NCBI RefSeq assembly: GCF_904066215.1
Contig: NZ_LR880474.1
Coordinates: forward strand, 1,426,001-1,490,000
From: Microbacterium sp. Nx66
GTDB lineage: Bacteria; Actinomycetota; Actinomycetes; Actinomycetales; Microbacteriaceae
DNA length: 64,000 nt
Reading direction: 5' to 3'
Shown: piece after piece, positions 1 through 64,000 of the stretch
Numbering within the stretch: position 1 is the stretch's first letter
How the letters are laid out: each line of letters opens with the position of its first letter
Notes under the pieces: model-generated
Seen by the model: the letters and a program-made list of their open reading frames with translations, nothing else
The model's database searches: none
Told to the model about the DNA's origin: nothing
Made by a program: the position numbers and the translations under genes

Positions 1-30
1 AGAACCCCCGGTCTTCGGATCGGGGGTTCT
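1..30 (+). terminator. Hairpin terminator at left edge
   Basis: Perfect 10-bp arms (1-10 and 21-30) around a 10-nt loop. No clear U tract follows. It probably ends a transcript that lies left of the window. A second small hairpin (7-bp arms, 95-101 and 107-113) lies between it and the first gene. Confidence 0.7.
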
Positions 31-174
31 TCGCGTCCGTGGCTCCTCCGTGTCCCCACATGCCGCTAACGTGGAGACATGGACTCGTCGCAGCGGAGGG
101 AAGTCGTCCCTCCTCCCGTCGCCCCGCGCCCCGTCCACCGCCATCCCGGTGCGGTCCCGAGGAGCGAGTTCCAC

Positions 175-180
175 TACGAT
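175..180 (+). promoter_or_regulatory. Candidate -10 (TACGAT) for the PP2C gene
   Basis: TACGAT lies 53 nt before the GTG start, giving a leader of about 47 nt that holds a good Shine-Dalgarno. No convincing -35 is seen. Confidence 0.35.
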
Positions 181-233
181 GTGTGAGTATCCTGCGCCCG
201 CCCCATCCGCCGCAGGTCCATCGGAGGCAGTTC

Positions 234-1031
234 GTGGCTGAGACCAAGACGCACACCCTCACGGTTGCGCATCGTCCGTTGCGGCTGTCCTGGGCCGGCG
301 TCACCGACCAGGGGCGCCGCCGGGAGACGAATCAGGACGCCCTCCTCGCCGAGTATCCGCTCTTCATCGTCGCGGACGGCATGGGAGGTCATGCCGGCGG
401 GGAGATCGCGAGTCAGAGCACGGTCGCGCGTCTGCGGGCGATGGTCGATGCCGACGACGTCACCCCCTCCGCGATCGAGAAGGCTCTCGCGCTCGCGGTC
501 GACGACATCGCCGAGCACCCGGACACCACCGACGAGGGGACCGGCACCACGCTCACCGGCGTCTACCTGGACGAACAGGGAGACGAGCCGCACTGGGTGG
601 CGCTGAACATCGGTGACTCGCGCGTGTACCTGTTGCGCGACGACCGGCTGCTGCAGGTCACGACCGATCACTCCGTCGTGCAGGAGCTCATCACCGCCGG
701 CAAGCTCAGTCCCGAAGAGGCGGAGGGCCACCCGTACAGCAACGTGATCACCCGCGCGGTCGGTGCGAGCGAGCTCACGGCGCCGGACTACGTCACCATC
801 GACGTGCGGCCGGGCGACCGTTTCGTCATCTGCTCCGACGGTCTCACGAAGGAGCTCACGGACTACGGCATCCAGCACTTCCTCCGCGCTCATGCCGACC
901 CCGCGGAGAGCGTCGACGCGATGCTCGCGGCGGCCCTCGACAACGGAGGGCGCGACAACGTCACCGTGATCGTGCTGCAGGTCGACGATCCCGAGGATCC
1001 TTCCTCCCCACCCGCGGACTCGGGGGAGTAG
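234..1031 (+). CDS. PP2C-family protein serine/threonine phosphatase
   Basis: Cytosolic metal-dependent Ser/Thr phosphatase of 265 aa. The PPM/PP2C metal motifs are visible: ETNQDA (residues 31-36), ADGMGGH (47-53), a GDSRVY strand in the middle, then CSDGL and GGRDNVT near the C terminus. The family removes phosphate from targets of Hanks-type kinases, but no kinase is in the window. The GTG start was chosen because GGAGG at 223-227 sits 6 nt upstream; a longer reading from ATG 39 adds about 65 proline/arginine-rich residues that do not look like the family. It has no transmembrane segment, unlike cell-division PstP. It lies 39 bp before an FtsK/SpoIIIE ATPase gene, so the two may be co-transcribed. 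Confidence 0.93.
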   Translation: MAETKTHTLTVAHRPLRLSWAGVTDQGRRRETNQDALLAEYPLFIVADGMGGHAGGEIASQSTVARLRAMVDADDVTPSAIEKALALAVDDIAEHPDTTDEGTGTTLTGVYLDEQGDEPHWVALNIGDSRVYLLRDDRLLQVTTDHSVVQELITAGKLSPEEAEGHPYSNVITRAVGASELTAPDYVTIDVRPGDRFVICSDGLTKELTDYGIQHFLRAHADPAESVDAMLAAALDNGGRDNVTVIVLQVDDPEDPSSPPADSGE

Positions 1032-1070
1032 CGCTCCGGACCCTGTGGAGAGGCCCTATCCGCCCCGGCG

Positions 1071-3854
1071 GTGAGCTCCACTGGAGGCATGCACTCCTCG
1101 CCCCTGGTCCTCCCGTCCGCCATGGCGCCGGCCCGGCGGCGCCCGCTTCCCCTCATCGCCGCCGTCGTCCCCGTGGGAGTCGGTCTGGCTCTCTGGTTCA
1201 CGACCGGTGCGCTGCATGCGCTCTGGTTCGCGGCTCTCGGGCCGCTGATGCTGGGCGCGTCGCTCCTCGACGCAGCCCGCGGACGTCGTCGCGAACGGCG
1301 AGCCGAGGTGCTCCGGATGGACGCCGCATGGGCAGAGGTCGAAGCCCAGCTGCACCGCCGCCACGCGGAGGAGCGCGCAGACGAGGAACGTCGTCACCCG
1401 GATGCCGCCTCGTGTCTGCGCAGCCGCCCGTTGCAGGATGCCCGGCCGCCCGACCACGACACTCCGCTCGTCGTGGGACGCGGATCCCGGGTCAGCACCG
1501 TGCGCTGCGAGGGCGGTGACGACGAGCGCGCCGCTGCGTTCCGCCGCCGGTGCGGTGTCCTGGAAGACGCGCCGCGGGTCGTCCTCCTCGGTCGAGGAGT
1601 ATGCCTGCGGGGCCCGCAGCCGCTCGCCAGGGCCGCCGCACGTGCGCTCGTCGTCCAGCTCTGTCTCCGCTTCTCCCCGAGTGTGCTCTCCCTCGTCGGC
1701 GACCCGGCGCGGGACGGGGCGCTGGCGGGCTTCCCGCACATGCAGCAGGCGCGACGCGGTGGTTTCCGGCTCGCCCTCGCAGAGGAGGCCGCATCGGCCC
1801 CGAGCGCCGATGCGGTGATCTGGACCCTGCCGACCGGTGCGGACGTTCCGGACGGCATCACGACGGTGGTCGACATCGTGGAACCCGGTGCGGCGACTCT
1901 GCGCACCCCGGACGGCGAGGACGGGGTGGACGTCGAGTACCTGTCGTCGGCGCAGGCGACGGCGGCCGCCGAGCTGTGCGGCGGGAAAGGGTCCGCGACG
2001 GAGGCGACCGGGGCGGCGGTGGCGCTCCGGGACCTTCCGCAGCCACCGGTGGGCCCAGGCCTCCTCGTGGCGCTCGGTCGGGGAGCACACGATGCCCCGG
2101 TGATGGCCGACATCGTCGAGGACGGCCCGCACGCGATCGTGACGGGGATGACGGGGACAGGCAAGAGCGAACTCCTCATCACATGGGTCGCCGCCGTCTG
2201 CGCGGGGTACGGGCCGGAGCGGGTGAGTGTCCTCCTCGCGGACTTCAAAGGAGGGACGGCCTTCGATCGCCTGCGTGAGCTGCCGCAGGTCGTCGGCGTC
2301 CTCACGGACCTCGACGAGACGGAGGCGCGGCGCGGCGTCGCCAGCCTGGCCGCAGAGATGCGCCGCCGTGAGGGTGCCCTCGCGGCGGCGCAGGCGCGCG
2401 ACGTGCGTGAGACCGACCTTCCCCGACTCCTGATCGTCGTCGACGAGTTCGCCGCCCTGCTGCAGGAGCACACAGAGCTGGCGGCGGTGTTCACCGACGT
2501 CGCGGCGCGGGGGCGCGCCCTGGGCATGCACCTGGTCCTCGGCACGCAGCGCGCCGCCGGGGTCATCCGCGATGCGCTCGCGACGAACTGCCCGCTGCGG
2601 CTGAGCCTGCGCGTCGCCGAGACTTCTGACAGCAGGGCGATGCTCGGCACCTCCGGCGCCGCCGAGCTTCCCGGCGGAGCGGAGGGCCGAGGCCGTGCGC
2701 TCCTCCGTCGCCCGCAGGACGACGAGCCGCTGCCGGTGCGCATCGCCCTCACCGATGACGACGTCATCCGACGGATCGCGCAGCGATGGGCGGGAGCGCC
2801 GACGTCTCCACCTCCGTGGCGACCCGCTCTCCCGACGCGCCTGCCGCTCGACGCGCTGCTGACCGCTCGGGCAGGGTCCGCGCCTTCGGAAGCCGGGCCC
2901 TCCCTGGTGCTCGGACGCGCTGACGAGCCCGAGAATCAGGCGCAGCCGCTGGAGATTCTGCATCCTGGCCGCGACCGCGGGCTCGTGGTCCTCGGCGCCC
3001 CGGGAACGGGGCGGACGACAGCCTTGCGTGTGATCGCGGCGCAGCATCGCCACAGCGCGTGGTTCCCGGATGATCCCGAAGCGGCCGTCGACCTGCTTGC
3101 CGCGTGGGTCGAGGGCGGCACGGCGCCACCCGACGTCGTGCTCGCGGATGATCTCGATCTGCTCCACGCGCGCCTGCCTCTCGACGTCGGCCACGAGTTC
3201 GTCCAGCGGTGGGAGCAGCTGGTGCGATCATCGGCCACCGTCACCTGGGTGCTCGCGGCCGGTCGGGCGACGGGTCCGCTGGCCCGCGTGCTGGAGGCAC
3301 TCCCGCGTCGGGCCCTGCTGCGGATGCCGACACGCGTCGAGCACATCGCCGCGGGCGGCGAGGTCGCTCACTTCCGCCGCGATCGTCCGCCGGGGAGGGC
3401 CGTGTGCGGAGAGCGGGAGATGCAGTTCGCCTGGGTCGAGGGTCCCGGGGTGGAGTCGCGCTCCGGAGAGCTGCGGGGGAGCACGCCGGTGTGGGTGCCG
3501 CAGGCGGAGATCACGGCGTTGGTCACCCCGGGCGTCGTCGGCGTCGTCGCGGCGTTGGCGGCCGCGCATCCCGACTGCGACGTACAGGCGGTGGGTCCGG
3601 AGGTGAGGGGAACGGGGCGACCGCTCGTGCTGGTGGGCGATGCTGAGAACTGGCAGCGTCAGTGGGCACTGTGGCAGCGGGTGCGATCGCAGGGGGAGGT
3701 GCTCATCCGGGCGGAGCGGCCCGGCGAGCTCCGCCAGCTCGTCGGCATCCGCGCTCAGCCGCCGTACGCGCGACCGGACGCCGGGCGGGCCTGGTCCGTG
3801 ATCGGAGACCGCCCTCCCCGGCGGGTGGTCCTCCCGGCGCTGGACCGGCGATGA
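1071..3854 (+). CDS. Membrane-anchored FtsK/SpoIIIE (EccC-like) ATPase
   Basis: A 927-aa protein with two N-terminal transmembrane segments (about residues 27-47 and 49-68), then two P-loop modules. The first has Walker A GMTGTGKS at 359-366 and a Walker B strand LLIVVDEF about 95 residues later; the second has GAPGTGRTT at 642-650. Two membrane helices followed by tandem FtsK-like ATPases resemble EccC/EssC of type VII secretion more than the chromosome translocase FtsK, which has four helices and a gamma DNA-binding domain. No WXG100 or other ESX gene is visible, so a secretion role is inferred. The start is uncertain: GTG 1071 has no good Shine-Dalgarno, and ATG 1089 has GGAGG only 1 nt away. 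Confidence 0.85.
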   Translation: MSSTGGMHSSPLVLPSAMAPARRRPLPLIAAVVPVGVGLALWFTTGALHALWFAALGPLMLGASLLDAARGRRRERRAEVLRMDAAWAEVEAQLHRRHAEERADEERRHPDAASCLRSRPLQDARPPDHDTPLVVGRGSRVSTVRCEGGDDERAAAFRRRCGVLEDAPRVVLLGRGVCLRGPQPLARAAARALVVQLCLRFSPSVLSLVGDPARDGALAGFPHMQQARRGGFRLALAEEAASAPSADAVIWTLPTGADVPDGITTVVDIVEPGAATLRTPDGEDGVDVEYLSSAQATAAAELCGGKGSATEATGAAVALRDLPQPPVGPGLLVALGRGAHDAPVMADIVEDGPHAIVTGMTGTGKSELLITWVAAVCAGYGPERVSVLLADFKGGTAFDRLRELPQVVGVLTDLDETEARRGVASLAAEMRRREGALAAAQARDVRETDLPRLLIVVDEFAALLQEHTELAAVFTDVAARGRALGMHLVLGTQRAAGVIRDALATNCPLRLSLRVAETSDSRAMLGTSGAAELPGGAEGRGRALLRRPQDDEPLPVRIALTDDDVIRRIAQRWAGAPTSPPPWRPALPTRLPLDALLTARAGSAPSEAGPSLVLGRADEPENQAQPLEILHPGRDRGLVVLGAPGTGRTTALRVIAAQHRHSAWFPDDPEAAVDLLAAWVEGGTAPPDVVLADDLDLLHARLPLDVGHEFVQRWEQLVRSSATVTWVLAAGRATGPLARVLEALPRRALLRMPTRVEHIAAGGEVAHFRRDRPPGRAVCGEREMQFAWVEGPGVESRSGELRGSTPVWVPQAEITALVTPGVVGVVAALAAAHPDCDVQAVGPEVRGTGRPLVLVGDAENWQRQWALWQRVRSQGEVLIRAERPGELRQLVGIRAQPPYARPDAGRAWSVIGDRPPRRVVLPALDRR

Positions 3855-3882
3855 CGGTCAGCGGCACGGGGACGAGGTCGGG

Positions 3883-4878
3883 TCAGATCCCCGCACCCGG
3901 ACGGATCGCGCCGACGTTCGCGCCGCCTCCGAGCACCGTGAGCGGCAGGGAGTCGGCCAGTCCGGTCACGTCGGCGTCGCTGAGCCCGCCCGCGCGTGCC
4001 AGCAGCATGGCGGCCACGATCGTGGACGCGCGTGCGCCGCCGTCGAGCATCTTCAGCGCCACCGTGGTCCCGTTCGGGGCGACCATCACCATGACACCCT
4101 CCGCGCCGCCCTTGGCGAAGACCCCGAGCCGTTCGATCGCGATCGTGTCAGGGCGCCCGGGGCCGTCGATGGTCCAGGGGTTCTCGCGCACCGCCTTCAC
4201 CAACGAGCCCGCCACGCGGTGCAGCGCGAAGGGGGAGCGCTCGGAGGCGGTTCCGATGCGGTGGATCGCGCGGGCCAGTCCGGTGAGGCTGAGCGCGTAC
4301 ACGGGGGCACCGCAGCCGTCGATCGCGGTGTGGGCCATCTTCTCGCCGGTCAGCCGGGCGATCACATCGCGGATGTGCGCCTGGAGCGGATGCGAGGGGT
4401 CGAGGTAGCCGTCGGTCGGCCAGCCCGTCGCGACGCAGGCGCGGAGCATCGCGGCGTGCTTGCCCGAGCAGTTCATGCGGATGCGCGCCTCCTGGCCGTG
4501 CTCGCGCACCATCTCATCGCGGGTCGCGGAGTCGCTCGGCCAGGCGGGAGGACACGCGAGGTCGTCCTCGTTGAGGCCGCCCGCGGTGAGCATCTCGCGC
4601 ACGACCTCGGCGTGCCGATCGGTGCCGGAATGGCTCGCCGTCGACAGCGCCAGCTGCTCGCCCTCGAGTACCGCACCGGCGGTGAGGCAGGCGACCGCCT
4701 GCAGGGGCTTCAGGCTGGAACGGGGGAGGATCAGCGCATCCGCATTCCCGTGCCGCGCGACCACCTCACCCTCGGGCGAGAGCACCACGGCCGCCCCGGC
4801 GTGACGCGACTCGATGAAGCCGCTCCGCTCCACGACGGCGAGCTCGACGGAATCCTGAACGGTGAGAGTCTCCAGCAC
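3883..4878 (-). CDS. Asparaginase II family protein
   Basis: A 331-aa member of the bacterial asparaginase_II family (the L-asparaginase type first seen in rhizobia, unrelated to E. coli AnsA/B). Family hallmarks include the N-terminal segment GNADALILPRSSLKPLQA (about residues 43-60), a central NCSGKHAAML block, and TAIDGCGAPVY. It is expected to hydrolyse asparagine to aspartate and ammonia in the cytosol. The GTG start has a -10 hexamer exactly 6 nt upstream. It is convergent with the FtsK-like gene and divergent from osmC. The asparagine substrate is taken from the family; nothing nearby adds support. Confidence 0.88.
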   Translation of the reverse strand: MLETLTVQDSVELAVVERSGFIESRHAGAAVVLSPEGEVVARHGNADALILPRSSLKPLQAVACLTAGAVLEGEQLALSTASHSGTDRHAEVVREMLTAGGLNEDDLACPPAWPSDSATRDEMVREHGQEARIRMNCSGKHAAMLRACVATGWPTDGYLDPSHPLQAHIRDVIARLTGEKMAHTAIDGCGAPVYALSLTGLARAIHRIGTASERSPFALHRVAGSLVKAVRENPWTIDGPGRPDTIAIERLGVFAKGGAEGVMVMVAPNGTTVALKMLDGGARASTIVAAMLLARAGGLSDADVTGLADSLPLTVLGGGANVGAIRPGAGI

Positions 4879-4884
4879 CCGACA

Positions 4885-4890
4885 ACTCTA
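4885..4890 (-). promoter_or_regulatory. -10 of the asparaginase gene
   Basis: TAGAGT on the minus strand, 6 nt from the GTG start codon; the transcript is probably leaderless. Confidence 0.6.
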
Positions 4891-4950
4891 CCGGCGGGTC
4901 CGGCCCAGCCTGGTCGGGTGCCGAGTCGGCGCCGTGTCGGCCGCACCTGG

Positions 4951-4956
4951 CAGACT
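4951..4956 (+). promoter_or_regulatory. -10 of the osmC-like gene
   Basis: CAGACT, 6 nt from ATG 4963. It lies back to back with the asparaginase -10 in the 84-bp divergent region. Confidence 0.5.
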
Positions 4957-4962
4957 GAGCGC

Positions 4963-5460
4963 ATGCCAGAGCAGACGACTCCGCGGTCCCTCGGCGAGCA
5001 CCGCTACGCCCTCACCTCCACCTGGACCGGCAACACCGGATCCGGCACGAGCGGCTACCGGGACTACCGCCGCGATGTCACGATCGAAGTCGCGGGCAAG
5101 CCCGAGCTGCTCGCCTCCTCCGACAAGCCGTTCCGCGGCGATCCGGCGCGGTGGAATCCGGAGGATCTGCTGCTGGCCTCGCTCTCCGAGTGCCATCTCC
5201 TGTCGTACCTGCACGCCTGCGTGACGGCCGGAGTGGTGGTCGTGTCCTACCGGGACACCGCGAGCGGCCTGATGCGCGAGGACGGCGCCGGCGGCGGTTC
5301 CTTCGTCGAGGTGCTGCTGCGCCCGGAGGTCGTCGTCGCCGAGGCCTCGATGATCGAGGCGGCCGAGCGCGCGCACGCTCAGGCGAACGAGTGGTGCTTC
5401 ATCGCCAACTCGGTCAACTTCCCCGTCCGGCACGAAGCGACGGTGACGGCCGCCGGCTGA
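4963..5460 (+). CDS. OsmC family peroxiredoxin-like protein
   Basis: A 165-aa OsmC/Ohr-fold protein. The two redox cysteines of the family are present: one in LSECHLLSYLH and one in ANEWCFIANSVNFPV, the latter typical of the OsmC branch. The family reduces organic hydroperoxides in the cytosol through the cysteine pair. ATG 4963 was chosen because a -10 hexamer sits 6 nt upstream and the domain starts about 12 residues later; the frame is open much further upstream, but only antisense to the asparaginase gene. It converges on plsC with a 9-bp gap. Confidence 0.88.
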   Translation: MPEQTTPRSLGEHRYALTSTWTGNTGSGTSGYRDYRRDVTIEVAGKPELLASSDKPFRGDPARWNPEDLLLASLSECHLLSYLHACVTAGVVVVSYRDTASGLMREDGAGGGSFVEVLLRPEVVVAEASMIEAAERAHAQANEWCFIANSVNFPVRHEATVTAAG

Positions 5461-5469
5461 ACGGACTCC

Positions 5470-6249
5470 TCAGCGGCGTTCGTGCGGGAGCGCCTGCTTG
5501 ATCTTCTCGATCGTGTTCTGAGCCGGCGCCTCGTTGTAGGTGCCCGCGAGCTCCTGTCCGGAGAGCGCGTGGATCGCGGCCATGATCTCGTCGGTCGCGA
5601 GCCGGCGCGCGCGGCCGCTCGTGGCCGGTCCGTGCGGCGACAGATCCAGGGGCTCGCCGAAGCGCACGGTGATCCGCTCGGACAGCGTGGGCATCTTGGC
5701 GCCGACCGGCATCACCTTGTCGGTGCCGATGAGTCCCACGGGGACGACGGGTGCTCCCGTCTGCAGAGCAAGGAAGGCCACGCCCGTGCGGCCCTTGTAC
5801 AACCGGCCGTCGGTGGAGCGGGTGCCCTCAGGGTAGAGCGCGACGGCGAGGCCCTCGTCCAGGAGCTGACGCTGCAGGTCTAGGGCGTCCAGCGCCGCCT
5901 GGCCGGCGCCGCGGCGGACCGGGATCGCACCGATCGCCTCGAAGAACGTCTTGGACGCCCAGCCCTTCATGCCGGTGCCCTCGAAGTAGCTCGACTTGGC
6001 GAGGAAGTGCACGGGACGCGGAGCCGCCACCGGGATGGCGATGGAGTCGATGAACGACAGGTGGTTGCTGGCGAAGATCACCGGGCCGGTGGTGGGGACG
6101 TGCTCGCGTCCTTCGATGCGCGGCCGGTAGACGAGCCGGGCGAGCGGGGCGATGAGGCTGCGGCCCAGCGTGTAGGTGAAGCCGGCGTGCCGGGGCTTCG
6201 GGGAGTCCTCTGAGGGGGTTTCGGGGTCCGCGGACTGCTCAGAGCTCAT
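5470..6249 (-). CDS. 1-acyl-sn-glycerol-3-phosphate acyltransferase (PlsC family)
   Basis: A 259-aa membrane-associated acyltransferase. The catalytic NHxxxxD box appears as NHLSFID, followed later by the substrate-binding PEGTRS motif and a VPVG block, in the usual order for PlsC/LPAAT. It is expected to acylate lysophosphatidic acid, or a related polar acceptor, at the cytosolic membrane face. An acidic, serine/proline-rich N terminus of about 20 residues precedes the domain. Actinobacteria carry several paralogues, so the exact acceptor cannot be set. The -10 hexamer lies 6 nt before the ATG. Confidence 0.88.
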   Translation of the reverse strand: MSSEQSADPETPSEDSPKPRHAGFTYTLGRSLIAPLARLVYRPRIEGREHVPTTGPVIFASNHLSFIDSIAIPVAAPRPVHFLAKSSYFEGTGMKGWASKTFFEAIGAIPVRRGAGQAALDALDLQRQLLDEGLAVALYPEGTRSTDGRLYKGRTGVAFLALQTGAPVVPVGLIGTDKVMPVGAKMPTLSERITVRFGEPLDLSPHGPATSGRARRLATDEIMAAIHALSGQELAGTYNEAPAQNTIEKIKQALPHERR

Positions 6250-6255
6250 CAGAGC

Positions 6256-6261
6256 AGGCTA
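6256..6261 (-). promoter_or_regulatory. -10 of the plsC-family gene
   Basis: TAGCCT on the minus strand, 6 nt before ATG 6249. Confidence 0.6.
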
Positions 6262-6373
6262 CTCCCGGATCCATGCCGACGTGGGAATGAAGACTCGCGC
6301 CGCCGCTTCCCAGCGCGAGCAAAGGGCGATGAGGCAGGATGGAAGCTCCCGCCCGCGATCGTGAGGTCTTCCT

Positions 6374-7336
6374 GTGCGCACCCGTCCGCTGCTCGTCCTG
6401 TCCACCGTCGCTGCGGCGACCCTGCTGCTGGCGGGATGCTCCGGGAACGGCGATCCGCAGAGCACCTCCTCTCCGGACGCCTCCGGGTCGAGCCAGTGCC
6501 TCGTGAACGCGAAGGCCGGCGACACCTCGGACGCCATCGAGGTGGACGGCGAAGGTCTCGACGCCAAGATCACGGTTCCCGCCGATGCGGAGTTCGCGAA
6601 CGTCGAGCGGACCGTCGTGTCCGAGGGCGAGGGAGACGACCTCGCGGCGAACGACCTCGTCTCCGTCCAGTATCAGATCGTCGATGCCGCCAGCGGCGAC
6701 GTGGTCGACTCGTCGGCGCGCGGCGAGGACGGCACGCTCCCCGTGCTCCTCGACCCGAACCAGTCGTCGCTGTTCGTCGCCGCGCTCGAGTGCGAGCCGG
6801 TCGGATCCCGCGTCGTCCTCGCCATCCCCGGCAGCGCGCTCGGTGAGGGGCAGAGCAACATCGTCGTCTACGCGGAGGCCGTCGACCGGCTCCCCGAGGT
6901 CGCCTCCGGCAAGGAGGTCGAGCCGACCGCCGGCATGCCCGAGGTCGAGCTCGACGACGATGGCAAGCCGTCCGTCACGATCCCGGACGGCGATGCGCCG
7001 ACCGAGACGAAGGTCTCCGTCCTCAAGCAGGGCGACGGCGCAACGGTGGCGTCCGGCGACCTCGTCGTGGTCCAGTACCTCGGGGTGAAGTGGTCCGACG
7101 GCGAAGAGTTCGACTCCAGCTGGAGCCGCGATGCGGCCCCCGCCCAGTTCCAGACGACGGGAGTCGTCGCCGGGTTCCAGAAGGCGCTCGAGGGTCAGAA
7201 GGTCGGTTCGCAGGTTCTCGTCGTCATGCCGCCGTCCGATGGCTACGGCGCGAGCGAGGGGCACGAGCTGCAGGACGAGAGCCTCGTGTTCGTCGTCGAC
7301 ATCCTCGCCACGACTCCGGTCCAGCCGCAGCAGTAG
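6374..7336 (+). CDS. FKBP-type peptidyl-prolyl isomerase lipoprotein, tandem domains
   Basis: A 320-aa exported lipoprotein. The GTG-started signal peptide ends in a lipobox LLLAGC (cysteine near residue 22). The C-terminal FKBP domain (about 225-318) is intact, with VVVQYLGVKW, EFDSSW and DGYGA. The preceding region (about 85-175) keeps the FKBP outline (VSVQYQIVDA, VVDSSARG, VGSRVVLAIP) but has lost the aromatic active-site signature, so it is probably a degenerate chaperone-like copy. A role in folding secreted proteins at the outer face of the membrane is inferred. A second, cytosolic FKBP is encoded at 48675-49043. Confidence 0.9.
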   Translation: MRTRPLLVLSTVAAATLLLAGCSGNGDPQSTSSPDASGSSQCLVNAKAGDTSDAIEVDGEGLDAKITVPADAEFANVERTVVSEGEGDDLAANDLVSVQYQIVDAASGDVVDSSARGEDGTLPVLLDPNQSSLFVAALECEPVGSRVVLAIPGSALGEGQSNIVVYAEAVDRLPEVASGKEVEPTAGMPEVELDDDGKPSVTIPDGDAPTETKVSVLKQGDGATVASGDLVVVQYLGVKWSDGEEFDSSWSRDAAPAQFQTTGVVAGFQKALEGQKVGSQVLVVMPPSDGYGASEGHELQDESLVFVVDILATTPVQPQQ

Positions 7337-7366
7337 CCGCGGCCCGGGAGAGCCGGCGGCGTGTCC

Positions 7367-7372
7367 TAGGCT
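7367..7372 (+). promoter_or_regulatory. -10 of dxr
   Basis: TAGGCT, 6 nt before ATG 7379. Confidence 0.65.
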
Positions 7373-7378
7373 GGCGTC

Positions 7379-8461
7379 ATGCGTCGCGTCATCATCCTCG
7401 GCTCCACCGGTTCCATCGGCACGCAGGCGCTGGATGTGATCCGCGCCAATCCGCGACGCTTCGAGCTCGTCGGTCTCGCCGCGGGGTCGAACGCCACGAT
7501 GGTGGCCGAGCAGGCGGCGCAGTTCCAGGTGGAGCACACGGCTCTCGGCGCGGTCGAGGCGGAGCAGCTGGTCCGCGACGTCGAAGCCGATGTGGTGCTG
7601 AACGCCATCACCGGCTCGATCGGTCTCGGCTCGACGCTCGCTGCGCTGGAGGAGGGGCGGACCCTCGCGCTGGCGAACAAGGAGTCGCTGATCGTCGGCG
7701 GTGATCTCGTGCTCGCCGCCGCGGCACCCGGGCAGATCGTCCCCGTGGACTCCGAGCACTCCGCGCTCGCCCAGGCCCTGCGCTCCGGCACACACGATGA
7801 GATCCGCCGTCTGGTGGTCACGGCCTCGGGTGGCCCGTTCCGCGGCAGGTCGCGCGACGAGCTCACCGGAGTGACCCCGGAACAGGCGCTGGCGCATCCG
7901 ACGTGGAACATGGGTCGCACGGTCACCACGAATTCGGCGACCCTGGTCAACAAGGGGCTTGAGGTCATCGAGGCGCACCTGCTGTTCGACGTGCCCTACG
8001 ACGACATCGACGTCGTCGTGCACCCGCAGTCGATCGTCCACTCCATGGTGGAGTTCGTCGACGGCTCGACCATCGCGCAGGCCTCGCCGCCGGACATGCG
8101 TCTGCCGATCTCGCTGGGCCTGGACTGGCCGCACCGCGTGGGCGGTGTGGGCCGTCCGCTGGACTGGACCACGGCGACGTCCTGGACCTTCGAGCCGCTC
8201 GACGACGACGCCTTCCCCGCGGTGGCGCTCGCAAAGGCCGTCGGGCGCGCCGGAGGCACTTTCCCCGCCGTCTACAACGCCGCCAACGAGCAGGCCGTGG
8301 ACGCGTTCCACGAAGGGCGCCTGCCGTTCCTCGGCATCGTCGACACCGTGCAGCGGGTCGTCGACGCGCACGACGCTCCGGACGCGTTGACCGTGGAATC
8401 GCTCGCGGCGGCCGAGGACTGGGCGCGGCGGAAGGCCGACCAGCTCATCGCCGCCGTCTGA
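7379..8461 (+). CDS. dxr: 1-deoxy-D-xylulose 5-phosphate reductoisomerase
   Basis: A 360-aa enzyme for the second step of the MEP isoprenoid pathway: rearrangement and NADPH reduction of DXP to MEP in the cytosol. The NADPH loop GSTGSIG is at residues 7-13. The metal and substrate site is seen in [21 protein letters not shown] and NKGLE, and the catalytic flap in [11 protein letters not shown]. The length is slightly below the E. coli enzyme but normal for actinobacteria. ispG, a later step, is at 15001, and rip1, the usual actinobacterial neighbour, at 11599; both are separated from dxr by opposite-strand genes. Confidence 0.97.
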
Positions 8462-8473
8462 CGCGGCGCGGGC

Positions 8474-10096
8474 TCAGTCCTCGTCCGGGTACGGCACGGG
8501 CCAGCGCGGCTCCGGCACCGGCCAGCCGGCGGCCTTCAACGCACGCCGGGAGAGCTCGCGGGCCGAGTACGGCGTCCGCACCCCTCGGATGTCGCGGTAG
8601 TCCTGGTGCCCGGGGCCGGCCCAGAGGATCGCGTCGCCGTCGCCGACGAGTCCGACGGCGGCCACGATCGCGGCCTCCGGCGGGGAGTACTCGTGGATCT
8701 CGGCGTCGGGACGGGCGCGACGCGCGCCGTCGACGAGCGTCGCGCGGATCGACGCCGGGTCTTCGAATCGCGGGTGGTGATCCGTCACGACGAGGATGTC
8801 GCTCCCCTCCACCGCGGTGCGGGCCATGTCGAAGCGCTTGCTGGCGTCCCGGTCCCCGTCGGCCCCGAAGAGCATGAGCACCTTGCCGGGAGTCACCCGC
8901 CGCACGGCGGCCAGGGTCTTCTCGAAGGCGTCGGGCGAGTGGCCGAAGTCGACGAAGACGGCCGGCCCCCGCGCGCCTGAGACGAGCTGCGTGCGCCCTG
9001 GCAGGTAGGCGTGGATGCCGCCGTCGCGCTGCAGGGCCTCGACGATCCGCTCCCAGGCATAGCCGCCCTCGAGCAGCATGACGATCGCGAGCGCCGCGTT
9101 CGCGGCCATGTGGGGGCCGATCACCGGGACGGTCGTGGTGAGCGTGCCAGCCGGTCCCGTCATCGTGAACGTCGTTCCGGTCGTCCGCTCGTCGTCGATG
9201 ACGACCACCCAGTCCGCTCGCGATGCCTGATCGGCGTCGGCGGCGATGGAGGGCGTCCCGACGGTGATGACGGGGATCTCGGAGCGCTCCACGACCAGGG
9301 CCCCGGAGGAGGAGTCGAGGCACACGACGCCGCGGACGGCGCGATCGGGCCGGAAGAGCGGCAGCTTCGCCTCGAAGTACTCCTCCATGTCGGCGTAGTC
9401 GTCGAGGTGGTCGTGGCTGAGGTTCGTGAATCCCGCGACGTCGAACCGGATGCCGTCGACACGGTGCCGGGAGAGGGCCTGGGCGCTGACCTCGACCGCG
9501 ACGGCCTCGACCTCGCGCTCCCGCATCAGCGCGAGCAGGGCGTGCATCTCCGACGCCTCAGGGGTGGTGAGCCGCGAGACGATGACCTCGCCCGCGATGT
9601 GTCGTTCGGCCGTGGAGGAGAGCCCGGTGACGACGCCCATCTGTTCGAGGATGCCCTCGAGGAGGTGCGAGACGCTCGTCTTGCCGTTCGTCCCGGTGGT
9701 CGCGAAGAGGAGGGGGAGCGGGTCCTCCGCTCCCGTGCCGTACACCCAGGCGCTCAGCGCGCCGAGCACGCCGCGGGGGTCGTCGACGATGAGGATCGGG
9801 AGGCCGGCGTCCGCGGCGATGTCGGCGCCCGCCTGGTCCGTGATCACGGCGACCGCCCCCTTCTCGGCAGCGGTCTTGGCGAAGTCCGCGCCGTGGCGGT
9901 TCACGCCGCGGATCGCGACGAACGCCTCGCCGGGACGCAGGTCCGCCGTGGCGAGGGTGATGCCACTGAGAGCGACGCCCTCCACGTCGCCGCGCACGGA
10001 GCGGGCGAATCGGGAGGCGAGTTCGGACAGCTCGCGCCGGGGCGGGTTCGCGGGGCGGAGCACGGGGGGCAGGGTCGGCTGTTGTTCCATCGACAT
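8474..10096 (-). CDS. MurE-like Mur ligase family protein (paralogue)
   Basis: A 540-aa three-domain Mur ligase most like UDP-MurNAc-tripeptide synthetase MurE. The ATP loop TGTNGKT is at residues 134-140; the family positions SHDHLDDY, HMAANAALA, FGHSPDAFEK and FGADGDRD follow in order. In MurE the third amino acid is chosen at a D-[ND]-P-[RA] motif; here it reads DHHPR, neither the DNPR of diaminopimelate enzymes nor the usual lysine forms. It stands alone between dxr and rip1, with no mraY, murF or ftsW nearby, so it may be a second copy with altered substrate. GGAG upstream of the ATG supports the start. It converges on dxr with a 12-bp gap. Confidence 0.85.
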   Translation of the reverse strand: MSMEQQPTLPPVLRPANPPRRELSELASRFARSVRGDVEGVALSGITLATADLRPGEAFVAIRGVNRHGADFAKTAAEKGAVAVITDQAGADIAADAGLPILIVDDPRGVLGALSAWVYGTGAEDPLPLLFATTGTNGKTSVSHLLEGILEQMGVVTGLSSTAERHIAGEVIVSRLTTPEASEMHALLALMREREVEAVAVEVSAQALSRHRVDGIRFDVAGFTNLSHDHLDDYADMEEYFEAKLPLFRPDRAVRGVVCLDSSSGALVVERSEIPVITVGTPSIAADADQASRADWVVVIDDERTTGTTFTMTGPAGTLTTTVPVIGPHMAANAALAIVMLLEGGYAWERIVEALQRDGGIHAYLPGRTQLVSGARGPAVFVDFGHSPDAFEKTLAAVRRVTPGKVLMLFGADGDRDASKRFDMARTAVEGSDILVVTDHHPRFEDPASIRATLVDGARRARPDAEIHEYSPPEAAIVAAVGLVGDGDAILWAGPGHQDYRDIRGVRTPYSARELSRRALKAAGWPVPEPRWPVPYPDED

Positions 10097-10141
10097 GTCG
10101 TCTCCATGTTCTCATGACGGCGGTGTCGCCCCGGGCGGGTC

Positions 10142-10176
10142 GGTCCGCCGCGCGCCGGAGCAGGGCGCGGCGGACC
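10142..10176 (-). terminator. Hairpin terminator after the ycnI-like gene
   Basis: Perfect 12-bp arms (10142-10153 and 10165-10176) with an 11-nt loop, just beyond the ycnI stop and before murE-like on the same strand. There is no U tract. Confidence 0.6.
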
Positions 10177-10184
10177 CGGGACGC

Positions 10185-10859
10185 TCAGGCGCGGCGGCGG
10201 AACGCGAGCACGGCGACCACGAGCGCCGCGACACCGGCCAGGAGGCCGCCGGCGCCCAGCGCGATACCCAGGGCGTCGTCGCCGGTGTCGGCCGTCGCGG
10301 GCTGCGGTACGGTGCTCGTGCCGTGACCGCCCTCGGCGTTGTCCGTCACCGTCACGACGGGAGCGGGGGAGTCGAGGTCGTGCGGGTCCTCGCCCTTCTC
10401 GGCGAGCTGCGTCCACTCCGTCGCCCCGTCGACGCACTGCTGGACCACCGGGAAGGCGAGCGTCTCGGGCGTGTCCTCGTCCAGTCCCACCGACATGCTG
10501 ACGGCGCCGCGGAGGTCGGTCGGCACGGGCGTGAGGGCGGTGTAGGTGACCGCGCTCACGAGACCGTCGTCGCCGCGTTCCACCTGGATGCTCCAGTCGC
10601 CGTCGAGCGTCGGGGCGACGGAGGCGAGGCCCTCCGGCATGGTGACGCGCAGGGCTGTGGTGGGCGAGGTGCCGCACCCGTGCGAGAAGGAGAAGGTCAG
10701 CACGCCATGGTCACCGGCGGCGAGCTCGTCAGGGCTGACGGTGACGTGGGCGCCGGCCATCGCCGGGACGGCGAGGGCGAGGGCGAGTCCGCCGATGATG
10801 CCGGTGGCTCCGAGGAGGGCGCGGCGCGGACGGCGGGGGCGGATGGTGGGGTTCGACAT
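10185..10859 (-). CDS. YcnI-like copper-binding domain protein, C-terminally anchored
   Basis: A 224-aa exported protein. A signal peptide ending near VPAMAGA leaves a mature N terminus beginning HVTVSPDEL; in the YcnI (DUF1775) family the N-terminal histidine is part of a copper site. A conserved FSFSHGCGTSPT block follows. The C terminus has a linker, one transmembrane helix and FRRRA, so the domain is displayed outside the cell. It lies 88 bp downstream of a four-helix, histidine-containing membrane gene on the same strand, which suggests a small metal-handling pair. No CopC/D, CopA or copper regulator is nearby. The metal role is by family only. Confidence 0.83.
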   Translation of the reverse strand: MSNPTIRPRRPRRALLGATGIIGGLALALAVPAMAGAHVTVSPDELAAGDHGVLTFSFSHGCGTSPTTALRVTMPEGLASVAPTLDGDWSIQVERGDDGLVSAVTYTALTPVPTDLRGAVSMSVGLDEDTPETLAFPVVQQCVDGATEWTQLAEKGEDPHDLDSPAPVVTVTDNAEGGHGTSTVPQPATADTGDDALGIALGAGGLLAGVAALVVAVLAFRRRA

Positions 10860-10947
10860 GGGGTCTCCAGATGCTCGTGTGGGGCGCGCGGGAACAGCGC
10901 GGCCCGAAGGGGCCGTCTCTCGAGGACGGCAGGGTCGGCGGGGCGGC

Positions 10948-11532
10948 TCAGCCGCCGACGGGCACCGGCGGACCGCGCCGCGACACCACCACGGTCATCG
11001 CGGCATCGAGCGGAGAGCGGAGAGCGGAGCGCAGCGGACGCGGCGGTGCGGGAGGCGCGGAGGTGGGAGTCGCCGCGCGCCGGAGCGCGGCCTGGAACCA
11101 GCGGGCGATCGCGCGCAACACGCTCTCGCCGTGCCACAGCAGCAGCGTGGTCAGCACCGCGCAGGCGAGGTGCGCCGACAGCATCAGCGTGTCCGGGCCG
11201 GGAGCCGGGGACAGCGGTGCGAGCGCGCCCAGGTCGAGGTGATGCGCGTGCGTGCCGATGACGGACGCGCCCCCCGCTGTGGGCGCACCCAGAAGCTGGA
11301 AGAGCAGGTGGAACGCGGCCTGCGCCAGGAGCACGGCCACGGCGACCCGTGCGCGTGACGGCCGACCGCCGGCCACCGCGGCGGAGAGGGGGACGAAGAG
11401 CACCGCGACGGCGGCGATGAGCAGGGGGTGCGGAGCGGCGCCGCCGGCGAGCGTGTGCGACACGGCTGCGAGGAGCGTGGCGATCGCGGACACGGCGGCG
11501 GCGCGGAGGAAGCGCAGCTGCCGGGACGTCAT
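10948..11532 (-). CDS. Four-helix membrane protein upstream of the ycnI-like gene
   Basis: A 194-aa protein with about four transmembrane segments. A GTHAHHLDLG loop between helices 3 and 4 holds three histidines in four residues, and HPLL, AFHLLF and LWHGES supply more, which could bind a metal. The last ~50 residues are proline/alanine/arginine-rich and cytosolic. No named family is recognised. The -10 lies 6 nt before the ATG, and the ycnI-like gene follows at 88 bp, so the pair may be one operon. A copper or other metal role is inferred from the neighbour and the histidines. Confidence 0.72.
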   Translation of the reverse strand: MTSRQLRFLRAAAVSAIATLLAAVSHTLAGGAAPHPLLIAAVAVLFVPLSAAVAGGRPSRARVAVAVLLAQAAFHLLFQLLGAPTAGGASVIGTHAHHLDLGALAPLSPAPGPDTLMLSAHLACAVLTTLLLWHGESVLRAIARWFQAALRRAATPTSAPPAPPRPLRSALRSPLDAAMTVVVSRRGPPVPVGG

Positions 11533-11538
11533 CCCGCC

Positions 11539-11544
11539 AGCCTA
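11539..11544 (-). promoter_or_regulatory. -10 of the membrane gene/ycnI unit
   Basis: TAGGCT on the minus strand, 6 nt before ATG 11532. Confidence 0.6.
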
Positions 11545-11586
11545 GCCATGCTGTGCGAGCCGGGCGGATTCCTAGGCGGTGGGCAG

Positions 11587-11592
11587 TAGCGT
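11587..11592 (+). promoter_or_regulatory. -10 of rip1
   Basis: TAGCGT, 6 nt before GTG 11599. Confidence 0.6.
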
Positions 11593-11598
11593 GGGCAC

Positions 11599-12912
11599 GT
11601 GGAATTCCTGCTCTATCTGGGCGGCATCGTGTTCATGCTGATCGGCCTCGGGCTCTCGATCGGTCTGCACGAGGTCGGTCACCTCGTCCCTGCGAAGCTC
11701 TTCGGCGTGCGTGTCGGCCAGTACATGATCGGCTTCGGGCCGCGCCTGTGGTCGAAGCGGATCGGCGAGACGGAGTACGGCTTCAAGCTCCTGCCTCTCG
11801 GCGGCTTCATCTCGATGTCGGGGATGTATCCGTCGTCGAAGGACAGCGGACCCGCGTCCGGCGCGTTCCGCACGCTCATCCAGGATGCGCGCTCGGCCAA
11901 CGACGAGACGATCGCCGAGGGCGCCGAGGATCGGGTCTTCTACAAGCTGCCGGTCTGGAAGCGCGTGATCGTCATGCTCGGCGGACCGCTCATGAACCTC
12001 GTGCTGGCCGTGGTCATCTTCACCGTCCTCGTCAGCGGAATCGGCGTGCAGCAGGGCACCACGACGGTCGCGGCGGTGAACGAATGCGTGGTCCCGGCCT
12101 CATCGTCGGCGACCGAATGCGGTGCCGACGATCCGGAGTCTCCGGCGGCGGCGGCCGACGTGCAGCCAGGGGACGTCCTCGTCTCGATCGACGGGACACC
12201 GGTGGCGACCTTCGCCGAGGCGACGGCGATCGTGCAGGCCTCGCCGGGGCAGCCCCTCGATCTCGTCGTGCGCCGGGACGGCACGGAGCAGACGCTCACC
12301 CTCGCGCCGATCGCCGCGGAGCGCACCATCACGGATGCGAGCGGGCAGCCGGTGCTCGACGACGACGGCGAACCCGTCGTGAAGGAGGTCGGCTACGCGG
12401 GCATGATCGCGCAGATGGGCTACGTGCAGCAGCCGCTCACCGCCGGACCGCAGATGGCGGCGGACACGGTCGCCCGGGTCGGCTCGCTGATCGTCACGCT
12501 GCCCGTGCGGCTGTGGGACGTGGGTGTGTCGTTGGTGACGGGTGGGGAACGCGATCCGAACGGGCCGCTGAGCGTCGTCGGTGTCGGGCGTCTGGCGGGC
12601 GAGGTGGCCGCGACGGACGCGCCGGTCCTCAACCGCTTCGCCGTGCTGCTCGGCCTCCTCGGGTCGCTCAACGTCGCGCTCTTCGTGTTCAACCTCATCC
12701 CGCTGCTGCCCCTCGACGGCGGACACATCGTCGTCGCGCTCTGGGAAGGGATCAAGCGGGCGTGGGCGAAGCTCTTCCGGCGGCCGCCGCCGGCTCCGGT
12801 CGACGCCACGAAACTCGTCCCGCTGACCGTCGTCGTCGCGACGCTGCTGATCGCGATGGGAGCTCTGCTGCTGGTGGCCGACCTCTTCAACCCGGTCAAG
12901 CTGCTGGGCTGA
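11599..12912 (+). CDS. rip1: Site-2 intramembrane metalloprotease (M50, Rip1/RseP family)
   Basis: A 437-aa polytopic zinc protease that cuts membrane-bound anti-sigma factors and other single-span proteins. The zinc motif HEVGH is in helix 1 (about residues 24-28); the second metal motif appears as NLIPLLPLDGGH in the C-terminal half. Between them is a PDZ domain with inserted segments (PGDVLVSIDG). In mycobacteria the homologue lies between dxr and gcpE/ispG; here the same three genes occur in order but apart. The GTG start with a -10 at 6 nt implies its own leaderless promoter. It converges on the TrpEG gene with 15 bp between stops. Confidence 0.93.
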   Translation: MEFLLYLGGIVFMLIGLGLSIGLHEVGHLVPAKLFGVRVGQYMIGFGPRLWSKRIGETEYGFKLLPLGGFISMSGMYPSSKDSGPASGAFRTLIQDARSANDETIAEGAEDRVFYKLPVWKRVIVMLGGPLMNLVLAVVIFTVLVSGIGVQQGTTTVAAVNECVVPASSSATECGADDPESPAAAADVQPGDVLVSIDGTPVATFAEATAIVQASPGQPLDLVVRRDGTEQTLTLAPIAAERTITDASGQPVLDDDGEPVVKEVGYAGMIAQMGYVQQPLTAGPQMAADTVARVGSLIVTLPVRLWDVGVSLVTGGERDPNGPLSVVGVGRLAGEVAATDAPVLNRFAVLLGLLGSLNVALFVFNLIPLLPLDGGHIVVALWEGIKRAWAKLFRRPPPAPVDATKLVPLTVVVATLLIAMGALLLVADLFNPVKLLG

Positions 12913-12927
12913 GCGACCGGGACGCAC

Positions 12928-14811
12928 TCAGCGCAGGGCGTGTGCGACCAGACGCTCCAGCGTGCGGATGCCGTCGCGGGACAGGATCGACTCGAGGTGG
13001 CCCTGCACCGATGCGAACCCGTCGCCCCGGAGGGCGTAGACGTCGCCGGTCGCCGGATCCGCCGACACCTCGGCCGCGCCCACCGTCGTCACTCCGGGGT
13101 CGACCCGTGCCGTGAAGGTGTTGTAGAACCCGATCGAGGCGTCCTCGCCGAACACCGGCACGGCCTTCTGTAGCCCCTGGTGCGGAGCGTCGAGGGGCGT
13201 CAGCGCGATCCCCATCCGGTCCGCCAGGATCTGGTGGCTCAGGCAGACCGCGAGCAGCGGGGCATGCGCCTGCAGGCTGGCCGCCACGACCTCGCGCATC
13301 CGGGCGATGCGCGGGCTCGCGTCGTCTCGGGGGTCGCCGGGGCCGGGGCCGGCGACGACGAGATCGGCCGTCTCGACCGCCTCGTCGTCCACGTCGTCCC
13401 AGGACGCGATGGTCACGTCGAGCCCGAGGTGCCGCAGCTGATGCGCGAGCATCGTCGTGAAGCGGTCCTCGGCGTCGACCACGAGGGCGGAGCGGCCGGA
13501 GAACGGCCCCGTGAAGTCCTCACCCTGCGGGTTCAGCCAGAACTCGGCGAGGCGGGCGTTGCGCGAGGAGAGGAGCGCGGCGACGTCCGGGTCGTCGGCG
13601 AGACGCCGGGGCTCACCGGGGGCGTCGGCGTCGCTGCGGGCTTCCGCCACACGGTCCCGGTCGATCGCGCCGATGGCGCCGAGCACACCCGCTGCCTTGC
13701 CGTGGGTCTCGGAGACCTCGCCGTGCGGGTCGGAGTGGCGGACGAGGGTGGCGCCGACGGGAACGCTCAGCTCGCCGTCCTGCAGATACACCGTGCGGAT
13801 GAGGATCGGCGCGTCGAGGTCGTGGCCGCCGTCGGCGTTGGGGGTGAAGAGCGCGGCGACGCCGGAGTAGTAGCCCCGCGGCTTGCGCTCGTGCCGCCGG
13901 ATCACGGCGCAGGCGTTCTGCATGGGGGAGCCGGTGACGGTGGGGGCGAACATCGTCTCGCGGAGGATGTCCCGGGGGTCCAGAGCGCTCCGGCCGCGCA
14001 GCATGTACTCCGTGTGCGTCAGCCGCGACATCTCCTTCAGATGCGGGCCCGTGATGCGTCCGCCGTCGGCACAGACGGCGCTCATCATCTTGAGCTCCTC
14101 GTCCACGACCATGAACAGCTCCTCGGTCTCCTTGGTCGAGGCCAGGAAGTCGGTCAGCGTCTCCTTCGTCGCGCCGCCCGCCGGATGCCGGAAGGTCCCC
14201 GAGATGGGGTTCATGGTGACGACGCCACCGCGGGCCACGACGTGTGCCTCCGGGCTCGCCCCCACCGCGATGTGGCCGGGGGTGAACACCGCGAACGTCC
14301 AGTAGGCCCCGCGCTCATGGGCGAGCAGAGCCCGGAACCAGGTGAGGGCCGCCTGCCGTTCGTCCGCCTCGACGGTCGCCGTGAAGTCGCGACGGATGAC
14401 GAAGTTCGCCCCCTCGCCGCGGCCGATCTCGTCGGCGATCACGGTCTCGACGATGGCGGCGTACTCCTCGTCGGCGATGTCGAAGCCCTCGTCGCGCAGT
14501 GGGATCGGCGCGGTAGGAAGCGCATCGAGCACAGCCGCGGTCGGCAGATGGAGGTGCTCGTCCACGACGATGCAGCGCAGCGGCGCCCCGTCGTCCTGCG
14601 CGACGAATCCGCGCTCTCGGACCTGCCGGTAGGGGACGAGGGCGAAGACCTCCCGGGGCTCTCCCTCGGACGTCAGAGGGATGTCGGAGAGCAGCTCGAC
14701 GTCGGTCACGGCGCCGGTGAGCAGCTCCACGGTGTCCGCGCCGTCACGGGCGATCAGCACGAAGGACGCGGTGGGATCGGCGCTGAGCTCGTCGAGGCGA
14801 GAGAGGGTCAT
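12928..14811 (-). CDS. Anthranilate synthase family fusion (TrpE-TrpG / PhzE type)
   Basis: A 627-aa fusion: a chorismate-binding TrpE-like domain (about 1-415), then a class I glutamine amidotransferase. The synthase half shows NPISGTFRHP, GSPMQNACAVI and RGYYSGV; the amidotransferase half has C523 in AVCLSHQ and His605/Glu607 in GHLES. The nucleophile elbow reads CLSHQ instead of the usual CLGHQ. It uses glutamine ammonia to turn chorismate into anthranilate, or into ADIC if it acts like PhzE. The tryptophan attenuator directly upstream favours the tryptophan pathway, although no trpD, C, B or A is in the window. AGGAGA precedes the ATG. Confidence 0.9.
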   Translation of the reverse strand: MTLSRLDELSADPTASFVLIARDGADTVELLTGAVTDVELLSDIPLTSEGEPREVFALVPYRQVRERGFVAQDDGAPLRCIVVDEHLHLPTAAVLDALPTAPIPLRDEGFDIADEEYAAIVETVIADEIGRGEGANFVIRRDFTATVEADERQAALTWFRALLAHERGAYWTFAVFTPGHIAVGASPEAHVVARGGVVTMNPISGTFRHPAGGATKETLTDFLASTKETEELFMVVDEELKMMSAVCADGGRITGPHLKEMSRLTHTEYMLRGRSALDPRDILRETMFAPTVTGSPMQNACAVIRRHERKPRGYYSGVAALFTPNADGGHDLDAPILIRTVYLQDGELSVPVGATLVRHSDPHGEVSETHGKAAGVLGAIGAIDRDRVAEARSDADAPGEPRRLADDPDVAALLSSRNARLAEFWLNPQGEDFTGPFSGRSALVVDAEDRFTTMLAHQLRHLGLDVTIASWDDVDDEAVETADLVVAGPGPGDPRDDASPRIARMREVVAASLQAHAPLLAVCLSHQILADRMGIALTPLDAPHQGLQKAVPVFGEDASIGFYNTFTARVDPGVTTVGAAEVSADPATGDVYALRGDGFASVQGHLESILSRDGIRTLERLVAHALR

Positions 14812-14849
14812 CGATGTCTCCTGTGCGAGGGCTCCGGCTCGGCGCAACG

Positions 14850-14873
14850 AAAAGACCGCCCCGGAGGCGGTCT
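14850..14873 (-). terminator. trp attenuator terminator
   Basis: On the minus strand, AGACCGCC (14873-14866), a 5-nt loop and GGCGGTCT (14860-14853) form a perfect 8-bp stem followed by UUUU. It lies between the leader peptide and the TrpEG start. The 5' arm ACCGCC can instead pair with GGCGGT at 14901-14896, which gives the antiterminator. Confidence 0.88.
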
Positions 14874-14895
14874 GGATTCGAGGGAACGCGAACAC

Positions 14896-14911
14896 ACCGC
14901 CTAGGAGGCGG
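14896..14911 (-). promoter_or_regulatory. Pause and antiterminator segments of the trp attenuator
   Basis: In the minus-strand RNA, CCGCC (14911-14907) can pair with GGCGG (14901-14897), and GGCGGT (14901-14896) can pair with ACCGCC (14871-14866) of the terminator arm. A ribosome stalled on the Trp codons would mask the first segment and free the second for antitermination, the classic arrangement. Confidence 0.8.
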
Positions 14912-14936
14912 GCCACCAGGTGATGTGCGCGATCAT
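14901..14936 (-). CDS. trpL: trp leader peptide MIAHITWWPAS
   Basis: An 11-codon ORF with two adjacent Trp codons at positions 7 and 8, followed by UAG. It lies upstream of a terminator hairpin and the TrpEG gene, so it is a tryptophan-sensing leader peptide. Low charged tRNA-Trp should stall the ribosome at Trp-Trp and allow read-through. There is no Shine-Dalgarno; a -10 hexamer lies exactly 6 nt upstream, so the AUG is probably the first base of the transcript. Confidence 0.9.
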   Translation of the reverse strand: MIAHITWWPAS

Positions 14937-14942
14937 GGGGCG

Positions 14943-14948
14943 AAACTA
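14943..14948 (-). promoter_or_regulatory. -10 of trpL-TrpEG
   Basis: TAGTTT on the minus strand, preceded by TG one base upstream (TGTGG), 6 nt before the leader ATG. Confidence 0.6.
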
Positions 14949-14988
14949 CCACACCCGCCGCATCCAGCCCTTCCGCATCCTGGCGGCG

Positions 14989-14994
14989 TAGGCT
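14989..14994 (+). promoter_or_regulatory. -10 of ispG
   Basis: TAGGCT, 6 nt before GTG 15001. It shares the 64-bp divergent region with the trp promoter. Confidence 0.65.
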
Positions 14995-15000
14995 GGGATC

Positions 15001-16152
15001 GTGCCAGCAGTGAATCTTGGGATGCCGAAGGTCCCCGAAGTCCTCGCCCCGCGTCGCAAGTCCCGTCAGATCAAGGTGGGCAAGGTGCTCGTCGGCGGCG
15101 ATGCGCCCGTCAGCGTGCAGTCGATGACGACGACGAAGACCACCGACATCAACGGGACTCTGCAGCAGATCGCGGAGCTCACCGCCTCCGGCTGCGAGAT
15201 CGTCCGGGTCGCCGTGCCCTCGCAGGACGACGCCGACGTGCTGCACATCATCGCGAAGAAGAGCCAGATCCCGGTCATCGCGGACATCCACTTCCAGCCG
15301 AAGTACGTCTTCCAGGCGATCGACGCCGGCTGCGCCGCCGTGCGGGTCAACCCGGGCAACATCCGGAAGTTCGACGACCAGGTCGGCGAGATCGCCAAGG
15401 CAGCGAAGGACGCGGGCGTCTCGCTCCGTATCGGCGTCAACGCGGGCTCCCTCGACCGTCGCCTGCTCGAGAAGTACGGCAAGGCCACGCCGGAGGCCCT
15501 CGTCGAGAGCGCTGTCTGGGAGGCGTCGCTGTTCGAGGAGCACGACTTCCACGACTTCAAGATCTCGGTGAAGCACAACGACCCGGTCGTGATGGTCAAG
15601 GCCTACCGCCAGCTCGCCGAGCGGGGCGACTGGCCGCTGCACCTCGGCGTGACCGAGGCGGGACCGGCCTTCCAGGGCACGATCAAGAGCGCGACCGCGT
15701 TCGGCATCCTGCTGGGGGAGGGCATCGGCGACACCATCCGCGTCTCGCTGTCCGCGCCGCCGGCCGAGGAGGTCAAGGTCGGTCACCAGATCCTCCAGTC
15801 CCTCAACCTCCGGGAGCGCAAGCTCGAGATCGTCTCGTGCCCCTCGTGCGGTCGGGCTCAGGTCGACGTCTACACGCTCGCGGAAGACGTCACCGAGGGG
15901 CTCAAGGAGATGACGGTGCCGCTGCGCGTCGCCGTCATGGGCTGCGTCGTGAACGGCCCGGGTGAGGCGCGCGAGGCCGACCTCGGTGTCGCGTCCGGCA
16001 ACGGCAAGGGCCAGATCTTCGTCAAGGGCGAGGTCATCAAGACCGTCCCGGAGGCTGACATCGTCGCCACCCTCATCGAGGAGGCGAACCGCATCGCCGC
16101 CGAGATGGGCCCGGACGCTCCGCTCGGCACCGCCCAGGTCGTCACCGCCTGA
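15001..16152 (+). CDS. ispG: 4-hydroxy-3-methylbut-2-enyl diphosphate synthase (ferredoxin/flavodoxin)
   Basis: A 383-aa GcpE/IspG enzyme of the MEP pathway: reductive ring opening of MEcPP to HMBPP with a 4Fe-4S cluster. An N-terminal TIM barrel ([21 protein letters not shown]) is followed by the cluster domain: cysteines in CPSCGR and GCVVNGPGE, with the glutamate that completes the cluster in NGPGE. The length is normal for the two-domain bacterial form. Leaderless start. It is followed at 13 bp by an NTF2-like gene and then an AlaX-like gene on the same strand, probably one transcript. Confidence 0.97.
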
Positions 16153-16165
16153 TCCGAGGAGTGCC

Positions 16166-16498
16166 GTGTCCGACATCCTCCTGCCCGCGCCGGTCCAGAC
16201 GATGATCGACGCGATCAATGCCGGAGACACCGAGGCCTTCGTCGCCGCGTTCACCGCGGACGGCTTCGTGAGCGACTGGGGCACCGTGAAAGCCGGTGCC
16301 GACGGCGTGCGCGGCTGGGCGGACAGCGACGCGATCGGCGCCGCGGCACGGATGACCGTGCTCTCCGCCACCACGGACGGCGACATGACGCGCATCCGCT
16401 TCGGGTGGAGCAGTCGCGTCTTCAACGGCGAGTCCGATGGGATCTTCGTCGTCGACGGCGACCGGCTCGCCAGCTTCACGATCCCACCGTCCCACTGA
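16166..16498 (+). CDS. NTF2/SnoaL-like small protein
   Basis: A 110-aa protein with the cone-shaped NTF2-like fold pattern: an N-terminal helix (TMIDAINAGDTEAFVAAFT), a central W-G-containing turn, then strands ending FVVDGDRLASF. Members range from enzymes to binding proteins, so no activity is assigned. GAGGAG 4 nt before the GTG gives the start. It lies 13 bp after ispG and 51 bp before the AlaX-like gene. Confidence 0.78.
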   Translation: MSDILLPAPVQTMIDAINAGDTEAFVAAFTADGFVSDWGTVKAGADGVRGWADSDAIGAAARMTVLSATTDGDMTRIRFGWSSRVFNGESDGIFVVDGDRLASFTIPPSH

Positions 16499-16549
16499 CA
16501 CCCCGTGCCTGATCGGCACCATCGTTCCGTCGTCTCTCCGAGGAGCCCC

Positions 16550-17416
16550 ATGACCACGCCCACGATCGTCACCTTCCCGGACGGCAGCCTCCGTGGAGAC
16601 GCCGTCGTGACCCGCGTGGCGGACGATGCCGACGGAGCCGTGGTCGTCGTCGACGCCACGCCGTTCCACCCCGTCGATCACACGTGGCCCGATCAGCCCG
16701 GCGATACCGGCGAGATCTCCGGCGAGGACGGAGCCGTCCACGTGACCGAGGCGCTCATGGCGGCGGTCTCGGATGACGGCGCGTTCGCGGTGGGCAGCGC
16801 GATCCCCGTCAAGCGCGGGACCGAGGGGTGGACCTGGCTGGTGGGCCAGCGGCTCGATGGTGCCGCGCCCGCCTGGCTCGCGGAGGGGACGCGCGTGGCC
16901 CTCTCGGTCGACGAGGCGCACCGTGCCGGCCTCAGCCGCGGTCACACCGCGTGCCACCTCGCCTCCCTCGCTCTCGATATCGCCGTCTCGGACCTTTGGC
17001 GCAAGGACCCGGGGGAGGATGCGCTGGGAAACCCGGACTTCGAGGGACGGGCGAACCAGTCCAGCCGCATCCACGAGGACGGCGCCGTCGACGAGTACCG
17101 CCTGGGCAAGAGCCTGCGCCGTGCGGGCTTCGACACCGAGACGTTCGCGGCGACGCTGTCCGACCGCGAGCACCGCATCAACGCGCAGCTCGCCGCGTGG
17201 GTCGCCTCGGCTGCCGCGAGCCGCATCGAGGTGGACGGACCGACGATCGTGGACCGGCGGCGCTGGCACTGCGAGCTCCCGGAGGGCGAGGCCGTCATCC
17301 TCTGTGGCGGCACCCACGTCCGTTCCCTCGCGGAATTCGCCGCCATCACGGTGGCCCTGGACCTGTCCGACCCTCAGCTGCTCGTGATGACGACGACCGC
17401 GACTCCCGCCTCCTGA
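16550..17416 (+). CDS. AlaX-like alanyl-tRNA editing domain / metal-dependent hydrolase
   Basis: A 288-aa protein of the class II tRNA amino-acid-deacylase fold. The metal site of AlaX/AlaRS editing domains is present: HxxxH in SRGHTACHLA (near residue 140) and CxxxH in CGGTHV (near 253). An N-terminal barrel precedes it. In the family this site hydrolyses Ser or Gly from mischarged tRNA-Ala. The middle of the protein is longer and more diverged than in short AlaX, so tRNA editing is likely but not certain. GAGGAG upstream sets the ATG. It converges on a nucleotidyltransferase gene across an 85-bp gap that contains a dyad element. Confidence 0.8.
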   Translation: MTTPTIVTFPDGSLRGDAVVTRVADDADGAVVVVDATPFHPVDHTWPDQPGDTGEISGEDGAVHVTEALMAAVSDDGAFAVGSAIPVKRGTEGWTWLVGQRLDGAAPAWLAEGTRVALSVDEAHRAGLSRGHTACHLASLALDIAVSDLWRKDPGEDALGNPDFEGRANQSSRIHEDGAVDEYRLGKSLRRAGFDTETFAATLSDREHRINAQLAAWVASAAASRIEVDGPTIVDRRRWHCELPEGEAVILCGGTHVRSLAEFAAITVALDLSDPQLLVMTTTATPAS

Positions 17417-17426
17417 GCCCTCGCGT

Positions 17427-17488
17427 CAGGCGATCACGCGAGGACAGGCGCCAGCCGCCGGTGTCGCCTGCTGTCGCGTGACTGCCTG
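17427..17488. repeat. Four-pentamer dyad element, copy A
   Basis: CAGGC at 17427 and 17445, GCCTG at 17466 and 17484: spacings 18, 21 and 18. The 13-nt spacers are partly complementary (TCACGCGA with TCGCGTGA), so copy A could also fold as a hairpin. It lies between two convergent genes. Confidence 0.8.
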
Positions 17489-17501
17489 TGAACGAGTGAG
17501 G

Positions 17502-18194
17502 TCAGCGCACGAACCCCGCCTGCACTCGACCACCCGCCATCGTCAGCTCCTCATCGACCCGCGCCGCGAAGCCGGGGAAGTCTCCAGCGAGCAGCGGAGT
17601 GCTGAGCTGGTCCGCGCGCTCGGGGCTCCACGCGCGCAGACGTCGGGGGAGCCACTTCCCGGATCCGATCCACTGCCCGCTGGCCAGCAGCATCAGCTCG
17701 GCCATGCGCTCGAACAGCAGGCCGGCGACGACGCGCTGCTCGAGAGGGTCCGTCGCGTCCTGGAGGTCGTCGAGGAGATCGGTGATCACGTACCGCCGGA
17801 TCCGCGACTCCGTCTCACTCAGCACAGAGCCGAGAGCGAGCACAGCGGACCACCGCGTCCGCAGTTCCGCGAGCGCGGGCGTCGACCGGATCGCGGCTCC
17901 TTCCACGAGCATGTGCGCGATGACGGGGCGGTGCTGGGCCACGCCGCGGTCCGCCCACTCCCGGAACCCTTCCACCGTGTACGCGAACACCTCGAAGATC
18001 TCGTCCTCGAACGCGTGGGTGGCGGCCTCGCTCACCTGTGACACGTCGGCGAAGAGGTCGTCGTCGATGAGGAGGAGGTCGATGTCACTGGTGGGCGTGC
18101 GCTCCCCACGGGCCGTGCTCCCGGCGACGATCGCGATCCCTGCACGCGGATACCGCGCCACGAGGAAGCGCTCGATGCGCTCTGCCTGATCCAT
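17502..18194 (-). CDS. Nucleotidyltransferase-domain protein
   Basis: A 230-aa protein with the Pol-beta-type nucleotidyltransferase signature near the N terminus: GSTARGE, then SDIDLLLID with the metal-binding aspartates (about residues 26-45). The helical C-terminal two thirds resemble the substrate-binding part of stand-alone NTases, such as aminoglycoside or MNT-type enzymes. No HEPN partner is adjacent, so a toxin-antitoxin reading is not supported. The target is unknown. ATG 18194 was chosen because a TACCCT -10 lies 6 nt upstream; the frame is open further but non-coding in appearance. Confidence 0.78.
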   Translation of the reverse strand: MDQAERIERFLVARYPRAGIAIVAGSTARGERTPTSDIDLLLIDDDLFADVSQVSEAATHAFEDEIFEVFAYTVEGFREWADRGVAQHRPVIAHMLVEGAAIRSTPALAELRTRWSAVLALGSVLSETESRIRRYVITDLLDDLQDATDPLEQRVVAGLLFERMAELMLLASGQWIGSGKWLPRRLRAWSPERADQLSTPLLAGDFPGFAARVDEELTMAGGRVQAGFVR

Positions 18195-18200
18195 CTCGAC

Positions 18201-18206
18201 AGGGTA
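18201..18206 (-). promoter_or_regulatory. -10 of the nucleotidyltransferase gene
   Basis: TACCCT on the minus strand, 6 nt before ATG 18194. Confidence 0.5.
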
Positions 18207-18219
18207 TCCGGCGCGGACG

Positions 18220-18281
18220 CAGGCGGCCGCTGCGGTACAGGCAGTCCTGCCCGGGAGCGCCTGATTCGACGTCTTCGCCTG
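18220..18281. repeat. Four-pentamer dyad element, copy B
   Basis: CAGGC at 18220 and 18238, GCCTG at 18259 and 18277: spacings 18, 21 and 18, identical to copies A and C, although the spacers share almost no sequence. It lies between two minus-strand genes. Confidence 0.8.
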
Positions 18282-18297
18282 ATCCCCGGCGGCGGGC

Positions 18298-19713
18298 TCA
18301 GAGGGCGAGCTCGATCTCACCCGTCCCGATGTCCACGCGCACGACGCGCACCTGCACCACATCGCCGGGCTTGGTGTCGGGGGCCACCGGCGCGGTCGTG
18401 GTCACTGCAGGGTCCGCGATCTGGACGGCGGCCCGCTCGCCCCGGAGCTCGATCACCGTGGCCTCGATGGTCTGTCCGACGAGCGGAGTGAGCAGCGCGG
18501 CCTCGACGCGGTTCACGGTGTCCGCGTCCAACTGCGACGCCCGCCGACCCGATTCCTGCATGAGCGCGGGGAGCTCTCCGAGGGAGGAGCGGACCCATCC
18601 CGGCACCGGCTGCCCGGTCGACACGGCGAGGCAGATGGCGAGCACCCAGCGGTCGACCAGTCGGCGCAGGGGTGCGGTCGCGTGCGCGTACGGTGCTCCG
18701 ATCGCGGCCTGCACGGCGTCGGCGGGTGGTTCGCCGTCGAACACCAGGTACCCCGCGCCGCGGAACAGCGAGGCGGCGGCCTCCAGCACCGGGAGCGTCA
18801 TCGGGTCGGAGCGGTCGAGGCCCCGGAGGTACTCGCCGTAGGTGCCGTCGGTCCACGGGCGCCCGAGTGCCTCCGTCTGGTGCCGGAAGGCAGTGAAGGC
18901 CGCCTCGTCGGGTTCCGGCATCGTGCGGAGGATGCCGACGCCCGCGTCGATCATGAGCGCGGCGGCCGCCATCCCCGTCATGAGCGACAGCTGCGCGTTC
19001 CACTCCTCGACGGGCAGCGGGCTGCGGCGCTCGATCGCATAGGAGCCGTCGTCGGTGCGCACGACCTCCTCGTCCGGCATGTTCAGGCTGGCGCCACCGC
19101 GGCGGCGCTCCTGCTCCAGACGGAGGGAGCCGATCTCCGGCAGCAGGGCCGCGTGACCGCCGTCGCCCCGGTCGAGCGCCTCCTGGGTGGAGGCGTAGTC
19201 GAGCTGGGCCCGGGAACGGATGAGGGCGCGCTCCAACCGGAAGTCGATCACGGATCCGGCCGCATCCAGGTGGAACGTCCACACCAGGGCGGAGCGGTCG
19301 ACGTCGGGGAGCAGGGAGGCACGGTCCTCGCTCAGCACGGGTGGGTGCAGCGGGATCGAGCCGTCCGCGGCGTACAGGGTCTGTCCGCGCCGGCGGGCCT
19401 CCGCGTCCACGGCACCACCGGGGGTGACGAAACCCGGCACGTCCGCGATCGCGTAACGCACCCGATAGCCGTCGCCGTCCCGTTCCAGGTGGAACGCCTG
19501 GTCGAGGTCGCGGGCACCGGCCGGATCGAGGGTCGCGAACGGCACATCCGTGAGGTCGAGGTCGGGGAGAGTCGCCGTGGCGGCTTCCGCCTCCGCGAGT
19601 ACGTCGGCGGGGAACTCCGTCGACGCGTCCAGATCCTCCCGAAGGGCCGAGAGCGCCGCGGCGAGCTCGGTCTGGGCGGCGGAGGGGGCGACATGCGAGC
19701 GGCGCTGGGGCAT
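18298..19713 (-). CDS. RNB-domain ribonuclease (RNase II/R family)
   Basis: A 471-aa exoribonuclease of the RNB family, expected to degrade RNA 3' to 5' in the cytosol. The active-site cluster reads TLDPAGARDLDQAFH (about residues 60-74): three of the four conserved aspartates are present and the fourth position is glutamine. A central RNB core (YAIADVPGFV, LPVEEWNAQLSLM, YAHATAPLRRLVDRW) and a C-terminal S1/OB-like region follow. It is shorter than RNase R, with no N-terminal cold-shock domains. The leaderless start is supported by a TAGGCT -10. Confidence 0.9.
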   Translation of the reverse strand: MPQRRSHVAPSAAQTELAAALSALREDLDASTEFPADVLAEAEAATATLPDLDLTDVPFATLDPAGARDLDQAFHLERDGDGYRVRYAIADVPGFVTPGGAVDAEARRRGQTLYAADGSIPLHPPVLSEDRASLLPDVDRSALVWTFHLDAAGSVIDFRLERALIRSRAQLDYASTQEALDRGDGGHAALLPEIGSLRLEQERRRGGASLNMPDEEVVRTDDGSYAIERRSPLPVEEWNAQLSLMTGMAAAALMIDAGVGILRTMPEPDEAAFTAFRHQTEALGRPWTDGTYGEYLRGLDRSDPMTLPVLEAAASLFRGAGYLVFDGEPPADAVQAAIGAPYAHATAPLRRLVDRWVLAICLAVSTGQPVPGWVRSSLGELPALMQESGRRASQLDADTVNRVEAALLTPLVGQTIEATVIELRGERAAVQIADPAVTTTAPVAPDTKPGDVVQVRVVRVDIGTGEIELAL

Positions 19714-19719
19714 GCTGCC

Positions 19720-19725
19720 AGCCTA
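19720..19725 (-). promoter_or_regulatory. -10 of the RNB gene
   Basis: TAGGCT on the minus strand, 6 nt before ATG 19713. Confidence 0.65.
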
Positions 19726-19779
19726 GGTCGACCGCCGCAGGGAACCCGGGCATCCGGCCCGCGTGCCCGCACCGGCCGC

Positions 19780-19785
19780 TAGCGT
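19780..19785 (+). promoter_or_regulatory. -10 of the PEP-mutase-family gene
   Basis: TAGCGT, 6 nt before ATG 19792. Confidence 0.6.
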
Positions 19786-19791
19786 GGGGAC

Positions 19792-20562
19792 ATGACCACT
19801 GCTGCCAAGGCCCAGACCCTCGTCGGACTCTATGACGCCCCGGAGATCCTCCGCGTGGTGAACGTGTGGGACGTCGTCTCCGCGCGTGCCGTCGCCGCAC
19901 TGCCGGAGACCACGGCGATCGCGACCGCCGGTCACGGCATCGCGGCGTCGTTCGGCTACGACGACGGGGGCACCCCGCGCGACGTCATGATCGACATGGT
20001 CGGACGGATCGCCGCGGCCGTGTCCGTTCCCGTCACCGCCGACCTGGACGACGGATACGGGGACGCCGGGGAGACCACCCGCCTCGCGATCGCGGCCGGC
20101 GTCGTCGGCGCGAACGTCGAGGACCGCCTCAAGCCGCTCGACGAATCGGTCGCCGTCGTCGAGTCCATCGTGAAGGCTGCGGAGGCCGAGGGCGTGCCCT
20201 TCGCCCTGAACGCCCGCACCGATGCGTTCGTGCGTGCCGGGTCGCGGCCCGTGGAGCAGAGCATCGCGGATGCCATCCAGCGCGGCCGCGCCTTCCTCGA
20301 CGCCGGTGCCACCGCGGTGTTCGTCCCCGGCATCCTCGATGCGAACGTCACGCGACAGCTGGTCGAGGGCATCGGGGAGCGCAAGGTCAGCGTGATCGGG
20401 ATCCCCGGGGCGCTCGCCGCATCCGAGTACGAGAAGCTCGGCGTGGCCCGCATCTCCTACGGTCCGCTGCCGCAGCGGGTGGCGCTGACCGCGCTGCAGG
20501 AGCTCGCCGAGAGCCTCTACCGCGGCGGCGTCGTGCCGCAGGGACTGCCGGCCCTCAACTGA
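19792..20562 (+). CDS. Isocitrate lyase/phosphoenolpyruvate mutase family protein
   Basis: A 256-aa TIM-barrel protein. Family features are NVWDVVSARA at the N terminus, TADLDDGYGD (Mg-binding aspartates) near residue 84, a VEDR glutamate, and NARTDAF after strand 5. The KKCGH cysteine loop of true isocitrate lyase and methylisocitrate lyase is absent, so it belongs with the small PEP-mutase-like branch, whose members include oxaloacetate decarboxylases and C-C or P-C lyases. The substrate is not predictable. It is followed by proS at 39 bp with a separate promoter. Confidence 0.85.
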   Translation: MTTAAKAQTLVGLYDAPEILRVVNVWDVVSARAVAALPETTAIATAGHGIAASFGYDDGGTPRDVMIDMVGRIAAAVSVPVTADLDDGYGDAGETTRLAIAAGVVGANVEDRLKPLDESVAVVESIVKAAEAEGVPFALNARTDAFVRAGSRPVEQSIADAIQRGRAFLDAGATAVFVPGILDANVTRQLVEGIGERKVSVIGIPGALAASEYEKLGVARISYGPLPQRVALTALQELAESLYRGGVVPQGLPALN

Positions 20563-20589
20563 GCGACGAGGCGGGTGACCGCGGCTCAC

Positions 20590-20595
20590 TACACT
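20590..20595 (+). promoter_or_regulatory. -10 of proS
   Basis: TACACT, 6 nt before GTG 20602. Confidence 0.65.
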
Positions 20596-20601
20596 TGAGC
20601 C

Positions 20602-22362
20602 GTGGTCACTCGTCTTTCGAACTTCTTCCTCCGTACGCTCCGCGAAGATCCTGCCGGTGCCGAGGTCGCCAGTCACAAGCTGCTGATCCGCGCCGGGTAC
20701 ATCCGACCGCAGGCAGCAGGCATCTTCGCGTGGCTGCCGCTCGGGCTGCGCGTCAAGGCGAAGATCGAGACCGTCATCCGCGAGGAGATGGCCGCCGCCG
20801 GTGCCCAGGAGGTGCACTTCCCCGCACTGATGCCGCGCGAGGCGTACGAGGCGACCGGGCGCTGGGACGAGTACGGCGACCTGCTGTTCCGCCTCCAGGA
20901 CCGCAAGGGCGGCGATTACCTCCTGGCGCCGACGCACGAGGAGGCCTTCACGCTGCTGGTGAAGGACCTGTACTCGTCGTACAAGGATCTGCCGCTGACG
21001 ATCTTCCAGATCCAGGACAAGTACCGCGACGAGGCCCGGCCGCGCGCCGGTCTCCTCCGCGGGCGCGAGTTCACGATGAAGGACGCCTACTCCTTCGACG
21101 CCTCGGACGAGGGGCTGGACGTGAGCTACCAGGCGCAGCGGGACGCCTACGAGCGCATCTTCCAGCGGCTGGGCCTCGAGTACGCGATCGTGCAGGCCGA
21201 CGCCGGCGCGATGGGCGGTTCGCGGAGCGAGGAGTTCCTGCACCCGACGCCCGTCGGGGAGGACACCTTCGTCCGCAGCGCCGGGGGGTACGCGGCCAAC
21301 GTCGAGGCCTTCAGCACGCCCGTGCCCGCTCCGGTCCCGTTCGACGCCGATGGCGCTCCGGTGATCTTCGATTCGCCCGACACGCCCACCATCGAGACTC
21401 TCGTCGCGCACTGCAACCGAGAGCTCGACGGCGAGTACACCGCCGCCGACACGCTCAAGAACGTCGTGCTCGCCCTGAAGCACCTCGACGGCACCCGTGA
21501 GCTCGTGATCGTCGGCATCCCCGGCGACCGCGAGGTGGACGAGAAGCGTGCCGAGGTGGCCTTCGCCCCTGCCGAGGTGGAGACCGCGACCGCGGACGAC
21601 TTCGAGAACAACCCGCTCCTAGTGAAGGGGTACATCGGTCCCTGGTCGCCTACGGGTGCGGTGCTCGGCGAGGAGTCCGCCACGGGCATCCGCTACCTCG
21701 TCGACCCCCGCGTGAGCGAGGGCACGAGCTGGGTCACCGGCGCGAACATCGACCAGAAGCACGCGCACTCGGTCGTCGCCGGGCGCGACTTCGAGGCGGA
21801 CGGCATCGTGGAGATCGCGAACGTGCGCGCCGGCGACCCGGCGCCCGACGGCTCCGGTCCGGTCGAGCTCGCCCGCGGCATGGAGATCGGTCACGTCTTC
21901 CAGCTCGGGCGGAAGTACGCGGAGGCGCTCGGCCTGAAGGTCCTCAACGAGAACGGCAAGCTCGTCACGGTCACCATGGGGTCGTATGGCATCGGCGTGA
22001 CGCGGATCCTGGCGATCATCGCCGAGCTCAACAACGACGACAAGGGCCTCATCTGGCCGGCCTCGGTCGCGCCGTTCGACGTGCAGGTCGTCGCCGCCGG
22101 CCGTGACCAGGTCGCCTTCGACGTCGCGGAGGGCCTGTCCGCGCAGCTGGAGGCGGCCGGCCTCGACGTGCTCTACGACGACCGCCCGAAGGTGTCGCCC
22201 GGGGTCAAGTTCGGCGATGCCGAGCTCGTCGGCGTCCCGAAGATCGTCATCGTCGGCCGCGGAGCCGCCGACGGGCAGGTGGAGTTCTGGGACCGTCGGA
22301 CGGGCGAGCGTGAGGCCGTCTCGGTCGCCGAAGCGGTGGAGCGGGTCTCCGCCGCGCGCTGA
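20602..22362 (+). CDS. proS: Prolyl-tRNA synthetase, bacterial type with editing domain
   Basis: A 586-aa class II synthetase that charges tRNA-Pro. Motif 2 region [25 protein letters not shown] and motif 3 [12 protein letters not shown] are visible. About 180 residues between motifs 2 and 3 (roughly 220-400) are the INS editing domain that clears Ala-tRNA-Pro, and the C terminus is the anticodon-binding fold ([11 protein letters not shown]). The length matches the E. coli type rather than the short alphaproteobacterial or the eukaryote-like form. Leaderless GTG start. It converges on a PNPOx gene. Confidence 0.97.
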
Positions 22363-22384
22363 GCCGGCGCTCGGAGCGGGCCGC

Positions 22385-22888
22385 TCAGCAGGTGATGCGG
22401 CCGTGGTTCATGATGTCGTCGTCCGGGGTGTCTCGGGTCACCAGCGCCTTGAGCGCCCCGGCGGCCATCGCGACCTTGCCCTTCGCGGGCTCCCAGAACT
22501 CGGCGACGACCGGAGTGACCTTGAGCAGCGCGATGCCCGGGGTCCCCAGGCCGTCCTCGAACCAGATGTCGAGGGAGGGGGAGTAGAGCTCCTCCATCTT
22601 CGCGCGGTCGTGGACGATCTCCGCGGTGCCGGCGACCGACACGTAGCGCATCCCCTTGGCGTCGCAGTAGGCCAGCCCCACGTCGTGATGACGACGGGCC
22701 TCCTCGACCTTCTCGGTGTCCTCCGCCGTGAAGAACCAGATGGCGCCGGCATCGTCCATCTGCCTGGTCGACATGGGGCGGCTGACGAGGTTCCCGTCCG
22801 GATCGGTGGTCGTGAGCATGGTGAAGTCGATGTCCTCCACGAGTTCGGCGACGCGGGCGAGGGCTTCGGGACCGGTGATCTCTGTCAT
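22385..22888 (-). CDS. Pyridoxamine 5'-phosphate oxidase family protein (general stress type)
   Basis: A 167-aa split-barrel flavin/F420-binding-type protein. The fold pattern FTMLTTTDPDGNLVSRPM, WFFTA and YVSVAGTAEIVHD matches the general stress protein 26-like branch of the PNPOx superfamily. A WFEDGLGTPGIALLKVTP segment is typical of that branch. It lacks the pyridoxamine-phosphate-binding residues of true PdxH, so the cofactor is probably FMN, FAD or F420 and the substrate is unknown. It is divergent from the LOG gene. Confidence 0.85.
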   Translation of the reverse strand: MTEITGPEALARVAELVEDIDFTMLTTTDPDGNLVSRPMSTRQMDDAGAIWFFTAEDTEKVEEARRHHDVGLAYCDAKGMRYVSVAGTAEIVHDRAKMEELYSPSLDIWFEDGLGTPGIALLKVTPVVAEFWEPAKGKVAMAAGALKALVTRDTPDDDIMNHGRITC

Positions 22889-23010
22889 GTCGCCATGGTG
22901 ACGCCTTCCCCGGCGGCGGGCACGGGTGTTGACACCGCTCCTTCTCCGTGCTCCGGAGCCCCGGGGTACGGTCCCTCGGCGTTGCGTCCCGCCGACCGGA
23001 TGCCGCGTGG

Positions 23011-23016
23011 GACGCT
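23011..23016 (+). promoter_or_regulatory. Weak -10 of the LOG-family gene
   Basis: GACGCT, 6 nt before ATG 23023; it departs from TANNNT at the first base. Confidence 0.35.
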
Positions 23017-23022
23017 GGGGGC

Positions 23023-24063
23023 ATGACCGAGGAACCGCTGCCGGCAGCCCTGAGCGACGAGATCAACCGTGTGCTGGACGAGGCGGGTGTGGCCACGGAC
23101 CGTCGCCTCGTGATGCGGATGCTCCGCACCGCGCTGCTGCTGGGGGAGGACGGCACCGACCGCCTCGACCTCAAGATCGCTTCCGCCGCCCTGGCCGAGA
23201 TGCGGGACGCGTTCCGCCTGTTCGCGCCCTTCCGCGGGGTGCCGAAGGTGACGGTGTTCGGGTCCGCCCGCACCCTCCACGACGACCCGCTGTACCTGCA
23301 GGCGCGTGATGTCGCCGCGGCCCTCGCGAGCGACGGCTGGATGGTGGTCACGGGCGCCGGGCCGGGGATCATGCAGGCCGCGGCCGAAGGAGCCGGGCCC
23401 GCGCTGTCGCTCGGTGTCTCCATCCGTCTCCCCTTCGAGGAGAAGGCGAACAGCCTGGTCGCGGGAAGCGATCAGGTCGTCGCGATGAAGTACTTCTTCA
23501 CCCGCAAGCTCATGCTCATCAAGGAGTCGAGCGGCTTCATCTGCCTCCCCGGCGGATTCGGCACACTGGATGAGATGTTCGAGCTGCTCACCCTCCAGCA
23601 GACGGGCAAGGCCGAGCCCACGCCGATCGTGCTGCTCGACGAGAAGGGCGGATCGTTCTGGCAGGGCATGCGGCGCTTCGTCGACGAGCACCTCGCGCCG
23701 ATGGGGGTGATCTCCCCCGGTGACTTCGATCGGGTCGTCGTCACCGATTCCGTGGAGGAGGCTCGCGCCGAGATCACGGGGTTCTGGCGCAACTACGATT
23801 CGCTGCGGTGGGTCGGCGACACCCTGGTGCTGCGCCTCAAGGCCGAGCCGACAGACGCCGAGATCGAGGAGCTTAATGCCGGCTTCGCAGGGCTGCTGTC
23901 CACCGGGCGCATCGAGCGCACGGCTCCGCGGTCCCCGGAGGTCGCCGACGACGACCGGCTCGACCTCCCGCGCCTCGCCCTGCACCTGAATCAGCGTCAG
24001 GTGGGCAATCTCTTCCGCCTGATCGGGGCTCTCAACGCGCTCCCGTCCGCGCCGAAGGTCTGA
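23023..24063 (+). CDS. LOG family (nucleotide 5'-monophosphate nucleosidase-like) protein
   Basis: A 346-aa Rossmann-fold protein of the LOG / lysine-decarboxylase-like family. Signatures are GSARTLHDDP, VTGAGPGIMQAAAEGA and the catalytic PGGFGTLDEMFE. Family members release free base from nucleoside monophosphates, cytokinin riboside phosphate in the plant-type enzymes. At 346 aa it is much longer than LOG (about 190 aa): about 70 residues precede the domain and about 100 follow it. ATG 23023 was preferred to an upstream in-frame ATG because of spacing to the -10 and domain onset. A physiological substrate is not inferred. Confidence 0.83.
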   Translation: MTEEPLPAALSDEINRVLDEAGVATDRRLVMRMLRTALLLGEDGTDRLDLKIASAALAEMRDAFRLFAPFRGVPKVTVFGSARTLHDDPLYLQARDVAAALASDGWMVVTGAGPGIMQAAAEGAGPALSLGVSIRLPFEEKANSLVAGSDQVVAMKYFFTRKLMLIKESSGFICLPGGFGTLDEMFELLTLQQTGKAEPTPIVLLDEKGGSFWQGMRRFVDEHLAPMGVISPGDFDRVVVTDSVEEARAEITGFWRNYDSLRWVGDTLVLRLKAEPTDAEIEELNAGFAGLLSTGRIERTAPRSPEVADDDRLDLPRLALHLNQRQVGNLFRLIGALNALPSAPKV

Positions 24064-24088
24064 CCCCGCGACGCATCCCACGACGCAA

Positions 24089-24150
24089 CAGGCTCCCACG
24101 CGGAGTCAGGCTGTTCCCGCGGTGGGCGCCTGCTGCCGCGCGAATGCCTG
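24089..24150. repeat. Four-pentamer dyad element, copy C
   Basis: CAGGC at 24089 and 24107, GCCTG at 24128 and 24146: spacings 18, 21 and 18. It lies between the LOG stop and the nusA promoter, on the strand of both genes. Confidence 0.8.
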
Positions 24151-24187
24151 TGCCCGGGCCCGGATGGCCCGGGGGCGCGGCACACGG

Positions 24188-24193
24188 TATCGT
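24188..24193 (+). promoter_or_regulatory. Candidate -10 of the nusA operon
   Basis: TATCGT, about 56 nt before the nusA ATG; the leader carries AGGGAGG as Shine-Dalgarno. Confidence 0.4.
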
Positions 24194-24249
24194 GGTACGG
24201 ATGTCGCGCGTGCATTCGGGCGCGACGAGAGCTGAATAGGGAGGCCGTC

Positions 24250-25233
24250 ATGGACATCGAACTGAGTCTGCTGCGAGGGATCGAGAAGGAGAAGGCGATC
24301 CCGTTCGACGAGCTCGTCGCGATCATCGAGCAGGCGATCCTGACCGCGTACTCCAAGCACGTCTCGCCCGAGGGCGCCGCGCCGGAGGGCGTCCGCGTGC
24401 ACCTCGACCGCAAGACCGGCCACGTCGCCGTCCTCCAGGTCGTCCGCGACGACGAGGGTGCGATCATCGGCGAAGAGGAGGCGACGCCCGACGACTTCGG
24501 GCGCATCGCCGCGTTCGCCGCCAAGCAGGTCATCAGCCAGCGCCTCCGGGACATCGCCGACGACGCCGTCCTCGGCGAGTTCAAGGGCAAGGAGGGCGAC
24601 ATCGTCGCCGGCGTGATCCAGCAGGGGCCCAACCCGCGCATGATCCACGTCGACCTCGGCTCCGTCGAGGCGATCCTCCCGCCCGAGGAGCAGGTGCCCG
24701 GCGAGGAGTACACGCACGGGTCCCGTCTGCGCGTCTACGTCACCAGCGTCGCCAAGGGGCTCAAGGGTCCGCAGATCACCGTGTCGCGCACGCACCCCGG
24801 CCTCGTCCGCAAGCTCTTCGCCCTCGAGGTGCCGGAGATCGCCGCCGGACTCGTCGAGATCGTCGCGCTCGCGCGTGAGGCGGGCCACCGCACCAAGATC
24901 GCGGTGAAGGCCAACGACCCGGCGATCAACGCCAAGGGGGCGTGCATCGGTGAGATGGGGCGCCGTGTGCGAGCCGTCACGGAGGAGCTGGCGGGGGAGA
25001 AGATCGACATCGTCGACTACGACGCCGACCTGCCGACGTTCGTGGCGCACGCGCTGTCGCCCGCCAAGGTCACGAGCTCGTTCGTCCTCGACGCGAGCAC
25101 CAAGGCCGTCCGCGCCCTCGTGCCCGACTACCAGCTGTCGCTCGCGATCGGCAAGGAGGGTCAGAACGCGCGTCTGGCCGCCAAGCTCACGGGTGCGAAG
25201 ATCGACATCCAGCCGGACAGCGTCCTCGACTGA
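24250..25233 (+). CDS. nusA: Transcription termination/antitermination factor NusA
   Basis: A 327-aa NusA: an N-terminal RNA-polymerase-binding domain (residues 1-120), S1 domain (about 125-195: GDIVAGVIQQGP, VEAILPPEEQVPGE) and two KH domains (GACIGEMGRRVRAV, AIGKEGQNARLAAKLTG). The acidic C-terminal repeats of E. coli NusA are missing, as is usual in actinobacteria. AGGGAGG 6-7 nt before the ATG. It heads nusA-ylxR-infB-rbfA. The gene normally in front of it, rimP, is not here; the 186-bp gap to the LOG gene holds only a dyad element and a promoter. Confidence 0.96.
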   Translation: MDIELSLLRGIEKEKAIPFDELVAIIEQAILTAYSKHVSPEGAAPEGVRVHLDRKTGHVAVLQVVRDDEGAIIGEEEATPDDFGRIAAFAAKQVISQRLRDIADDAVLGEFKGKEGDIVAGVIQQGPNPRMIHVDLGSVEAILPPEEQVPGEEYTHGSRLRVYVTSVAKGLKGPQITVSRTHPGLVRKLFALEVPEIAAGLVEIVALAREAGHRTKIAVKANDPAINAKGACIGEMGRRVRAVTEELAGEKIDIVDYDADLPTFVAHALSPAKVTSSFVLDASTKAVRALVPDYQLSLAIGKEGQNARLAAKLTGAKIDIQPDSVLD

Positions 25234-25238
25234 TCCCG

Positions 25239-25279
25239 GTCCGTCCTCGACGCCACGCCCGGTGGCGGCGAGGACGGAC
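25239..25279 (+). terminator. Hairpin between nusA and ylxR
   Basis: Outer 11-bp perfect arms (25239-25249 and 25269-25279) enclose an inner GCCAC/GTGGC stem. There is no U tract, so it may attenuate or stabilise rather than terminate. A TAAGAT hexamer at 25292 overlaps the ylxR start. Confidence 0.55.
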
Positions 25280-25295
25280 GGAACGCAGGTGTAAG

Positions 25296-25550
25296 ATGGA
25301 ACCCGTACGAACGTGCGTCGGTTGCCGCACGCGTGCTCCCCGCTCCACTCTGCTCAGGGTGGTTGCCCAGAACGACAACCTCATCCCCGATGAGCGTGCT
25401 GTCCTGCCGGGGCGCGGCGCGTGGGTGCATCCGACACCCGAGTGCATGGAAGCCGCTCTGCGGCGTCGAGCTTTCGGAAGAGCACTGCGTGTGACCACTC
25501 AGCTGGACACACGGACCTTCGAACAGCACCCACCAAGAAACAAAGGCTGA
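25296..25550 (+). CDS. ylxR: YlxR family RNA-binding protein
   Basis: An 84-aa protein with the YlxR signature RTCVGCR near the N terminus, followed by GRGAWVHP and the basic segment ALRRRAFGRAL. It is the standard small gene between nusA and infB. YlxR folds as an RNA-binding protein and, in other bacteria, affects RNase P and ribosome-related functions. The ATG directly precedes EPVRTCVGC. The Shine-Dalgarno is weak (AGGTG). The next gene is infB after a 94-nt gap with a structured leader. Confidence 0.92.
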   Translation: MEPVRTCVGCRTRAPRSTLLRVVAQNDNLIPDERAVLPGRGAWVHPTPECMEAALRRRAFGRALRVTTQLDTRTFEQHPPRNKG

Positions 25551-25603
25551 ACAGCTATGGAAACAAAGTGAACGGCTCGAAATGAGACCCGTCCGCGACT
25601 AGT

Positions 25604-25638
25604 GGTCTGCCCTGTCTGGGCAGACCGACCCAGACAGG
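25604..25638 (+). promoter_or_regulatory. Two mutually exclusive hairpins in the infB leader
   Basis: Hairpin 1 pairs 25604-25612 with 25618-25626 (9 bp, 5-nt loop). Hairpin 2 pairs 25611-25620 with 25629-25638 (10 bp, 8-nt loop). Both are perfect and share bases 25611-25626, so only one can form. Hairpin 2 covers the AGG of the infB Shine-Dalgarno (25636-25640). The layout suggests a translational switch; the trigger is unknown. Confidence 0.65.
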
Positions 25639-25644
25639 AGAATT

Positions 25645-28374
25645 GTGGCTGGTAAACCACGCGTACATGAGATCGCCGCCGAACTCGGCGTCGACAGCAA
25701 GGTCGCACTTGCGAAGCTCAAGGAACTCGGCGAGTTCGTGAAGAGCCCGTCTTCGACGGTCGAGCCCCCGGTGGCGCGCAAGCTGCGCGCCGCGATCGAG
25801 GCCGACCCGTCCCTCAAGGCCGGGTCCGAGCCCGCTGCGGCGAAGCCCGCCGCGAAGCCGGCACCGAAGTCCTCGGCGCCCACCCCTGGCCCGAAGCCCG
25901 GACCCAAGCCGGGTCCTGCGGCTCCGGCCGCCCCGGCACCGGCGCCCGCCCCCGAGGCGGAGAAGGCTCCGGCACCGTCGGCGCCCGCGAAGCCCGCGGC
26001 TCCGGCCCCGGCCGCGCCGTCCTCCGGTGACGGCAACGCGCCGAAGCCCGGCGCGCCCCGTCCCGGCAACAACCCGTTCTCGTCCGCTCAGGGCATGGGC
26101 CAGCGTCCCGCCGGCCCTCGTCCCGGCAACAACCCCTTCGCCTCGGCGCAGGGGATGGGCCAGCGGCCGACCCCCGGCAACATCCCGCGTCCGCAGGCGC
26201 CGCGCCCCGGTGCTCCGCGCCCGGGTGCCCCGCGTCCCGGCTCGCCGCGTCCCGGTGCTCCCCGCGGCGGCCAGGGTGGTCGTCCCGGTGCTCCGTTCCA
26301 GCAGCGTACGGGCGGTCCCGGTCGCCCCGGCGGCGGTGGCGGTCCCGGTGCGGGTCCCCGTCCCGGTGGCGGTTTCGCCGGTCGTCCGGGTGGCGGCGGT
26401 GGCCGTGGCCGTGGTCCCGGTGGTGGTACCGCCGGTGCCTTCGGTAAGGGCGGCGGCAAGAGCAAGCAGCGCAAGTCGCGGCGGGCGAAGCGGCAAGAGT
26501 TCGAGATGCGGAGCGCCCCGGTCGTCGGTGGCGTCAACGTCACCCGCGGCAACGGGGAGATCATCCGCATGCGTCGCGGTGCGTCCATCGCGGACTTCGC
26601 CGACAAGATCGAGGCCCTGACCGGCTACACGGTGCAGCCGGGCACCCTCGTCACGATCCTCTTCAACCTCGGCGAGATGGCCACGGCCACCGAGTCGCTG
26701 GATGAGGCCACGTTCGAGGTCCTCGGTGAGGAGCTGGGCTACAAGGTCCAGATGGTCTCGCCCGAGGACGAGGACAAGGAGCTCCTCGAGGGCTTCGGTC
26801 TCGACCTCGAGAAGGAGCTGGAGGAGGAGAGCGAGGACGACCTAGAGATCCGTCCCCCGGTCGTCACCGTCATGGGTCACGTCGACCACGGTAAGACGCG
26901 CCTCCTCGACGCGATCCGTCAGACCAACGTCATCGAGGGTGAGGCCGGCGGCATCACCCAGCACATCGGTGCTTACCAGGTCTGGACCGAGCACGACGGC
27001 ATCGAGCGGGCGATCACGTTCATCGACACCCCGGGTCACGAGGCGTTCACCGCCATGCGTGCCCGTGGTGCGCAGGTCACCGACCTCGCGATCCTCGTGG
27101 TCGCGGCCGACGACGGCATCATGCCGCAGACGGTCGAGGCGCTGAACCACGCCCAGGCGGCGAACGTGCCGATCGTGGTCGCGGTGAACAAGGTCGACAA
27201 GCCGGAGGCCAACCCGGCCAAGGTGCGTCAGCAGCTCACCGAATACGGTCTGGTGGCCGAGGAGTACGGCGGCGACGTCATGTTCGTCGACGTGTCGGCC
27301 CGTGCCAACACCGGCATCCAGGAGCTCCTGGACGCGGTGCTGCTCACCGCCGATGCGGGACTCGACCTCACTGCCAACCCGAACAAGGCCGCTCGCGGTG
27401 TCGCCATCGAGGCGAAGCTCGACAAGGGCCGCGGTTCGGTCGCGACGGTGCTGATCCAGTCCGGAACCCTCCGGGTCGGCGATGCGATCGTGGCGGGCAC
27501 CGCCTACGGCCGTGTCCGCGCGATGATCGACGAGAACGGCGAGGTCGTCGAGGCGGCTGCGCCGTCCCGACCGGTCCAGGTGCAGGGTCTGAACTCCGTG
27601 CCGCGCGCCGGCGACGTCTTCATCGTCACCGAGGAAGACCGCATGGCGCGTCAGATCGCGGAGAAGCGCGAAGCCGTCGAGCGCAACGCCCAGCTGGCCA
27701 AGGCCCGCAAGCGCATCTCGCTCGAGGACTTCACCCGTGCTCTCGAAGAGGGCAAGGTCGAGTCGCTCAACCTCATCATCAAGGGTGACGTCTCCGGTGC
27801 CGTCGAGGCGCTGGAGGAGTCCCTCCTCAAGATCGAGGTCGACGATTCGGTGCAGCTGCGCATCATCCACCGCGGTGTCGGTGCGATCACCGAGTCCGAC
27901 GTGAACCTGGCGACGATCGACAACGCGATCATCGTGGGCTTCAACGTCCGCCCCGACACGAAGGCGCGCGAGCGTGCTCAGCGTGAGGGCGTGGACATCC
28001 GCTTCTACTCCGTCATCTACAACGCGATCGACGAGATCGAGAGCTCGCTCAAGGGCATGCTCAAGCCGGAGTACGAAGAGGTCCAGTCGGGCGTCGCCGA
28101 GATCCGCGAGGTGTTCCGCTCCTCGAAGTTCGGCAACATCGCCGGTGTCATCGTGCGGTCCGGGACGATCACGCGCAACGCGAAGGCCCGTGTCATCCGA
28201 GACGGCGTCGTCATCGCCGATGGCCTCGCCATCGAGTCGCTGCGCCGGTTCAAGGACGACGTCACCGAGGTGCGGACGGACTACGAGGCCGGTATCGGCC
28301 TCGGCAAGTACAACGACATCCAGATCGGCGACGAGATCGAGACGACCGAGATGGTGGAGAAGCCGCGCGGCTGA
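25645..28374 (+). CDS. infB: Translation initiation factor IF-2
   Basis: A 909-aa GTPase that recruits fMet-tRNA to the 30S subunit and joins subunits. The N-terminal IF2N domain starts [20 protein letters not shown] proline/glycine/alanine-rich linker of about 220 residues follows, with a 17-residue unit (RPGNNPF[SA]SAQGMGQRP) present twice at 26059-26109 and 26119-26169, then short RPGAP repeats. G motifs: GHVDHGKT (about 412-419), [12 protein letters not shown]; the C-terminal domains II-IV follow. The GTG start is supported by AGGAG at 25636-25640. Its leader contains two alternative hairpins. Confidence 0.97.
26059..26169 (+). repeat. Duplicated 17-codon unit inside infB
   Basis: Two 51-bp units (26059-26109 and 26119-26169), separated by 9 bp, encode [18 protein letters not shown]. 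They lie in the unstructured linker between the IF2N and G domains and are followed by tandem 15-bp RPGAP-like units to about 26275. Confidence 0.85.
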
Positions 28375-28387
28375 TCCGCACGGCTCC

Positions 28388-28431
28388 GGCGGCTGCCTCC
28401 TCCTCCCATGACGGGGGAGGGGGCAGCCGCC
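28388..28431 (+). terminator. Long GC hairpin between infB and rbfA
   Basis: 10-bp perfect outer arms (28388-28397 and 28422-28431) continue into a second pairing of 28398-28406 with 28413-28421 that includes two G-U pairs; the loop is about 6 nt. No U tract follows, so partial termination or RNA processing in the operon is as likely as full termination. Confidence 0.6.
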
Positions 28432-28479
28432 TCCGCGGTTCGCTGGGAACCGCGATGCACAGAGGTGGGAGAAGGAACA

Positions 28480-28905
28480 ATGGCTGGTGAACGACAGGCC
28501 CGACTCGCGGATCGCATCCGCGTGATCCTCGCCGAGCGCTTGGAGAAGGGGCTGCGCGACCCGCGTCTCGGCTTCGTGACCATCACCGACGTCCGCGTGA
28601 GCGGCGACCTGCAGCACGCTTCCGTGTTCTACACGGTGCTCGGTACGGAAGAGGAGCGCCTCGCCAGCGGTGCCGCGCTCACGTCCGCGACCGGAATGCT
28701 GCGCAGCGAGGTCGGTCGACAGCTCAGCACGCGACTCGTCCCCACGCTCGAGTTCATCCCGGACGCCCTCCCGGAGAACGCGGATCACATCACCGCCCTG
28801 CTCCGTGAGGCGCAGGAGCGGGACGCGGAGGTCGCCAAGCTGGCCTCTTCCGCGACCCACGCCGGTGAGGCCGACCCCTACCGTGCGGACGACGACGAGG
28901 ACTGA
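28480..28905 (+). CDS. rbfA: Ribosome-binding factor A
   Basis: A 141-aa KH-fold 30S maturation factor. The family pattern is clear: MAGERQARLADRIRVILAE, DPRLGFVTITDVRVSGDLQHA, then LEFIPDALPENADHITALL. The last ~25 residues are acidic (DPYRADDDED). ATG 28480 was chosen because AGAAGGA precedes it; the upstream frame runs into the infB-rbfA hairpin. In the operon it normally precedes truB; here the LuxR-type gene and mutY intervene. Confidence 0.94.
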   Translation: MAGERQARLADRIRVILAERLEKGLRDPRLGFVTITDVRVSGDLQHASVFYTVLGTEEERLASGAALTSATGMLRSEVGRQLSTRLVPTLEFIPDALPENADHITALLREAQERDAEVAKLASSATHAGEADPYRADDDED

Positions 28906-28915
28906 TCCCGTCTGA

Positions 28916-29113
28916 TACCCTCAGGTCCGCGGCGGGACAACCGGTGGATCTGGGGGGATCGACATCGAGTCTCGGAACGCGCCTGCGGGGTCGTCCGTCG
29001 CGCCCGGCGACGTCGAGGCGCTGCTGGACGAGCTTCGGGCTCGAGAGCTCGCGTGTGCCCCGCACGTAGCCGCGCGGCTCGTCGCCGCGCTTCCGGAGGA
29101 TCAGGCTGCCGTC
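28916..29113 (+). other. Coding-like extension upstream of the LuxR-type gene; G6 tract
   Basis: The LuxR reading frame stays open back to 28916 and its composition from about 28961 looks coding, yet it has no ATG, GTG or TTG before 29114. GTG 28944, with GGCGGG 7 nt upstream and a TACCCT -10 at 28916-28921, is one frame off. Adding one G to the run of six G at 28952-28957 would join GTG 28944 to the gene. AUC 28964, preceded by the G6 run, is the only other start-like codon near. Confidence 0.6.
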
Positions 29114-31120
29114 ATGGCGGTGGCGGCCCGCCTCACACCGGAGCAGCGGCGAGGTCTCGGCCGGCTGCCGTGGCCGCTGCCGTCCGCCGCCGATGCCGTC
29201 CCTCTCGGCATGCTGTCGACCCCGGACCGGCTGCTGCTGCTCACCGTGGCGTTGGCGTTCGAGGATGACCTCTATCCGGTTCTCGCGGTGGACGGGCGCG
29301 GCGTGGAGGAGGTGCGGGCGAGCGGCGCCTCGCCTTACCTGGTGATCCACGCGGGACGCGTCCGGTTCGCCGATCCCCGGATGGAGACGCGAGTGCACGC
29401 GACCGCGTCGGCGGCTGAGGTCGCGCATACTCACGCGCGCCTCGCCGCGGTCGCCGTCCGGCGGCGAGATCGGGTGGCTGCGGCCTGGCATCGCGCCCGT
29501 GGAGGCGCCGCCCGCGATCGTCTGTCCGCGGCGGCGTTGACGGCGGGTGCCCGCGCCGCGGCCGCAGAGGGACGCACGGAACGCGTGCTGCTGCTCGCCG
29601 CCGAGGCCGCGAAGCACGCGGCCGGCGACATCGGCGAGGAAGCGCGAGTGCTCGCCGGGTGCGCGGCGCTCGCATGCGGTCATGCGGCGGATGCCGAAGA
29701 ATGGTTGGGAAGCCTCGTCTGCGGTGCCGCCGAGCACCGTCGGGGGCGAGCGCTCGGACCGTTCCTCGTCGCCCGCACGTTCCGGTACGGAGCGGTGCCG
29801 GCCGTCGATCCGCAGCGGCTCGCTCCGCTGCGTACGGCGGACGGCGACTCCTGGGCGCGGTCCGCGGCGCTCCTGGCGATCCTGTGCGCGGAGCGCGGTG
29901 ACCGCAGGGCGGGGCGCCGCTGGCTCGCCGATGTCCGTGACGGTGCCTCGCGCGTCGGCGGGGACGGCGTCCTGCGGGACGCGGTCGAGTCGCTGTGCGG
30001 CCTCCTCGCCGGGGAGGTCGTCACGGGTGACGTGCCAGGAGCCGGCGGGCTGCTGGGCGCCGTGTCGGGGGCGCTGTTCGCCGCGTGCGGCGGCGACATC
30101 GACGAGGGCCTGCGGCTGCTGCAGACCGCGGATCTCCCCGGGGTGGGGGAGCGCGATCCGATGATCCCCGGTTTCGAGCACAGCCCACTGGGCCGGGCCT
30201 ACCGGATCGTCACCGAGGTGCTGCTTCTGGTCTGGCGGGGAGACATCGGTCGCGCCAGGCTGCTGCTGCGGCGGGCAGCGGTCGAGCTCCCCGTTGCGAT
30301 CCCGTTCGCGGGACTCGGCGTGGTGCTGGCGCGGCGGCTCGATCTCGCGGTCCTCGGCGCTTTCAGCCCGATCGCCAGGGCTCTCACCGCCGTGCTCCCT
30401 CCGGCCGCAGACATGGACGTACTGGTGGACCGCGCTGTCGAGGCGTTCCTGAACGGCTCCTTCGAGGCGGCCGCCGGTGCGATCGGGCTGTGGCGGGATC
30501 GCGGGGAGCCGCAGGCGCGCTTCGCGGTGCCGGGGGTGGAGGAGGTCGTGCTCGTCCCCGAGGCCGGACGGGCGTCACCGGCGGTGCGCCCACCGGAGAC
30601 GGAGTTCGCCGACGCCCTGCGTCACGCCGTCGCGGCGTCCGGCGACGGTGCCTGGCGCACGGAGCAGGAGACCCTGCGAGAGGCGGCACGACGGCTTCGG
30701 TCGCCCTTCGCCCGCGGCCGTGTCGAGACGCTGTTGGGGGTCAGGTCCGGGCTGCACGGGGATCCGATCGAGGCCCGCAGTCACCTCGCGCAGGCCGAGA
30801 TACTGTTCGAGGCCGCCGGGGCGAGCGCGTGGGGGCGTGCCGTCCGCCGGCGTCTGCAGCGGCTGGAGACCGACCCGCATGTCACGGGCGGCGCGCATCT
30901 CCCCGTGTGCCGGAGCGCCTGGGCGCAGCGGCTGACGTCGCGGGAGCTGGAGGTCGCGATGCTCGCCGTCGAAGGGACGGGGAACCGCGCGATCGCGGAG
31001 CGCCTGTCGGTGTCGATCCGGACGGTCGAGGTGCATCTCGGACGCGTGTTCGCGAAGCTGCACGTGCGCAATCGTGTCGAGCTGACCGTGTTGGCGCACC
31101 GGACCGAGCAGTACCTCTGA
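29114..31120 (+). CDS. LuxR-family helix-turn-helix regulator, large, without a P-loop
   Basis: 668 aa from the first in-frame ATG; the real protein probably starts about 50 residues earlier. The last ~65 residues are a LuxR/GerE HTH: LTSRELEVAMLAVEG, RAIAERLSVSIRTVEVHL, VFAKLHVRNRVEL. The rest is alanine/arginine-rich helical, like the C-terminal repeat part of LAL/MalT-type regulators, but no Walker A or B motif is seen, so the sensor ATPase is missing or lost. The ligand and targets are unknown. It interrupts the rbfA-truB order and converges on mutY with 7 bp between stops. Confidence 0.82.
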   Translation: MAVAARLTPEQRRGLGRLPWPLPSAADAVPLGMLSTPDRLLLLTVALAFEDDLYPVLAVDGRGVEEVRASGASPYLVIHAGRVRFADPRMETRVHATASAAEVAHTHARLAAVAVRRRDRVAAAWHRARGGAARDRLSAAALTAGARAAAAEGRTERVLLLAAEAAKHAAGDIGEEARVLAGCAALACGHAADAEEWLGSLVCGAAEHRRGRALGPFLVARTFRYGAVPAVDPQRLAPLRTADGDSWARSAALLAILCAERGDRRAGRRWLADVRDGASRVGGDGVLRDAVESLCGLLAGEVVTGDVPGAGGLLGAVSGALFAACGGDIDEGLRLLQTADLPGVGERDPMIPGFEHSPLGRAYRIVTEVLLLVWRGDIGRARLLLRRAAVELPVAIPFAGLGVVLARRLDLAVLGAFSPIARALTAVLPPAADMDVLVDRAVEAFLNGSFEAAAGAIGLWRDRGEPQARFAVPGVEEVVLVPEAGRASPAVRPPETEFADALRHAVAASGDGAWRTEQETLREAARRLRSPFARGRVETLLGVRSGLHGDPIEARSHLAQAEILFEAAGASAWGRAVRRRLQRLETDPHVTGGAHLPVCRSAWAQRLTSRELEVAMLAVEGTGNRAIAERLSVSIRTVEVHLGRVFAKLHVRNRVELTVLAHRTEQYL

Positions 31121-31127
31121 GCAGCGC

Positions 31128-32024
31128 TCACCGCGGCAGCGAGAGTCCCTTCCCGTCCGCTTCCGCGAGTCCGTCTGCGATCAGGGAATCGATCGCCCGA
31201 TCCCGCTGATGCAGGTCGGGCCATGCCGGGAGGACCGCCGTGAGCGGAACCGGCTCGGGGGCCGCATCGCGCAGGAGCCGGAGCACGGCGCCGCGGGCCT
31301 GGCGGTCCGACCCCTCGAACGTGGCCTGTCGCCGTCGCTCGTCTCCGGTATCGGGTCGGCCGGCTGCGAGCCACGCGCAGGTGTCAGCCAGCGGGCAGCG
31401 CTCGCACCGGGGCGCGCGCGACGTGCAGATCGTCGCGCCGAGTTCCATCGCCGCGGCGTTGAGGACGCTCGCCTCAGTCACCCCCTCGGGAAGCAGGGAG
31501 GACATGAGAGCGAGGTCGCGGCGGGATGGTGGCCCCGGCTGCGCCCGTCCATCGACGGCTCGTGCCAGGACGCGCCGTGTATTGGTGTCGACGACGGGAT
31601 GTCGGTCGCCGTACGCGAAGACGGCCACGGCACGGGCGGTGTAGTCGCCGATGCCGGAGAGGGCGAGGAGGGCGTCGACGTCGCGCGGCACGACGCCTCC
31701 GTGCCGTTCGACCACCTCGATGGCGGCCCGGTGCAGCCACAGGGCCCGCCGCGGATAGCCGAGGTTCGCCCACTGGTGCACGACGTCCGCCGTGGACGCT
31801 GTCGCCATCGCGCGGGGCGTGGGCCACCGTGTCAGCCACGCGTCGAGATGCGGGATCACCCGGGTCACGGGCGTCTGCTGCAGCATGAACTCACTCACCA
31901 GGACGCCCCAGGCGCCGAACGTCGCATGGAAGTCCGGCCGGCGCCACGGGAGGTCGCGTGCCGCCTCGGCGTACCAGCCGAGCAGGGGCGTCAACGTCGC
32001 AGGGGACGGTGCGGGCGCGGCCAT
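31128..32024 (-). CDS. mutY: A/G-specific adenine glycosylase (MutY), short form
   Basis: A 298-aa base-excision repair glycosylase that removes A paired with 8-oxoG. Visible are the FMLQQTPVTRV helix with the catalytic glutamate region, helix-hairpin-helix LSGIGDYTARAV, catalytic aspartate in VVDTNTRRVLAR, and the 4Fe-4S motif C-x6-C-x2-C-x5-C (CTSRAPRCERCPLADTC). The C-terminal NUDIX-like 8-oxoG-recognition domain is lacking or very short, as is common for actinobacterial MutY. The -10 lies 6 nt before ATG 32024. It is divergent from truB. Confidence 0.93.
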   Translation of the reverse strand: MAAPAPSPATLTPLLGWYAEAARDLPWRRPDFHATFGAWGVLVSEFMLQQTPVTRVIPHLDAWLTRWPTPRAMATASTADVVHQWANLGYPRRALWLHRAAIEVVERHGGVVPRDVDALLALSGIGDYTARAVAVFAYGDRHPVVDTNTRRVLARAVDGRAQPGPPSRRDLALMSSLLPEGVTEASVLNAAAMELGATICTSRAPRCERCPLADTCAWLAAGRPDTGDERRRQATFEGSDRQARGAVLRLLRDAAPEPVPLTAVLPAWPDLHQRDRAIDSLIADGLAEADGKGLSLPR

Positions 32025-32030
32025 CCCTCC

Positions 32031-32036
32031 AGCCTA
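32031..32036 (-). promoter_or_regulatory. -10 of mutY
   Basis: TAGGCT on the minus strand, 6 nt before ATG 32024. Confidence 0.65.
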
Positions 32037-32064
32037 GGCGAGCGGTCGCCGCTCTCGGCCTCGG

Positions 32065-32070
32065 TAGGCT
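32065..32070 (+). promoter_or_regulatory. -10 of truB
   Basis: TAGGCT, 6 nt (GGAGGG) before ATG 32077; the mutY -10 faces away 28 bp to the left. Confidence 0.65.
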
Positions 32071-32076
32071 GGAGGG

Positions 32077-32970
32077 ATGGCGACCCCCGGTATCCTCCTC
32101 GTCGACAAGCCCGGCGGGCTGACCAGTCACGACGTGGTCGCCCGCACCCGACGGGCCTTCGGGACCCGCAAGGTCGGCCACGCCGGGACTCTCGACCCGA
32201 TGGCGACGGGGCTGCTCGTCATCGGCATCGAGGGTGCGACCCGCCTCCTCACGTACATCGTGGGCGCCGACAAGACCTACGAGGCGACCATCCGGCTCGG
32301 TGCCGTCACCTCCACGGATGACGCGGAGGGCGAGATCCTCCACACTGCGGACCCCGCCGCCCTCGTCGCTGTCGAAGACGCGGCGATCGATGCCGGGGTG
32401 GCCGCGCTGACGGGCGCGATCTCCCAGGTCCCGAGCGCGGTGTCGGCGATCAAGGTCGACGGTCGTCGCGCGTACGACCGGGTCCGTGCGGGGGAGGAGG
32501 TCGTCCTCGAGCCGCGGGAGGTCGTCGTCTCCCGGTTCGATGTCCTCGCCCGTCGCCGCGACGACCACGCCCTCGACCTCGATGTCGTGGTGGACTGCTC
32601 GTCCGGCACCTACATCCGCTCGCTCGCCCGCGACCTGGGCGCTGCCCTCGGCGTCGGCGGTCACCTGACGGCGCTCCGCCGCACCCGCGTCGGCCCGTTC
32701 GACGTGCGCGACGCGGTGTCGATCGACGCGCTCGACACCGCTCCCGTGCTCACCCCCGGCGAGGCCGCCGCTCGCGTGCTCCCCGTACTCCCCGTCACGG
32801 CGGACGAGGCCCGCGATCTGCGCCACGGCAAGCGTCTGGCGGGGCAGGCGGTGCGCCTGGACGGTCCGCTCGCCGCGGCCATCGAGGACGACGGCGCGCT
32901 GGTGGGGATCGTCGAGAAGCGCGGCGCCGATGTGAAGAGTGCCATGAACATGCCGGAGGTCTCCCGATGA
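32077..32970 (+). CDS. truB: tRNA pseudouridine(55) synthase
   Basis: A 297-aa enzyme making pseudouridine 55 in the T loop of tRNAs. The N-terminal core shows GLTSHDVVARTRRAF and KVGHAGTLDPMATGLL, where the aspartate of GTLDP (about residue 42) is the catalytic base; DKTYEATIRLG, VDGRRAYDRVRAG and SGTYIRSLARDLG follow. A C-terminal PUA-like segment is short. The stop overlaps the next ATG by 4 nt, so truB is translationally coupled to two small membrane genes and ribF. Confidence 0.95.
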   Translation: MATPGILLVDKPGGLTSHDVVARTRRAFGTRKVGHAGTLDPMATGLLVIGIEGATRLLTYIVGADKTYEATIRLGAVTSTDDAEGEILHTADPAALVAVEDAAIDAGVAALTGAISQVPSAVSAIKVDGRRAYDRVRAGEEVVLEPREVVVSRFDVLARRRDDHALDLDVVVDCSSGTYIRSLARDLGAALGVGGHLTALRRTRVGPFDVRDAVSIDALDTAPVLTPGEAAARVLPVLPVTADEARDLRHGKRLAGQAVRLDGPLAAAIEDDGALVGIVEKRGADVKSAMNMPEVSR

Positions 32971-33335
32971 TCCTGTGGTTCACGATCGTGGAGATCGTCG
33001 TCGCCGTCGCCGCCGGGCTCTTCTGCCTCGGTGCCGGGTTCGCCGGTCGGCGCCCCAGCGACTTCTCGGTGGGCGCACTCGCGCTCGTCGAGCTGCTGCT
33101 GCTCGTGCAGGTCGTGGTCGCCATCGTCGCGCCCCTCGCGGGGAATCCGCCGACCGGGGACCTGCTGGAGTTCTGGGTGTATCTCGTCTCGGCGGCTCTG
33201 CTCCCGATCGGTGCGGTGCTCTGGGCCCTCATGGAGCGCAGCCGGTGGAGCACTGTCGTTCTCGGCGTGGCCGCCCTCGCTATCGCGATCATGCTGTGGC
33301 GCATGCAGGTCATCTGGACGATCCAGGTCGCCTGA
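32967..33335 (+). CDS. Small four-helix membrane protein in the truB-ribF unit
   Basis: A 122-aa protein of about four transmembrane helices: IVEIVVAVAAGLFCLGAGFA, a second from ALALVELLLLVQ, a third around FWVYLVSAALLPIGAVL, a fourth around VVLGVAALAIAIMLW. The ATG overlaps the truB stop (ATGA). Homologues of unknown function sit between truB and ribF in related actinobacteria, as far as I recall; no motif suggests a reaction. Confidence 0.78.
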   Translation: MILWFTIVEIVVAVAAGLFCLGAGFAGRRPSDFSVGALALVELLLLVQVVVAIVAPLAGNPPTGDLLEFWVYLVSAALLPIGAVLWALMERSRWSTVVLGVAALAIAIMLWRMQVIWTIQVA

Positions 33336-33375
33336 GCGCGGGCCGGGAGCGGACGCCGGGCGGCTCACCCGGCTC

Positions 33376-33381
33376 TAGGAT
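33376..33381 (+). promoter_or_regulatory. Candidate -10 of the second small membrane gene
   Basis: TAGGAT, 10 nt before ATG 33392. Confidence 0.45.
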
Positions 33382-33391
33382 GGAATGCGCT

Positions 33392-33829
33392 ATGAGCTCC
33401 ACCGCCCCCTCCACCCGGATGACCGGTATCGGTCGTGTCCTGGTGATCGTCTACGCCGTGATGGCGCTGGCGGCCACCGGGCGCAGCTTCGTGCAGATCG
33501 TCCGTCGATTCGACGAGGCCCCGCTGGCCTACACGCTGTCTGCGCTCGCCGCGGTCGTGTACGTCCTGGCGACGCTCGCACTCGTCTTCGCGCGGCGTCG
33601 GGGCTGGTACACCGTCGCGTGGGTCGCGATCGTGTTCGAGCTCACCGGCGTCCTGGTCGTCGGCGTCCTCAGCCTCGTCCTCCCCGAGCTCTTCCAGCAC
33701 GAGACCGTGTGGTCGCTGTTCGGGCGCGGTTACCTCTTCATCCCTCTCGTCCTCCCGGTCTTCGGGATCTGGTGGCTCCGCACGCACCGGCCCGTCGAGG
33801 CCGCGCGTCCGGTCGAGGTCGCCGCGTGA
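33392..33829 (+). CDS. Small multi-pass membrane protein before ribF
   Basis: A 145-aa protein with about four transmembrane helices and a short polar N terminus. Around helix 4 it reads YLFIPLVLPVFGIWWLRTH, then a short cytosolic tail. The start ATG 33392 is favoured by its position after a -10-like hexamer; an ATG 12 nt earlier overlaps that hexamer. The stop overlaps the ribF GTG (GTGA), so the two are probably coupled. Function unknown. Confidence 0.75.
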   Translation: MSSTAPSTRMTGIGRVLVIVYAVMALAATGRSFVQIVRRFDEAPLAYTLSALAAVVYVLATLALVFARRRGWYTVAWVAIVFELTGVLVVGVLSLVLPELFQHETVWSLFGRGYLFIPLVLPVFGIWWLRTHRPVEAARPVEVAA

Positions 33830-34776
33830 TCGTGTTCCGGAATCCGGACGAGGTCCCGGACGGCTACGGCCCCAGCGCCGTCGCCATCGGGAAGTTCGAC
33901 GGCGTGCACGAGGGGCACCGGGCGGTCATCCGCCGTCTGGAGGAGGCCGCCGCGGCCTCGGGGAGCCGTGCCGTCGCGGTGACGTTCGACCGCAACCCGC
34001 TCGCCGTGATCCGTCCGGACCGGTGCCCCGAGAACGTCGTGACCGTCGACCGCAAGCTGGAACTCCTCAGCGAGCTCGGACTCGACGCGACGCTCGTGCT
34101 CACGTTCGACGAGACGCTCGCCGCCCGCAGCGCCGAGGACTTCGTCGTCGACATCCTCGTCGGCGCGCTGCACGTGTCCACCGTGCTCGTCGGTGCCGAC
34201 TTCCGCTTCGGGCACCGGGGTGCAGGAACGCCCGAGCTGCTGCGCGCACTCGGCCCCCGCTACGGCTTCTCGGTCGAGGTCGTGGACGACGTCTACCTTC
34301 CGGGTTCCAGCAGACGGGTCTCGTCGAGCTGGATCCGCGAGCTGTTGATGGCGGGGGATGTCGCCGAGGCCACTCGCGCGCTCGGACGGTATCCCGACGT
34401 GCGCGGCGTCGTGGTCCACGGCCTGAAGCGCGGACGCGAGCTCGGCTTCCCGACCGCGAACCTCTCCACGATCGTCGACGCGTTCGTGCCCGCCGACGGC
34501 GTCTACGCCGGATGGCTCGTCGACCACGACACGGGGATCCGGCATCCGTCGGCGATCTCGGTGGGAACGAACCCCACCTTCGACGACGTGCTCGTGCGTC
34601 AGGTCGAGGCCCATGTGCTGGGGGAGACCGGTCTCGACCTCTACGGTCATGACGTGACGGTCGAGTTCGTCGAGCGGCTGCGCGGCATGGTCGCGTTCGA
34701 GGGCATCGAGAAGCTGATGACGCAGATGGCCGCCGACGTCGCGCAGGCCGCGGCCATCCTCGACGAACCCGTGTAA
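33826..34776 (+). CDS. ribF: Bifunctional riboflavin kinase / FAD synthetase
   Basis: A 316-aa enzyme making FMN and FAD from riboflavin. The N-terminal nucleotidyltransferase half shows IGKFDGVHEGHRAVI, VTFDRNPLAVIRP and SSSWIRELL. The C-terminal flavokinase half shows KRGRELGFPTANL (the PTAN metal/ATP site), GVYAGWL and the catalytic glutamate in VEAHVL. The GTG overlaps the previous stop. Conserved partner of truB in the translation cluster. Confidence 0.95.
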   Translation: MIVFRNPDEVPDGYGPSAVAIGKFDGVHEGHRAVIRRLEEAAAASGSRAVAVTFDRNPLAVIRPDRCPENVVTVDRKLELLSELGLDATLVLTFDETLAARSAEDFVVDILVGALHVSTVLVGADFRFGHRGAGTPELLRALGPRYGFSVEVVDDVYLPGSSRRVSSSWIRELLMAGDVAEATRALGRYPDVRGVVVHGLKRGRELGFPTANLSTIVDAFVPADGVYAGWLVDHDTGIRHPSAISVGTNPTFDDVLVRQVEAHVLGETGLDLYGHDVTVEFVERLRGMVAFEGIEKLMTQMAADVAQAAAILDEPV

Positions 34777-34818
34777 CACGGCGGCACCCTGCTTCCGCGG
34801 CCGGGGGCCGGGATGGCA

Positions 34819-34824
34819 TAGAAT
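34819..34824 (+). promoter_or_regulatory. -10 of the SNF2 gene with a ~147-nt leader
   Basis: TAGAAT gives an expected transcription start near 34831 and a leader of about 147 nt. The leader contains CGGCTCC/GGAGCCG (34935-34941 and 34947-34953) and a competing GAGCC/GGCTC pair a few bases later, followed by AGGAGG just before the ATG. Confidence 0.5.
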
Positions 34825-34977
34825 GGCATCAGGCTCCCACCGGTCCCGCACGTATCGCGTGCTCCGGCGGGAACACCGATCCACAGTCCGCACGGTCCTG
34901 GCTCACGCCACACGCGGACGACGAGAACGGCTCACGGCTCCCTGAGGGAGCCGGAGCCCTTCAGGCTCAGGAGGAGC

Positions 34978-37122
34978 ATGCCGACCACGGCAACCGCCGC
35001 CCCGCGGCGCAAGAAGACGTCCCGTCGCGATGACGAGGCACCCCTCATCCCGATCCTCGCGCGCAAGGTGCGCGAGATCGAGGCGAAGTCCCAGCGCGGC
35101 AAGCTGGGCCCCACGAACCGCACGAAGTTCCAGGTGATCGCGTTCCTGGTGCGCGAGGAGCGCGCCAGGGTCAAGGCCGACACCGAGATCACCGATGCGG
35201 CCCGCGCCGAGCTGCTCAAGCGGCTCGACGGCGTCGCGACGATCCTCGCGAAGACGGCCGCTCGGGACACCTCGCTCATCCAGCTGCTCGAGGCCGACCA
35301 GGCCACCTCGCCGGTCGCCAAGCGGATGCGTCGCGACTGGCTGCTCGAGTCCGGTGCCGAGCTTCCCCCCGAGGAGCTCATCATCGCCGACCCCGCGCCC
35401 GTACAGGTGTCGGTGGTGCCCGCGGCCATCGCGGAGCGTCAGGTCACCCCGCCGTCGGTCGAGGCCCGCCAGCTCGCCAACCCGTTCCTGGCGCCCGACC
35501 TGACGCCGCGTCCGGCCAGCACGCCGCGCCGCCGTCTCGACGGCTGGGAGCTCATGGGGCCGCTGTACAAGGCATTCGAGACGGGTGCGGGCGGTGCCGC
35601 GGCGTCGATGGAGCTTCCCCCGGCCCCCGAGTTCGATCACCTCTCGCCCAAGGGCCGCGAGATCATGGTGCACCAGTCGCGCTTCCTCGAGGCCGTCCGT
35701 GCCGGGCACCGCAGCTTCCTGCTCGCCGACGAGCCGGGCCTCGGCAAGACGGCGCAGTCGGTGCTCGCGGCCTCCGTCGCCGGCGCCTATCCGCTGCTCG
35801 TCGTCGTGCCCAACGTCGTGAAGATGAACTGGGCGCGCGAGGTCGAGCGGTGGACGCCGCAGCGTCGTGCCACGGTCATCCAGGGCGACGGCGATGACAT
35901 CGACGCCTTCGCCGACGTGTTCATCGTGAACTACGAGATCCTCGACCGTCACATGTCGTGGCTGGCGTCGATCGGTCTGCGCGGCATGGTCGTCGACGAG
36001 GCGCACTTCATCAAGAACCTCTCGTCGCAGCGCTCGCAGAACGTGCTCTCGCTCGCCGCGCAGGTGCGCGAGCGCACGCCGGGGCACGATCCGCTCATGC
36101 TCGCGCTCACCGGTACCCCGCTCATCAACGACGTCGAGGACTTCGACGCCATCTGGCGTTTCCTCGGCTGGACGAACGGCGAGAAGCCCGGACCGGAGCT
36201 CATGGAGAAGCTCGACGCGACGGGACTGACGCCTGCCGACAAGGCCTTCTACCCGGAGGCCCGCGACGCGGTGATCTCGATGGGCATCGTGCGACGGAAG
36301 AAGAAGGACGTCGCCGCCGATCTGCCCGACAAGCTGATCGCCGATCTGCCCGTGCAGCTCGACGACGAGTTCGGCCGCAGCATCCGCCAGGCCGAGCGCG
36401 AGCTGGGGGAGCGGCTGGCCGCCCGTTACCGTCGCATCATCGAGGCACGCGGCGACCGCGGCCTCGCCCCGGGCGAGATCGACGACGACATCGTCCGTCT
36501 CGTCGCGCAGAACGAGCTCGAGGAGTCGAAGGCGGCCGGCACCGGGGGAGACAACGTCTTCACCATGGTGCGCCGCATCGGTCAGGCGAAGGCGCTTCTG
36601 GCGGCGGACTACGCCGCGCAGCTGCAGCGTTCGGTCGGCAAGGTCGTGTTCTTCGCGAAGCACATCGACGTCATGGACCAGGCGGAGGCGCACTTCGCTT
36701 CGGCCGGCATCCGCGCGGTGTCCATCCGCGGTGACCAGACGAACACAGCACGGCAGCAGGCCATCGACGACTTCAACGGCGATCCCGAGGTCGGCATCGC
36801 GGTGTGCTCGCTCACGGCGGCCGGCGTCGGCCTCAACCTGCAGGCGGCGTCGAACGTCGTGCTCGCGGAGCTGTCGTGGACCGCGGCCGAGCAGACGCAG
36901 GCCATCGACCGCGTGCACCGCATCGGACAGGACGAGCCCGTCACGGCGTGGCGGATCATCGCCGCCCACACGATCGACACGAAGATCGCGGAGCTCATCG
37001 ACCAGAAGCAGGGGCTCGCGGCTCGCGCGCTGGACGGCGAGGCGACAGAGGAGACCGCCAGCGAGTCGGTGCAGCTGGCCGCGCTGATGCATCTTCTGCG
37101 CGAGGCTCTCGGCGGCCGCTGA
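34978..37122 (+). CDS. SNF2-family DEAD/DEAH helicase
   Basis: A 714-aa superfamily 2 ATPase. N-terminal ~210 residues are basic and helical with no named domain. The SNF2 core begins near 225: motif I DEPGLGKT (about 249-256), motif II DEAH (about 341), TGTP motif III, then the C-terminal lobe with VVFFAKHIDVMD, SLTAAGVGLNLQ and motif VI QAIDRVHRIGQ. The compact core resembles SMARCAL1/annealing-helicase or RapA-like translocases more than large chromatin remodellers. No nuclease or methylase partner adjoins, so a restriction or defence role is not supported. AGGAGG precedes the ATG. Confidence 0.88.
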   Translation: MPTTATAAPRRKKTSRRDDEAPLIPILARKVREIEAKSQRGKLGPTNRTKFQVIAFLVREERARVKADTEITDAARAELLKRLDGVATILAKTAARDTSLIQLLEADQATSPVAKRMRRDWLLESGAELPPEELIIADPAPVQVSVVPAAIAERQVTPPSVEARQLANPFLAPDLTPRPASTPRRRLDGWELMGPLYKAFETGAGGAAASMELPPAPEFDHLSPKGREIMVHQSRFLEAVRAGHRSFLLADEPGLGKTAQSVLAASVAGAYPLLVVVPNVVKMNWAREVERWTPQRRATVIQGDGDDIDAFADVFIVNYEILDRHMSWLASIGLRGMVVDEAHFIKNLSSQRSQNVLSLAAQVRERTPGHDPLMLALTGTPLINDVEDFDAIWRFLGWTNGEKPGPELMEKLDATGLTPADKAFYPEARDAVISMGIVRRKKKDVAADLPDKLIADLPVQLDDEFGRSIRQAERELGERLAARYRRIIEARGDRGLAPGEIDDDIVRLVAQNELEESKAAGTGGDNVFTMVRRIGQAKALLAADYAAQLQRSVGKVVFFAKHIDVMDQAEAHFASAGIRAVSIRGDQTNTARQQAIDDFNGDPEVGIAVCSLTAAGVGLNLQAASNVVLAELSWTAAEQTQAIDRVHRIGQDEPVTAWRIIAAHTIDTKIAELIDQKQGLAARALDGEATEETASESVQLAALMHLLREALGGR

Positions 37123-37126
37123 GCGA

Positions 37127-37152
37127 GCGTCAAGAACAAGAGTTCTTAACGC
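37127..37152 (+). terminator. Inverted repeat after the SNF2 gene
   Basis: 11-nt arms (37127-37137 and 37142-37152) with a single mismatch and a 4-nt loop, starting 5 nt after the stop codon. It is unusually AT-rich for this genome; no U tract. Confidence 0.55.
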
Positions 37153-37266
37153 CGCTGCGGGCGGATTTTCCTGCCGCGGCGCGAAGTTCGGTGGCATCGG
37201 TCGTTGCAGTCGTCAAGATCGCCCGTTTTCGACGCGCTCGAATGGCCACGCGAGGGGGCGGCGCGC

Positions 37267-37272
37267 TAGTGT
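37267..37272 (+). promoter_or_regulatory. Candidate -10 of pfkA
   Basis: TAGTGT, with an inferred leader of about 48 nt before ATG 37327. No clear -35. Confidence 0.4.
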
Positions 37273-37326
37273 CGATCGCAGGCACTGTCGCCTCACCCCC
37301 ATCCCTCGACCTCCGAAGGCAGCAGC

Positions 37327-38355
37327 ATGAAAATCGGCATCCTGACGAGCGGCGGCGACTGCCCCGGACTCAACGCGGTCATCCGCGGCATCGTGCTCAA
37401 GGGCACCACGACCTACGACCTCGAGTTCGTCGGCATCCGCGACGGATGGCGCGGCGTCGTCGAGGGCGACTTCATGCCCCTGACCCGGCACGAGGTGAAG
37501 GGCCTGTCCAAGGTGGGTGGCACGATCCTCGGCACCAGCCGCACCAACCCGTACGAGGGGGAGCGCGGCGGTGCGGAGAACATCGCGAAGACGCTCTACG
37601 GCCACAAGATCGACGGCATCGTCGCGATCGGCGGCGAAGGCACCCTCGCGGCGGCGGACCGTCTCGCCAAGGACGGCATCAAGGTGCTCGGCGTTCCGAA
37701 GACGATCGACAACGACCTCCGGGCCACGGATTACTCCTTCGGCTTCGACACCGCCGTGAACATCGCCACGGACGCCATGGACCGGCTCCGCACCACGGGT
37801 GACTCCCACCAACGCTGCATGGTCGCCGAGGTCATGGGTCGTCACGTCGGCTGGATCGCGCTGCATGCCGGGATGGCCGCCGGGGCCCACGTCATCTGCA
37901 TCCCCGAGGTGCCGATGTCGCTGGACGAGATCACCGCTCTCGTCACGAGCGCCCACGATCGCGGTCGCGCACCGCTCGTCGTCGTCTCCGAGGGCTTCAA
38001 GCTCGCCGGCATGGACGAGGCCTACAGCGACAAGGGCCTGGACGCGTTCAACCGACCGCGGCTCGGCGGCATCGGCGACCTGCTCGCCCCCGAGATCGAG
38101 CGGATCACGGGCATCGAGACCCGCGCCACGATCCTCGGCCACATCCAGCGCGGCGGCTCGCCGTCGGCGTTCGACCGCGTCCTCGCGACCCGCCTCGGCC
38201 TGCACGCCGCAGACGCCATCGTTGACGGCGCCTGGGGGCAGATGGTCGCGATGCAGGGCACCGACATCGTCCGCGTCCCGTTCGCCGATGCTCTCGGCGA
38301 GCTGAACACGGTGCCGCGCTACCGCTACGACGAGGCCGCCGCCCTCTTCGGCTGA
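37327..38355 (+). CDS. pfkA: 6-phosphofructokinase
   Basis: A 342-aa PFK phosphorylating fructose 6-phosphate in glycolysis. Motifs: GGDCPGLNAVIRG at the N terminus, GGEGTLAAAD near 100, PKTIDND near 121 with the catalytic TID aspartates, MGRHVGW and GHIQRGG. The site that separates phosphoryl donors is mixed: the residue aligned with E. coli Gly104 is Gly (as in ATP enzymes), while the one aligned with Gly124 is Lys (as in diphosphate enzymes). This Gly/Lys pair is known from other actinobacterial and group III PFKs, and ATP is the more likely donor. Confidence 0.93.
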   Translation: MKIGILTSGGDCPGLNAVIRGIVLKGTTTYDLEFVGIRDGWRGVVEGDFMPLTRHEVKGLSKVGGTILGTSRTNPYEGERGGAENIAKTLYGHKIDGIVAIGGEGTLAAADRLAKDGIKVLGVPKTIDNDLRATDYSFGFDTAVNIATDAMDRLRTTGDSHQRCMVAEVMGRHVGWIALHAGMAAGAHVICIPEVPMSLDEITALVTSAHDRGRAPLVVVSEGFKLAGMDEAYSDKGLDAFNRPRLGGIGDLLAPEIERITGIETRATILGHIQRGGSPSAFDRVLATRLGLHAADAIVDGAWGQMVAMQGTDIVRVPFADALGELNTVPRYRYDEAAALFG

Positions 38356-38369
38356 CCTCCGCCCGGCTT

Positions 38370-38450
38370 CAGGCTCTCGCGCCGCTTCAGGCGTCTTGCT
38401 GTCTTTCTTGCCTGAACTTGCGTGAGGGCCTGTGTCCGCGTGGCCGCCTG
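38370..38450. repeat. Dyad element, copy D1, with an extra fifth pentamer
   Basis: CAGGC at 38370 and 38388, GCCTG at 38410, 38428 and 38446: spacings 18, 22, 18 and 18. Part of a tandem duplication with D2 between convergent pfkA and the DUF559 gene. Confidence 0.8.
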
Positions 38451-38472
38451 TTCTCACGACCTCACGCCGTGT

Positions 38473-38535
38473 CAGGCTCTCGCGTGGCTTCAGGCGTCTT
38501 GCTGTCTTTCTCGCCTGAACTTGCGTGAGGGCCTG
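38473..38535. repeat. Dyad element, copy D2
   Basis: CAGGC at 38473 and 38491, GCCTG at 38513 and 38531: spacings 18, 22 and 18. The sequence is almost identical to D1 (for example 17 of 18 bases from the second CAGGC on), unlike other copies, so D1/D2 is a recent local duplication. Confidence 0.8.
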
Positions 38536-38552
38536 TGCTTGTGTTCGGTCCG

Positions 38553-39455
38553 CTATCCGCGACCCGTCGCTCGATGGTCTGCGCGATGGAGCCCCTGCGC
38601 GAGCGCGGCCAGGACGGTGTCCTCGACATGACGGTCGTCGACCATGACCTGGTGATAGTCGAAGCGGAGGACCGTGTAGCCGCGGAGTGCGAGCCTTGCG
38701 TCGGCAGCGAGGTCGCGTCGCCGGTCGCCCGCGGCGCTGTGGTGGCGGAAGCCGTCGATCTGGATGGCGAGCCGTTCGCCGATGACACCGTCGAGCGGAT
38801 GGCCGTCGACCCACACCTGCTGTCGCACGTCGATGCCGACCGCGCGCATCCGTTCGACGAAGACCGTCTCGGGACCGGAGTCCGACCGGCCGCGGACGGT
38901 TCGAGCAAGGCGGTTCGCGGCATCGCACCGCCACCGGACGCGTGCGAGGGTGTCCAGTTCCACGGCCCCGTGGCGGACGGCGGACTCCCAGATCGCGCGG
39001 GCCTCGATCAACGGCCGGCATCGCGCGACCTGGAACAGGACGCCTAGGACAGGATCGACCGCCGCCCGCGGATGCACCGGAACGGGCCCCTGTGCGCAGT
39101 GCACCTGGACGCCGACGCGATCGAATCGAGAGGCGGTGCGGGGGAGGGCGACGTGCACCTCCGCGGCCCCGACATCCCACCATCCGGCGAGGGCCGCCGC
39201 GCTCACGCAGGTGACCCTTCCGCCCACGGATGCTGCGGCCCTGCGCCGTGGATCGACCTCAGGGACGAGCAGCCACGACCGGCGCACGCGCTCAAGCGTC
39301 CCTTCCCGCACCGCCCGACGCATCTGGTACTCGGTGAAGCCCGCCTCGCGCACGCGCGACGAATGCGCGGATCCTCCCTGCTCCCGGACCCAGCTCTCCA
39401 CCCGTGTGCGTGTCACCCCTCCACCCTGCGGGCTCCCGCTGCCGCGCTTCACCAC
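38553..39455 (-). CDS. AbiEi-like winged helix plus DUF559 nuclease-fold protein
   Basis: 300 aa from GTG 39455; GTG 39416 directly after GGTGGAGGG is an alternative. The N-terminal ~60 residues (TRVESWVREQGG, REAGFTEYQMRRAV) match the winged helix of AbiEi-type antitoxins. The C-terminal ~110 residues form a DUF559/Vsr-like PD-(D/E)xK fold: ETVFVERMR, then DGHPLDGVIGERLAIQIDGFRHH and VLRFDYHQVM. No AbiEii nucleotidyltransferase toxin adjoins. Such fusions are common in actinobacteria and their role is unknown. Dyad elements flank the gene on both sides. Confidence 0.75.
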   Translation of the reverse strand: MVKRGSGSPQGGGVTRTRVESWVREQGGSAHSSRVREAGFTEYQMRRAVREGTLERVRRSWLLVPEVDPRRRAAASVGGRVTCVSAAALAGWWDVGAAEVHVALPRTASRFDRVGVQVHCAQGPVPVHPRAAVDPVLGVLFQVARCRPLIEARAIWESAVRHGAVELDTLARVRWRCDAANRLARTVRGRSDSGPETVFVERMRAVGIDVRQQVWVDGHPLDGVIGERLAIQIDGFRHHSAAGDRRRDLAADARLALRGYTVLRFDYHQVMVDDRHVEDTVLAALAQGLHRADHRATGRG

Positions 39456-39524
39456 GCCACCGCGGCTGGGGAGGCGCTTCCCGGAACTCTCCGCCTGTGC
39501 AGGAGCAGTGGTCCGCCGTCAATA

Positions 39525-39604
39525 CAGGCCTCCACGCGAGCTCAGGCCAGGACAGGCATGGGCGCCTGACGCCCCGCGCGTGCCTGACTCCGCGCCGATG
39601 CCTG
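39525..39604. repeat. Dyad element, copy E1, with extra pentamers
   Basis: CAGGC at 39525 and 39543, GCCTG at 39564, 39582 and 39600: spacings 18, 21, 18 and 18; an additional CAGGC at 39553 is out of register. Confidence 0.75.
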
Positions 39605-39628
39605 TGCCGGCGTCGCGCCCCGCCAGCA

Positions 39629-39689
39629 CAGGCGTGCGCGAGTTCAGGCCAGGTCAGCGCGCAGGCGCCTGATGTCGCGCGAGCGCCTG
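39629..39689. repeat. Dyad element, copy E2
   Basis: CAGGC at 39629 and 39645, GCCTG at 39667 and 39685: spacings 16, 22 and 18, so the left arm is 2 bp short. It ends 11 bp before the ptrB stop. Confidence 0.7.
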
Positions 39690-39699
39690 ATGTCGCGGG

Positions 39700-41793
39700 T
39701 CAGGCGAGGTGGAGGGTGTCCAGAAGCCAGGCGATCTCGAACGCCCGCTCGCGCCAGGAGTTGTACCGTCCGCTCACGCCCCCGTGCCCCGCGACCATCT
39801 CGCACTTCAGCAGCACGTCCTTCGCGCCGGCCTCCCGCAGCCGGGCGACCCACTTCGCCGGCTCGACGTAGAGCACCCGGGTGTCGTTCAGCGAGGTCAC
39901 CGCGAGGATCCGCGGATACTCCACGCCGTCGCGCACGTTCTCGTACGGCGTGTACGACTTCATGTACGCGTAGACCTCGGGGTCGTGCAGCGGGTCGCCC
40001 CATTCGTCCCACTCGATCACGGTGAGGGGGAGCGACGGGTCGAGGATCGTCGTCAGCGCGTCGACGAACGGCACACCCGCGAGGATGCCGGCGAAGAGCT
40101 CCGGGGCGAGGTTGGCGACCGCGCCCATCAGCAGACCCCCGGCACTGCCGCCCTCCGCGACGAGCTGGGCCGGGGTGGTCGTCCCCTCGTCGACGAGGTG
40201 CCGGGCGCAGGCGACGAAGTCCGTGAAGGTGTTCCGCTTGTGCAGGAGCTTGCCGTCTTCGTACCACTGCCGACCCATCTCGCCGCCTCCGCGCACATGC
40301 GCCACGGCGAAGACGACTCCGCGGTCCAGCTCCGAGAGCCGTGCGACCGAGAAGCCCGGGTCGATGGAGTGCTCGTACGAGCCGTAGCCGTAGAGGTGGA
40401 CGGGACGCGTGGTCGCACCGGGCTCGCCGAAGGAGCGCTTCCACACGAGGGAGATCGGCACGCGGGTGCCGTCCTCCGCGGTGGCCCACTCCCGACGCTG
40501 TCCGTAGTCGGCGGGGTCGTAGCCGCCGAGCACCGTCACCTGCTTGCGCAACACGAGTTCCCGCGTCGCGAGGTCGAGCTCGTACACCGTGCCCGGCGTG
40601 ACGAACGACGTGTACCCGAGTCGCAGGAAGGGGGAGTGCCACTCCGGGTTGCCGCTGACCCCCGCGGAGTAGAGGGGCTCGTCGAACCGCAGCTCCTCCA
40701 CCGTGTCGGTCGCGTAGTCCAGGAGGCCCACGCGCTCGAGGCCCTCGCTGCGATACTCCACCGTGGCGAAGTCGCGGAAGGCGTCCACTCCGAGCAGTCG
40801 CCGTCCTGGCTGATGGGCGACGACGACGCGGCGCTCGCCCTGCGGGTCGTCCGCCGCTACGGAGACGAGTTCGAAGTCCAGGGCGTCGTCGTTGTGCAGG
40901 ATGAGGAGCCGGTCCTCACCGTCCACCACCGCGTGCTCGAGCGAGTACTCCACGCCTTCGCGCCGCGGCCACACCGTGCGCGGCTCCGCGGTGATGTCGC
41001 CGGCGAGGTCGACGAGGTACTCCTCGCTCGTGATGCTGGAGCCCACACCGATCACGAGGTAGCGCCGGCTCCGCGTGATCCCGGCGCCGAGCCAGAACTT
41101 CTCGTCGGGCTCGTGGAAGAGCGTGATGTCGTCCGACACCGGGGTCCCGAGCCGGTGCAGCCACAGGGTGTCGGGGCGCCACGCATCGTCGCGGGTCGTG
41201 TAGAGGACCCCGGTGCCGTCCGGGGTGAAGAACGCGCCTCCGGTGTTCGGGATCTCATCGTCCAGGGTGAGGCCCGTCTCCAGATCGCGGACGCGGACCG
41301 TATAGAGCTCGTCGCCCTCGAAGTCCATCGACCACAGCAGCTTCGTCGCGTCGTCGGAGGTGTCGAACGCGCCGAGGGAGAAGAACTCGTGCCCCTCCGC
41401 CTCGACGTTGCCGTCCAGCAGCACCACCTCACCGGGGACGGGCACCCCCGGCTCGAGACGCGGCGGCGTCCAATCGCCCTCGGCGGCGGCGGCGCGACAG
41501 TGGATGCCGTACTGCGCGCCTTCCTCGGTGCGGCTGTAGTACCACCAGTCTCCACGCCGTGTCGGCACCGAGAGGTCGGTCTCCTGAACCCGTCCCTTGA
41601 TCTCCTGGAACAGCGTCTCGCGGAGCGCGGCGAGGTGCGCGGTCTCGGCCTCGGTGTGCGCGTTCTCCGCCTCCAGGTGTGCGATGACCTCGGGGGAGTC
41701 CTTGGCGCGCAGCCACTCGTACGGGTCGTCGACCGTGTCGCCGTGATGCGTGCGGAGGGTGGAACGGCGGGCGGCGATCGGGGCGTCAGTCAC
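39700..41793 (-). CDS. ptrB: Oligopeptidase B / prolyl oligopeptidase family (S9A)
   Basis: A 697-aa cytosolic serine peptidase. Residues ~1-420 form the seven-bladed propeller that limits entry to short peptides; the C-terminal hydrolase carries the nucleophile in GGSAGG, the aspartate in SLNDTRVLYVEPAKW, and the histidine in AGHGGVSGRY. The order and spacing fit S9A oligopeptidase B, which cuts after basic residues. GTG 41793 with a -10 at 6 nt. Divergent from the phosphate transporter. Confidence 0.9.
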   Translation of the reverse strand: MTDAPIAARRSTLRTHHGDTVDDPYEWLRAKDSPEVIAHLEAENAHTEAETAHLAALRETLFQEIKGRVQETDLSVPTRRGDWWYYSRTEEGAQYGIHCRAAAAEGDWTPPRLEPGVPVPGEVVLLDGNVEAEGHEFFSLGAFDTSDDATKLLWSMDFEGDELYTVRVRDLETGLTLDDEIPNTGGAFFTPDGTGVLYTTRDDAWRPDTLWLHRLGTPVSDDITLFHEPDEKFWLGAGITRSRRYLVIGVGSSITSEEYLVDLAGDITAEPRTVWPRREGVEYSLEHAVVDGEDRLLILHNDDALDFELVSVAADDPQGERRVVVAHQPGRRLLGVDAFRDFATVEYRSEGLERVGLLDYATDTVEELRFDEPLYSAGVSGNPEWHSPFLRLGYTSFVTPGTVYELDLATRELVLRKQVTVLGGYDPADYGQRREWATAEDGTRVPISLVWKRSFGEPGATTRPVHLYGYGSYEHSIDPGFSVARLSELDRGVVFAVAHVRGGGEMGRQWYEDGKLLHKRNTFTDFVACARHLVDEGTTTPAQLVAEGGSAGGLLMGAVANLAPELFAGILAGVPFVDALTTILDPSLPLTVIEWDEWGDPLHDPEVYAYMKSYTPYENVRDGVEYPRILAVTSLNDTRVLYVEPAKWVARLREAGAKDVLLKCEMVAGHGGVSGRYNSWRERAFEIAWLLDTLHLA

Positions 41794-41799
41794 CGTCCC

Positions 41800-41805
41800 A
41801 CGCTA
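41800..41805 (-). promoter_or_regulatory. -10 of ptrB
   Basis: TAGCGT on the minus strand, 6 nt before GTG 41793. Confidence 0.6.
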
Positions 41806-41817
41806 TCCCAGGTCGAG

Positions 41818-41846
41818 TTGACCGGCACGGGGGACGGTGGCAGGAT
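41818..41846 (+). promoter_or_regulatory. Promoter of the pit-family gene
   Basis: -35 TTGACC (41818-41823), 17-bp spacer, -10 CAGGAT (41841-41846). The expected start of transcription is near 41853, leaving a leader of about 95 nt. Confidence 0.6.
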
Positions 41847-41863
41847 TTACCGGGGCCGGTAAA
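41846..41863 (+). promoter_or_regulatory. Operator-like palindrome over the pit-family start site
   Basis: TTTACCGG-GG-CCGGTAAA, perfect 8-bp arms, immediately downstream of the -10 and centred on the expected start of transcription. The position suits a repressor; the regulator is unknown. Confidence 0.6.
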
Positions 41864-41947
41864 CGGAAGTCAAACCCACGGTGAACTCTTCGTTCGTCAC
41901 GTCGATCCCGTCGACATCTCCCTCTTCCTCAAGACCGAAAGCGAACG

Positions 41948-43312
41948 GTGGAAACCGCAGCCCTCATCGTCGTGCTCGTCATCGCGCTGGCACTCTTCTT
42001 CGATTTCACGAACGGGTTTCACGACACCGCGAACGCGATGGCCACGCCCATCGCGACCGGAGCGCTCAAGCCCAAGACAGCGGTCCTCCTGGCCGCTCTC
42101 CTCAACCTCGTCGGCGCCTTCCTGTCGACCGAGGTGTCCAAGACCATCTCCGGCGGCATCATCCAGGAGGATGCGATCATCGCCGCGGGAGCGGAGCTGT
42201 TCCTCTCGTTGATCTTCGCCGGGCTCATCGGCGCCATCACCTGGAACATGCTGACGTGGCTGCTCGGCCTGCCGTCGAGCTCGTCCCACGCGCTCTTCGG
42301 CGGACTGATCGGCGCGACGCTCGTCGGCGCCGGTCTCGGCGGCATCGACTTCGGCGCCGTGCTGTCGAAGATCGTCCTCCCCGCCCTCATCGCCCCCATC
42401 ACGGCCGGCATCATCGCGTACGTCGCGACGAAGATCGCCTACTCGGTCACTCGTCGCTACGACGGCAAGCCGGACGGACGGGACGGATTCCGCTGGGGTC
42501 AGATCTTCACGTCCTCCCTCGTCGCCCTCGCACACGGCACGAATGACGCGCAGAAGACGATGGGCGTCATCACGCTCGCCATGATCACCGTCGGCTGGCA
42601 GTCCGGTGCGCACCACGAGCCCGAGCTCTGGGTCATCATCGCCTGTGCGCTCACGATCGCCCTCGGCACGTACCTCGGCGGCTGGCGCATCATCCGCACG
42701 CTGGGCAAGGGCCTGACCGACGTCAAGCCGGCTCAGGGCTTCGCGGCGGAGAGCTCGACGGCCGCGACGATCCTCGCCTCCAGCGCCCTCGGATTCGCGC
42801 TCTCCACCACCCAGGTGGCCTCGGGATCGGTCATCGGATCGGGCCTCGGTCGCCGCGGGTCCACGGTCCGCTGGCGGACGGCAGGTCGCATCGGCGTCGG
42901 CTGGCTGCTGACCCTGCCCGCGGCCGGAGGCGTCGGCGCCCTGGCGGCACTGCTCGTCGTGTGGCTCGGCCCGTGGGGCGTCGCCATCGACGCCGTCCTC
43001 GCGGTGGCGATCATCCTCGGGCTGTACATGCGCTCTCGGCGCAACGCCGTCACGCCGGCCAACGCCATGAGCGACGTCGCCGAATCCCACCTCGCCGTCG
43101 AGGTTCCCGACACCCCGCCGCCCACGCGTCGCCAGCAGCGCATCGCCCAGGCGAAGGCGGAGGCGAAGGCCCGTGCCGAGGCCAAGGAGAAGGCGAAGGC
43201 CGAGGCGAAGGACAAGGCGAAGAAGAAGGCCAAGGCCAAGGCGGACGCGAAGGCCGCGAAGACCGGCAGCGCCTCGTCGTCCGACGCGTCGCAGAACGGG
43301 GACTCGGCATGA
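41948..43312 (+). CDS. Inorganic phosphate transporter, Pit family
   Basis: A 454-aa polytopic transporter for low-affinity uptake of metal-phosphate with protons. The two inverted family signatures are visible: FDFTNGFHDTANAMAT near residue 19 and ALAHGTNDAQKTMGV near 196. About 10 transmembrane helices are predicted. The last ~55 residues are a cytosolic, lysine/alanine/glutamate-rich helix (KAEAKARAEAKEKAK-like repeats), longer than in E. coli PitA. The stop overlaps the ATG of a small partner gene. GTG start. Confidence 0.93.
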   Translation: METAALIVVLVIALALFFDFTNGFHDTANAMATPIATGALKPKTAVLLAALLNLVGAFLSTEVSKTISGGIIQEDAIIAAGAELFLSLIFAGLIGAITWNMLTWLLGLPSSSSHALFGGLIGATLVGAGLGGIDFGAVLSKIVLPALIAPITAGIIAYVATKIAYSVTRRYDGKPDGRDGFRWGQIFTSSLVALAHGTNDAQKTMGVITLAMITVGWQSGAHHEPELWVIIACALTIALGTYLGGWRIIRTLGKGLTDVKPAQGFAAESSTAATILASSALGFALSTTQVASGSVIGSGLGRRGSTVRWRTAGRIGVGWLLTLPAAGGVGALAALLVVWLGPWGVAIDAVLAVAIILGLYMRSRRNAVTPANAMSDVAESHLAVEVPDTPPPTRRQQRIAQAKAEAKARAEAKEKAKAEAKDKAKKKAKAKADAKAAKTGSASSSDASQNGDSA

Positions 43313-43644
43313 ACGTCACGATCGACTGGATCGCCTTCCTGCAGGTGTTCGCCGCCGCGCTCATCGGCGCCGCCGCCATCGTCACCTTCTACGCCCTGGG
43401 CCTGCGTCTGCTCGTGCGCAGCGGGCGGGCGCCCGTCGTGAGCCCCGCGGAGTTCACCGACGCCATCACGGTGATCTCGGAGAAGGAGCTCAAGCGGGCC
43501 GCCAAGCAGGCGGCGAAGGCAGCGAAGAAGAGTCCGCTCACCGAAGGACAGAAGACGCTCGCGCTCGTGGGCGCCTACGGCTGCTTCGTGCTCTGCGCCG
43601 CCGCAGTCATCGCCGGCATCCTCCTGATCGTCATCGGCCACTGA
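43309..43644 (+). CDS. Small two-helix membrane protein coupled to the Pit-family transporter
   Basis: A 111-aa protein: helix 1 near residues 10-31, a cytosolic segment rich in Lys and Ala (KELKRAAKQAAKAAKK), helix 2 near 86-109. The 4-nt overlap with the transporter stop (ATGA) implies coupled translation. Its Lys/Ala segment echoes the transporter's own C-terminal tail, so the two may pack together or bind the same acidic partner. No named family; an accessory role in phosphate transport is inferred from coupling only. Confidence 0.78.
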   Translation: MNVTIDWIAFLQVFAAALIGAAAIVTFYALGLRLLVRSGRAPVVSPAEFTDAITVISEKELKRAAKQAAKAAKKSPLTEGQKTLALVGAYGCFVLCAAAVIAGILLIVIGH

Positions 43645-43679
43645 GTCCGCGGTGCGCCGGGTGCGTCGGTGACCGGCCG

Positions 43680-43685
43680 TAGGCT
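43680..43685 (+). promoter_or_regulatory. -10 of the phosphodiesterase gene
   Basis: TAGGCT, 6 nt before ATG 43692. Confidence 0.65.
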
Positions 43686-43691
43686 GAGGAC

Positions 43692-44621
43692 ATGTCCGCA
43701 GCGAAGGGAACACCACCGGTCTTCGGTCGGTACGCCCCCGCTTCCCACGTCCTGATCCATGTGAGCGATCCGCACTTCCTCGCCGGAGGTGCGGCGCTGG
43801 GGGGACGGTACGACGTCGAGCGCACGTTCGCGCGGACGCTCGAGGCGATCCGCGCCGTGCATCCCGCTCCCGCCGCCATCGTGATCACCGGGGACCTCGC
43901 AGACCTCGGCGAGCCGGATGCGTACCGCCGGCTGCGTGCGGCGATCGAGCCGGTCGCCGCCGAACTCGGCGCTCCCGTGGTCTGGGTCGCGGGTAACCAT
44001 GACGAGCGCCCGGTGCTGCGCGAGGTCCTCCTCGATGCCGAGCCCACGGAAGAGCCGGTCACCGGGGTGTGGGATCTCGACGGGCTGCGTCTGGTGGCGC
44101 TCGACACGAGCGTTCCCGGGTGGCATCACGGCGACCTCGACCCGGCGCAGCTCGCGTGGCTCGCCGAGGTCCTCGCCGAGCCGGCGCCGCACGGCACGCT
44201 CCTGGCGATGCACCACCCGCCGCTGCCCAGCCATCTGCCGCTGTTCGACATCCTCGAGCTGCGGCATCAGGACGAGCTGGCCGCCGTCATCCGGGGCACC
44301 GACGTCCGCGGCATCCTCGCCGGTCACCTGCACTACTCCTCGCACGGGCTGTTCGCCGGCGTCCCGGTGAGCGTGGCGTCCGCCACCTGCTACACGATGA
44401 ACGTCGCGCGCCCCGCGTCTGAGGTGAACGGCATGGACGCCGCCCAGGCGTTCCAGCTCGTGCACGTGCGGCCGGAGACCATCACGCACACCGTCGTCCC
44501 GGTGGTCGATGCGCCGACCGGCGACTACTTCTCCGAGGAGTGGGTCGCCCGCATGGCGGCGCTGACGCCGGAAGGGCGCCTGGAGGCGTTCTCCAGAAAA
44601 CCCCCGCAGGGACCGGCGTAG
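43692..44621 (+). CDS. Metallophosphoesterase (CpdA-like phosphodiesterase)
   Basis: A 309-aa calcineurin-like phosphoesterase. The five metal motifs occur in order: DPHF, ITGDLADLGEP, GNHDERP, MHHPPLP and GHLHYSSHG. The spacing matches class III cyclic nucleotide phosphodiesterases (CpdA, Rv0805), which hydrolyse cAMP and other phosphodiesters at a di-metal centre. The in vivo substrate is not decided by sequence. The stop TAG is shared with the -10 of aspA. Confidence 0.87.
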   Translation: MSAAKGTPPVFGRYAPASHVLIHVSDPHFLAGGAALGGRYDVERTFARTLEAIRAVHPAPAAIVITGDLADLGEPDAYRRLRAAIEPVAAELGAPVVWVAGNHDERPVLREVLLDAEPTEEPVTGVWDLDGLRLVALDTSVPGWHHGDLDPAQLAWLAEVLAEPAPHGTLLAMHHPPLPSHLPLFDILELRHQDELAAVIRGTDVRGILAGHLHYSSHGLFAGVPVSVASATCYTMNVARPASEVNGMDAAQAFQLVHVRPETITHTVVPVVDAPTGDYFSEEWVARMAALTPEGRLEAFSRKPPQGPA

Positions 44622-44624
44622 ACT
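44619..44624 (+). promoter_or_regulatory. -10 of aspA
   Basis: TAGACT overlapping the previous stop codon; the leader of about 43 nt ends with GAGGA before the ATG. Confidence 0.55.
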
Positions 44625-44673
44625 GGACGCATCCCCCGACCTTTCCGTTCGCCACGACCCACGAGGATGTGAC

Positions 44674-46134
44674 ATGGCTTCTGCCGCGCCCGCCAATACC
44701 CGTACCGAGACCGATTCGCTGGGGAGCATGGAGATTCCCGCCGAGGCGTACTGGGGGATCCACACCGCCCGCGCCGACGCGAACTTCCCGATCACGAAGC
44801 GCCCCATCTCGGTGTACCCCGAACTGGTGATCGCGCTCGCGATGGTGAAGCAGGCCAGCGCGAGGGCCAACAAGGAGATCGGGGTCCTCGACGCCGAGCG
44901 CGCCGACCTCATCGACCGCGCGGCGCAGCGCGTCATCGACGGCGAGTTCCACGATCAGTTCACCGTCGGCGTCATCCAGGGTGGTGCCGGCACCTCGACG
45001 AACATGAACGCGAACGAGGTCATCACCAACATCGCGCTCGAGATGGCCGGACGCGAGAAGGGCGACTACGCCTTCCTCTCCCCGATCGACCACACGAACC
45101 GCAGCCAGTCGACCAACGACGTCTACCCGACGGCGGTCAAGATCGGCCTGTCGCTGACGCTGCGCTCGCTTCTCGACGAACTGGACGCCCTGCGCGTGGC
45201 GTTCCTCGGCAAGGCGGGGGAGTTCCACGACATCCTCAAGGTCGGCCGGACCCAGCTCCAGGACGCGGTGCCCATGACGCTCGGCCAGGAGTTCCATGGC
45301 TTCGCCACGACCCTGGGCGAGGATCACAGCCGCCTCACCGAGAACGCCTCGCTCATGTTCGAGATCAACATGGGCGCGACCGCCATCGGCACCGGCATCA
45401 CCACCCACCCCGACTACGCGCCGGCCGTGCTGAAGCACCTGCGCGAGATCACGGGGCTCGACCTCGAGACGGCCACCGACCTCGTCGAGTCCACGAGCGA
45501 CACGGGCGCCTTCATGTCGTTCTCGTCGTCGCTCAAGCGCAACGCCATCAAGCTCTCGAAGATCTGCAACGACCTGCGGCTGCTGTCGTCCGGTCCGCAG
45601 GCGGGCCTCGGCGAGATCAACCTGCCCGCACGGCAGGCCGGTTCCAGCATCATGCCCGGGAAGGTCAACCCGGTGATCCCGGAGGTCGTGAACCAGGTGG
45701 CCTTCGCGGTCGTCGGCGCCGACATGACGGTGACCATGGCCGTCGAGGGCGGGCAGCTCCAGCTCAACGCCTTCGAACCCGTCATCGCGCACTCGATCTT
45801 CCAGTCGATCACCTGGATGCGTCAGGCCATGTGGACGCTGCGCGTGAACTGCGTCGAGGGCATCACCGCCAACCGCGACCGTCTGGGCGCGATGGTCGGC
45901 GCGTCGGTCGGCGTCATCACGGCGCTCACGCCCTTCATCGGCTACGCGGCGGCCGCGGCTCTGGCCAAGACGGCTCTGCTGACCAACCGCAACGTCGCCG
46001 ACCTGGTGGTCGAGGCCGGGCTCATGTCCCGCGACGAGGTGACCAAGCAGCTCTCTCCTGCCCGCCTGTCGGGCCTGGAGGCGGTCACCGCGGCCATCCC
46101 GATCGTCACCCCGGACGACCTCATCCAGATCTGA
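44674..46134 (+). CDS. aspA: Aspartate ammonia-lyase
   Basis: A 486-aa fumarase/aspartase superfamily enzyme converting aspartate to fumarate and ammonia. The signature GSSIMPGKVNPVIPE, carrying the catalytic serine loop, is near residue 324; SLGSMEIPAEAYWGIHTARA, TSTNMNANEVI and QSTNDVYPTA are typical of aspartase rather than fumarase C or argininosuccinate lyase. Its length is normal. The asparaginase-family gene at 3883 would supply aspartate, but the two are far apart. It ends at a perfect palindromic terminator. Confidence 0.93.
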   Translation: MASAAPANTRTETDSLGSMEIPAEAYWGIHTARADANFPITKRPISVYPELVIALAMVKQASARANKEIGVLDAERADLIDRAAQRVIDGEFHDQFTVGVIQGGAGTSTNMNANEVITNIALEMAGREKGDYAFLSPIDHTNRSQSTNDVYPTAVKIGLSLTLRSLLDELDALRVAFLGKAGEFHDILKVGRTQLQDAVPMTLGQEFHGFATTLGEDHSRLTENASLMFEINMGATAIGTGITTHPDYAPAVLKHLREITGLDLETATDLVESTSDTGAFMSFSSSLKRNAIKLSKICNDLRLLSSGPQAGLGEINLPARQAGSSIMPGKVNPVIPEVVNQVAFAVVGADMTVTMAVEGGQLQLNAFEPVIAHSIFQSITWMRQAMWTLRVNCVEGITANRDRLGAMVGASVGVITALTPFIGYAAAAALAKTALLTNRNVADLVVEAGLMSRDEVTKQLSPARLSGLEAVTAAIPIVTPDDLIQI

Positions 46135-46151
46135 GCGTCGACCGGATACGG

Positions 46152-46185
46152 GAAGGGGACGGGAGCTCGAGCTCCCGTCCCCTTC
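46152..46185. terminator. Perfect 34-bp palindromic terminator between aspA and the FAH gene
   Basis: Arms 46152-46168 and 46169-46185 are exact reverse complements, with no unpaired centre; it should act for both convergent transcripts. GAAGG at the start and CCTTC at the end supply A- and T-containing flanks. Confidence 0.85.
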
Positions 46186-46199
46186 GTCGCGTCCTGGTG

Positions 46200-47069
46200 T
46201 CAGTCCAGAATGCGGCAGTGCGTCGTGAGCTCGCCGATCCCGTCGATGCCGACCGTGACGGTCGAGCGGTCGCGGAGGAAGATCTGCGGGTCGCGGGAGT
46301 AGCCGGCGCCACCCGGGCTGCCCGTCGAGATCAGGGTGCCGGGCAGCAGCGTGAGCGACTGGGAGAGGTGCGCGATGAGCTTCGCCACCGAACGCACCAT
46401 CTGGTCGGTGCTGGCGTCCTGCACGGTGTGCCCGTCGACGACGGTCCAGATGTGGAGGTCCTGCGGGTCGGCGATCTCGTCGGCGGTCACCGCGAACGGG
46501 CCGGTGGGGGTGAAGCCGTCGAACGACTTGCAACGGGACCACTGCGCCTCGGAGAACTGGATGTTCCGGGCGGTGATGTCGTTGACCACGGTGTAACCCC
46601 AGACGTGCGCGAGGGCGTCCGCCTCCGGGACGTCCTTCGCGGGGGTGCCGATGAGCACGCCCAGCTCGGCCTCGTAGTCGACGGCCTCGCTGAGGCTCCG
46701 CGGCCAGGAGGTCGTCTGATCGTGACCGGTGAGCGAGTTGGGCCACAGGGTGAACACGGTCGGCGCGGCGTCGGTCTTGAGGCCGAGCTCGCTGGAGTGG
46801 GCGGCATAGTTGAGCCCGACGGCGAGCACCGCCGGCGGCGCGATGACCGCGGAGGCGAAACCCCAGCCGGTCAGCGGGTGGCGCGGGGCCGTGCCGTCGC
46901 GGAGGGCGGCGCGGAGCTCGTCGAGTCCGGCGTCCCCTCGCTCGATCAGCTGCTGCACGGTGGCAGGCGCGTCGGACAGGAGATCGGAGACGAGGATGGC
47001 GTCCGAGCCCTCCACCACGGCGAGAACCGCACGGGAGGAGTCTGGACGGCGCAGGTGAGCGAACCGCAT
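46200..47069 (-). CDS. Fumarylacetoacetate hydrolase family protein
   Basis: A 289-aa FAH-fold enzyme. The metal site shows as VDYEAELGVLIG, with its E-x-E pair, and WGYTVVNDITARN; SPGGAGYSRDPQIFL is near the C terminus. Members are hydrolases, decarboxylases or isomerases acting on 2-keto acids (oxaloacetate decarboxylase/acylpyruvase type is common for this length). No aromatic-degradation genes are nearby, so the substrate is left open. The -10 lies 6 nt before the ATG. Confidence 0.87.
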   Translation of the reverse strand: MRFAHLRRPDSSRAVLAVVEGSDAILVSDLLSDAPATVQQLIERGDAGLDELRAALRDGTAPRHPLTGWGFASAVIAPPAVLAVGLNYAAHSSELGLKTDAAPTVFTLWPNSLTGHDQTTSWPRSLSEAVDYEAELGVLIGTPAKDVPEADALAHVWGYTVVNDITARNIQFSEAQWSRCKSFDGFTPTGPFAVTADEIADPQDLHIWTVVDGHTVQDASTDQMVRSVAKLIAHLSQSLTLLPGTLISTGSPGGAGYSRDPQIFLRDRSTVTVGIDGIGELTTHCRILD

Positions 47070-47075
47070 GGTTCT

Positions 47076-47081
47076 ACGCTA
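47076..47081 (-). promoter_or_regulatory. -10 of the FAH-family gene
   Basis: TAGCGT on the minus strand, 6 nt before ATG 47069. Confidence 0.6.
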
Positions 47082-47146
47082 CCGGGTGCCTGCGGCCGGT
47101 CGGGTGGAGGAAGCCCCCAGAGCCCGGCGCGGATGCTTGTGCCCCA

Positions 47147-47152
47147 TAAGCT
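47147..47152 (+). promoter_or_regulatory. -10 of the PrsW-family gene
   Basis: TAAGCT, 6 nt before ATG 47159. This spacing argues for ATG 47159 over the in-frame TTG at 47153. Confidence 0.55.
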
Positions 47153-47158
47153 TTGACC

Positions 47159-48460
47159 ATGACCTTCGGAGGACCGTCCGACCCCCAGCAGCCCGCGCGA
47201 TACACGCCCCCGGCGGGGACACCACCACAGCCCTCGGCGTACTCCGCCGCGCAGTACGCGAAATCGCCCTACCTGCCACCGTCCTACGGACAGCAGCCGG
47301 GCTATGCGTCGGCTCTCGCGCAACCCACGCCCTACACACCGCCGGCGCCGGTCGCGCCGTCGCCCGCGGAGTCGCTGCCGGCTCTCCCGGTGCCGAACAA
47401 GAAGGGCCGCACGATCTCGCTGTGGCTCTTCGGCTTCCTCGGCTTCCTGCTGCTCGCACTCATCGGCTACTTCGGCTGGACCCTCGGCCCGACCGCCTCG
47501 GTGATCGGTCTCGTCCTGGCTGTGATCCCGCTCACGATCGTCTTCCTCGGAGTGCGCATGATCGACCGTTGGGAGCCCGAGCCCAAGCGCCTCGTCGCGT
47601 TCGCCATCGCCTGGGGTGCGGTCGCCGCCGTCGGCCTCACGCTCCTCGTCGACATCGGGCTCACGATGCTGCTGGGCATCCGGTCCGAGGAGTTCTCGGC
47701 GGTGGTCCAGGCCCCCATCGTCGAGGAGTTCTGGAAGGGCCTCGGGGTCTTCCTCATCTTCCTGCTCGCGCGGCGGTCCTTCGACGGGCCGGTCGACGGC
47801 GTCGTCTACGGGGCGCTCGTCGGTGCAGGCTTCGCGTTCACCGAGAACATCCAGTACTTCGCCATCAGCCTCATCGAGGGCGGCGGAGAGCAGCTCGGCG
47901 TCACATTCATCGTGCGGGCGGTGCTGTCGCCGTTCGCGCACGCGATGTTCACCTCGCTGACCGGATTCGCGATCGGCCTCGTGGCACGCCGGCACGCCTC
48001 CGCCGGAGCGGCCGCCGGGGCCGGCCTGCTCGGCATGGTCGGGGCGATCCTCCTGCACGCGCTGTGGAACGGATCGGCCACATTCGCGGACTTCTTCGGC
48101 CTCTACTTCACCCTGCAGGTGCCGCTGTTCATCGGCTTCATCCTCGGGATCATCGCCTTGCGCAGGGAGGAGGCGCGGCTCACCCGGGCCCGCCTGGCCG
48201 AGTATGCGGCCGCCGGCTGGTTCACGCCGGAGGAGGTCACGATGCTGGCCACGCCGGCCGGGCGCAAGGTGGGGCTCGCCTGGGCCGCGCAGCTGCGCGG
48301 CGACCGCCGGCCGCTGATGCGCGAGTTCATCAAGGATGCGACGGCTCTGGCCGCGGTCCGTCAGCGGGCGATCACCGGACGAGACCCGCTCGCCATCGAG
48401 GACGAGCGTGCCCTGTTGATCCGGACCAGGGCGGCACGCGCCGCGCTGCTGGCCTACTGA
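47159..48460 (+). CDS. PrsW family intramembrane protease
   Basis: A 433-aa polytopic protein. An N-terminal ~75 residues are Pro/Tyr/Gln-rich and cytosolic. The PrsW motifs are in the membrane part: VEEFWKG (the EExxxK motif), FAFTENIQYF with a second glutamate, and HAMFTSLTG / LHALWNG histidines. In Bacillus PrsW cuts the anti-sigma factor RsiW, and related proteins cleave other membrane substrates. No sigma/anti-sigma pair is adjacent. It is the second candidate intramembrane protease in this window, with Rip1 at 11599. Confidence 0.87.
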   Translation: MTFGGPSDPQQPARYTPPAGTPPQPSAYSAAQYAKSPYLPPSYGQQPGYASALAQPTPYTPPAPVAPSPAESLPALPVPNKKGRTISLWLFGFLGFLLLALIGYFGWTLGPTASVIGLVLAVIPLTIVFLGVRMIDRWEPEPKRLVAFAIAWGAVAAVGLTLLVDIGLTMLLGIRSEEFSAVVQAPIVEEFWKGLGVFLIFLLARRSFDGPVDGVVYGALVGAGFAFTENIQYFAISLIEGGGEQLGVTFIVRAVLSPFAHAMFTSLTGFAIGLVARRHASAGAAAGAGLLGMVGAILLHALWNGSATFADFFGLYFTLQVPLFIGFILGIIALRREEARLTRARLAEYAAAGWFTPEEVTMLATPAGRKVGLAWAAQLRGDRRPLMREFIKDATALAAVRQRAITGRDPLAIEDERALLIRTRAARAALLAY

Positions 48461-48471
48461 GCGGCGCCCCC

Positions 48472-48538
48472 GCAGACAGACTCAGCGCCCGGTGCTGCGG
48501 CGATGCCTGCATGTCTCCCGGGCGCTGAGTTGATCTGC
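48472..48538. terminator. 67-bp interrupted palindrome after the PrsW-family gene
   Basis: Inner perfect 13-bp arms (48480-48492 and 48518-48530) and outer 5-bp arms (48472-48476 and 48534-48538), separated by 3-nt bulges on both sides; a 25-nt central loop contains one GCCTG. It may be a terminator or a mobile palindromic element. Confidence 0.6.
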
Positions 48539-48662
48539 CACCAGGGTGCACCCGCGTCCCGCGAACTGTCAAGAGCCCCGAGGGACTTCGGAGCGGAGTC
48601 GCTCGGTGAGGTGTTCGCTGTGAGCAGGTGCCGTCGCGTTGACCGGCCGCGCGACGGTCGGG

Positions 48663-48668
48663 TTGGAT
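48663..48668 (+). promoter_or_regulatory. -10 of the cytosolic FKBP gene
   Basis: TTGGAT, 6 nt before ATG 48675. Confidence 0.45.
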
Positions 48669-48674
48669 GGAGCC

Positions 48675-49043
48675 ATGACTGATCGCACAAAGCCCGAGTT
48701 CGACGCCCCGACCGGCCCTGCCCCCGCAGAACTGGTCATCCGCGACATCATCGAGGGTGACGGCGCCGAGGCCAAGCCCGGCGACACCGTGACCGTCCAC
48801 TACGCCGGTGTGGAGTTCGAGTCCGGCGAGGAGTTCGACTCGTCGTGGGGTCGCGGGGAGACCATCCAGTTCCCGCTCCGCGGCCTGATCCAGGGCTGGC
48901 AGGACGGCATCCCCGGAATGAAGGTCGGTGGCCGCCGCGAGCTGATCATCCCGCCGCACCTCGCGTACGGCCCGGCCGGGGGAGGACACTTCCTCTCCGG
49001 CAAGACGCTGATCTTCATCATCGATCTCGTCGCCGTCGGCTGA
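48675..49043 (+). CDS. Cytosolic FKBP-type peptidyl-prolyl isomerase
   Basis: A 122-aa single-domain FKBP without signal peptide. The domain is complete: GDTVTVHYAGVEF, EFDSSWGRG, FPLRGLIQGWQDGIPGMKVG, RELIIPPHLAYG and LIFIIDLVAV hold the usual hydrophobic pocket (Tyr, Phe, Trp, Tyr, Phe). It speeds Xaa-Pro isomerisation during folding. ATG 48675 was chosen over the upstream GTG 48639 because of the -10 spacing and domain length. It is followed by a strong terminator. Confidence 0.92.
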   Translation: MTDRTKPEFDAPTGPAPAELVIRDIIEGDGAEAKPGDTVTVHYAGVEFESGEEFDSSWGRGETIQFPLRGLIQGWQDGIPGMKVGGRRELIIPPHLAYGPAGGGHFLSGKTLIFIIDLVAVG

Positions 49044-49055
49044 CATCGTCGCTCC

Positions 49056-49089
49056 GAAGCGCCCTGCACCCCGTGGTGCGGGGCGCTTC
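49056..49089 (+). terminator. Terminator after the cytosolic FKBP gene
   Basis: 15-bp arms (49056-49070 and 49075-49089), one G-U pair, loop CCGT, followed by T-containing sequence. Confidence 0.82.
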
Positions 49090-49121
49090 TGCATGTCGAG
49101 ACATTTCTGTTCGTCACGGGA

Positions 49122-49141
49122 ATACATGCGAGTGAATGTAT
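49122..49141 (+). promoter_or_regulatory. Operator-like inverted repeat upstream of yceI
   Basis: ATACAT (49122-49127) and ATGTAT (49136-49141) with 8 nt between, in an AT-rich patch that contrasts with this genome. It sits about 80 nt before the start codon and includes possible -10 sequence. MarR-type regulators use half-sites of this kind; none is adjacent. Confidence 0.45.
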
Positions 49142-49220
49142 GTTGTCGGAAGGGTGCCGCGGACGATCGCGGTGCCATCCCTTCGCCGCCGCCGCGGCCG
49201 ACGTCTCCTGAGGAGCAATC

Positions 49221-49775
49221 ATGAGCAGCATCGACATCCCCGGTTACCGCCCCGGCACCTGGGTCCTCGACCCGTCCCACAGCGAGGTGACGTTCAGTGT
49301 CCGCCACATGATGATCTCGAAGGTGCGCGGCACCTTCGGTGTGAAGAGCGCGACGCTCGTGGCTCCGGAGAACCCCCTCGAAGCCAAGGTCGAGGCCTCC
49401 GTCGACGTGACCTCCGTCGACACTAAGGACGAGGGTCGCGACCAGCACCTCCGCTCCGCCGACTTCTTCGACACTGAGAACTTCCCGACCATGGAGTTCG
49501 TCTCGACCGGCGCCCGCGTCGAGGGCGGCGACTTCCTCGTCGACGGCGACCTCACCATCCGCGGCATCACGAAGCCGGTCACCTTCGAACTCGACTTCGG
49601 CGGCTTCGGCAGCGACCCGTGGGGCAACTACAAGGCCGGCGCCTCCGCCAAGACCGTCATCAACCGCGAGGACTTCGGCCTCACCTGGAACGCCGCGCTG
49701 GAGACCGGCGGCGTGCTCGTCGGCAAGGACGTCACGATCACGCTCGACCTCCAGGGTGCGCTGCAGCAGGACTGA
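49221..49775 (+). CDS. YceI family lipocalin-like protein
   Basis: A 184-aa YceI-domain protein, cytosolic form (no signal peptide). The family features are GTWVLDPSHSEVTFSVRHMMISKVRGTF-type N-terminal strands (given here in abbreviated reading), ASVDVTSVDTKDEGRDQHL, and GDLTIRGITKPVTFE. YceI proteins form a barrel that binds a polyprenyl quinone or other amphiphile. The gene has a GAGGAG-type site before the ATG and its own AT-rich upstream region with an inverted repeat. A link to the isoprenoid genes elsewhere in the window is possible only in a general sense. Confidence 0.92.
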   Translation: MSSIDIPGYRPGTWVLDPSHSEVTFSVRHMMISKVRGTFGVKSATLVAPENPLEAKVEASVDVTSVDTKDEGRDQHLRSADFFDTENFPTMEFVSTGARVEGGDFLVDGDLTIRGITKPVTFELDFGGFGSDPWGNYKAGASAKTVINREDFGLTWNAALETGGVLVGKDVTITLDLQGALQQD

Positions 49776-49789
49776 CGCGCAGACCCTGT

Positions 49790-49819
49790 GAACCCCGGGC
49801 CCGTCAGGGCTCGGGGTTC
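49790..49819. terminator. Bidirectional terminator between yceI and the MFS gene
   Basis: 13-nt arms (49790-49802 and 49807-49819) with one mismatch and loop GTCA; outer GCAGA/TCTGC can extend it. It overlaps the last codons of the minus-strand MFS gene. Confidence 0.75.
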
Positions 49820-51099
49820 TCTGCGTCGTAATCGCGGAAACGAGGATGCCGCCGGGCGAGGACCGCGACGAGGGCGATCACGATGATCCCGCCGAGCAGC
49901 GGCGGGAACCACAGTGACGTCAGCGTCGCGAGCGTCCCGGCGTAGAGGGCGCCGACACGGGGACCGCCGGTCACCACCACGACGAACAGGCCCTGCAGGC
50001 GTCCGCGCATGGCGTCCGGCACCGCCGCCTGCATCATGGTGTTGCGGTAGATCGAGCTGACGTTGTCCGACGCGCCGGAGAGGGCCAGCGCCACGCAGGC
50101 GGCGACGATCAGTGCGACGTGCGGCCGGTCCTCTCCGGCAGGCGTCGCGGAGAACGCGCCGATCAGGAGGACGAGGCCGAACAAGGCGATGGCGGCGCCG
50201 TAGGCCTCCACCGCGCGGGCGATGCCGCGGCCGTGCCACCGGTACTGCACCACGCGCCCGGAGAACAGGCTCGAGGAGAAGGTGCCGACGGCGACCGCCG
50301 CCGTGAGGATGCCGGTGGTGAAGGCCCCGCCGCCGAGGATGACCGTGCCGAGTGCCGGGAAGAGCACGAGCGGCTGTCCGAACGTCATCGCGATGATGTC
50401 CATGACGTACTGCATCCGGATGTTGCCCGCGCGGCGGAGGAAGCGCCAGCCGTCGACGAGCGAGGCGAGGCCGGGGCGCACGATGTCGCCTTCGGGTCGC
50501 AGGGCGGGGAGCGTCCACAGGCCGAGGAACATCGACAGCATGAGCACGACGTCGATCGTGTACGTCCAGCCGTATCCGGTGAGCGCCACCAGGAGCCCGG
50601 CGAGGGCCGGACCCGCCATGACCGTGAGCCCGAACGCGACGCCGTTGAGCGCGGACGCGGCCGCGAGCATGCTGCGGGGGATGAGCCGGGGGACGATCGC
50701 GGTCCGCGTGGCCATGCCGACGGAGTTCGCCGCCGAGTTCACGATGCTCAGCGCGTACAGCCACCAGATCGTCTCCGTGCCGGTCCAGGTGAGCGCCGCG
50801 AGCAGCCCCGTGGAGGCGAAGGTCACGGTGGCGGCGATGAGCGCGACCCGCCGCCGGTCGAACGCGTCGGCGAGCATCCCGCCGTAGAGGCCGGCGAGGA
50901 TCATCGGGAGGAGGCCCGCGACGGCGATCATCGAGACGGCGAACGTGCTCGCGGTCAGATCGAACACATGCAGCATCACGGTCACGATGGTGAGCTGACC
51001 GCCGATGCCGGCGAGTGTCGAGCCGATCCACATCCGGGCGAAGGCCGGGCTCGCCTTCAGCGGAGTCAGGTCGATCAGATGGCCGCGTCGGGAGCTCAC
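49804..51099 (-). CDS. MFS transporter
   Basis: A 431-aa major facilitator with 12 predicted transmembrane helices. The loop 2-3 motif appears as GGMLADAFDRRRVALI (the GxLaDrxdRR pattern), and the central loop reads RPEGDIVRPGLASLVDGWRFLRR. It belongs to the drug/proton antiporter or enterobactin-exporter-like (MFS_3) group; the substrate cannot be read. GTG 51099 is used: it overlaps the stop of a 7-residue ORF (GTGA) that starts right after a -10 hexamer, and an AGAAGAAG tract within that ORF can act as Shine-Dalgarno. Confidence 0.88.
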   Translation of the reverse strand: MSSRRGHLIDLTPLKASPAFARMWIGSTLAGIGGQLTIVTVMLHVFDLTASTFAVSMIAVAGLLPMILAGLYGGMLADAFDRRRVALIAATVTFASTGLLAALTWTGTETIWWLYALSIVNSAANSVGMATRTAIVPRLIPRSMLAAASALNGVAFGLTVMAGPALAGLLVALTGYGWTYTIDVVLMLSMFLGLWTLPALRPEGDIVRPGLASLVDGWRFLRRAGNIRMQYVMDIIAMTFGQPLVLFPALGTVILGGGAFTTGILTAAVAVGTFSSSLFSGRVVQYRWHGRGIARAVEAYGAAIALFGLVLLIGAFSATPAGEDRPHVALIVAACVALALSGASDNVSSIYRNTMMQAAVPDAMRGRLQGLFVVVVTGGPRVGALYAGTLATLTSLWFPPLLGGIIVIALVAVLARRHPRFRDYDAENPEP

Positions 51100-51119
51100 A
51101 GGGCGGTCTTCTTCTGCAC
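51096..51119 (-). CDS. Leaderless mini-ORF in front of the MFS gene
   Basis: GTG-CAG-AAG-AAG-ACC-GCC-CTG-TGA. Its GTG lies exactly 6 nt after TAGGCT, and its TGA overlaps the MFS GTG. It may be a real upstream ORF coupled to the exporter, or simply a 20-nt leader. Confidence 0.45.
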   Translation of the reverse strand: MQKKTAL

Positions 51120-51125
51120 ATCCCG

Positions 51126-51131
51126 AGCCTA
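51126..51131 (-). promoter_or_regulatory. -10 of the mini-ORF/MFS unit
   Basis: TAGGCT on the minus strand, 6 nt before GTG 51119. Confidence 0.6.
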
Positions 51132-51188
51132 GTTGACCCCACGCGCCTCGTCCCCGGCGCCGTGTCCCGCCGTGGTCGTCCGGGCTGG

Positions 51189-51194
51189 TAGACT
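51189..51194 (+). promoter_or_regulatory. -10 of rpsO with an ~85-nt leader
   Basis: TAGACT gives an expected start near 51201 and a leader of about 85 nt. S15 represses its own mRNA in several phyla, so an autoregulatory leader is plausible; no specific S15-binding fold was verified. Confidence 0.55.
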
Positions 51195-51285
51195 CGTCAG
51201 GTTGCCGTTCGATCGGCCGCGGATAAAGAGAGCTCACGCATCAGGCGTCGGGCGCCGCGCAACAAGCAGAGAGGGGATCGAATCT

Positions 51286-51555
51286 ATGGCACTGGAAGCA
51301 GACGTCAAGAAGGCGATCATCGAAGAGTACGCGACGCACCCCGGTGACACCGGATCCCCCGAGGTGCAGGCCGCGATGCTGACGCAGCGCATCAAGGACC
51401 TCACCGAGCACCTGAAGGAGCACAAGCACGACCACCACTCGCGTCGTGGTCTGTTCCTGCTCGTGGGTCAGCGCCGTCGTCTGCTCGGCTACCTCCAGAG
51501 CGTCGACATCGAGCGTTACCGCTCGCTGATCGCACGCCTTGGTCTTCGCCGATAA
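51286..51555 (+). CDS. rpsO: 30S ribosomal protein S15
   Basis: An 89-aa S15, full length. Conserved features are [27 protein letters not shown] helix region (abbreviated), the rRNA-binding block [24 protein letters not shown] and a C-terminal LGLRR. GAGGGG lies 9 nt before the ATG. rpsO normally precedes pnp; here a terminator and an unrelated membrane/regulator pair follow. Confidence 0.97.
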
Positions 51556-51597
51556 GGCACCACGGACCCCGCGTTCAATCGCGCAGAACATTCTTGA

Positions 51598-51628
51598 GAA
51601 GGCCGCCCCACGGTGTGGGGCGGCCTTC
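51598..51628 (+). terminator. rpsO terminator
   Basis: Perfect 14-bp arms (51598-51611 and 51615-51628) with a 3-nt loop, followed by GTCAT. Confidence 0.88.
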
Positions 51629-51655
51629 GTCATGTCCGGGCTTGTCCTGGCCATC

Positions 51656-51697
51656 ACTTTCCGGTAGGAAAGTTCTAGAGCTTTCCACCAGGAAAGT
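51656..51697 (+). promoter_or_regulatory. Twin CTTTCC-N4-GGAAAG operators
   Basis: Two palindromes, ACTTTCC-GGTA-GGAAAGT (51656-51673) and CTTTCC-ACCA-GGAAAG (51681-51696), 24 bp apart and ending 15 bp before the ATG of the membrane/regulator pair. A possible -10 (TAGAGC) lies between them. The arms are identical and the spacers differ, which suits a dimeric regulator binding two sites. Confidence 0.75.
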
Positions 51698-51710
51698 CGG
51701 GGAGGCCACG

Positions 51711-52580
51711 ATGGAGCAGAAGCCGATCGCCGGTCAGGGCCCTCTGGCCCCGCCGGACTCCGAGACCGCCAGTCAGTACCTGGCAGCGGCCCAGGCGGTG
51801 GTCGAGCGCCGCGATCGCGCGGTCGACCGGCGTGCCCTCGCGCGGCTGGAGATCGGCAACGCGGTGGTGACGGCCGCCTACCTCGTCGCCTTCGCACTCG
51901 TTCTCCGGCGCGGCGATGTGCTGGCGTCGCAGATCGTCCTGTTCACCTTCCTCGTGTGGGGGCAGTTGTCCAGCGGGATGGCGCAGCGCACCGGGCTGCA
52001 GTGGCGGATGACGCGTTCACGATTGCCGTTCCTGCTCGGAGGGGGAGCGGTTCTCATCGGCGCACTCGTGGTGTTCGGCTTCGCCGCCCTGGACACGCGG
52101 CTCCCCGAAGCCGTGGTACTCCTTCCCGCCGCCGTGGTGCTCGTCGGCATCGGGGGGCACGGAGTCGTGCAGCTCCTCCGAGCGTCGAACGACTCGCACC
52201 GTTCCCGCCCGGGTCCCGTCGCTCTTACGGGCACACGTCGTTGGGGCACCGCCCTGGTCGGCATCGCGATCGGAGTGCTGACCATGCTGGCGGGATCGCC
52301 GGACGATGTGCTGCGAAGCGCGATCTCGCTGCTCGTGATGCTCTGCCTGGTGGCGTGGATAGCGGCCTCGACCTCGGAGGTCGGGCTGCCGGCGATCGGC
52401 GCGTCGTGGCGGTGGCCGCATGTGCTCGTCTTCTTGCTCGCCGCGTGCGTTCCGGTGGCACTCGTCTTGGGTGCGGGAGTGCTCGGCGATGCGGGGCGGG
52501 CCGGAGTCTGGGGTGGGGTTGCCGTGATCGTGTGCTTCGCGGTGGTCACCTGCATCCCGGGGCGTGCGGAACGTGACTGA
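51711..52580 (+). CDS. Multi-pass membrane protein paired with a winged-helix regulator
   Basis: A 289-aa protein: a soluble N terminus of about 55 residues (AAAQAVVERRDRAVDRRALARL, abbreviated helix) followed by about eight transmembrane segments in pairs, with a polar loop (RASNDSHRSRPGP) in the middle. No transporter or enzyme motif is recognised. The ATG has GGGAGG 5 nt upstream. Its stop overlaps the start of the regulator gene, and twin operators lie immediately upstream, so it is part of a self-regulated two-gene unit. It may sense or counter membrane stress, but this is speculation. Confidence 0.75.
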   Translation: MEQKPIAGQGPLAPPDSETASQYLAAAQAVVERRDRAVDRRALARLEIGNAVVTAAYLVAFALVLRRGDVLASQIVLFTFLVWGQLSSGMAQRTGLQWRMTRSRLPFLLGGGAVLIGALVVFGFAALDTRLPEAVVLLPAAVVLVGIGGHGVVQLLRASNDSHRSRPGPVALTGTRRWGTALVGIAIGVLTMLAGSPDDVLRSAISLLVMLCLVAWIAASTSEVGLPAIGASWRWPHVLVFLLAACVPVALVLGAGVLGDAGRAGVWGGVAVIVCFAVVTCIPGRAERD

Positions 52581-52902
52581 CTCCCATGCCGTCCCGCACC
52601 CGCGAACGCGGTTGGATGACAACTTCGCGTCCCCGATCCGCTTCTCGCTCATGGCGGGCTTGGGAGACTGGATGGAACTCGACTTCGCGGCGCTGCGCGA
52701 GATGCTGCAGTGTGGCGACTCGCCCCTGAGCAAGGCGATCACCCATCTGCAGGCGGCGGGATACGTGACCGCGCGCAAGGGGACCGTCGGCGGGCGCTCG
52801 CGCACGTGGGTGCGGTCGACGAGCACGGGCCGAGACGCCTTCGCTGCGCACCTCCAGGCGCTGCGGGAGATCGTCGCCCTGGGCGGCAAGACGTCGTTCT
52901 GA
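52573..52902 (+). CDS. Winged-helix transcriptional regulator (HTH_34-like)
   Basis: A 109-aa regulator (from GTG 52573; GTG 52564 adds three residues). The fold is a MarR/ArsR-related winged helix: SPIRFSLMAGLG, then MELDFAALREMLQ and SPLSKAITHLQAAGYVTARKG (recognition helix), wing GGRSRTWVR, and STSTGRDAFAAHLQAL as the dimer helix. It overlaps the preceding membrane gene by 8 nt. The best candidate ligand for the twin CTTTCC/GGAAAG sites upstream of the pair, thus probably an autorepressor. Confidence 0.82.
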   Translation: MTDSHAVPHPRTRLDDNFASPIRFSLMAGLGDWMELDFAALREMLQCGDSPLSKAITHLQAAGYVTARKGTVGGRSRTWVRSTSTGRDAFAAHLQALREIVALGGKTSF

Positions 52903-52909
52903 GACCCCG

Positions 52910-53914
52910 TCAGGCGGTGGCACCCACGAGATCAGGGTGGTGGATGGCCGCCACGTCGGGGTGTGCGCGCAGTCGGGACTTCATGGCGTTCTCGCCGTAG
53001 GTCGCGTGGATCGGATTGCTCGGGTCCTCGGTGACTCCGGTCGCCTCGGCGGCGAGGTCGGCAGGGAGTTCGAGCAACGGGAGCTGCTGATCGAGCGCCG
53101 GGTTGAAGAAGAACGGAATCGAGATGCGCTCCTCGGGCGCCCGCGGCGAGATCACCCGGTGGTTCGTCGCCTTGAGGTAGCCGCCGGTGGCGTACTCGAG
53201 CAGCTCGCCGATGTTGACGACGAAGGCGCCCGGCACCGGGGGAGCCGACACCCACTCGCCGTCACGCTCGACCTGGAGTCCGCCCTTGCCCGGCTCCACC
53301 CAGAGCAGTGTGAGCACACCGGAGTCCTTGTGCGCACCGACGCCCTGCTGCGGTTCCGGCTCGTTCGTTCCCGGGTATCGCACGATCTTGATCAGGGTGG
53401 ACGGATCGCGGAACGGCTCGTCGAAGTAGTTCTCCTCCGCACCGAGGGTGAGGGCCCAGGCGCGCAGGAGCTTGCGGGCGATCTCCGTGAGGGTGTCGTG
53501 CCACTCCGTGACGACCTCCTTGAGCTCCGGCTGCGCGGCGGGCCAGAGGTTCGGTCCGGTGAGGCGGTTGAAGGCGGGGCCCCCTTCGACCGGCTCGCGT
53601 TCGGGGCCGATGTCGATCTGCTCGCGCCAGTCGACCTTGCCCTGCGTCCGCTCCCCGCCGACCCGGGTGTAGCCGCGGAAGTGCGGGCTGTTGACGTTCT
53701 CGATCGCGAGCTTGTCCTCCTCCGGCAGAGCGAAGAAGTCGAGGGCGGCCTGATGCAGCCGCGCTTCCAGTTCGGGAGAGATGCCGGTGCCGGTCAGGTA
53801 GAAGAAGCCGACATCGTGCGTGGCCGCGCGGAGGTCGTCGCGGAAACGCGCCGCGGCCTCGGGGCCGTCGTCGAGCTGGGACAGGTCGAGGATGGGGAGC
53901 GAGAGTTCAGCCAT
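52910..53914 (-). CDS. Isopenicillin-N-synthase-like 2-oxoglutarate/Fe(II) dioxygenase
   Basis: A 334-aa double-stranded beta-helix oxygenase. The iron ligands show in GAHKDSGVLTLLW (HxD) and the distal histidine in ATNHRVISPR; RISIPFFF holds the R-x-S that binds the 2-oxoglutarate or substrate carboxylate. The N-terminal DIOX_N part starts LSLPILDLSQLDDGP. Such enzymes hydroxylate, desaturate or cyclise small molecules; no biosynthetic cluster adjoins, so the substrate is open. The -10 lies 6 nt before the ATG. Confidence 0.88.
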   Translation of the reverse strand: MAELSLPILDLSQLDDGPEAAARFRDDLRAATHDVGFFYLTGTGISPELEARLHQAALDFFALPEEDKLAIENVNSPHFRGYTRVGGERTQGKVDWREQIDIGPEREPVEGGPAFNRLTGPNLWPAAQPELKEVVTEWHDTLTEIARKLLRAWALTLGAEENYFDEPFRDPSTLIKIVRYPGTNEPEPQQGVGAHKDSGVLTLLWVEPGKGGLQVERDGEWVSAPPVPGAFVVNIGELLEYATGGYLKATNHRVISPRAPEERISIPFFFNPALDQQLPLLELPADLAAEATGVTEDPSNPIHATYGENAMKSRLRAHPDVAAIHHPDLVGATA

Positions 53915-53920
53915 GGACCG

Positions 53921-53926
53921 AGGCTA
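53921..53926 (-). promoter_or_regulatory. -10 of the dioxygenase gene
   Basis: TAGCCT on the minus strand, 6 nt before ATG 53914. Confidence 0.6.
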
Positions 53927-54007
53927 TGTCGCGGATGAGGCCCGAGGATGCTCTGTTGCACTCCATTACTTCGGTGGCCGGTGTCGGGCGGGCGCCGAGC
54001 ACGGTGC

Positions 54008-54013
54008 TAGAGT
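54008..54013 (+). promoter_or_regulatory. -10 of the efeUOB operon
   Basis: TAGAGT; the expected transcription start is near 54020, at the first base of the operator that follows. Confidence 0.6.
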
Positions 54014-54019
54014 CTCGTC

Positions 54020-54037
54020 GGTAAGGGATGCCTTACC
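54020..54037 (+). promoter_or_regulatory. DtxR/IdeR-like iron box at the efe start site
   Basis: GGTAAGG-GATG-CCTTACC, perfect 7-bp arms. The AGGTAAGG/CCTTACCT half-site type is that of DtxR/IdeR iron boxes. Its place over the start of transcription implies repression when iron is plentiful. The DtxR-type regulator is not in the window. Confidence 0.75.
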
Positions 54038-54064
54038 TCAGTCGCCTGCCAGAGAGTGTCTCCC

Positions 54065-55003
54065 GTGCTCGCCACCTTCCTCATCGGACTCCGCGAGGGT
54101 CTCGAAGCCGCGCTCGTCGTCGGCATCCTCGTCGCTTACCTCCGCCGTCTCGGTCGCCGTGACGCGCTGCCGAAGATGTGGGCCGGGGTCGGCCTTGCGG
54201 TCGCACTCGCTCTGGGCATCGGCGCGATCCTCACCTTCGGGGCCTACGAACTCACGTTCCAGGCGCAGGAGCTGATCGGCGGCGGGCTGTCCCTCGTCGC
54301 GGTGGCGATGGTGACGTGGATGATCTTCTGGATGCAGCGTGCCGGCCGCACCATGAAGGCGACCCTCGAGGGCGGCATCGACCGCGCGCTGACGGTGGGC
54401 GGTCTCTGGGCGCTCATCGCGATCGGCTTCGTCTCCGTCGCCCGGGAGGGGATCGAGACGACGCTGCTGCTGTGGTCGATGGTGCAGTCCTTCGGCGATG
54501 CCCCCTCGGCCCTCCTCGGCGCGCTCCTGGGACTCTCCGTGGCCGTCCTGCTCGGCTGGCTCATCTCCCGCGGGGCGCTGCGCCTGGACCTGCGGCGCTT
54601 CTTCGCCTGGACGGGTGGCTTCCTCGTGATCGTCGCGGCCGGTGTCCTCGCCTACGCCCTGATGGATCTGCAGGAGGCGGGAGCACTTCCCGGTCCCTTC
54701 ACCGCCGCCGCTCCGCTCGACCCGGTCACCGGCGCCGTCGCCGTGGGCGCGGCCGGCTTCCCGTTCGGCTGGGCGTTCGACGTGTCGGCGGCGATCGCTC
54801 CCGGCGGCGCGCTGGCCTCCGTCCTGCAGGCCACGGTCGGCTTCATGCCCGCCATGACCTGGCTGCAGGTGCTCGCCTGGGGCCTCTACATCCTCGTCGT
54901 GGGCGGGCTCTACCTCCGCGGCCTCCGCTCGGCACGCCCTTCGACGCGCGGCGCCTCCGCCGCCACCTCGACGTCCTCCCTCACACAGCAAGGAGCAGCA
55001 TGA
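54065..55003 (+). CDS. efeU: Ferrous iron permease EfeU
   Basis: A 312-aa oxidase-dependent iron transporter of the Ftr1/EfeU family with about seven transmembrane helices. Both iron-binding REGxE motifs are present: LREGLEAAL in helix 1 and AREGIETTLL in helix 4. GTG 54065 places the start where family members usually begin; GTG 54056 would add three residues. The stop overlaps the efeO start (ATGA). With EfeO and EfeB it imports Fe, typically under acidic or low-iron conditions. Confidence 0.94.
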   Translation: MLATFLIGLREGLEAALVVGILVAYLRRLGRRDALPKMWAGVGLAVALALGIGAILTFGAYELTFQAQELIGGGLSLVAVAMVTWMIFWMQRAGRTMKATLEGGIDRALTVGGLWALIAIGFVSVAREGIETTLLLWSMVQSFGDAPSALLGALLGLSVAVLLGWLISRGALRLDLRRFFAWTGGFLVIVAAGVLAYALMDLQEAGALPGPFTAAAPLDPVTGAVAVGAAGFPFGWAFDVSAAIAPGGALASVLQATVGFMPAMTWLQVLAWGLYILVVGGLYLRGLRSARPSTRGASAATSTSSLTQQGAA

Positions 55004-56232
55004 TCACCTCGCACCGGGTCCTCGCCGCGGCAGCCGCCGCGGGCACCGCCGTCCTCCTCCTGAGCGGCTGCGTCGCGAAGAGCGATGCCCAGGCGACCGC
55101 GGCGTTCGACGTCTCATCCACCGCCACGGACTGCGCCGTCTCCGCGTCCACCGCGAAGAGCGGGACGCTGACGTTCGATGTGAAGAACGACACCGACCAG
55201 GTCTCCGAGTTCTACCTGCTGGCCGAGGACGGTCTGCGGATCGTCGGCGAGGTCGAGAACATCGCCCCGGCTGCGTCCCGCACCCTCACGGTGGTCGCCC
55301 AGCCGGGCGAGTACTTCACGCTCTGCAAGCCGGGCATGGTCGGCGACGGTGTCGGCCGGGCCTCGTTCACGGTGACCGGAGACCGCGTGGCGGTGGACGG
55401 CCCCGACGCCGAGCAGAAGCAGAAGGCCGTCGATCTCTACGGGGCGTTCGTGAAGGATCAGGTCGGGCAGCTCGTGCCGGCCGTGGAAGACCTCGTGGCC
55501 GCCTACGAGTCCGGCGACGACGAGACCGCCCGCACGCTCTTCCCACAGACGAGGGCGTTCTACGAGCGCATCGAGCCCGTCGCCGAGGCGCTCGGGGACC
55601 TCGACCCGCGGATCGACTATCGAGAGGTCGATGCGGTGGCCGAGGGCCTGGACTGGACCGGCTTCCACCGCATCGAGAAGGACCTCTGGGTGCCGGCGAA
55701 GGACGCGTTGAACGCCGACGGAGAGACCCCGGCATGGCAGGACTGGGCGCCGTCCACGCCCGCGGAGCGCGCCGATTACGGCGACCTGCTCCTGGCCGAC
55801 GTGCAGGAGCTGTACGACTACGTGCACTCGGACGACTTCACCACCGCACTGGACGACCAGGGGATCGGCGGCATCTCCAACGGCGCGATCGCCCTGCTCG
55901 ACGAGGTGGCCACCGGCAAGATCTCCGGCGAGGAGGACTGGTGGTCCGGCACGGATCTCTTCGACTTCGCCGCGAACGTCGAGGGCTCCAAGATGGCCTT
56001 CTCGCTGGTGCAGGACTTCGCCGCGGCGCAGGGAGACGACGGCGAGGCCCTCGTCTCCGAGATCGAGACCGGATACACCGCCCTCGAGGAGTCCCTCGCC
56101 GCGCACGGCTCGCTCGCAGAGGGCTTCGTGGGGTACGGCGAGCTGACCGAAGCGGACAAGCGGGAGTTCACCGATCTCATCAACGCCCTGGCGGAGCCGC
56201 TCTCGCAGCTCACCGGCACGGTGCTCGACTGA
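55000..56232 (+). CDS. efeO: Iron uptake lipoprotein EfeO
   Basis: A 410-aa exported lipoprotein (lipobox LLLSGC, cysteine near residue 24). An N-terminal cupredoxin domain (about 35-130, with a FTLCKPGM cysteine site) is followed by the M75 peptidase-like helical domain, where HxxE appears as HRIEKDLW. This is the full EfeO form with both domains. It binds iron outside the membrane and delivers it to EfeU. AAGGAG precedes the ATG; efeB follows at 19 bp. Confidence 0.94.
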   Translation: MITSHRVLAAAAAAGTAVLLLSGCVAKSDAQATAAFDVSSTATDCAVSASTAKSGTLTFDVKNDTDQVSEFYLLAEDGLRIVGEVENIAPAASRTLTVVAQPGEYFTLCKPGMVGDGVGRASFTVTGDRVAVDGPDAEQKQKAVDLYGAFVKDQVGQLVPAVEDLVAAYESGDDETARTLFPQTRAFYERIEPVAEALGDLDPRIDYREVDAVAEGLDWTGFHRIEKDLWVPAKDALNADGETPAWQDWAPSTPAERADYGDLLLADVQELYDYVHSDDFTTALDDQGIGGISNGAIALLDEVATGKISGEEDWWSGTDLFDFAANVEGSKMAFSLVQDFAAAQGDDGEALVSEIETGYTALEESLAAHGSLAEGFVGYGELTEADKREFTDLINALAEPLSQLTGTVLD

Positions 56233-56251
56233 CGACGGTGCACGGGCAGGC

Positions 56252-57562
56252 ATGGACGTGAACGAGTCGGAACCGGAGGCCCACGAGGCATCGGCGGGGG
56301 TGCCTACTGCGCCCTCCGGCGGCGGTCTCAGCCGCCGCGGGCTGCTCGGGCTGGCCGTCGGCGGCGGGGTCGCGGGCCTGGCCGTCGGCCTCGGGGCCGG
56401 GACGGCCGGCGGCGTGGCGCTCGGACGGGCGCGAGCCGCGGAAGACGCCGAGTCGCGGTACGAGTTCTTCGGTGCGCACCAGGCGGGCATCACGACGCCC
56501 GTGCAGGACCACCTGCACTTCGCGAGCTTCGACATGATGCCCCGCACCGACCGGGACGACCTCATCTCCCTGTTGCAGGACTGGTCGTACGCCGCGGCGC
56601 GGATGACGCAGGGCCTGGAGGTGAGTGCGAGCGGCGCGGTGAACGGTCCCGCCGAAGCGCCCCCGGATGACACGGGGGAGGCGCTGGGGCTCCCCGCCGC
56701 GGGTCTGACCCTCACGTTCGGGTTCGGTCCTGGACTGTTCGAGAACGAGGACGGCGATCGCTACGGTCTCGCCGCCCAGCGGCCACCCGGTCTCGAGCGG
56801 CTTCCGGCCTTCCTCGGGGACGACCTCGATCCCGAGGCGTCGCACGGCGACCTGTGCATCCAGGCCTGTGCCGACGACCCCCAGGTCGCGGTCCACGCGA
56901 TCCGCAACCTCAGCCGCATCGCGTTCGGGCGGGCGCGCCTGCGCTGGTCGCAGCTCGGATTCGGCAAGACCTCTCGTACCACGGCCGGCCAGGCGACGCC
57001 GCGCAACCTCTTCGGCTTCAAGGACGGCACGGCCAACATCCTCGCCGACGACGCCACGGCGCTCGCGGACCACGTCTGGGTCTCGACCGACGACGAGCCG
57101 TCCTGGATGGCCGGCGGTTCGTACCTCGTCGCGCGGAAGATCGCCATGCTCATCGAGACCTGGGACCGGGTGCGGCTGGCCGAGCAGGACACGATCATCG
57201 GACGGGACAAGGGCGTGGGGGCGCCGCTCTCCGGCGGTGACGAGTTCACGGCCCCGGACTTCCGCGGCACGAAGATCGATGCGAACAGTCACGTCCGGCT
57301 CGCGCATCCCGAGCAGAACGACGGCATCCGCATCCTGCGCCGTGGGTACAACTACGTCGACGGCAACAACGCCCTCGGGCGACTCGACGCCGGGCTGTTG
57401 TTCCTGTCCTACCAGCGTGATCCCGCCCAGTTCATCAGTCTGCAGCGCCGACTGTCGACCGACCGTCTCAACGAGTACATCCGTCACGTGGGCTCAGGCA
57501 TCTGGGCGATCCCGCCGGGCGCGCGACCGGGTTCGTACGTGGGGGCGGAGCTGTTCGCCTGA
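56252..57562 (+). CDS. efeB: Deferrochelatase/Dyp-type peroxidase EfeB
   Basis: A 436-aa Dyp-type heme peroxidase exported by Tat: the signal has LSRRGLLGLAVGG followed by a glycine/alanine-rich hydrophobic stretch. The heme-peroxidase signature GFKDGT holds the distal aspartate, and the proximal histidine lies in HVRLAHPEQ. It oxidises ferrous iron and/or takes iron from heme for the EfeUO system. Complete, at the end of the operon; it converges on a serine hydrolase gene with a 7-bp gap. Confidence 0.94.
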   Translation: MDVNESEPEAHEASAGVPTAPSGGGLSRRGLLGLAVGGGVAGLAVGLGAGTAGGVALGRARAAEDAESRYEFFGAHQAGITTPVQDHLHFASFDMMPRTDRDDLISLLQDWSYAAARMTQGLEVSASGAVNGPAEAPPDDTGEALGLPAAGLTLTFGFGPGLFENEDGDRYGLAAQRPPGLERLPAFLGDDLDPEASHGDLCIQACADDPQVAVHAIRNLSRIAFGRARLRWSQLGFGKTSRTTAGQATPRNLFGFKDGTANILADDATALADHVWVSTDDEPSWMAGGSYLVARKIAMLIETWDRVRLAEQDTIIGRDKGVGAPLSGGDEFTAPDFRGTKIDANSHVRLAHPEQNDGIRILRRGYNYVDGNNALGRLDAGLLFLSYQRDPAQFISLQRRLSTDRLNEYIRHVGSGIWAIPPGARPGSYVGAELFA

Positions 57563-57569
57563 GCAGGAC

Positions 57570-58454
57570 TCAGCCGGCGGCGACGTCTTCGAGGACGGCG
57601 ACGGCGTCCGCGGCGAACGCATCCGCTCCGGCGTGATCGTGAGCGGTCACCGTCACCACCGCGTCGCCGAGGAACAGCAGCAGCTGGCCGTGAGCCCCGT
57701 GCAGCCGCCACGCCCGCCCCGGACCCTGCCAGCCCGCGAGCGCATAGCGGTCGTAGCCCGGGTTGACGCCCGCGACGACGCCGTCCTCGTGCATGGCGTC
57801 GATCCACTCCGGGGCGACCAGTCGACGACCCTGCCAGGAGCCGCGATCGCGGATGAGCAGCCCCAGGCGCGCGACCTCCTCGGTGCGGAGCGGCAGGCCG
57901 CCACCCGCCTCGATGCGTCCGTTCGGGCATCGCGACCAGACCACGTCCTCGATGCCGAGCGGGGCGAAGAGGCGCGTCGAGAGGTAGTCGCCGATGTCGC
58001 CCACGCGGGTCGCGAGGGCGGTCATCGCGGTATAGGTGCTCGCGTTGGAGTACTGGAACACACGCCCGCGCGAGGGCCGTCGCAGGAACTCGCGGGCCAG
58101 ATCCGGCCAGTCCGTCATCAGCGTCTCGGACCACGGAAGGTCGATGCCGCTCGACATCGACAGCAGGTGACGCAGGGTGACCTGAGCGACACCGTCGCCG
58201 AGCTCGTGGTCCGGGAGGAGGGTGGCGACGGTGTCGTCCAGGCGGATCAGTCCGTCGTCGGCGGCGAGGGCCGTGGCCAGCACGCAGACGCCCTTCGCGA
58301 TCGAGTGCACGTCCTCCCGGACGTCGGGTGCCCAGCGGTGACCTGCGGTGTCCTCGCCGATGCGCACGTGGAGCCCGTGCGCGGCGAAACCCTGGGAGTC
58401 GGCGATGGCGACGAGCCGATCCCTGACCTCGGACGCGGGGTGGGCGGCTGTCAT
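57570..58454 (-). CDS. Serine hydrolase of the class C beta-lactamase family
   Basis: A 294-aa penicillin-binding-protein-like hydrolase without signal peptide. The three active-site elements are SxxK in VHSIAKG (near residue 51), YSN in FQYSNAS, and HGAHGQ near the C terminus. Members include esterases, D-amino-acid peptidases and beta-lactamases; the absence of a signal peptide argues against a periplasmic beta-lactamase. The start overlaps the stop of the acyltransferase gene upstream by 4 nt, so the two are coupled. Confidence 0.86.
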   Translation of the reverse strand: MTAAHPASEVRDRLVAIADSQGFAAHGLHVRIGEDTAGHRWAPDVREDVHSIAKGVCVLATALAADDGLIRLDDTVATLLPDHELGDGVAQVTLRHLLSMSSGIDLPWSETLMTDWPDLAREFLRRPSRGRVFQYSNASTYTAMTALATRVGDIGDYLSTRLFAPLGIEDVVWSRCPNGRIEAGGGLPLRTEEVARLGLLIRDRGSWQGRRLVAPEWIDAMHEDGVVAGVNPGYDRYALAGWQGPGRAWRLHGAHGQLLLFLGDAVVTVTAHDHAGADAFAADAVAVLEDVAAG

Positions 58455-59581
58455 CGCGGACGCCGGGATCCGGTCGGATCGTTGCGGCGGCCTTCCCGCG
58501 ACGCGAGCTCGGGATCGGCGAACAGCCACCGCGGCCGCGGCTCCACGAGCGGACGGAACACCCGCCGCACGGGCGTGGTCGCGAGCAGCAGTGCGAGGAC
58601 CACCGAGAGCGCCGTGACCGCAGGGAGCCAGAACCAGGTCGGCTCGAGGTCGCGCAGCACGCCGCTCTCCCGGAACGGGTAGAGCACGAACGAGTGCAGC
58701 AGATAGACGTACATCGTGTACTGGCCGAAGGTGGTCCACCAGTAGGACCTGCGGGGGATGAGGACGAAGAACGCGGCGCAGAGGACGACGGCGAGGAGCA
58801 GGAGCGCGAAACGGATGCCGCCGGCCCACCACTGGTCCCCGACGAGGTCGGAGTAGGAGGCCTCGTAGAACAGCCAATGCCGCAGATCCGTGGCCTGCCA
58901 GACGGGGAGCCAGTTCCACGCAGCCCACCCGGCGGTGCCGAGGACGGCGACGGCGGTGATCCGGACCCACCACGGGCGGAAGTCGAGGAGACGCAGGCGG
59001 TCGACGATGTTCCGCTCCCTGAGCCACCAGCCGAGGGCGAAGAAGGGCAGCAGGCCCAGGGTGCGCGAGAGCGAGAAGGTGCTGTCGACGTTCGGGAGAT
59101 AGCCCGCGCCGACGGAGATGACCACCGTCCACAGCAACGGCCAGCGCAGCAGGGCGAGGTAGGGGAGGACGAGGCGGAAGATCCCGAGCGCGAGCAGGAA
59201 CCAGAGCGTCCAGCTGGGCTGCGTCGGGTTCGGGGTGGTCTCTCCCTCCACGAGCCACTTGGTGAGCGTCCAGAGCGCCTCGAAGATGACGTAGGGGAGG
59301 ATGATGTCGGTGATGACGCGGGCCATCTGCGTCCGGGTGGGGGAGCCCGACTTGGAGAAGTAACCCGAGATGATGGCGAACGCCGGCATGTGGAAGGCGT
59401 ACAGCGCCAGGTAGAGGGCGAAGGCGATGTCCGAGTCGTAGATGAGGCGCTGGATCGCGTGCCCCAGGACCACGAGGACGATGCAGGCGTACCGCGCGTT
59501 GTCCCAGAAGGGCACGCGTCGGCGTTTGCGGTCGACCGGCCCTGTGCTGGACCCCGTCGTCCCGACTCCGGTGGTGCTCAT
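58451..59581 (-). CDS. Acyltransferase 3 family membrane protein
   Basis: A 376-aa protein with about ten transmembrane helices of the acyltransferase_3 (OafA/NodX-like) family. The N terminus has FWDNARYACIVLVVLGH, with the conserved arginine and the catalytic histidine, and HMPAFAIISGYF with a second conserved stretch. These proteins transfer acetyl or other acyl groups to surface polysaccharides or small metabolites. Coupled to the serine hydrolase (4-nt overlap), so one may add and the other remove an acyl group, which is inference. The -10 lies 6 nt before the ATG. Confidence 0.87.
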   Translation of the reverse strand: MSTTGVGTTGSSTGPVDRKRRRVPFWDNARYACIVLVVLGHAIQRLIYDSDIAFALYLALYAFHMPAFAIISGYFSKSGSPTRTQMARVITDIILPYVIFEALWTLTKWLVEGETTPNPTQPSWTLWFLLALGIFRLVLPYLALLRWPLLWTVVISVGAGYLPNVDSTFSLSRTLGLLPFFALGWWLRERNIVDRLRLLDFRPWWVRITAVAVLGTAGWAAWNWLPVWQATDLRHWLFYEASYSDLVGDQWWAGGIRFALLLLAVVLCAAFFVLIPRRSYWWTTFGQYTMYVYLLHSFVLYPFRESGVLRDLEPTWFWLPAVTALSVVLALLLATTPVRRVFRPLVEPRPRWLFADPELASREGRRNDPTGSRRPR

Positions 59582-59587
59582 TCTCCG

Positions 59588-59593
59588 AGGCTA
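59588..59593 (-). promoter_or_regulatory. -10 of the acyltransferase/serine hydrolase unit
   Basis: TAGCCT on the minus strand, 6 nt before ATG 59581. Confidence 0.6.
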
Positions 59594-59623
59594 CCGGCCG
59601 GGAATAAAGTTGCCCTGCACGCG

Positions 59624-59653
59624 TTGACCCAATTACATTCAAATGAATAGAAC
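59624..59653 (+). promoter_or_regulatory. Promoter of the LLM oxidoreductase operon
   Basis: -35 TTGACC (59624-59629), then ATAGAA (17-bp spacer) or TAGAAC (18-bp spacer) as -10. The leader has a small GGATG/CATCC hairpin. Confidence 0.6.
59637..59648 (+). promoter_or_regulatory. Operator-like palindrome ATTCA-AA-TGAAT
   Basis: 5-bp perfect arms in the spacer between -35 and -10. The sequence and position are typical of MarR/OhrR-type repressor sites. No regulator gene adjoins. Confidence 0.6.
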
Positions 59654-59692
59654 CGGATGTCGAGCATCCGATTCGGAGAACACGGAGCAATC

Positions 59693-60919
59693 ATGAGCGA
59701 GCAGTCAGGCGCGCAGGCGATGCAGTTCGGCATCATGTCGGTCAGCGACATCACCCGCGACCCCACCACGGGAGTCACCCCCAGCGAGCAGGAGCGGATC
59801 AAGGCGACGCTGGCCATCGCGACGCATGCCGAGGAGGTCGGACTCGACGTCTTCGCGATCGGCGAGCACCACAACCCGCCGTTCTGGTCGTCCAGTCCCA
59901 CCACGTTCCTCGCCGCGCTCGCCGCACAGACCGAGCGGCTCATCGTCTCGACCTCGACGACGCTGATCACGACGAACGACCCGGTGCGCATCGCGGAGGA
60001 GTACGCGATGCTGCAGCACGTCTCGGACGGCCGCATGGACCTCATGCTCGGTCGCGGCAACACCGGCCCGGTGTACCCCTGGTTCGGCCAGGACATCCGC
60101 CAGGGGCTTCCGCTGGCGATCGAGAACTACGCGCTCCTGCACAAGCTGTGGCGCGAGGACGTCGTGGACTGGGAGGGCAAGTTCCGCACCCCGCTGCAGG
60201 GCTTCACCTCGACCCCGCGTCCCCTCGACGGCATCGCGCCGTTCGTGTGGCACGGCTCCATCCGCACACCCGAGATCGCCGAGCAGGCCGCCTACTACGG
60301 TGACGGGTTCTTCGCGAACAACATCTTCTGGCCGAAGGAGCACTACCAGCGCCTCATCGAGCTGTACCGTCAGCGCTTCGAGCACTACGGTCACGGCACG
60401 CGGGAGCAGGCGATCGTCGGTCTCGGCGGCCAGGTGTTCATGGCGGCGAAGTCGCAGGACGCGGTGAACCAGTTCCGCCCGTACTTCGACAACGCCCCGG
60501 TCTACGGTCACGGTCCCAGCATGGAGGACTTCACCGAGATGACCCCGCTCACCGTGGGATCGCCGCAGCAGGTGATCGACCGCTATGCGGCGATGCGGGA
60601 GCACTACGGCGACTACCAGCGTCAGCTGTTCCTCATCGACCACGCCGGCCTGCCTCTGAAGACGGTGCTCGAGCAGCTGGACATCCTCGGTTCCGAGGTC
60701 GTGCCGGTGCTCCGCAAGGAGCTGGCGAAGGACCGCCCGTCCACGGTGCCCGACGCGCCGACCCACGCCGCGCGCGTGCAGGCGACCTACGGAGACGGAC
60801 CCACCCGGCAGGCGCGTCCCGGCGCGAACCGCGGCGACAACCTCACCGGGGACTCGCCCTACCAGGACACGCCGGCTCCCGCGGGAGCCGCGTTCGGACT
60901 CGGCCGGAAGGAGGCCTGA
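59693..60919 (+). CDS. LLM-class flavin-dependent oxidoreductase
   Basis: A 408-aa luciferase-like TIM-barrel enzyme. Recognisable parts are MQFGIMSVSDI, VFAIGEHHNPPFWSSSP, SDGRMDLMLGRGNTG and YYGDGFFANNIFWP. It uses reduced FMN, or F420 in some members, for monooxygenation or reduction. The next gene, 1 nt away, encodes an FMN reductase, which fits a two-component monooxygenase. The 60-residue C-terminal tail after the barrel is low-complexity. ATG 59693 has GGAG upstream. Confidence 0.9.
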   Translation: MSEQSGAQAMQFGIMSVSDITRDPTTGVTPSEQERIKATLAIATHAEEVGLDVFAIGEHHNPPFWSSSPTTFLAALAAQTERLIVSTSTTLITTNDPVRIAEEYAMLQHVSDGRMDLMLGRGNTGPVYPWFGQDIRQGLPLAIENYALLHKLWREDVVDWEGKFRTPLQGFTSTPRPLDGIAPFVWHGSIRTPEIAEQAAYYGDGFFANNIFWPKEHYQRLIELYRQRFEHYGHGTREQAIVGLGGQVFMAAKSQDAVNQFRPYFDNAPVYGHGPSMEDFTEMTPLTVGSPQQVIDRYAAMREHYGDYQRQLFLIDHAGLPLKTVLEQLDILGSEVVPVLRKELAKDRPSTVPDAPTHAARVQATYGDGPTRQARPGANRGDNLTGDSPYQDTPAPAGAAFGLGRKEA

Positions 60920-60920
60920 C

Positions 60921-61565
60921 ATGACCACGCGTCGCATCGCCGTCGTCTCGGCGGGTCTCTCCAACCCGTCGTCCACCCGGATGCTCGCCGACCGACTGGC
61001 GGCGGAGACCGTGAAGGCGCTCGCGGAGCGCGACATCGAGGCCACGGTCGACGTGATCGAGCTGCGCGACCACGCGCACGACATCACGAACAACATGCTG
61101 ACCGGCTTCGCGCCGCCTGCACTCGAGACGGCGATCAACACCGTCGTCTCGGCCGACGCGCTGATCGCGGTGACGCCGATCTTCTCCACGAGCTACTCCG
61201 GGTTGTTCAAGTCGTTCATCGATGTGCTCGACCCGGACGCGCTCACGGGGAAGCCCGTGCTGATCGGGGCGAACGCGGGGACACCGCGGCACTCGCTCGC
61301 GATCGACTACGCGATCCGTCCGCTGTTCGCCTACCTGCACGCCGAGGCCGTCTCCACAGGGGTCTTCGCGGCGTCGAGCGACTGGGGCGGCGCCGGAGAC
61401 GATGTCGCACCGTTGGCGAAGCGCGTCGAGAAGGGGGCGAGGGAACTCGCCGATGCGGTCGCGCGCCGGGAGGCTGCCACCGTCGTCGACCCTTTCGATC
61501 CCGCGACCTACCTGGGTGAGGGGCGCTCGTTCGGCCACATGCTCGGCGGTCTCGCCGGAGGGTGA
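60921..61565 (+). CDS. NADPH-dependent FMN reductase (CE1759-type)
   Basis: A 214-aa flavodoxin-fold flavin reductase. Phosphate loop: VVSAGLSNPSSTRMLADRL; the flavin site shows ITPIFSTSYSGLFKSFID-type sequence (here VTPIFSTSYS) and GANAGTPRHS. It starts 1 nt after the LLM oxidoreductase stop and has GGAAGGAGG as Shine-Dalgarno. It probably supplies reduced FMN to that oxidoreductase. The pair is a known actinobacterial arrangement. Confidence 0.9.
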   Translation: MTTRRIAVVSAGLSNPSSTRMLADRLAAETVKALAERDIEATVDVIELRDHAHDITNNMLTGFAPPALETAINTVVSADALIAVTPIFSTSYSGLFKSFIDVLDPDALTGKPVLIGANAGTPRHSLAIDYAIRPLFAYLHAEAVSTGVFAASSDWGGAGDDVAPLAKRVEKGARELADAVARREAATVVDPFDPATYLGEGRSFGHMLGGLAGG

Positions 61566-61590
61566 CAGGGGGCCTCTCGAGAGCGACATG

Positions 61591-61612
61591 CCCCGTGCCT
61601 TTCGGCGCGGGG
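61591..61612 (+). terminator. Hairpin after the FMN reductase gene
   Basis: 9-bp arms (61591-61599 and 61604-61612), one G-U pair, loop TTTC. Confidence 0.65.
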
Positions 61613-61633
61613 CGTGTCCGTGTCTGCGGAGAG

Positions 61634-61666
61634 GGATGCGGGAGCCGTGGACCGGCTCCCGCATCC
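61634..61666. terminator. Terminator between convergent FMN reductase and DUF5302 genes
   Basis: Perfect 13-bp arms (61634-61646 and 61654-61666), 7-nt loop. It serves the minus-strand DUF5302 gene at least. Confidence 0.78.
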
Positions 61667-61672
61667 GCACGG

Positions 61673-61852
61673 TCAACCGCTCTTGCGTCGGAACTCGCGC
61701 CGCGTCTGCGGGGCGTTGGCGGCGTGCACGGCGGAATCGCCGTCGAGGTGGGCCTCGCCCTGCCGGTGGTGCGCGTTCTTCTTCTCGAGCGCTTCCTTGA
61801 ACTTGCGCTTCATGTCCTCCGAGGAGGAGCCGGCGCCTTCTTCGGTGCTCAT
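61673..61852 (-). CDS. DUF5302 small protein
   Basis: A 59-aa protein too short for most ORF filters. It reads MSTEEGAGSSSEDMKRKFKE onwards: a serine/glutamate-rich N terminus, a basic helix rich in Lys and Arg, and a C-terminal RREFRRKSG. The helix DMKRKFKEALEKKN and the closing FRRK match DUF5302, a family of small actinobacterial proteins of unknown function. The -10 TAGGCT lies 7 nt before the ATG. Confidence 0.85.
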   Translation of the reverse strand: MSTEEGAGSSSEDMKRKFKEALEKKNAHHRQGEAHLDGDSAVHAANAPQTRREFRRKSG

Positions 61853-61859
61853 GCTCCCG

Positions 61860-61865
61860 AGCCTA
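61860..61865 (-). promoter_or_regulatory. -10 of the DUF5302 gene
   Basis: TAGGCT on the minus strand, 7 nt before ATG 61852. Confidence 0.55.
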
Positions 61866-61891
61866 GGGCACGGCAGGAGCAGCGGCGAGTG

Positions 61892-62476
61892 TCACCGCTC
61901 CCGCCCTCGCGTGAGCCGGTCGACCCCGAGCCCGATACCGACGGCCAGGGCGACCGACACCGGGACCGCGACGAGGGGGCCGCCGGCCAGCACCGCGCCG
62001 ACGAGCGCGCCGATCGCGGCCTGGTATGCCGCCCACCCGGTCGCGGCGAGCGTCACGAGAGCCAGATAGCGGGGCGGGTGGATCCGGGAGGCGCCCGCCA
62101 CGAGGTTCACGGCGAGCCGGGCGAACGGGACGAAACGAGCGGTGAACAGCACCGTGGCCGTGCCGCGGTCCAGCCGGTCGCGTGCCCAGCCGAGGGCCTG
62201 CCGCATGCGGCGGCCTCTCATCCAGCCCCAGCGCTCGGTGCCGACGACGCACCCGATCAGATAGCAGCAGGCGTCACCGAGCGCTGCCGCCCCCGCCGCG
62301 CAGAGCACCACCGCCCAGAGCGCGGGCGTTCCGGTCGTCATCGCGACCGCGCCGAGGGCTGTCACGGCGATCTCCCCGGGGACGACGACGAAGAACGCGT
62401 CCCCGAGCACGAGCAGGCTCATCGCGGCCAGGCTCCAGGGACCGGCGAGGACGTCAGCGAGCAGGTCTGTCGACAC
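61892..62476 (-). CDS. DedA family membrane protein
   Basis: A 194-aa membrane protein of the DedA/SNARE-associated family, members of which translocate lipid carriers such as undecaprenyl phosphate. Signature segments: GDAFFVVVPGEIAV, LGDACCYLIGCVVG, and FTARFVPFARLAVNLVAGASR with the re-entrant arginines. GTG 62476 was chosen because the preceding reading to ATG 62557 lacks a Shine-Dalgarno and looks non-coding; a weak CAGGGT lies 6 nt upstream. Divergent from the glycosyltransferase fusion. Confidence 0.85.
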   Translation of the reverse strand: MSTDLLADVLAGPWSLAAMSLLVLGDAFFVVVPGEIAVTALGAVAMTTGTPALWAVVLCAAGAAALGDACCYLIGCVVGTERWGWMRGRRMRQALGWARDRLDRGTATVLFTARFVPFARLAVNLVAGASRIHPPRYLALVTLAATGWAAYQAAIGALVGAVLAGGPLVAVPVSVALAVGIGLGVDRLTRGRER

Positions 62477-62615
62477 ACCGCCACCCTGCCCTGGGACGGT
62501 GAACGGGAACCAACGCGCGGATAGCCGGTGACCCGTGATCCAGCATCCGGTGAACATCCGGTGCTCGACGCCGGTTTCTCGCAGCGGGGGCGAGGTGCAC
62601 CGTCATCCTGAGGGG

Positions 62616-64000
62616 GTGAGAGTCGCGATCGTCACCGAGTCCTTCCTTCCGCACATGAACGGCGTGACCGGATCCGTGATGCAGATCCTCCGCCATCTGG
62701 AGCGGCGAGGGCACGAGGCCTGTGTGCTCGCTCCCGCCGCCACGGGCATCCCGGAGCGGTTGCACGGTGCCCCCGTCACGGCGATCCGCAGCGTGCCGCT
62801 CCCCGGATACCGGGATGTCCGCGTCGGCGCGGCGACGACCCGTCGGATCGGAACCGAGCTCGGCCGCTTCCGCCCCGATGTCGTCCACCTGGCGTCGCCG
62901 TTCGCCCTCGGGTGGCGCGGGCTGCTCGCCGCAGAACGCGGCGGCATCGGGACGGTCGCGGCCTACCAGACCGATGTGGCCGCATACACGGAGAGGTATC
63001 GCGTCGCCGCGACGACCGGCATGGCCCACGCCCATATCGCACGGCTCCACCGGCGAGCGACCCTCACACTCACGCCGTCCTCCGAATCCGCGCACCAGCT
63101 CGGTCGCCTCGGCGTCGACCGACTCCGATCCTGGGGGAGAGGGGTGGACGCGGAGCGCTTCCACCCCTCCCGGCGCAGCGACGCGCTCCGAGCGGAATGG
63201 GGAGCGGAGATCGTCATCGGCTACGTCGGACGCCTCGCCGCGGAGAAGCAGGTGGAGGATCTCGCCGCGCTGCACGGCATCCCCGGCGCCCGTCTGGTCA
63301 TCGTCGGCGACGGGCCACGGCGGGACCGGCTGCAGGAACAGCTTCCCGACGCTCTGTTCCTCGGGAGGCTCGACGGGGATGCGCTCGCCACCGTGCTGGC
63401 CTCCTTCGACGTGTTCGTGCATCCGGGAGAGAGCGAGACGTTCGGCCAGACGCTGCAGGAGGCCCACGCGAGCGGGGTGCCCGTGGTCGCCACCGGTCGC
63501 GGAGGGCCGCTCGATCTGGTGAGGGCCGGCGTGGACGGCTGGCTCTACCGCCCCGGGGACCTCGCCGACCTCCGGCGACGCGTGACCGCTCTCGCCGGGG
63601 ACGAGCAGACCCGCCGAGCGTTCGGGCAAGCAGGCTGGAGCGCTGTGCAGGGACGAAGCTGGGAGCACCTCGGGGATCAGCTCCTGGGGCACTTCGAGGA
63701 GGCGCGGGCGCTGCACGCCGTGGACAGCCGTCTGCGCGCTCGCCGCCTCGTCCGACCGGAACCGGCCGCGCCCGCCCCGTCGCGACGGTGGCGGCGGGTG
63801 GTCGCGCTCGGCGACTCCTTGACCGAGGGACTGTGCGACCCAGGGCCGGACGGTGCACTCCGCGGGTGGGCGGACCGGCTCGCCCTGCTCCTCGCCGCGC
63901 GGGGCGGCCTCCACTACGCCAACCTCGCGGTCCGCTCGAAGCGCGTGGCCGACGTGTGCGGCCCGCAACTGGAGCGCGCACTGGAGCTCCGACCCGATCT
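62616..64000 (+). CDS. Glycosyltransferase family 4 - SGNH hydrolase fusion (3' end off window)
   Basis: At least 461 codons open without stop to the right edge. The first ~380 residues are a GT-B glycosyltransferase of family 4: RVAIVTESFLPHMNGVTGSV at the start, GYVGRLAAEKQVEDL (about 205-219), VIVGDGP, and HPGESETFGQTLQEA (about 269-283) with the nucleotide-sugar glutamates. A short Arg/Pro linker leads into a second domain beginning VVALGDSLTEG (about 396-406), block I of SGNH/GDSL hydrolases, then GWADRLALLLAARGG and YANLAVRSKRV. The catalytic Asp-His block lies beyond the window. The start is GTG 62616, or GTG 62595. Confidence 0.87.
   Translation, partial: MRVAIVTESFLPHMNGVTGSVMQILRHLERRGHEACVLAPAATGIPERLHGAPVTAIRSVPLPGYRDVRVGAATTRRIGTELGRFRPDVVHLASPFALGWRGLLAAERGGIGTVAAYQTDVAAYTERYRVAATTGMAHAHIARLHRRATLTLTPSSESAHQLGRLGVDRLRSWGRGVDAERFHPSRRSDALRAEWGAEIVIGYVGRLAAEKQVEDLAALHGIPGARLVIVGDGPRRDRLQEQLPDALFLGRLDGDALATVLASFDVFVHPGESETFGQTLQEAHASGVPVVATGRGGPLDLVRAGVDGWLYRPGDLADLRRRVTALAGDEQTRRAFGQAGWSAVQGRSWEHLGDQLLGHFEEARALHAVDSRLRARRLVRPEPAAPAPSRRWRRVVALGDSLTEGLCDPGPDGALRGWADRLALLLAARGGLHYANLAVRSKRVADVCGPQLERALELRPD

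Follow-up and report, generated by a model that had tools for sequence, protein, structure and literature searches.

A predicted AbiEi-Vsr-like fusion nuclease and a dispersed family of intergenic dyads that vary together in Microbacterium

The window analysed here is a 64,000-nucleotide stretch of the Microbacterium sp. Nx66 genome with a GC content of 0.71. It contains a gene at 38553-39455 on the minus strand (start codon uncertain) whose predicted product joins an AbiEi-like part (residues about 15-188) to a Vsr/EDxHD-like nuclease part (about 191-290). Doubled dyads at 38.4 and 39.5 kb bracket just this gene. On one side, dyad D1 (38370-38432) begins 14 bp past the phosphofructokinase (PFK) stop codon and has a third arm at 38428-38450, and dyad D2 (38473-38535), which shares its loop with D1, lies 17 bp past the nuclease-gene stop. 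On the other side, upstream of the nuclease gene, dyad E1 (39525-39586) has a third arm at 39582-39604, and dyad E2 (39629-39689) combines one degenerate arm with one strong arm at 39667-39689. Three single dyads lie elsewhere in the window. Dyad A (17427-17488), between convergent genes, and dyad B (18220-18281), 3' of an RNase II-like gene, bracket a nucleotidyltransferase-domain gene (17502-18194, minus strand; Pfam PF01909), and dyad C (24089-24150) is 3' of a lysine-decarboxylase-like gene. None of the dyads is assigned a strand. Doubling with third arms marks the dyads at the nuclease gene (38370-38535 and 39525-39689), and tandem doubling with similar loops is seen at other dyad sites as well.

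A first-pass annotation of this DNA had listed seven copies at these five sites, and a pattern scan recovered them all. Six are exact matches to CAGGC-N13-CAGGC-N(16/17)-GCCTG-N13-GCCTG, and the copy at 39629 has a first step of 16 bp, as had been described. Each dyad is thus a pair of inverted 23-bp half-sites with 16-17 bp between them, about 62 bp in all. The genome-wide search and shuffle comparison that the annotation had proposed both came out in its favor: the whole genome of 3,457,093 bp contains 32 exact copies, compared with 0 for a reversed-pattern control, and the window contains 15 single arms, compared with 0.27 expected (s.d. 0.53, largest 3; 100 dinucleotide shuffles). A 37-bp half-site matrix, trained on copies of other genomes only, finds 15 arms at a score of at least 14 in the window, all within the seven copies and including both arms of A as well as arms of B, C and D2, and 0 in 20 Markov shuffles. 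The window dyads are real and far beyond chance. The annotation had also described the spacers as not conserved. This is correct for the 16-17 bp centre, which is free, and incorrect for the half-sites, which are conserved from -10 to about +26. Profiles of 64 arms from Nx66 and 163 from other genomes give the half-site consensus CRCGCGRGAT-CAGGC-GATCRCGCGRGAT-CAGGC and are flat beyond it. The taxonomic spread of the pattern is a lower bound, and many of the matches listed outside Microbacterium look like chance matches in genes.

The product of the nuclease gene matches PADLOC AbiEi models over residues 17-122 and Pfam PF18741 at 36.2 bits, just below the cut-off of 38.2, and also PF04480. 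Its AlphaFold model (pLDDT 89.4) has matches in the PDB, and the modelled structure combines a predicted AbiEi fold with a predicted Vsr/EDxHD catalytic-domain fold. Five residues, E196, D222, D234, H239, and D248, are invariant in 26 members of the family and form a candidate Vsr/EDxHD active site (E, D, H, D motif). Q232 is also invariant in the 26 members. DUF559 proteins have Glu at the equivalent position, and because Q232 replaces it, the predicted nuclease activity is not certain. The gene has no AbiEii-type nucleotidyltransferase toxin as an operon partner: the window shows no second predicted gene between PFK and the prolyl oligopeptidase (POP) gene. DUF559/Vsr-like proteins occur several to a genome in these bacteria, and we know of no role for them.

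How closely do the dyads follow this gene across related genomes? We compared the orthologous locus in 11 named Microbacterium genomes, chosen for holding CAGGC dyads. Eight carry the gene between PFK and POP, and in all of them dyads flank it on each side. Among the three gene-less genomes, the locus is a bare junction in SA39 and holds a partial dyad in MYb54 and one dyad plus remnants in M. oxydans NBRC 15586. Counts of the CAGG pattern were higher in carriers (resistens 50, LCT-H2 32, algeriense 26, oxydans BEL163 23, A20 14, paraoxydans EaN35-6 10, ASV81 8, and hydrocarbonoxydans 6) than in gene-less genomes (MYb54 9, NBRC 15586 5, and SA39 2; one-sided p 0.02). We then searched 98 genomes for CAGG-N14-CAGG-N16..21-CCTG-N14-CCTG. 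Carriers of the tier-1 gene (limit 250 bits, chosen after the scores were seen) were taken among the matches listed and all other genomes counted as gene-less. At least three dyads were present in 19/20 same-genus carriers compared with 5/39 gene-less genomes (p 5e-10, ignoring shared ancestry), and 27 of those 39 had none. The two comparisons are not independent because three of the named genomes share coordinates with G029, G014, and G040.

The five gene-less genomes with at least three dyads are G053 (16), G044 (8), G019 (6), G040 (5), and G016 (3). G040 has the same coordinates as NBRC 15586, which is gene-less at this locus, and the G044 and G016 assemblies are 88 and 86% complete. The 16 copies in G053 are of the type found in G058; G053 and G019 hold CAGG dyads in assemblies where no tier-1 gene was found. 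G001 was scored as a miss in this comparison, though a loose palindrome search shows period-19 palindromes adjoining its gene. In G050, the gene is disrupted and there are 0 dyads. The tier-1 gene lies beside PFK, and there also POP, in 17 of 22 loci. At the five loci elsewhere, dyads are present at four, the exception being the disrupted G050 locus.

The motif also varies with the gene. Among genomes whose gene is 49-57% identical, 13/17 have no exact CAGGC dyad (the exceptions are G014 with 6, G027 with 2, and G007 and G033 with 1 each). Dyads of the same geometry and another motif flank the gene in G049 and G017 (CAGGTGTTCTGGCG), G058 (CAGGGGATGCCACGAG), G025 and G028 (CAGGAGATCTC), and G037 (CAGGACAAATCACCG). 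In the genomes for which many places were listed (G029, G049, and G058), nearly all copies carry their own genome's variant. The gene of G036 has TAGGC-type dyads at its flanks, whereas the three dispersed copies listed begin CAGGA or CAGGC. G013 encodes two genes, one flanked by CAGGA-type dyads and the other by AAGGC-type dyads. The AAGGC type has nine copies in G013, three at the gene and six elsewhere; other genomes contain 0 (G031, G025, G047, G049, and G001), one (G037 and G036), or two (G401), and a reversed control matched 8 times in G001 and not at all in the remaining eight genomes. The CAGGA type was read at its gene, and 3 CAGG matches were counted across the G013 genome. Over 24 loci, dyad distance outside the tetramers correlates with protein distance (Mantel r 0.52), and the correlation persists after PFK distance is removed (20 loci, r 0.42; p 0.0002, the lowest value that 5000 permutations allow). 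Gene and dyads change together: counts go with the gene, and motif divergence tracks that of the nuclease even with species distance removed. The tetramers read in tier-1 dyads retain AGG, in most cases as CAGG. Vsr repair acts in the context CCAGG, which includes CAGG, and the nuclease domain may be what reads it in these dyads.

Several tier-2 paralogs (40-46% identity) go with a different repeat, a CGCAG-type dyad of period 19 that brackets the paralog gene in G055 and G044 and adjoins it in G051. Tier-2 paralog loci are without CAGG dyads. CGCAG dyads occur in 14 of the 98 genomes, all of the same genus, in up to 16 copies, and in 14/44 tier-2 carriers compared with 0/15 others (p 0.01); a reversed control matched once in G011 and once in G060. 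Palindromic flanks with their own motifs are also present around relatives of 41-47% identity from other genera of the family. These were found by a loose palindrome search of gene flanks with shuffles as control and a limit of 18/24 matches and z of 3 that was set afterwards, and they are a looser observation than the CAGG or CGCAG dyads. Of 17 loci in other genera, 11 pass this limit on both sides, four on one side, and two on neither; for six tier-2 loci the corresponding counts are one, two, and three. Neither flank passes at the tier-3 loci L282 and L284 or at the Nx66 locus L285, and L286 gave no match. A GTCGC/CGCAG repeat at the tier-2 loci L283 and L288 can be picked out only by eye. 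L283 is the tier-2 paralog of Nx66 itself, near 2.044 Mb, with GTCGCAG repeats in its flanks; the one exact CGCAG dyad of this genome is at 979809, away from L283.

We propose, with a probability of about 0.72, that the dyads are cognate double-stranded DNA sites of the fusion protein encoded between D and E and that their dispersed copies spread in step with the nuclease. The first part, the assignment of the dyads to this protein as its sites, is highly probable; that the nuclease drives their spread falls a little short of an even chance. A fusion of AbiEi-like and EDxHD-like parts encoded beside a 62-bp inverted pair of 23-bp half-sites is what would be expected of a dimeric site-specific nuclease and its target. 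This agrees with an earlier suggestion that a protein or dimer reads the pentamers, for which the gene between copies D and E now provides a candidate reader. Binding by the fusion protein is a strongly indicated prediction; its dimerisation and cleavage, and a dispersal driven by cleavage, are predictions as well. Each 23-bp half-site would be bound by the AbiEi-like part of one subunit, which would put two subunits on a dyad of ~62 bp and the Vsr/EDxHD-like part at or close to the free 16-17 bp centre. Like AbiEi operators, the upstream dyad (E) probably serves to autoregulate the nuclease gene. The remaining dyads would be copies of this site scattered through the genome; their spread, and their match to the nuclease of each lineage, would most likely come from nuclease-stimulated recombination or copying between dyads. 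Recombination between dyads could also leave other genes bracketed by two of them.

The strongest rival to this proposal, itself unlikely, is that the fusion is an autoregulated defence or conflict protein and the dyads are operators or anchors spread by ordinary recombination without help from the nuclease. The PADLOC matches fit such a protein, and AbiEi antitoxins autoregulate through inverted repeats (PMC7319586). Constraint on the pentamers in place also favors it. In 14 orthologous dyads compared between Nx66 and M. sp. LCT-H2, identity is 97.9% for the pentamers, 90.7% for the CRCGC core, 79.5% for the remaining spacer positions, 75.7% for the loop, and 91.6% for the sequence around the dyads, to 150 bp. 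The Nx66 copies had been picked for intact pentamers, so changes on that branch are invisible in these values. How, then, would a host survive, or gain from, such a predicted nuclease? The constraint suggests that binding matters at single sites and that each site is in use, which purely selfish spread would not need.

The position of the dyads argues against a set of operators. As the annotation had noted, all window copies lie between predicted genes. By a simple gene caller, 19 of the 32 genome copies fall in tandem gaps, 11 in convergent gaps, and one in a divergent gap, and one overlaps a predicted gene; a further copy, L009, is entered by the end of a predicted gene. Divergent gaps account for 1/26 dyad sites compared with 11/28 window gaps of at least 70 bp (p 0.002, same gene caller). 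Tandem dyad sites are closer to the stop of the upstream gene in 14 of 16 cases, and the distance from dyad to stop codon has a median of 14 bp (25 sites). Most dyads of this genome are thus just 3' of genes, not in promoters. The distribution of sites between genomes also counts against spread without the nuclease. Genomes with CAGGC dyads have many sites in common with Nx66 (G000): all nine by position in a 160-kb stretch of LCT-H2, 9/13 in M. algeriense (G029), and 3/7 in G005. In contrast, genomes with another variant (G049, G058, and G036) share 0/20 sites with Nx66 apart from the gene locus (blastn against 26 Nx66 dyad loci). Because of these counts, we regard the dyads as long-lived in place, yet with a separate set in each other-variant lineage. 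Against our own proposal, no recent movement was seen between Nx66 and LCT-H2 in the 160 kb, where all alignment breaks are more than 0.9 kb away from any dyad.

Two further alternatives have very little left to recommend them. An RNA hairpin, which the first-pass annotation had raised, or a transcription terminator at gene 3' ends would account for the position of the dyads after stop codons and for arms that are complementary by consensus. However, 180 dyads from 15 genomes have spacers without covariation within genomes (0.623 matched compared with 0.612 shuffled, z 1.4), and the loop ends of the same 180 dyads do not pair within genomes (z -2.1). Without stratification, z is 2.1 in Nx66, which is weak, and 4.5 with genomes mixed, which is confounded by species. 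A run of five T within 20 bp is present in 0/64 flanks and a run of four in one, and it is the motif itself, beyond mere pairing, that follows the nuclease. Because neither arms nor loops covary within genomes, the dyad looks like a DNA site, with the pattern of two independently bound half-sites and not of an RNA hairpin. Sites of a host nucleoid or replication protein, with the nuclease gene lying between two of them by chance, would fit an intergenic distribution across the whole genome and are just as improbable given the many gene-less genomes of the same genus with no dyads, a motif that follows the nuclease beyond species distance, and the two genes with two dyad types in G013; dyad numbers and motif that follow the nuclease gene between genomes argue against any general housekeeping role.

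The nearest system in behavior, though not in parts, is REPIN/RAYT. REPINs are short dispersed extragenic inverted-repeat pairs, each family belonging to a cognate gene with its own repeats on either side, and they show co-divergence and tandem clusters (PMC3116915, PMC3733652). To that extent, the dyads are alike: they are dispersed between genes, flank a cognate gene, co-diverge with it, and cluster in tandem. However, the putative reader here is an AbiEi-Vsr-like fusion, not a tyrosine transposase, and the dyad arms are complementary by consensus without hairpin-like covariation within genomes. The Y1 (HUH) transposase domain PF01797 was found in 0/35 same-genus genomes, Nx66 included (the 2 matches in 58 genomes are in other genera), and the GTAG tetranucleotide tag is absent from the arm profiles. 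We therefore rejected REP/RAYT membership. A second comparison is with the operators of AbiE type IV toxin-antitoxin systems. AbiEi binds two 23-bp inverted repeats 3 bp apart, and Rv2827c binds two pairs of 23-bp repeats with 13 bp between the repeats of a pair (PMC7319586). The dyads share the pair of 23-bp inverted repeats and the AbiEi-like fold of the putative reader; they differ in spacing (16-17 bp here, compared with 3 or 13 in that account) and in having no toxin gene alongside, a fused nuclease domain, and dozens of genomic copies. I-Bth0305I, an EDxHD homing endonuclease, dimerises on a target of nearly 60 bp (PMC3943268). Unlike homing endonuclease genes, the gene here is not inside an intron or its putative target: whole dyads lie on both sides of it.

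The annotation did not know the dyad as a described family, and as far as we searched this is still so: the window has no Rfam match at the gathering score, and we found no description of the element, or of a nuclease/dyad pairing, in a literature search that covered few subscription papers. The joint variation of gene and dyads suggests that a nuclease and a family of dispersed sites work as partners in a way not yet described. If true, the pairing of repeats with an enzyme, until now known from tyrosine transposases, would have been invented independently here. A group of DUF559/Vsr-like proteins gains a candidate DNA target that is legible in the genome beside the gene. Since the gene has its candidate site on either side of it, experiments on specificity, cleavage, and spread can be set up directly, and nature supplies many enzyme-site pairs with which to study the evolution of DNA recognition.

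Dyads also bracket genes other than the nuclease; the evidence is three cases (BEL163, algeriense, and A/B of the window), not a statistical test. A pair of dyads separated by 9 kb in M. oxydans BEL163 shows 97.6% identity across 82 bp; the flanks of the two are unrelated, and the outer flanks of the pair correspond to the two sides of a single dyad at 328277 of the Nx66 genome. The 9-kb island between them (L373:1793-10861) is fucose-utilisation-like, with an alpha-L-fucosidase, a LacI-family regulator, and an ABC set resembling a sugar transporter; Nx66 and LCT-H2 have a single dyad at the orthologous place. In algeriense locus L311, dyads at 2001 and 2884 enclose a 0.8-kb segment where Nx66 has one dyad. 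This segment holds an open frame of roughly 230 aa that looks secreted, and the next gene is inverted. Copying as a unit of roughly 80 bp is indicated by two pairs only, and gene conversion, instead of insertion, could account for the near-identical pairs. The junctions read include no clean empty site with a target duplication of the kind expected of an insertion-sequence MITE. Identical dyads on two G055 contigs were rejected as evidence of mobility since both lie within a 643-bp identical segment, and carriage by plasmids or phages was rejected since neither collection gave a match. As a tentative generalisation, rather less than an even bet, each AbiEi-Vsr fusion nuclease of the Microbacteriaceae may have its own dyad family, spread by cutting and repair and loading or unloading gene cargo, such as the 9-kb island of BEL163, by dyad-dyad recombination. 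The whole would then be a general but unrelated counterpart of REPIN/RAYT. In the window, the nucleotidyltransferase gene between A and B was not found in M. algeriense, where one dyad takes its place in the orthologous region. This gene weakly matches some candidate defence families (PDC-M05A). Since AbiE toxins, too, resemble nucleotidyltransferases, a link between this gene and the AbiEi-like reader is conceivable.
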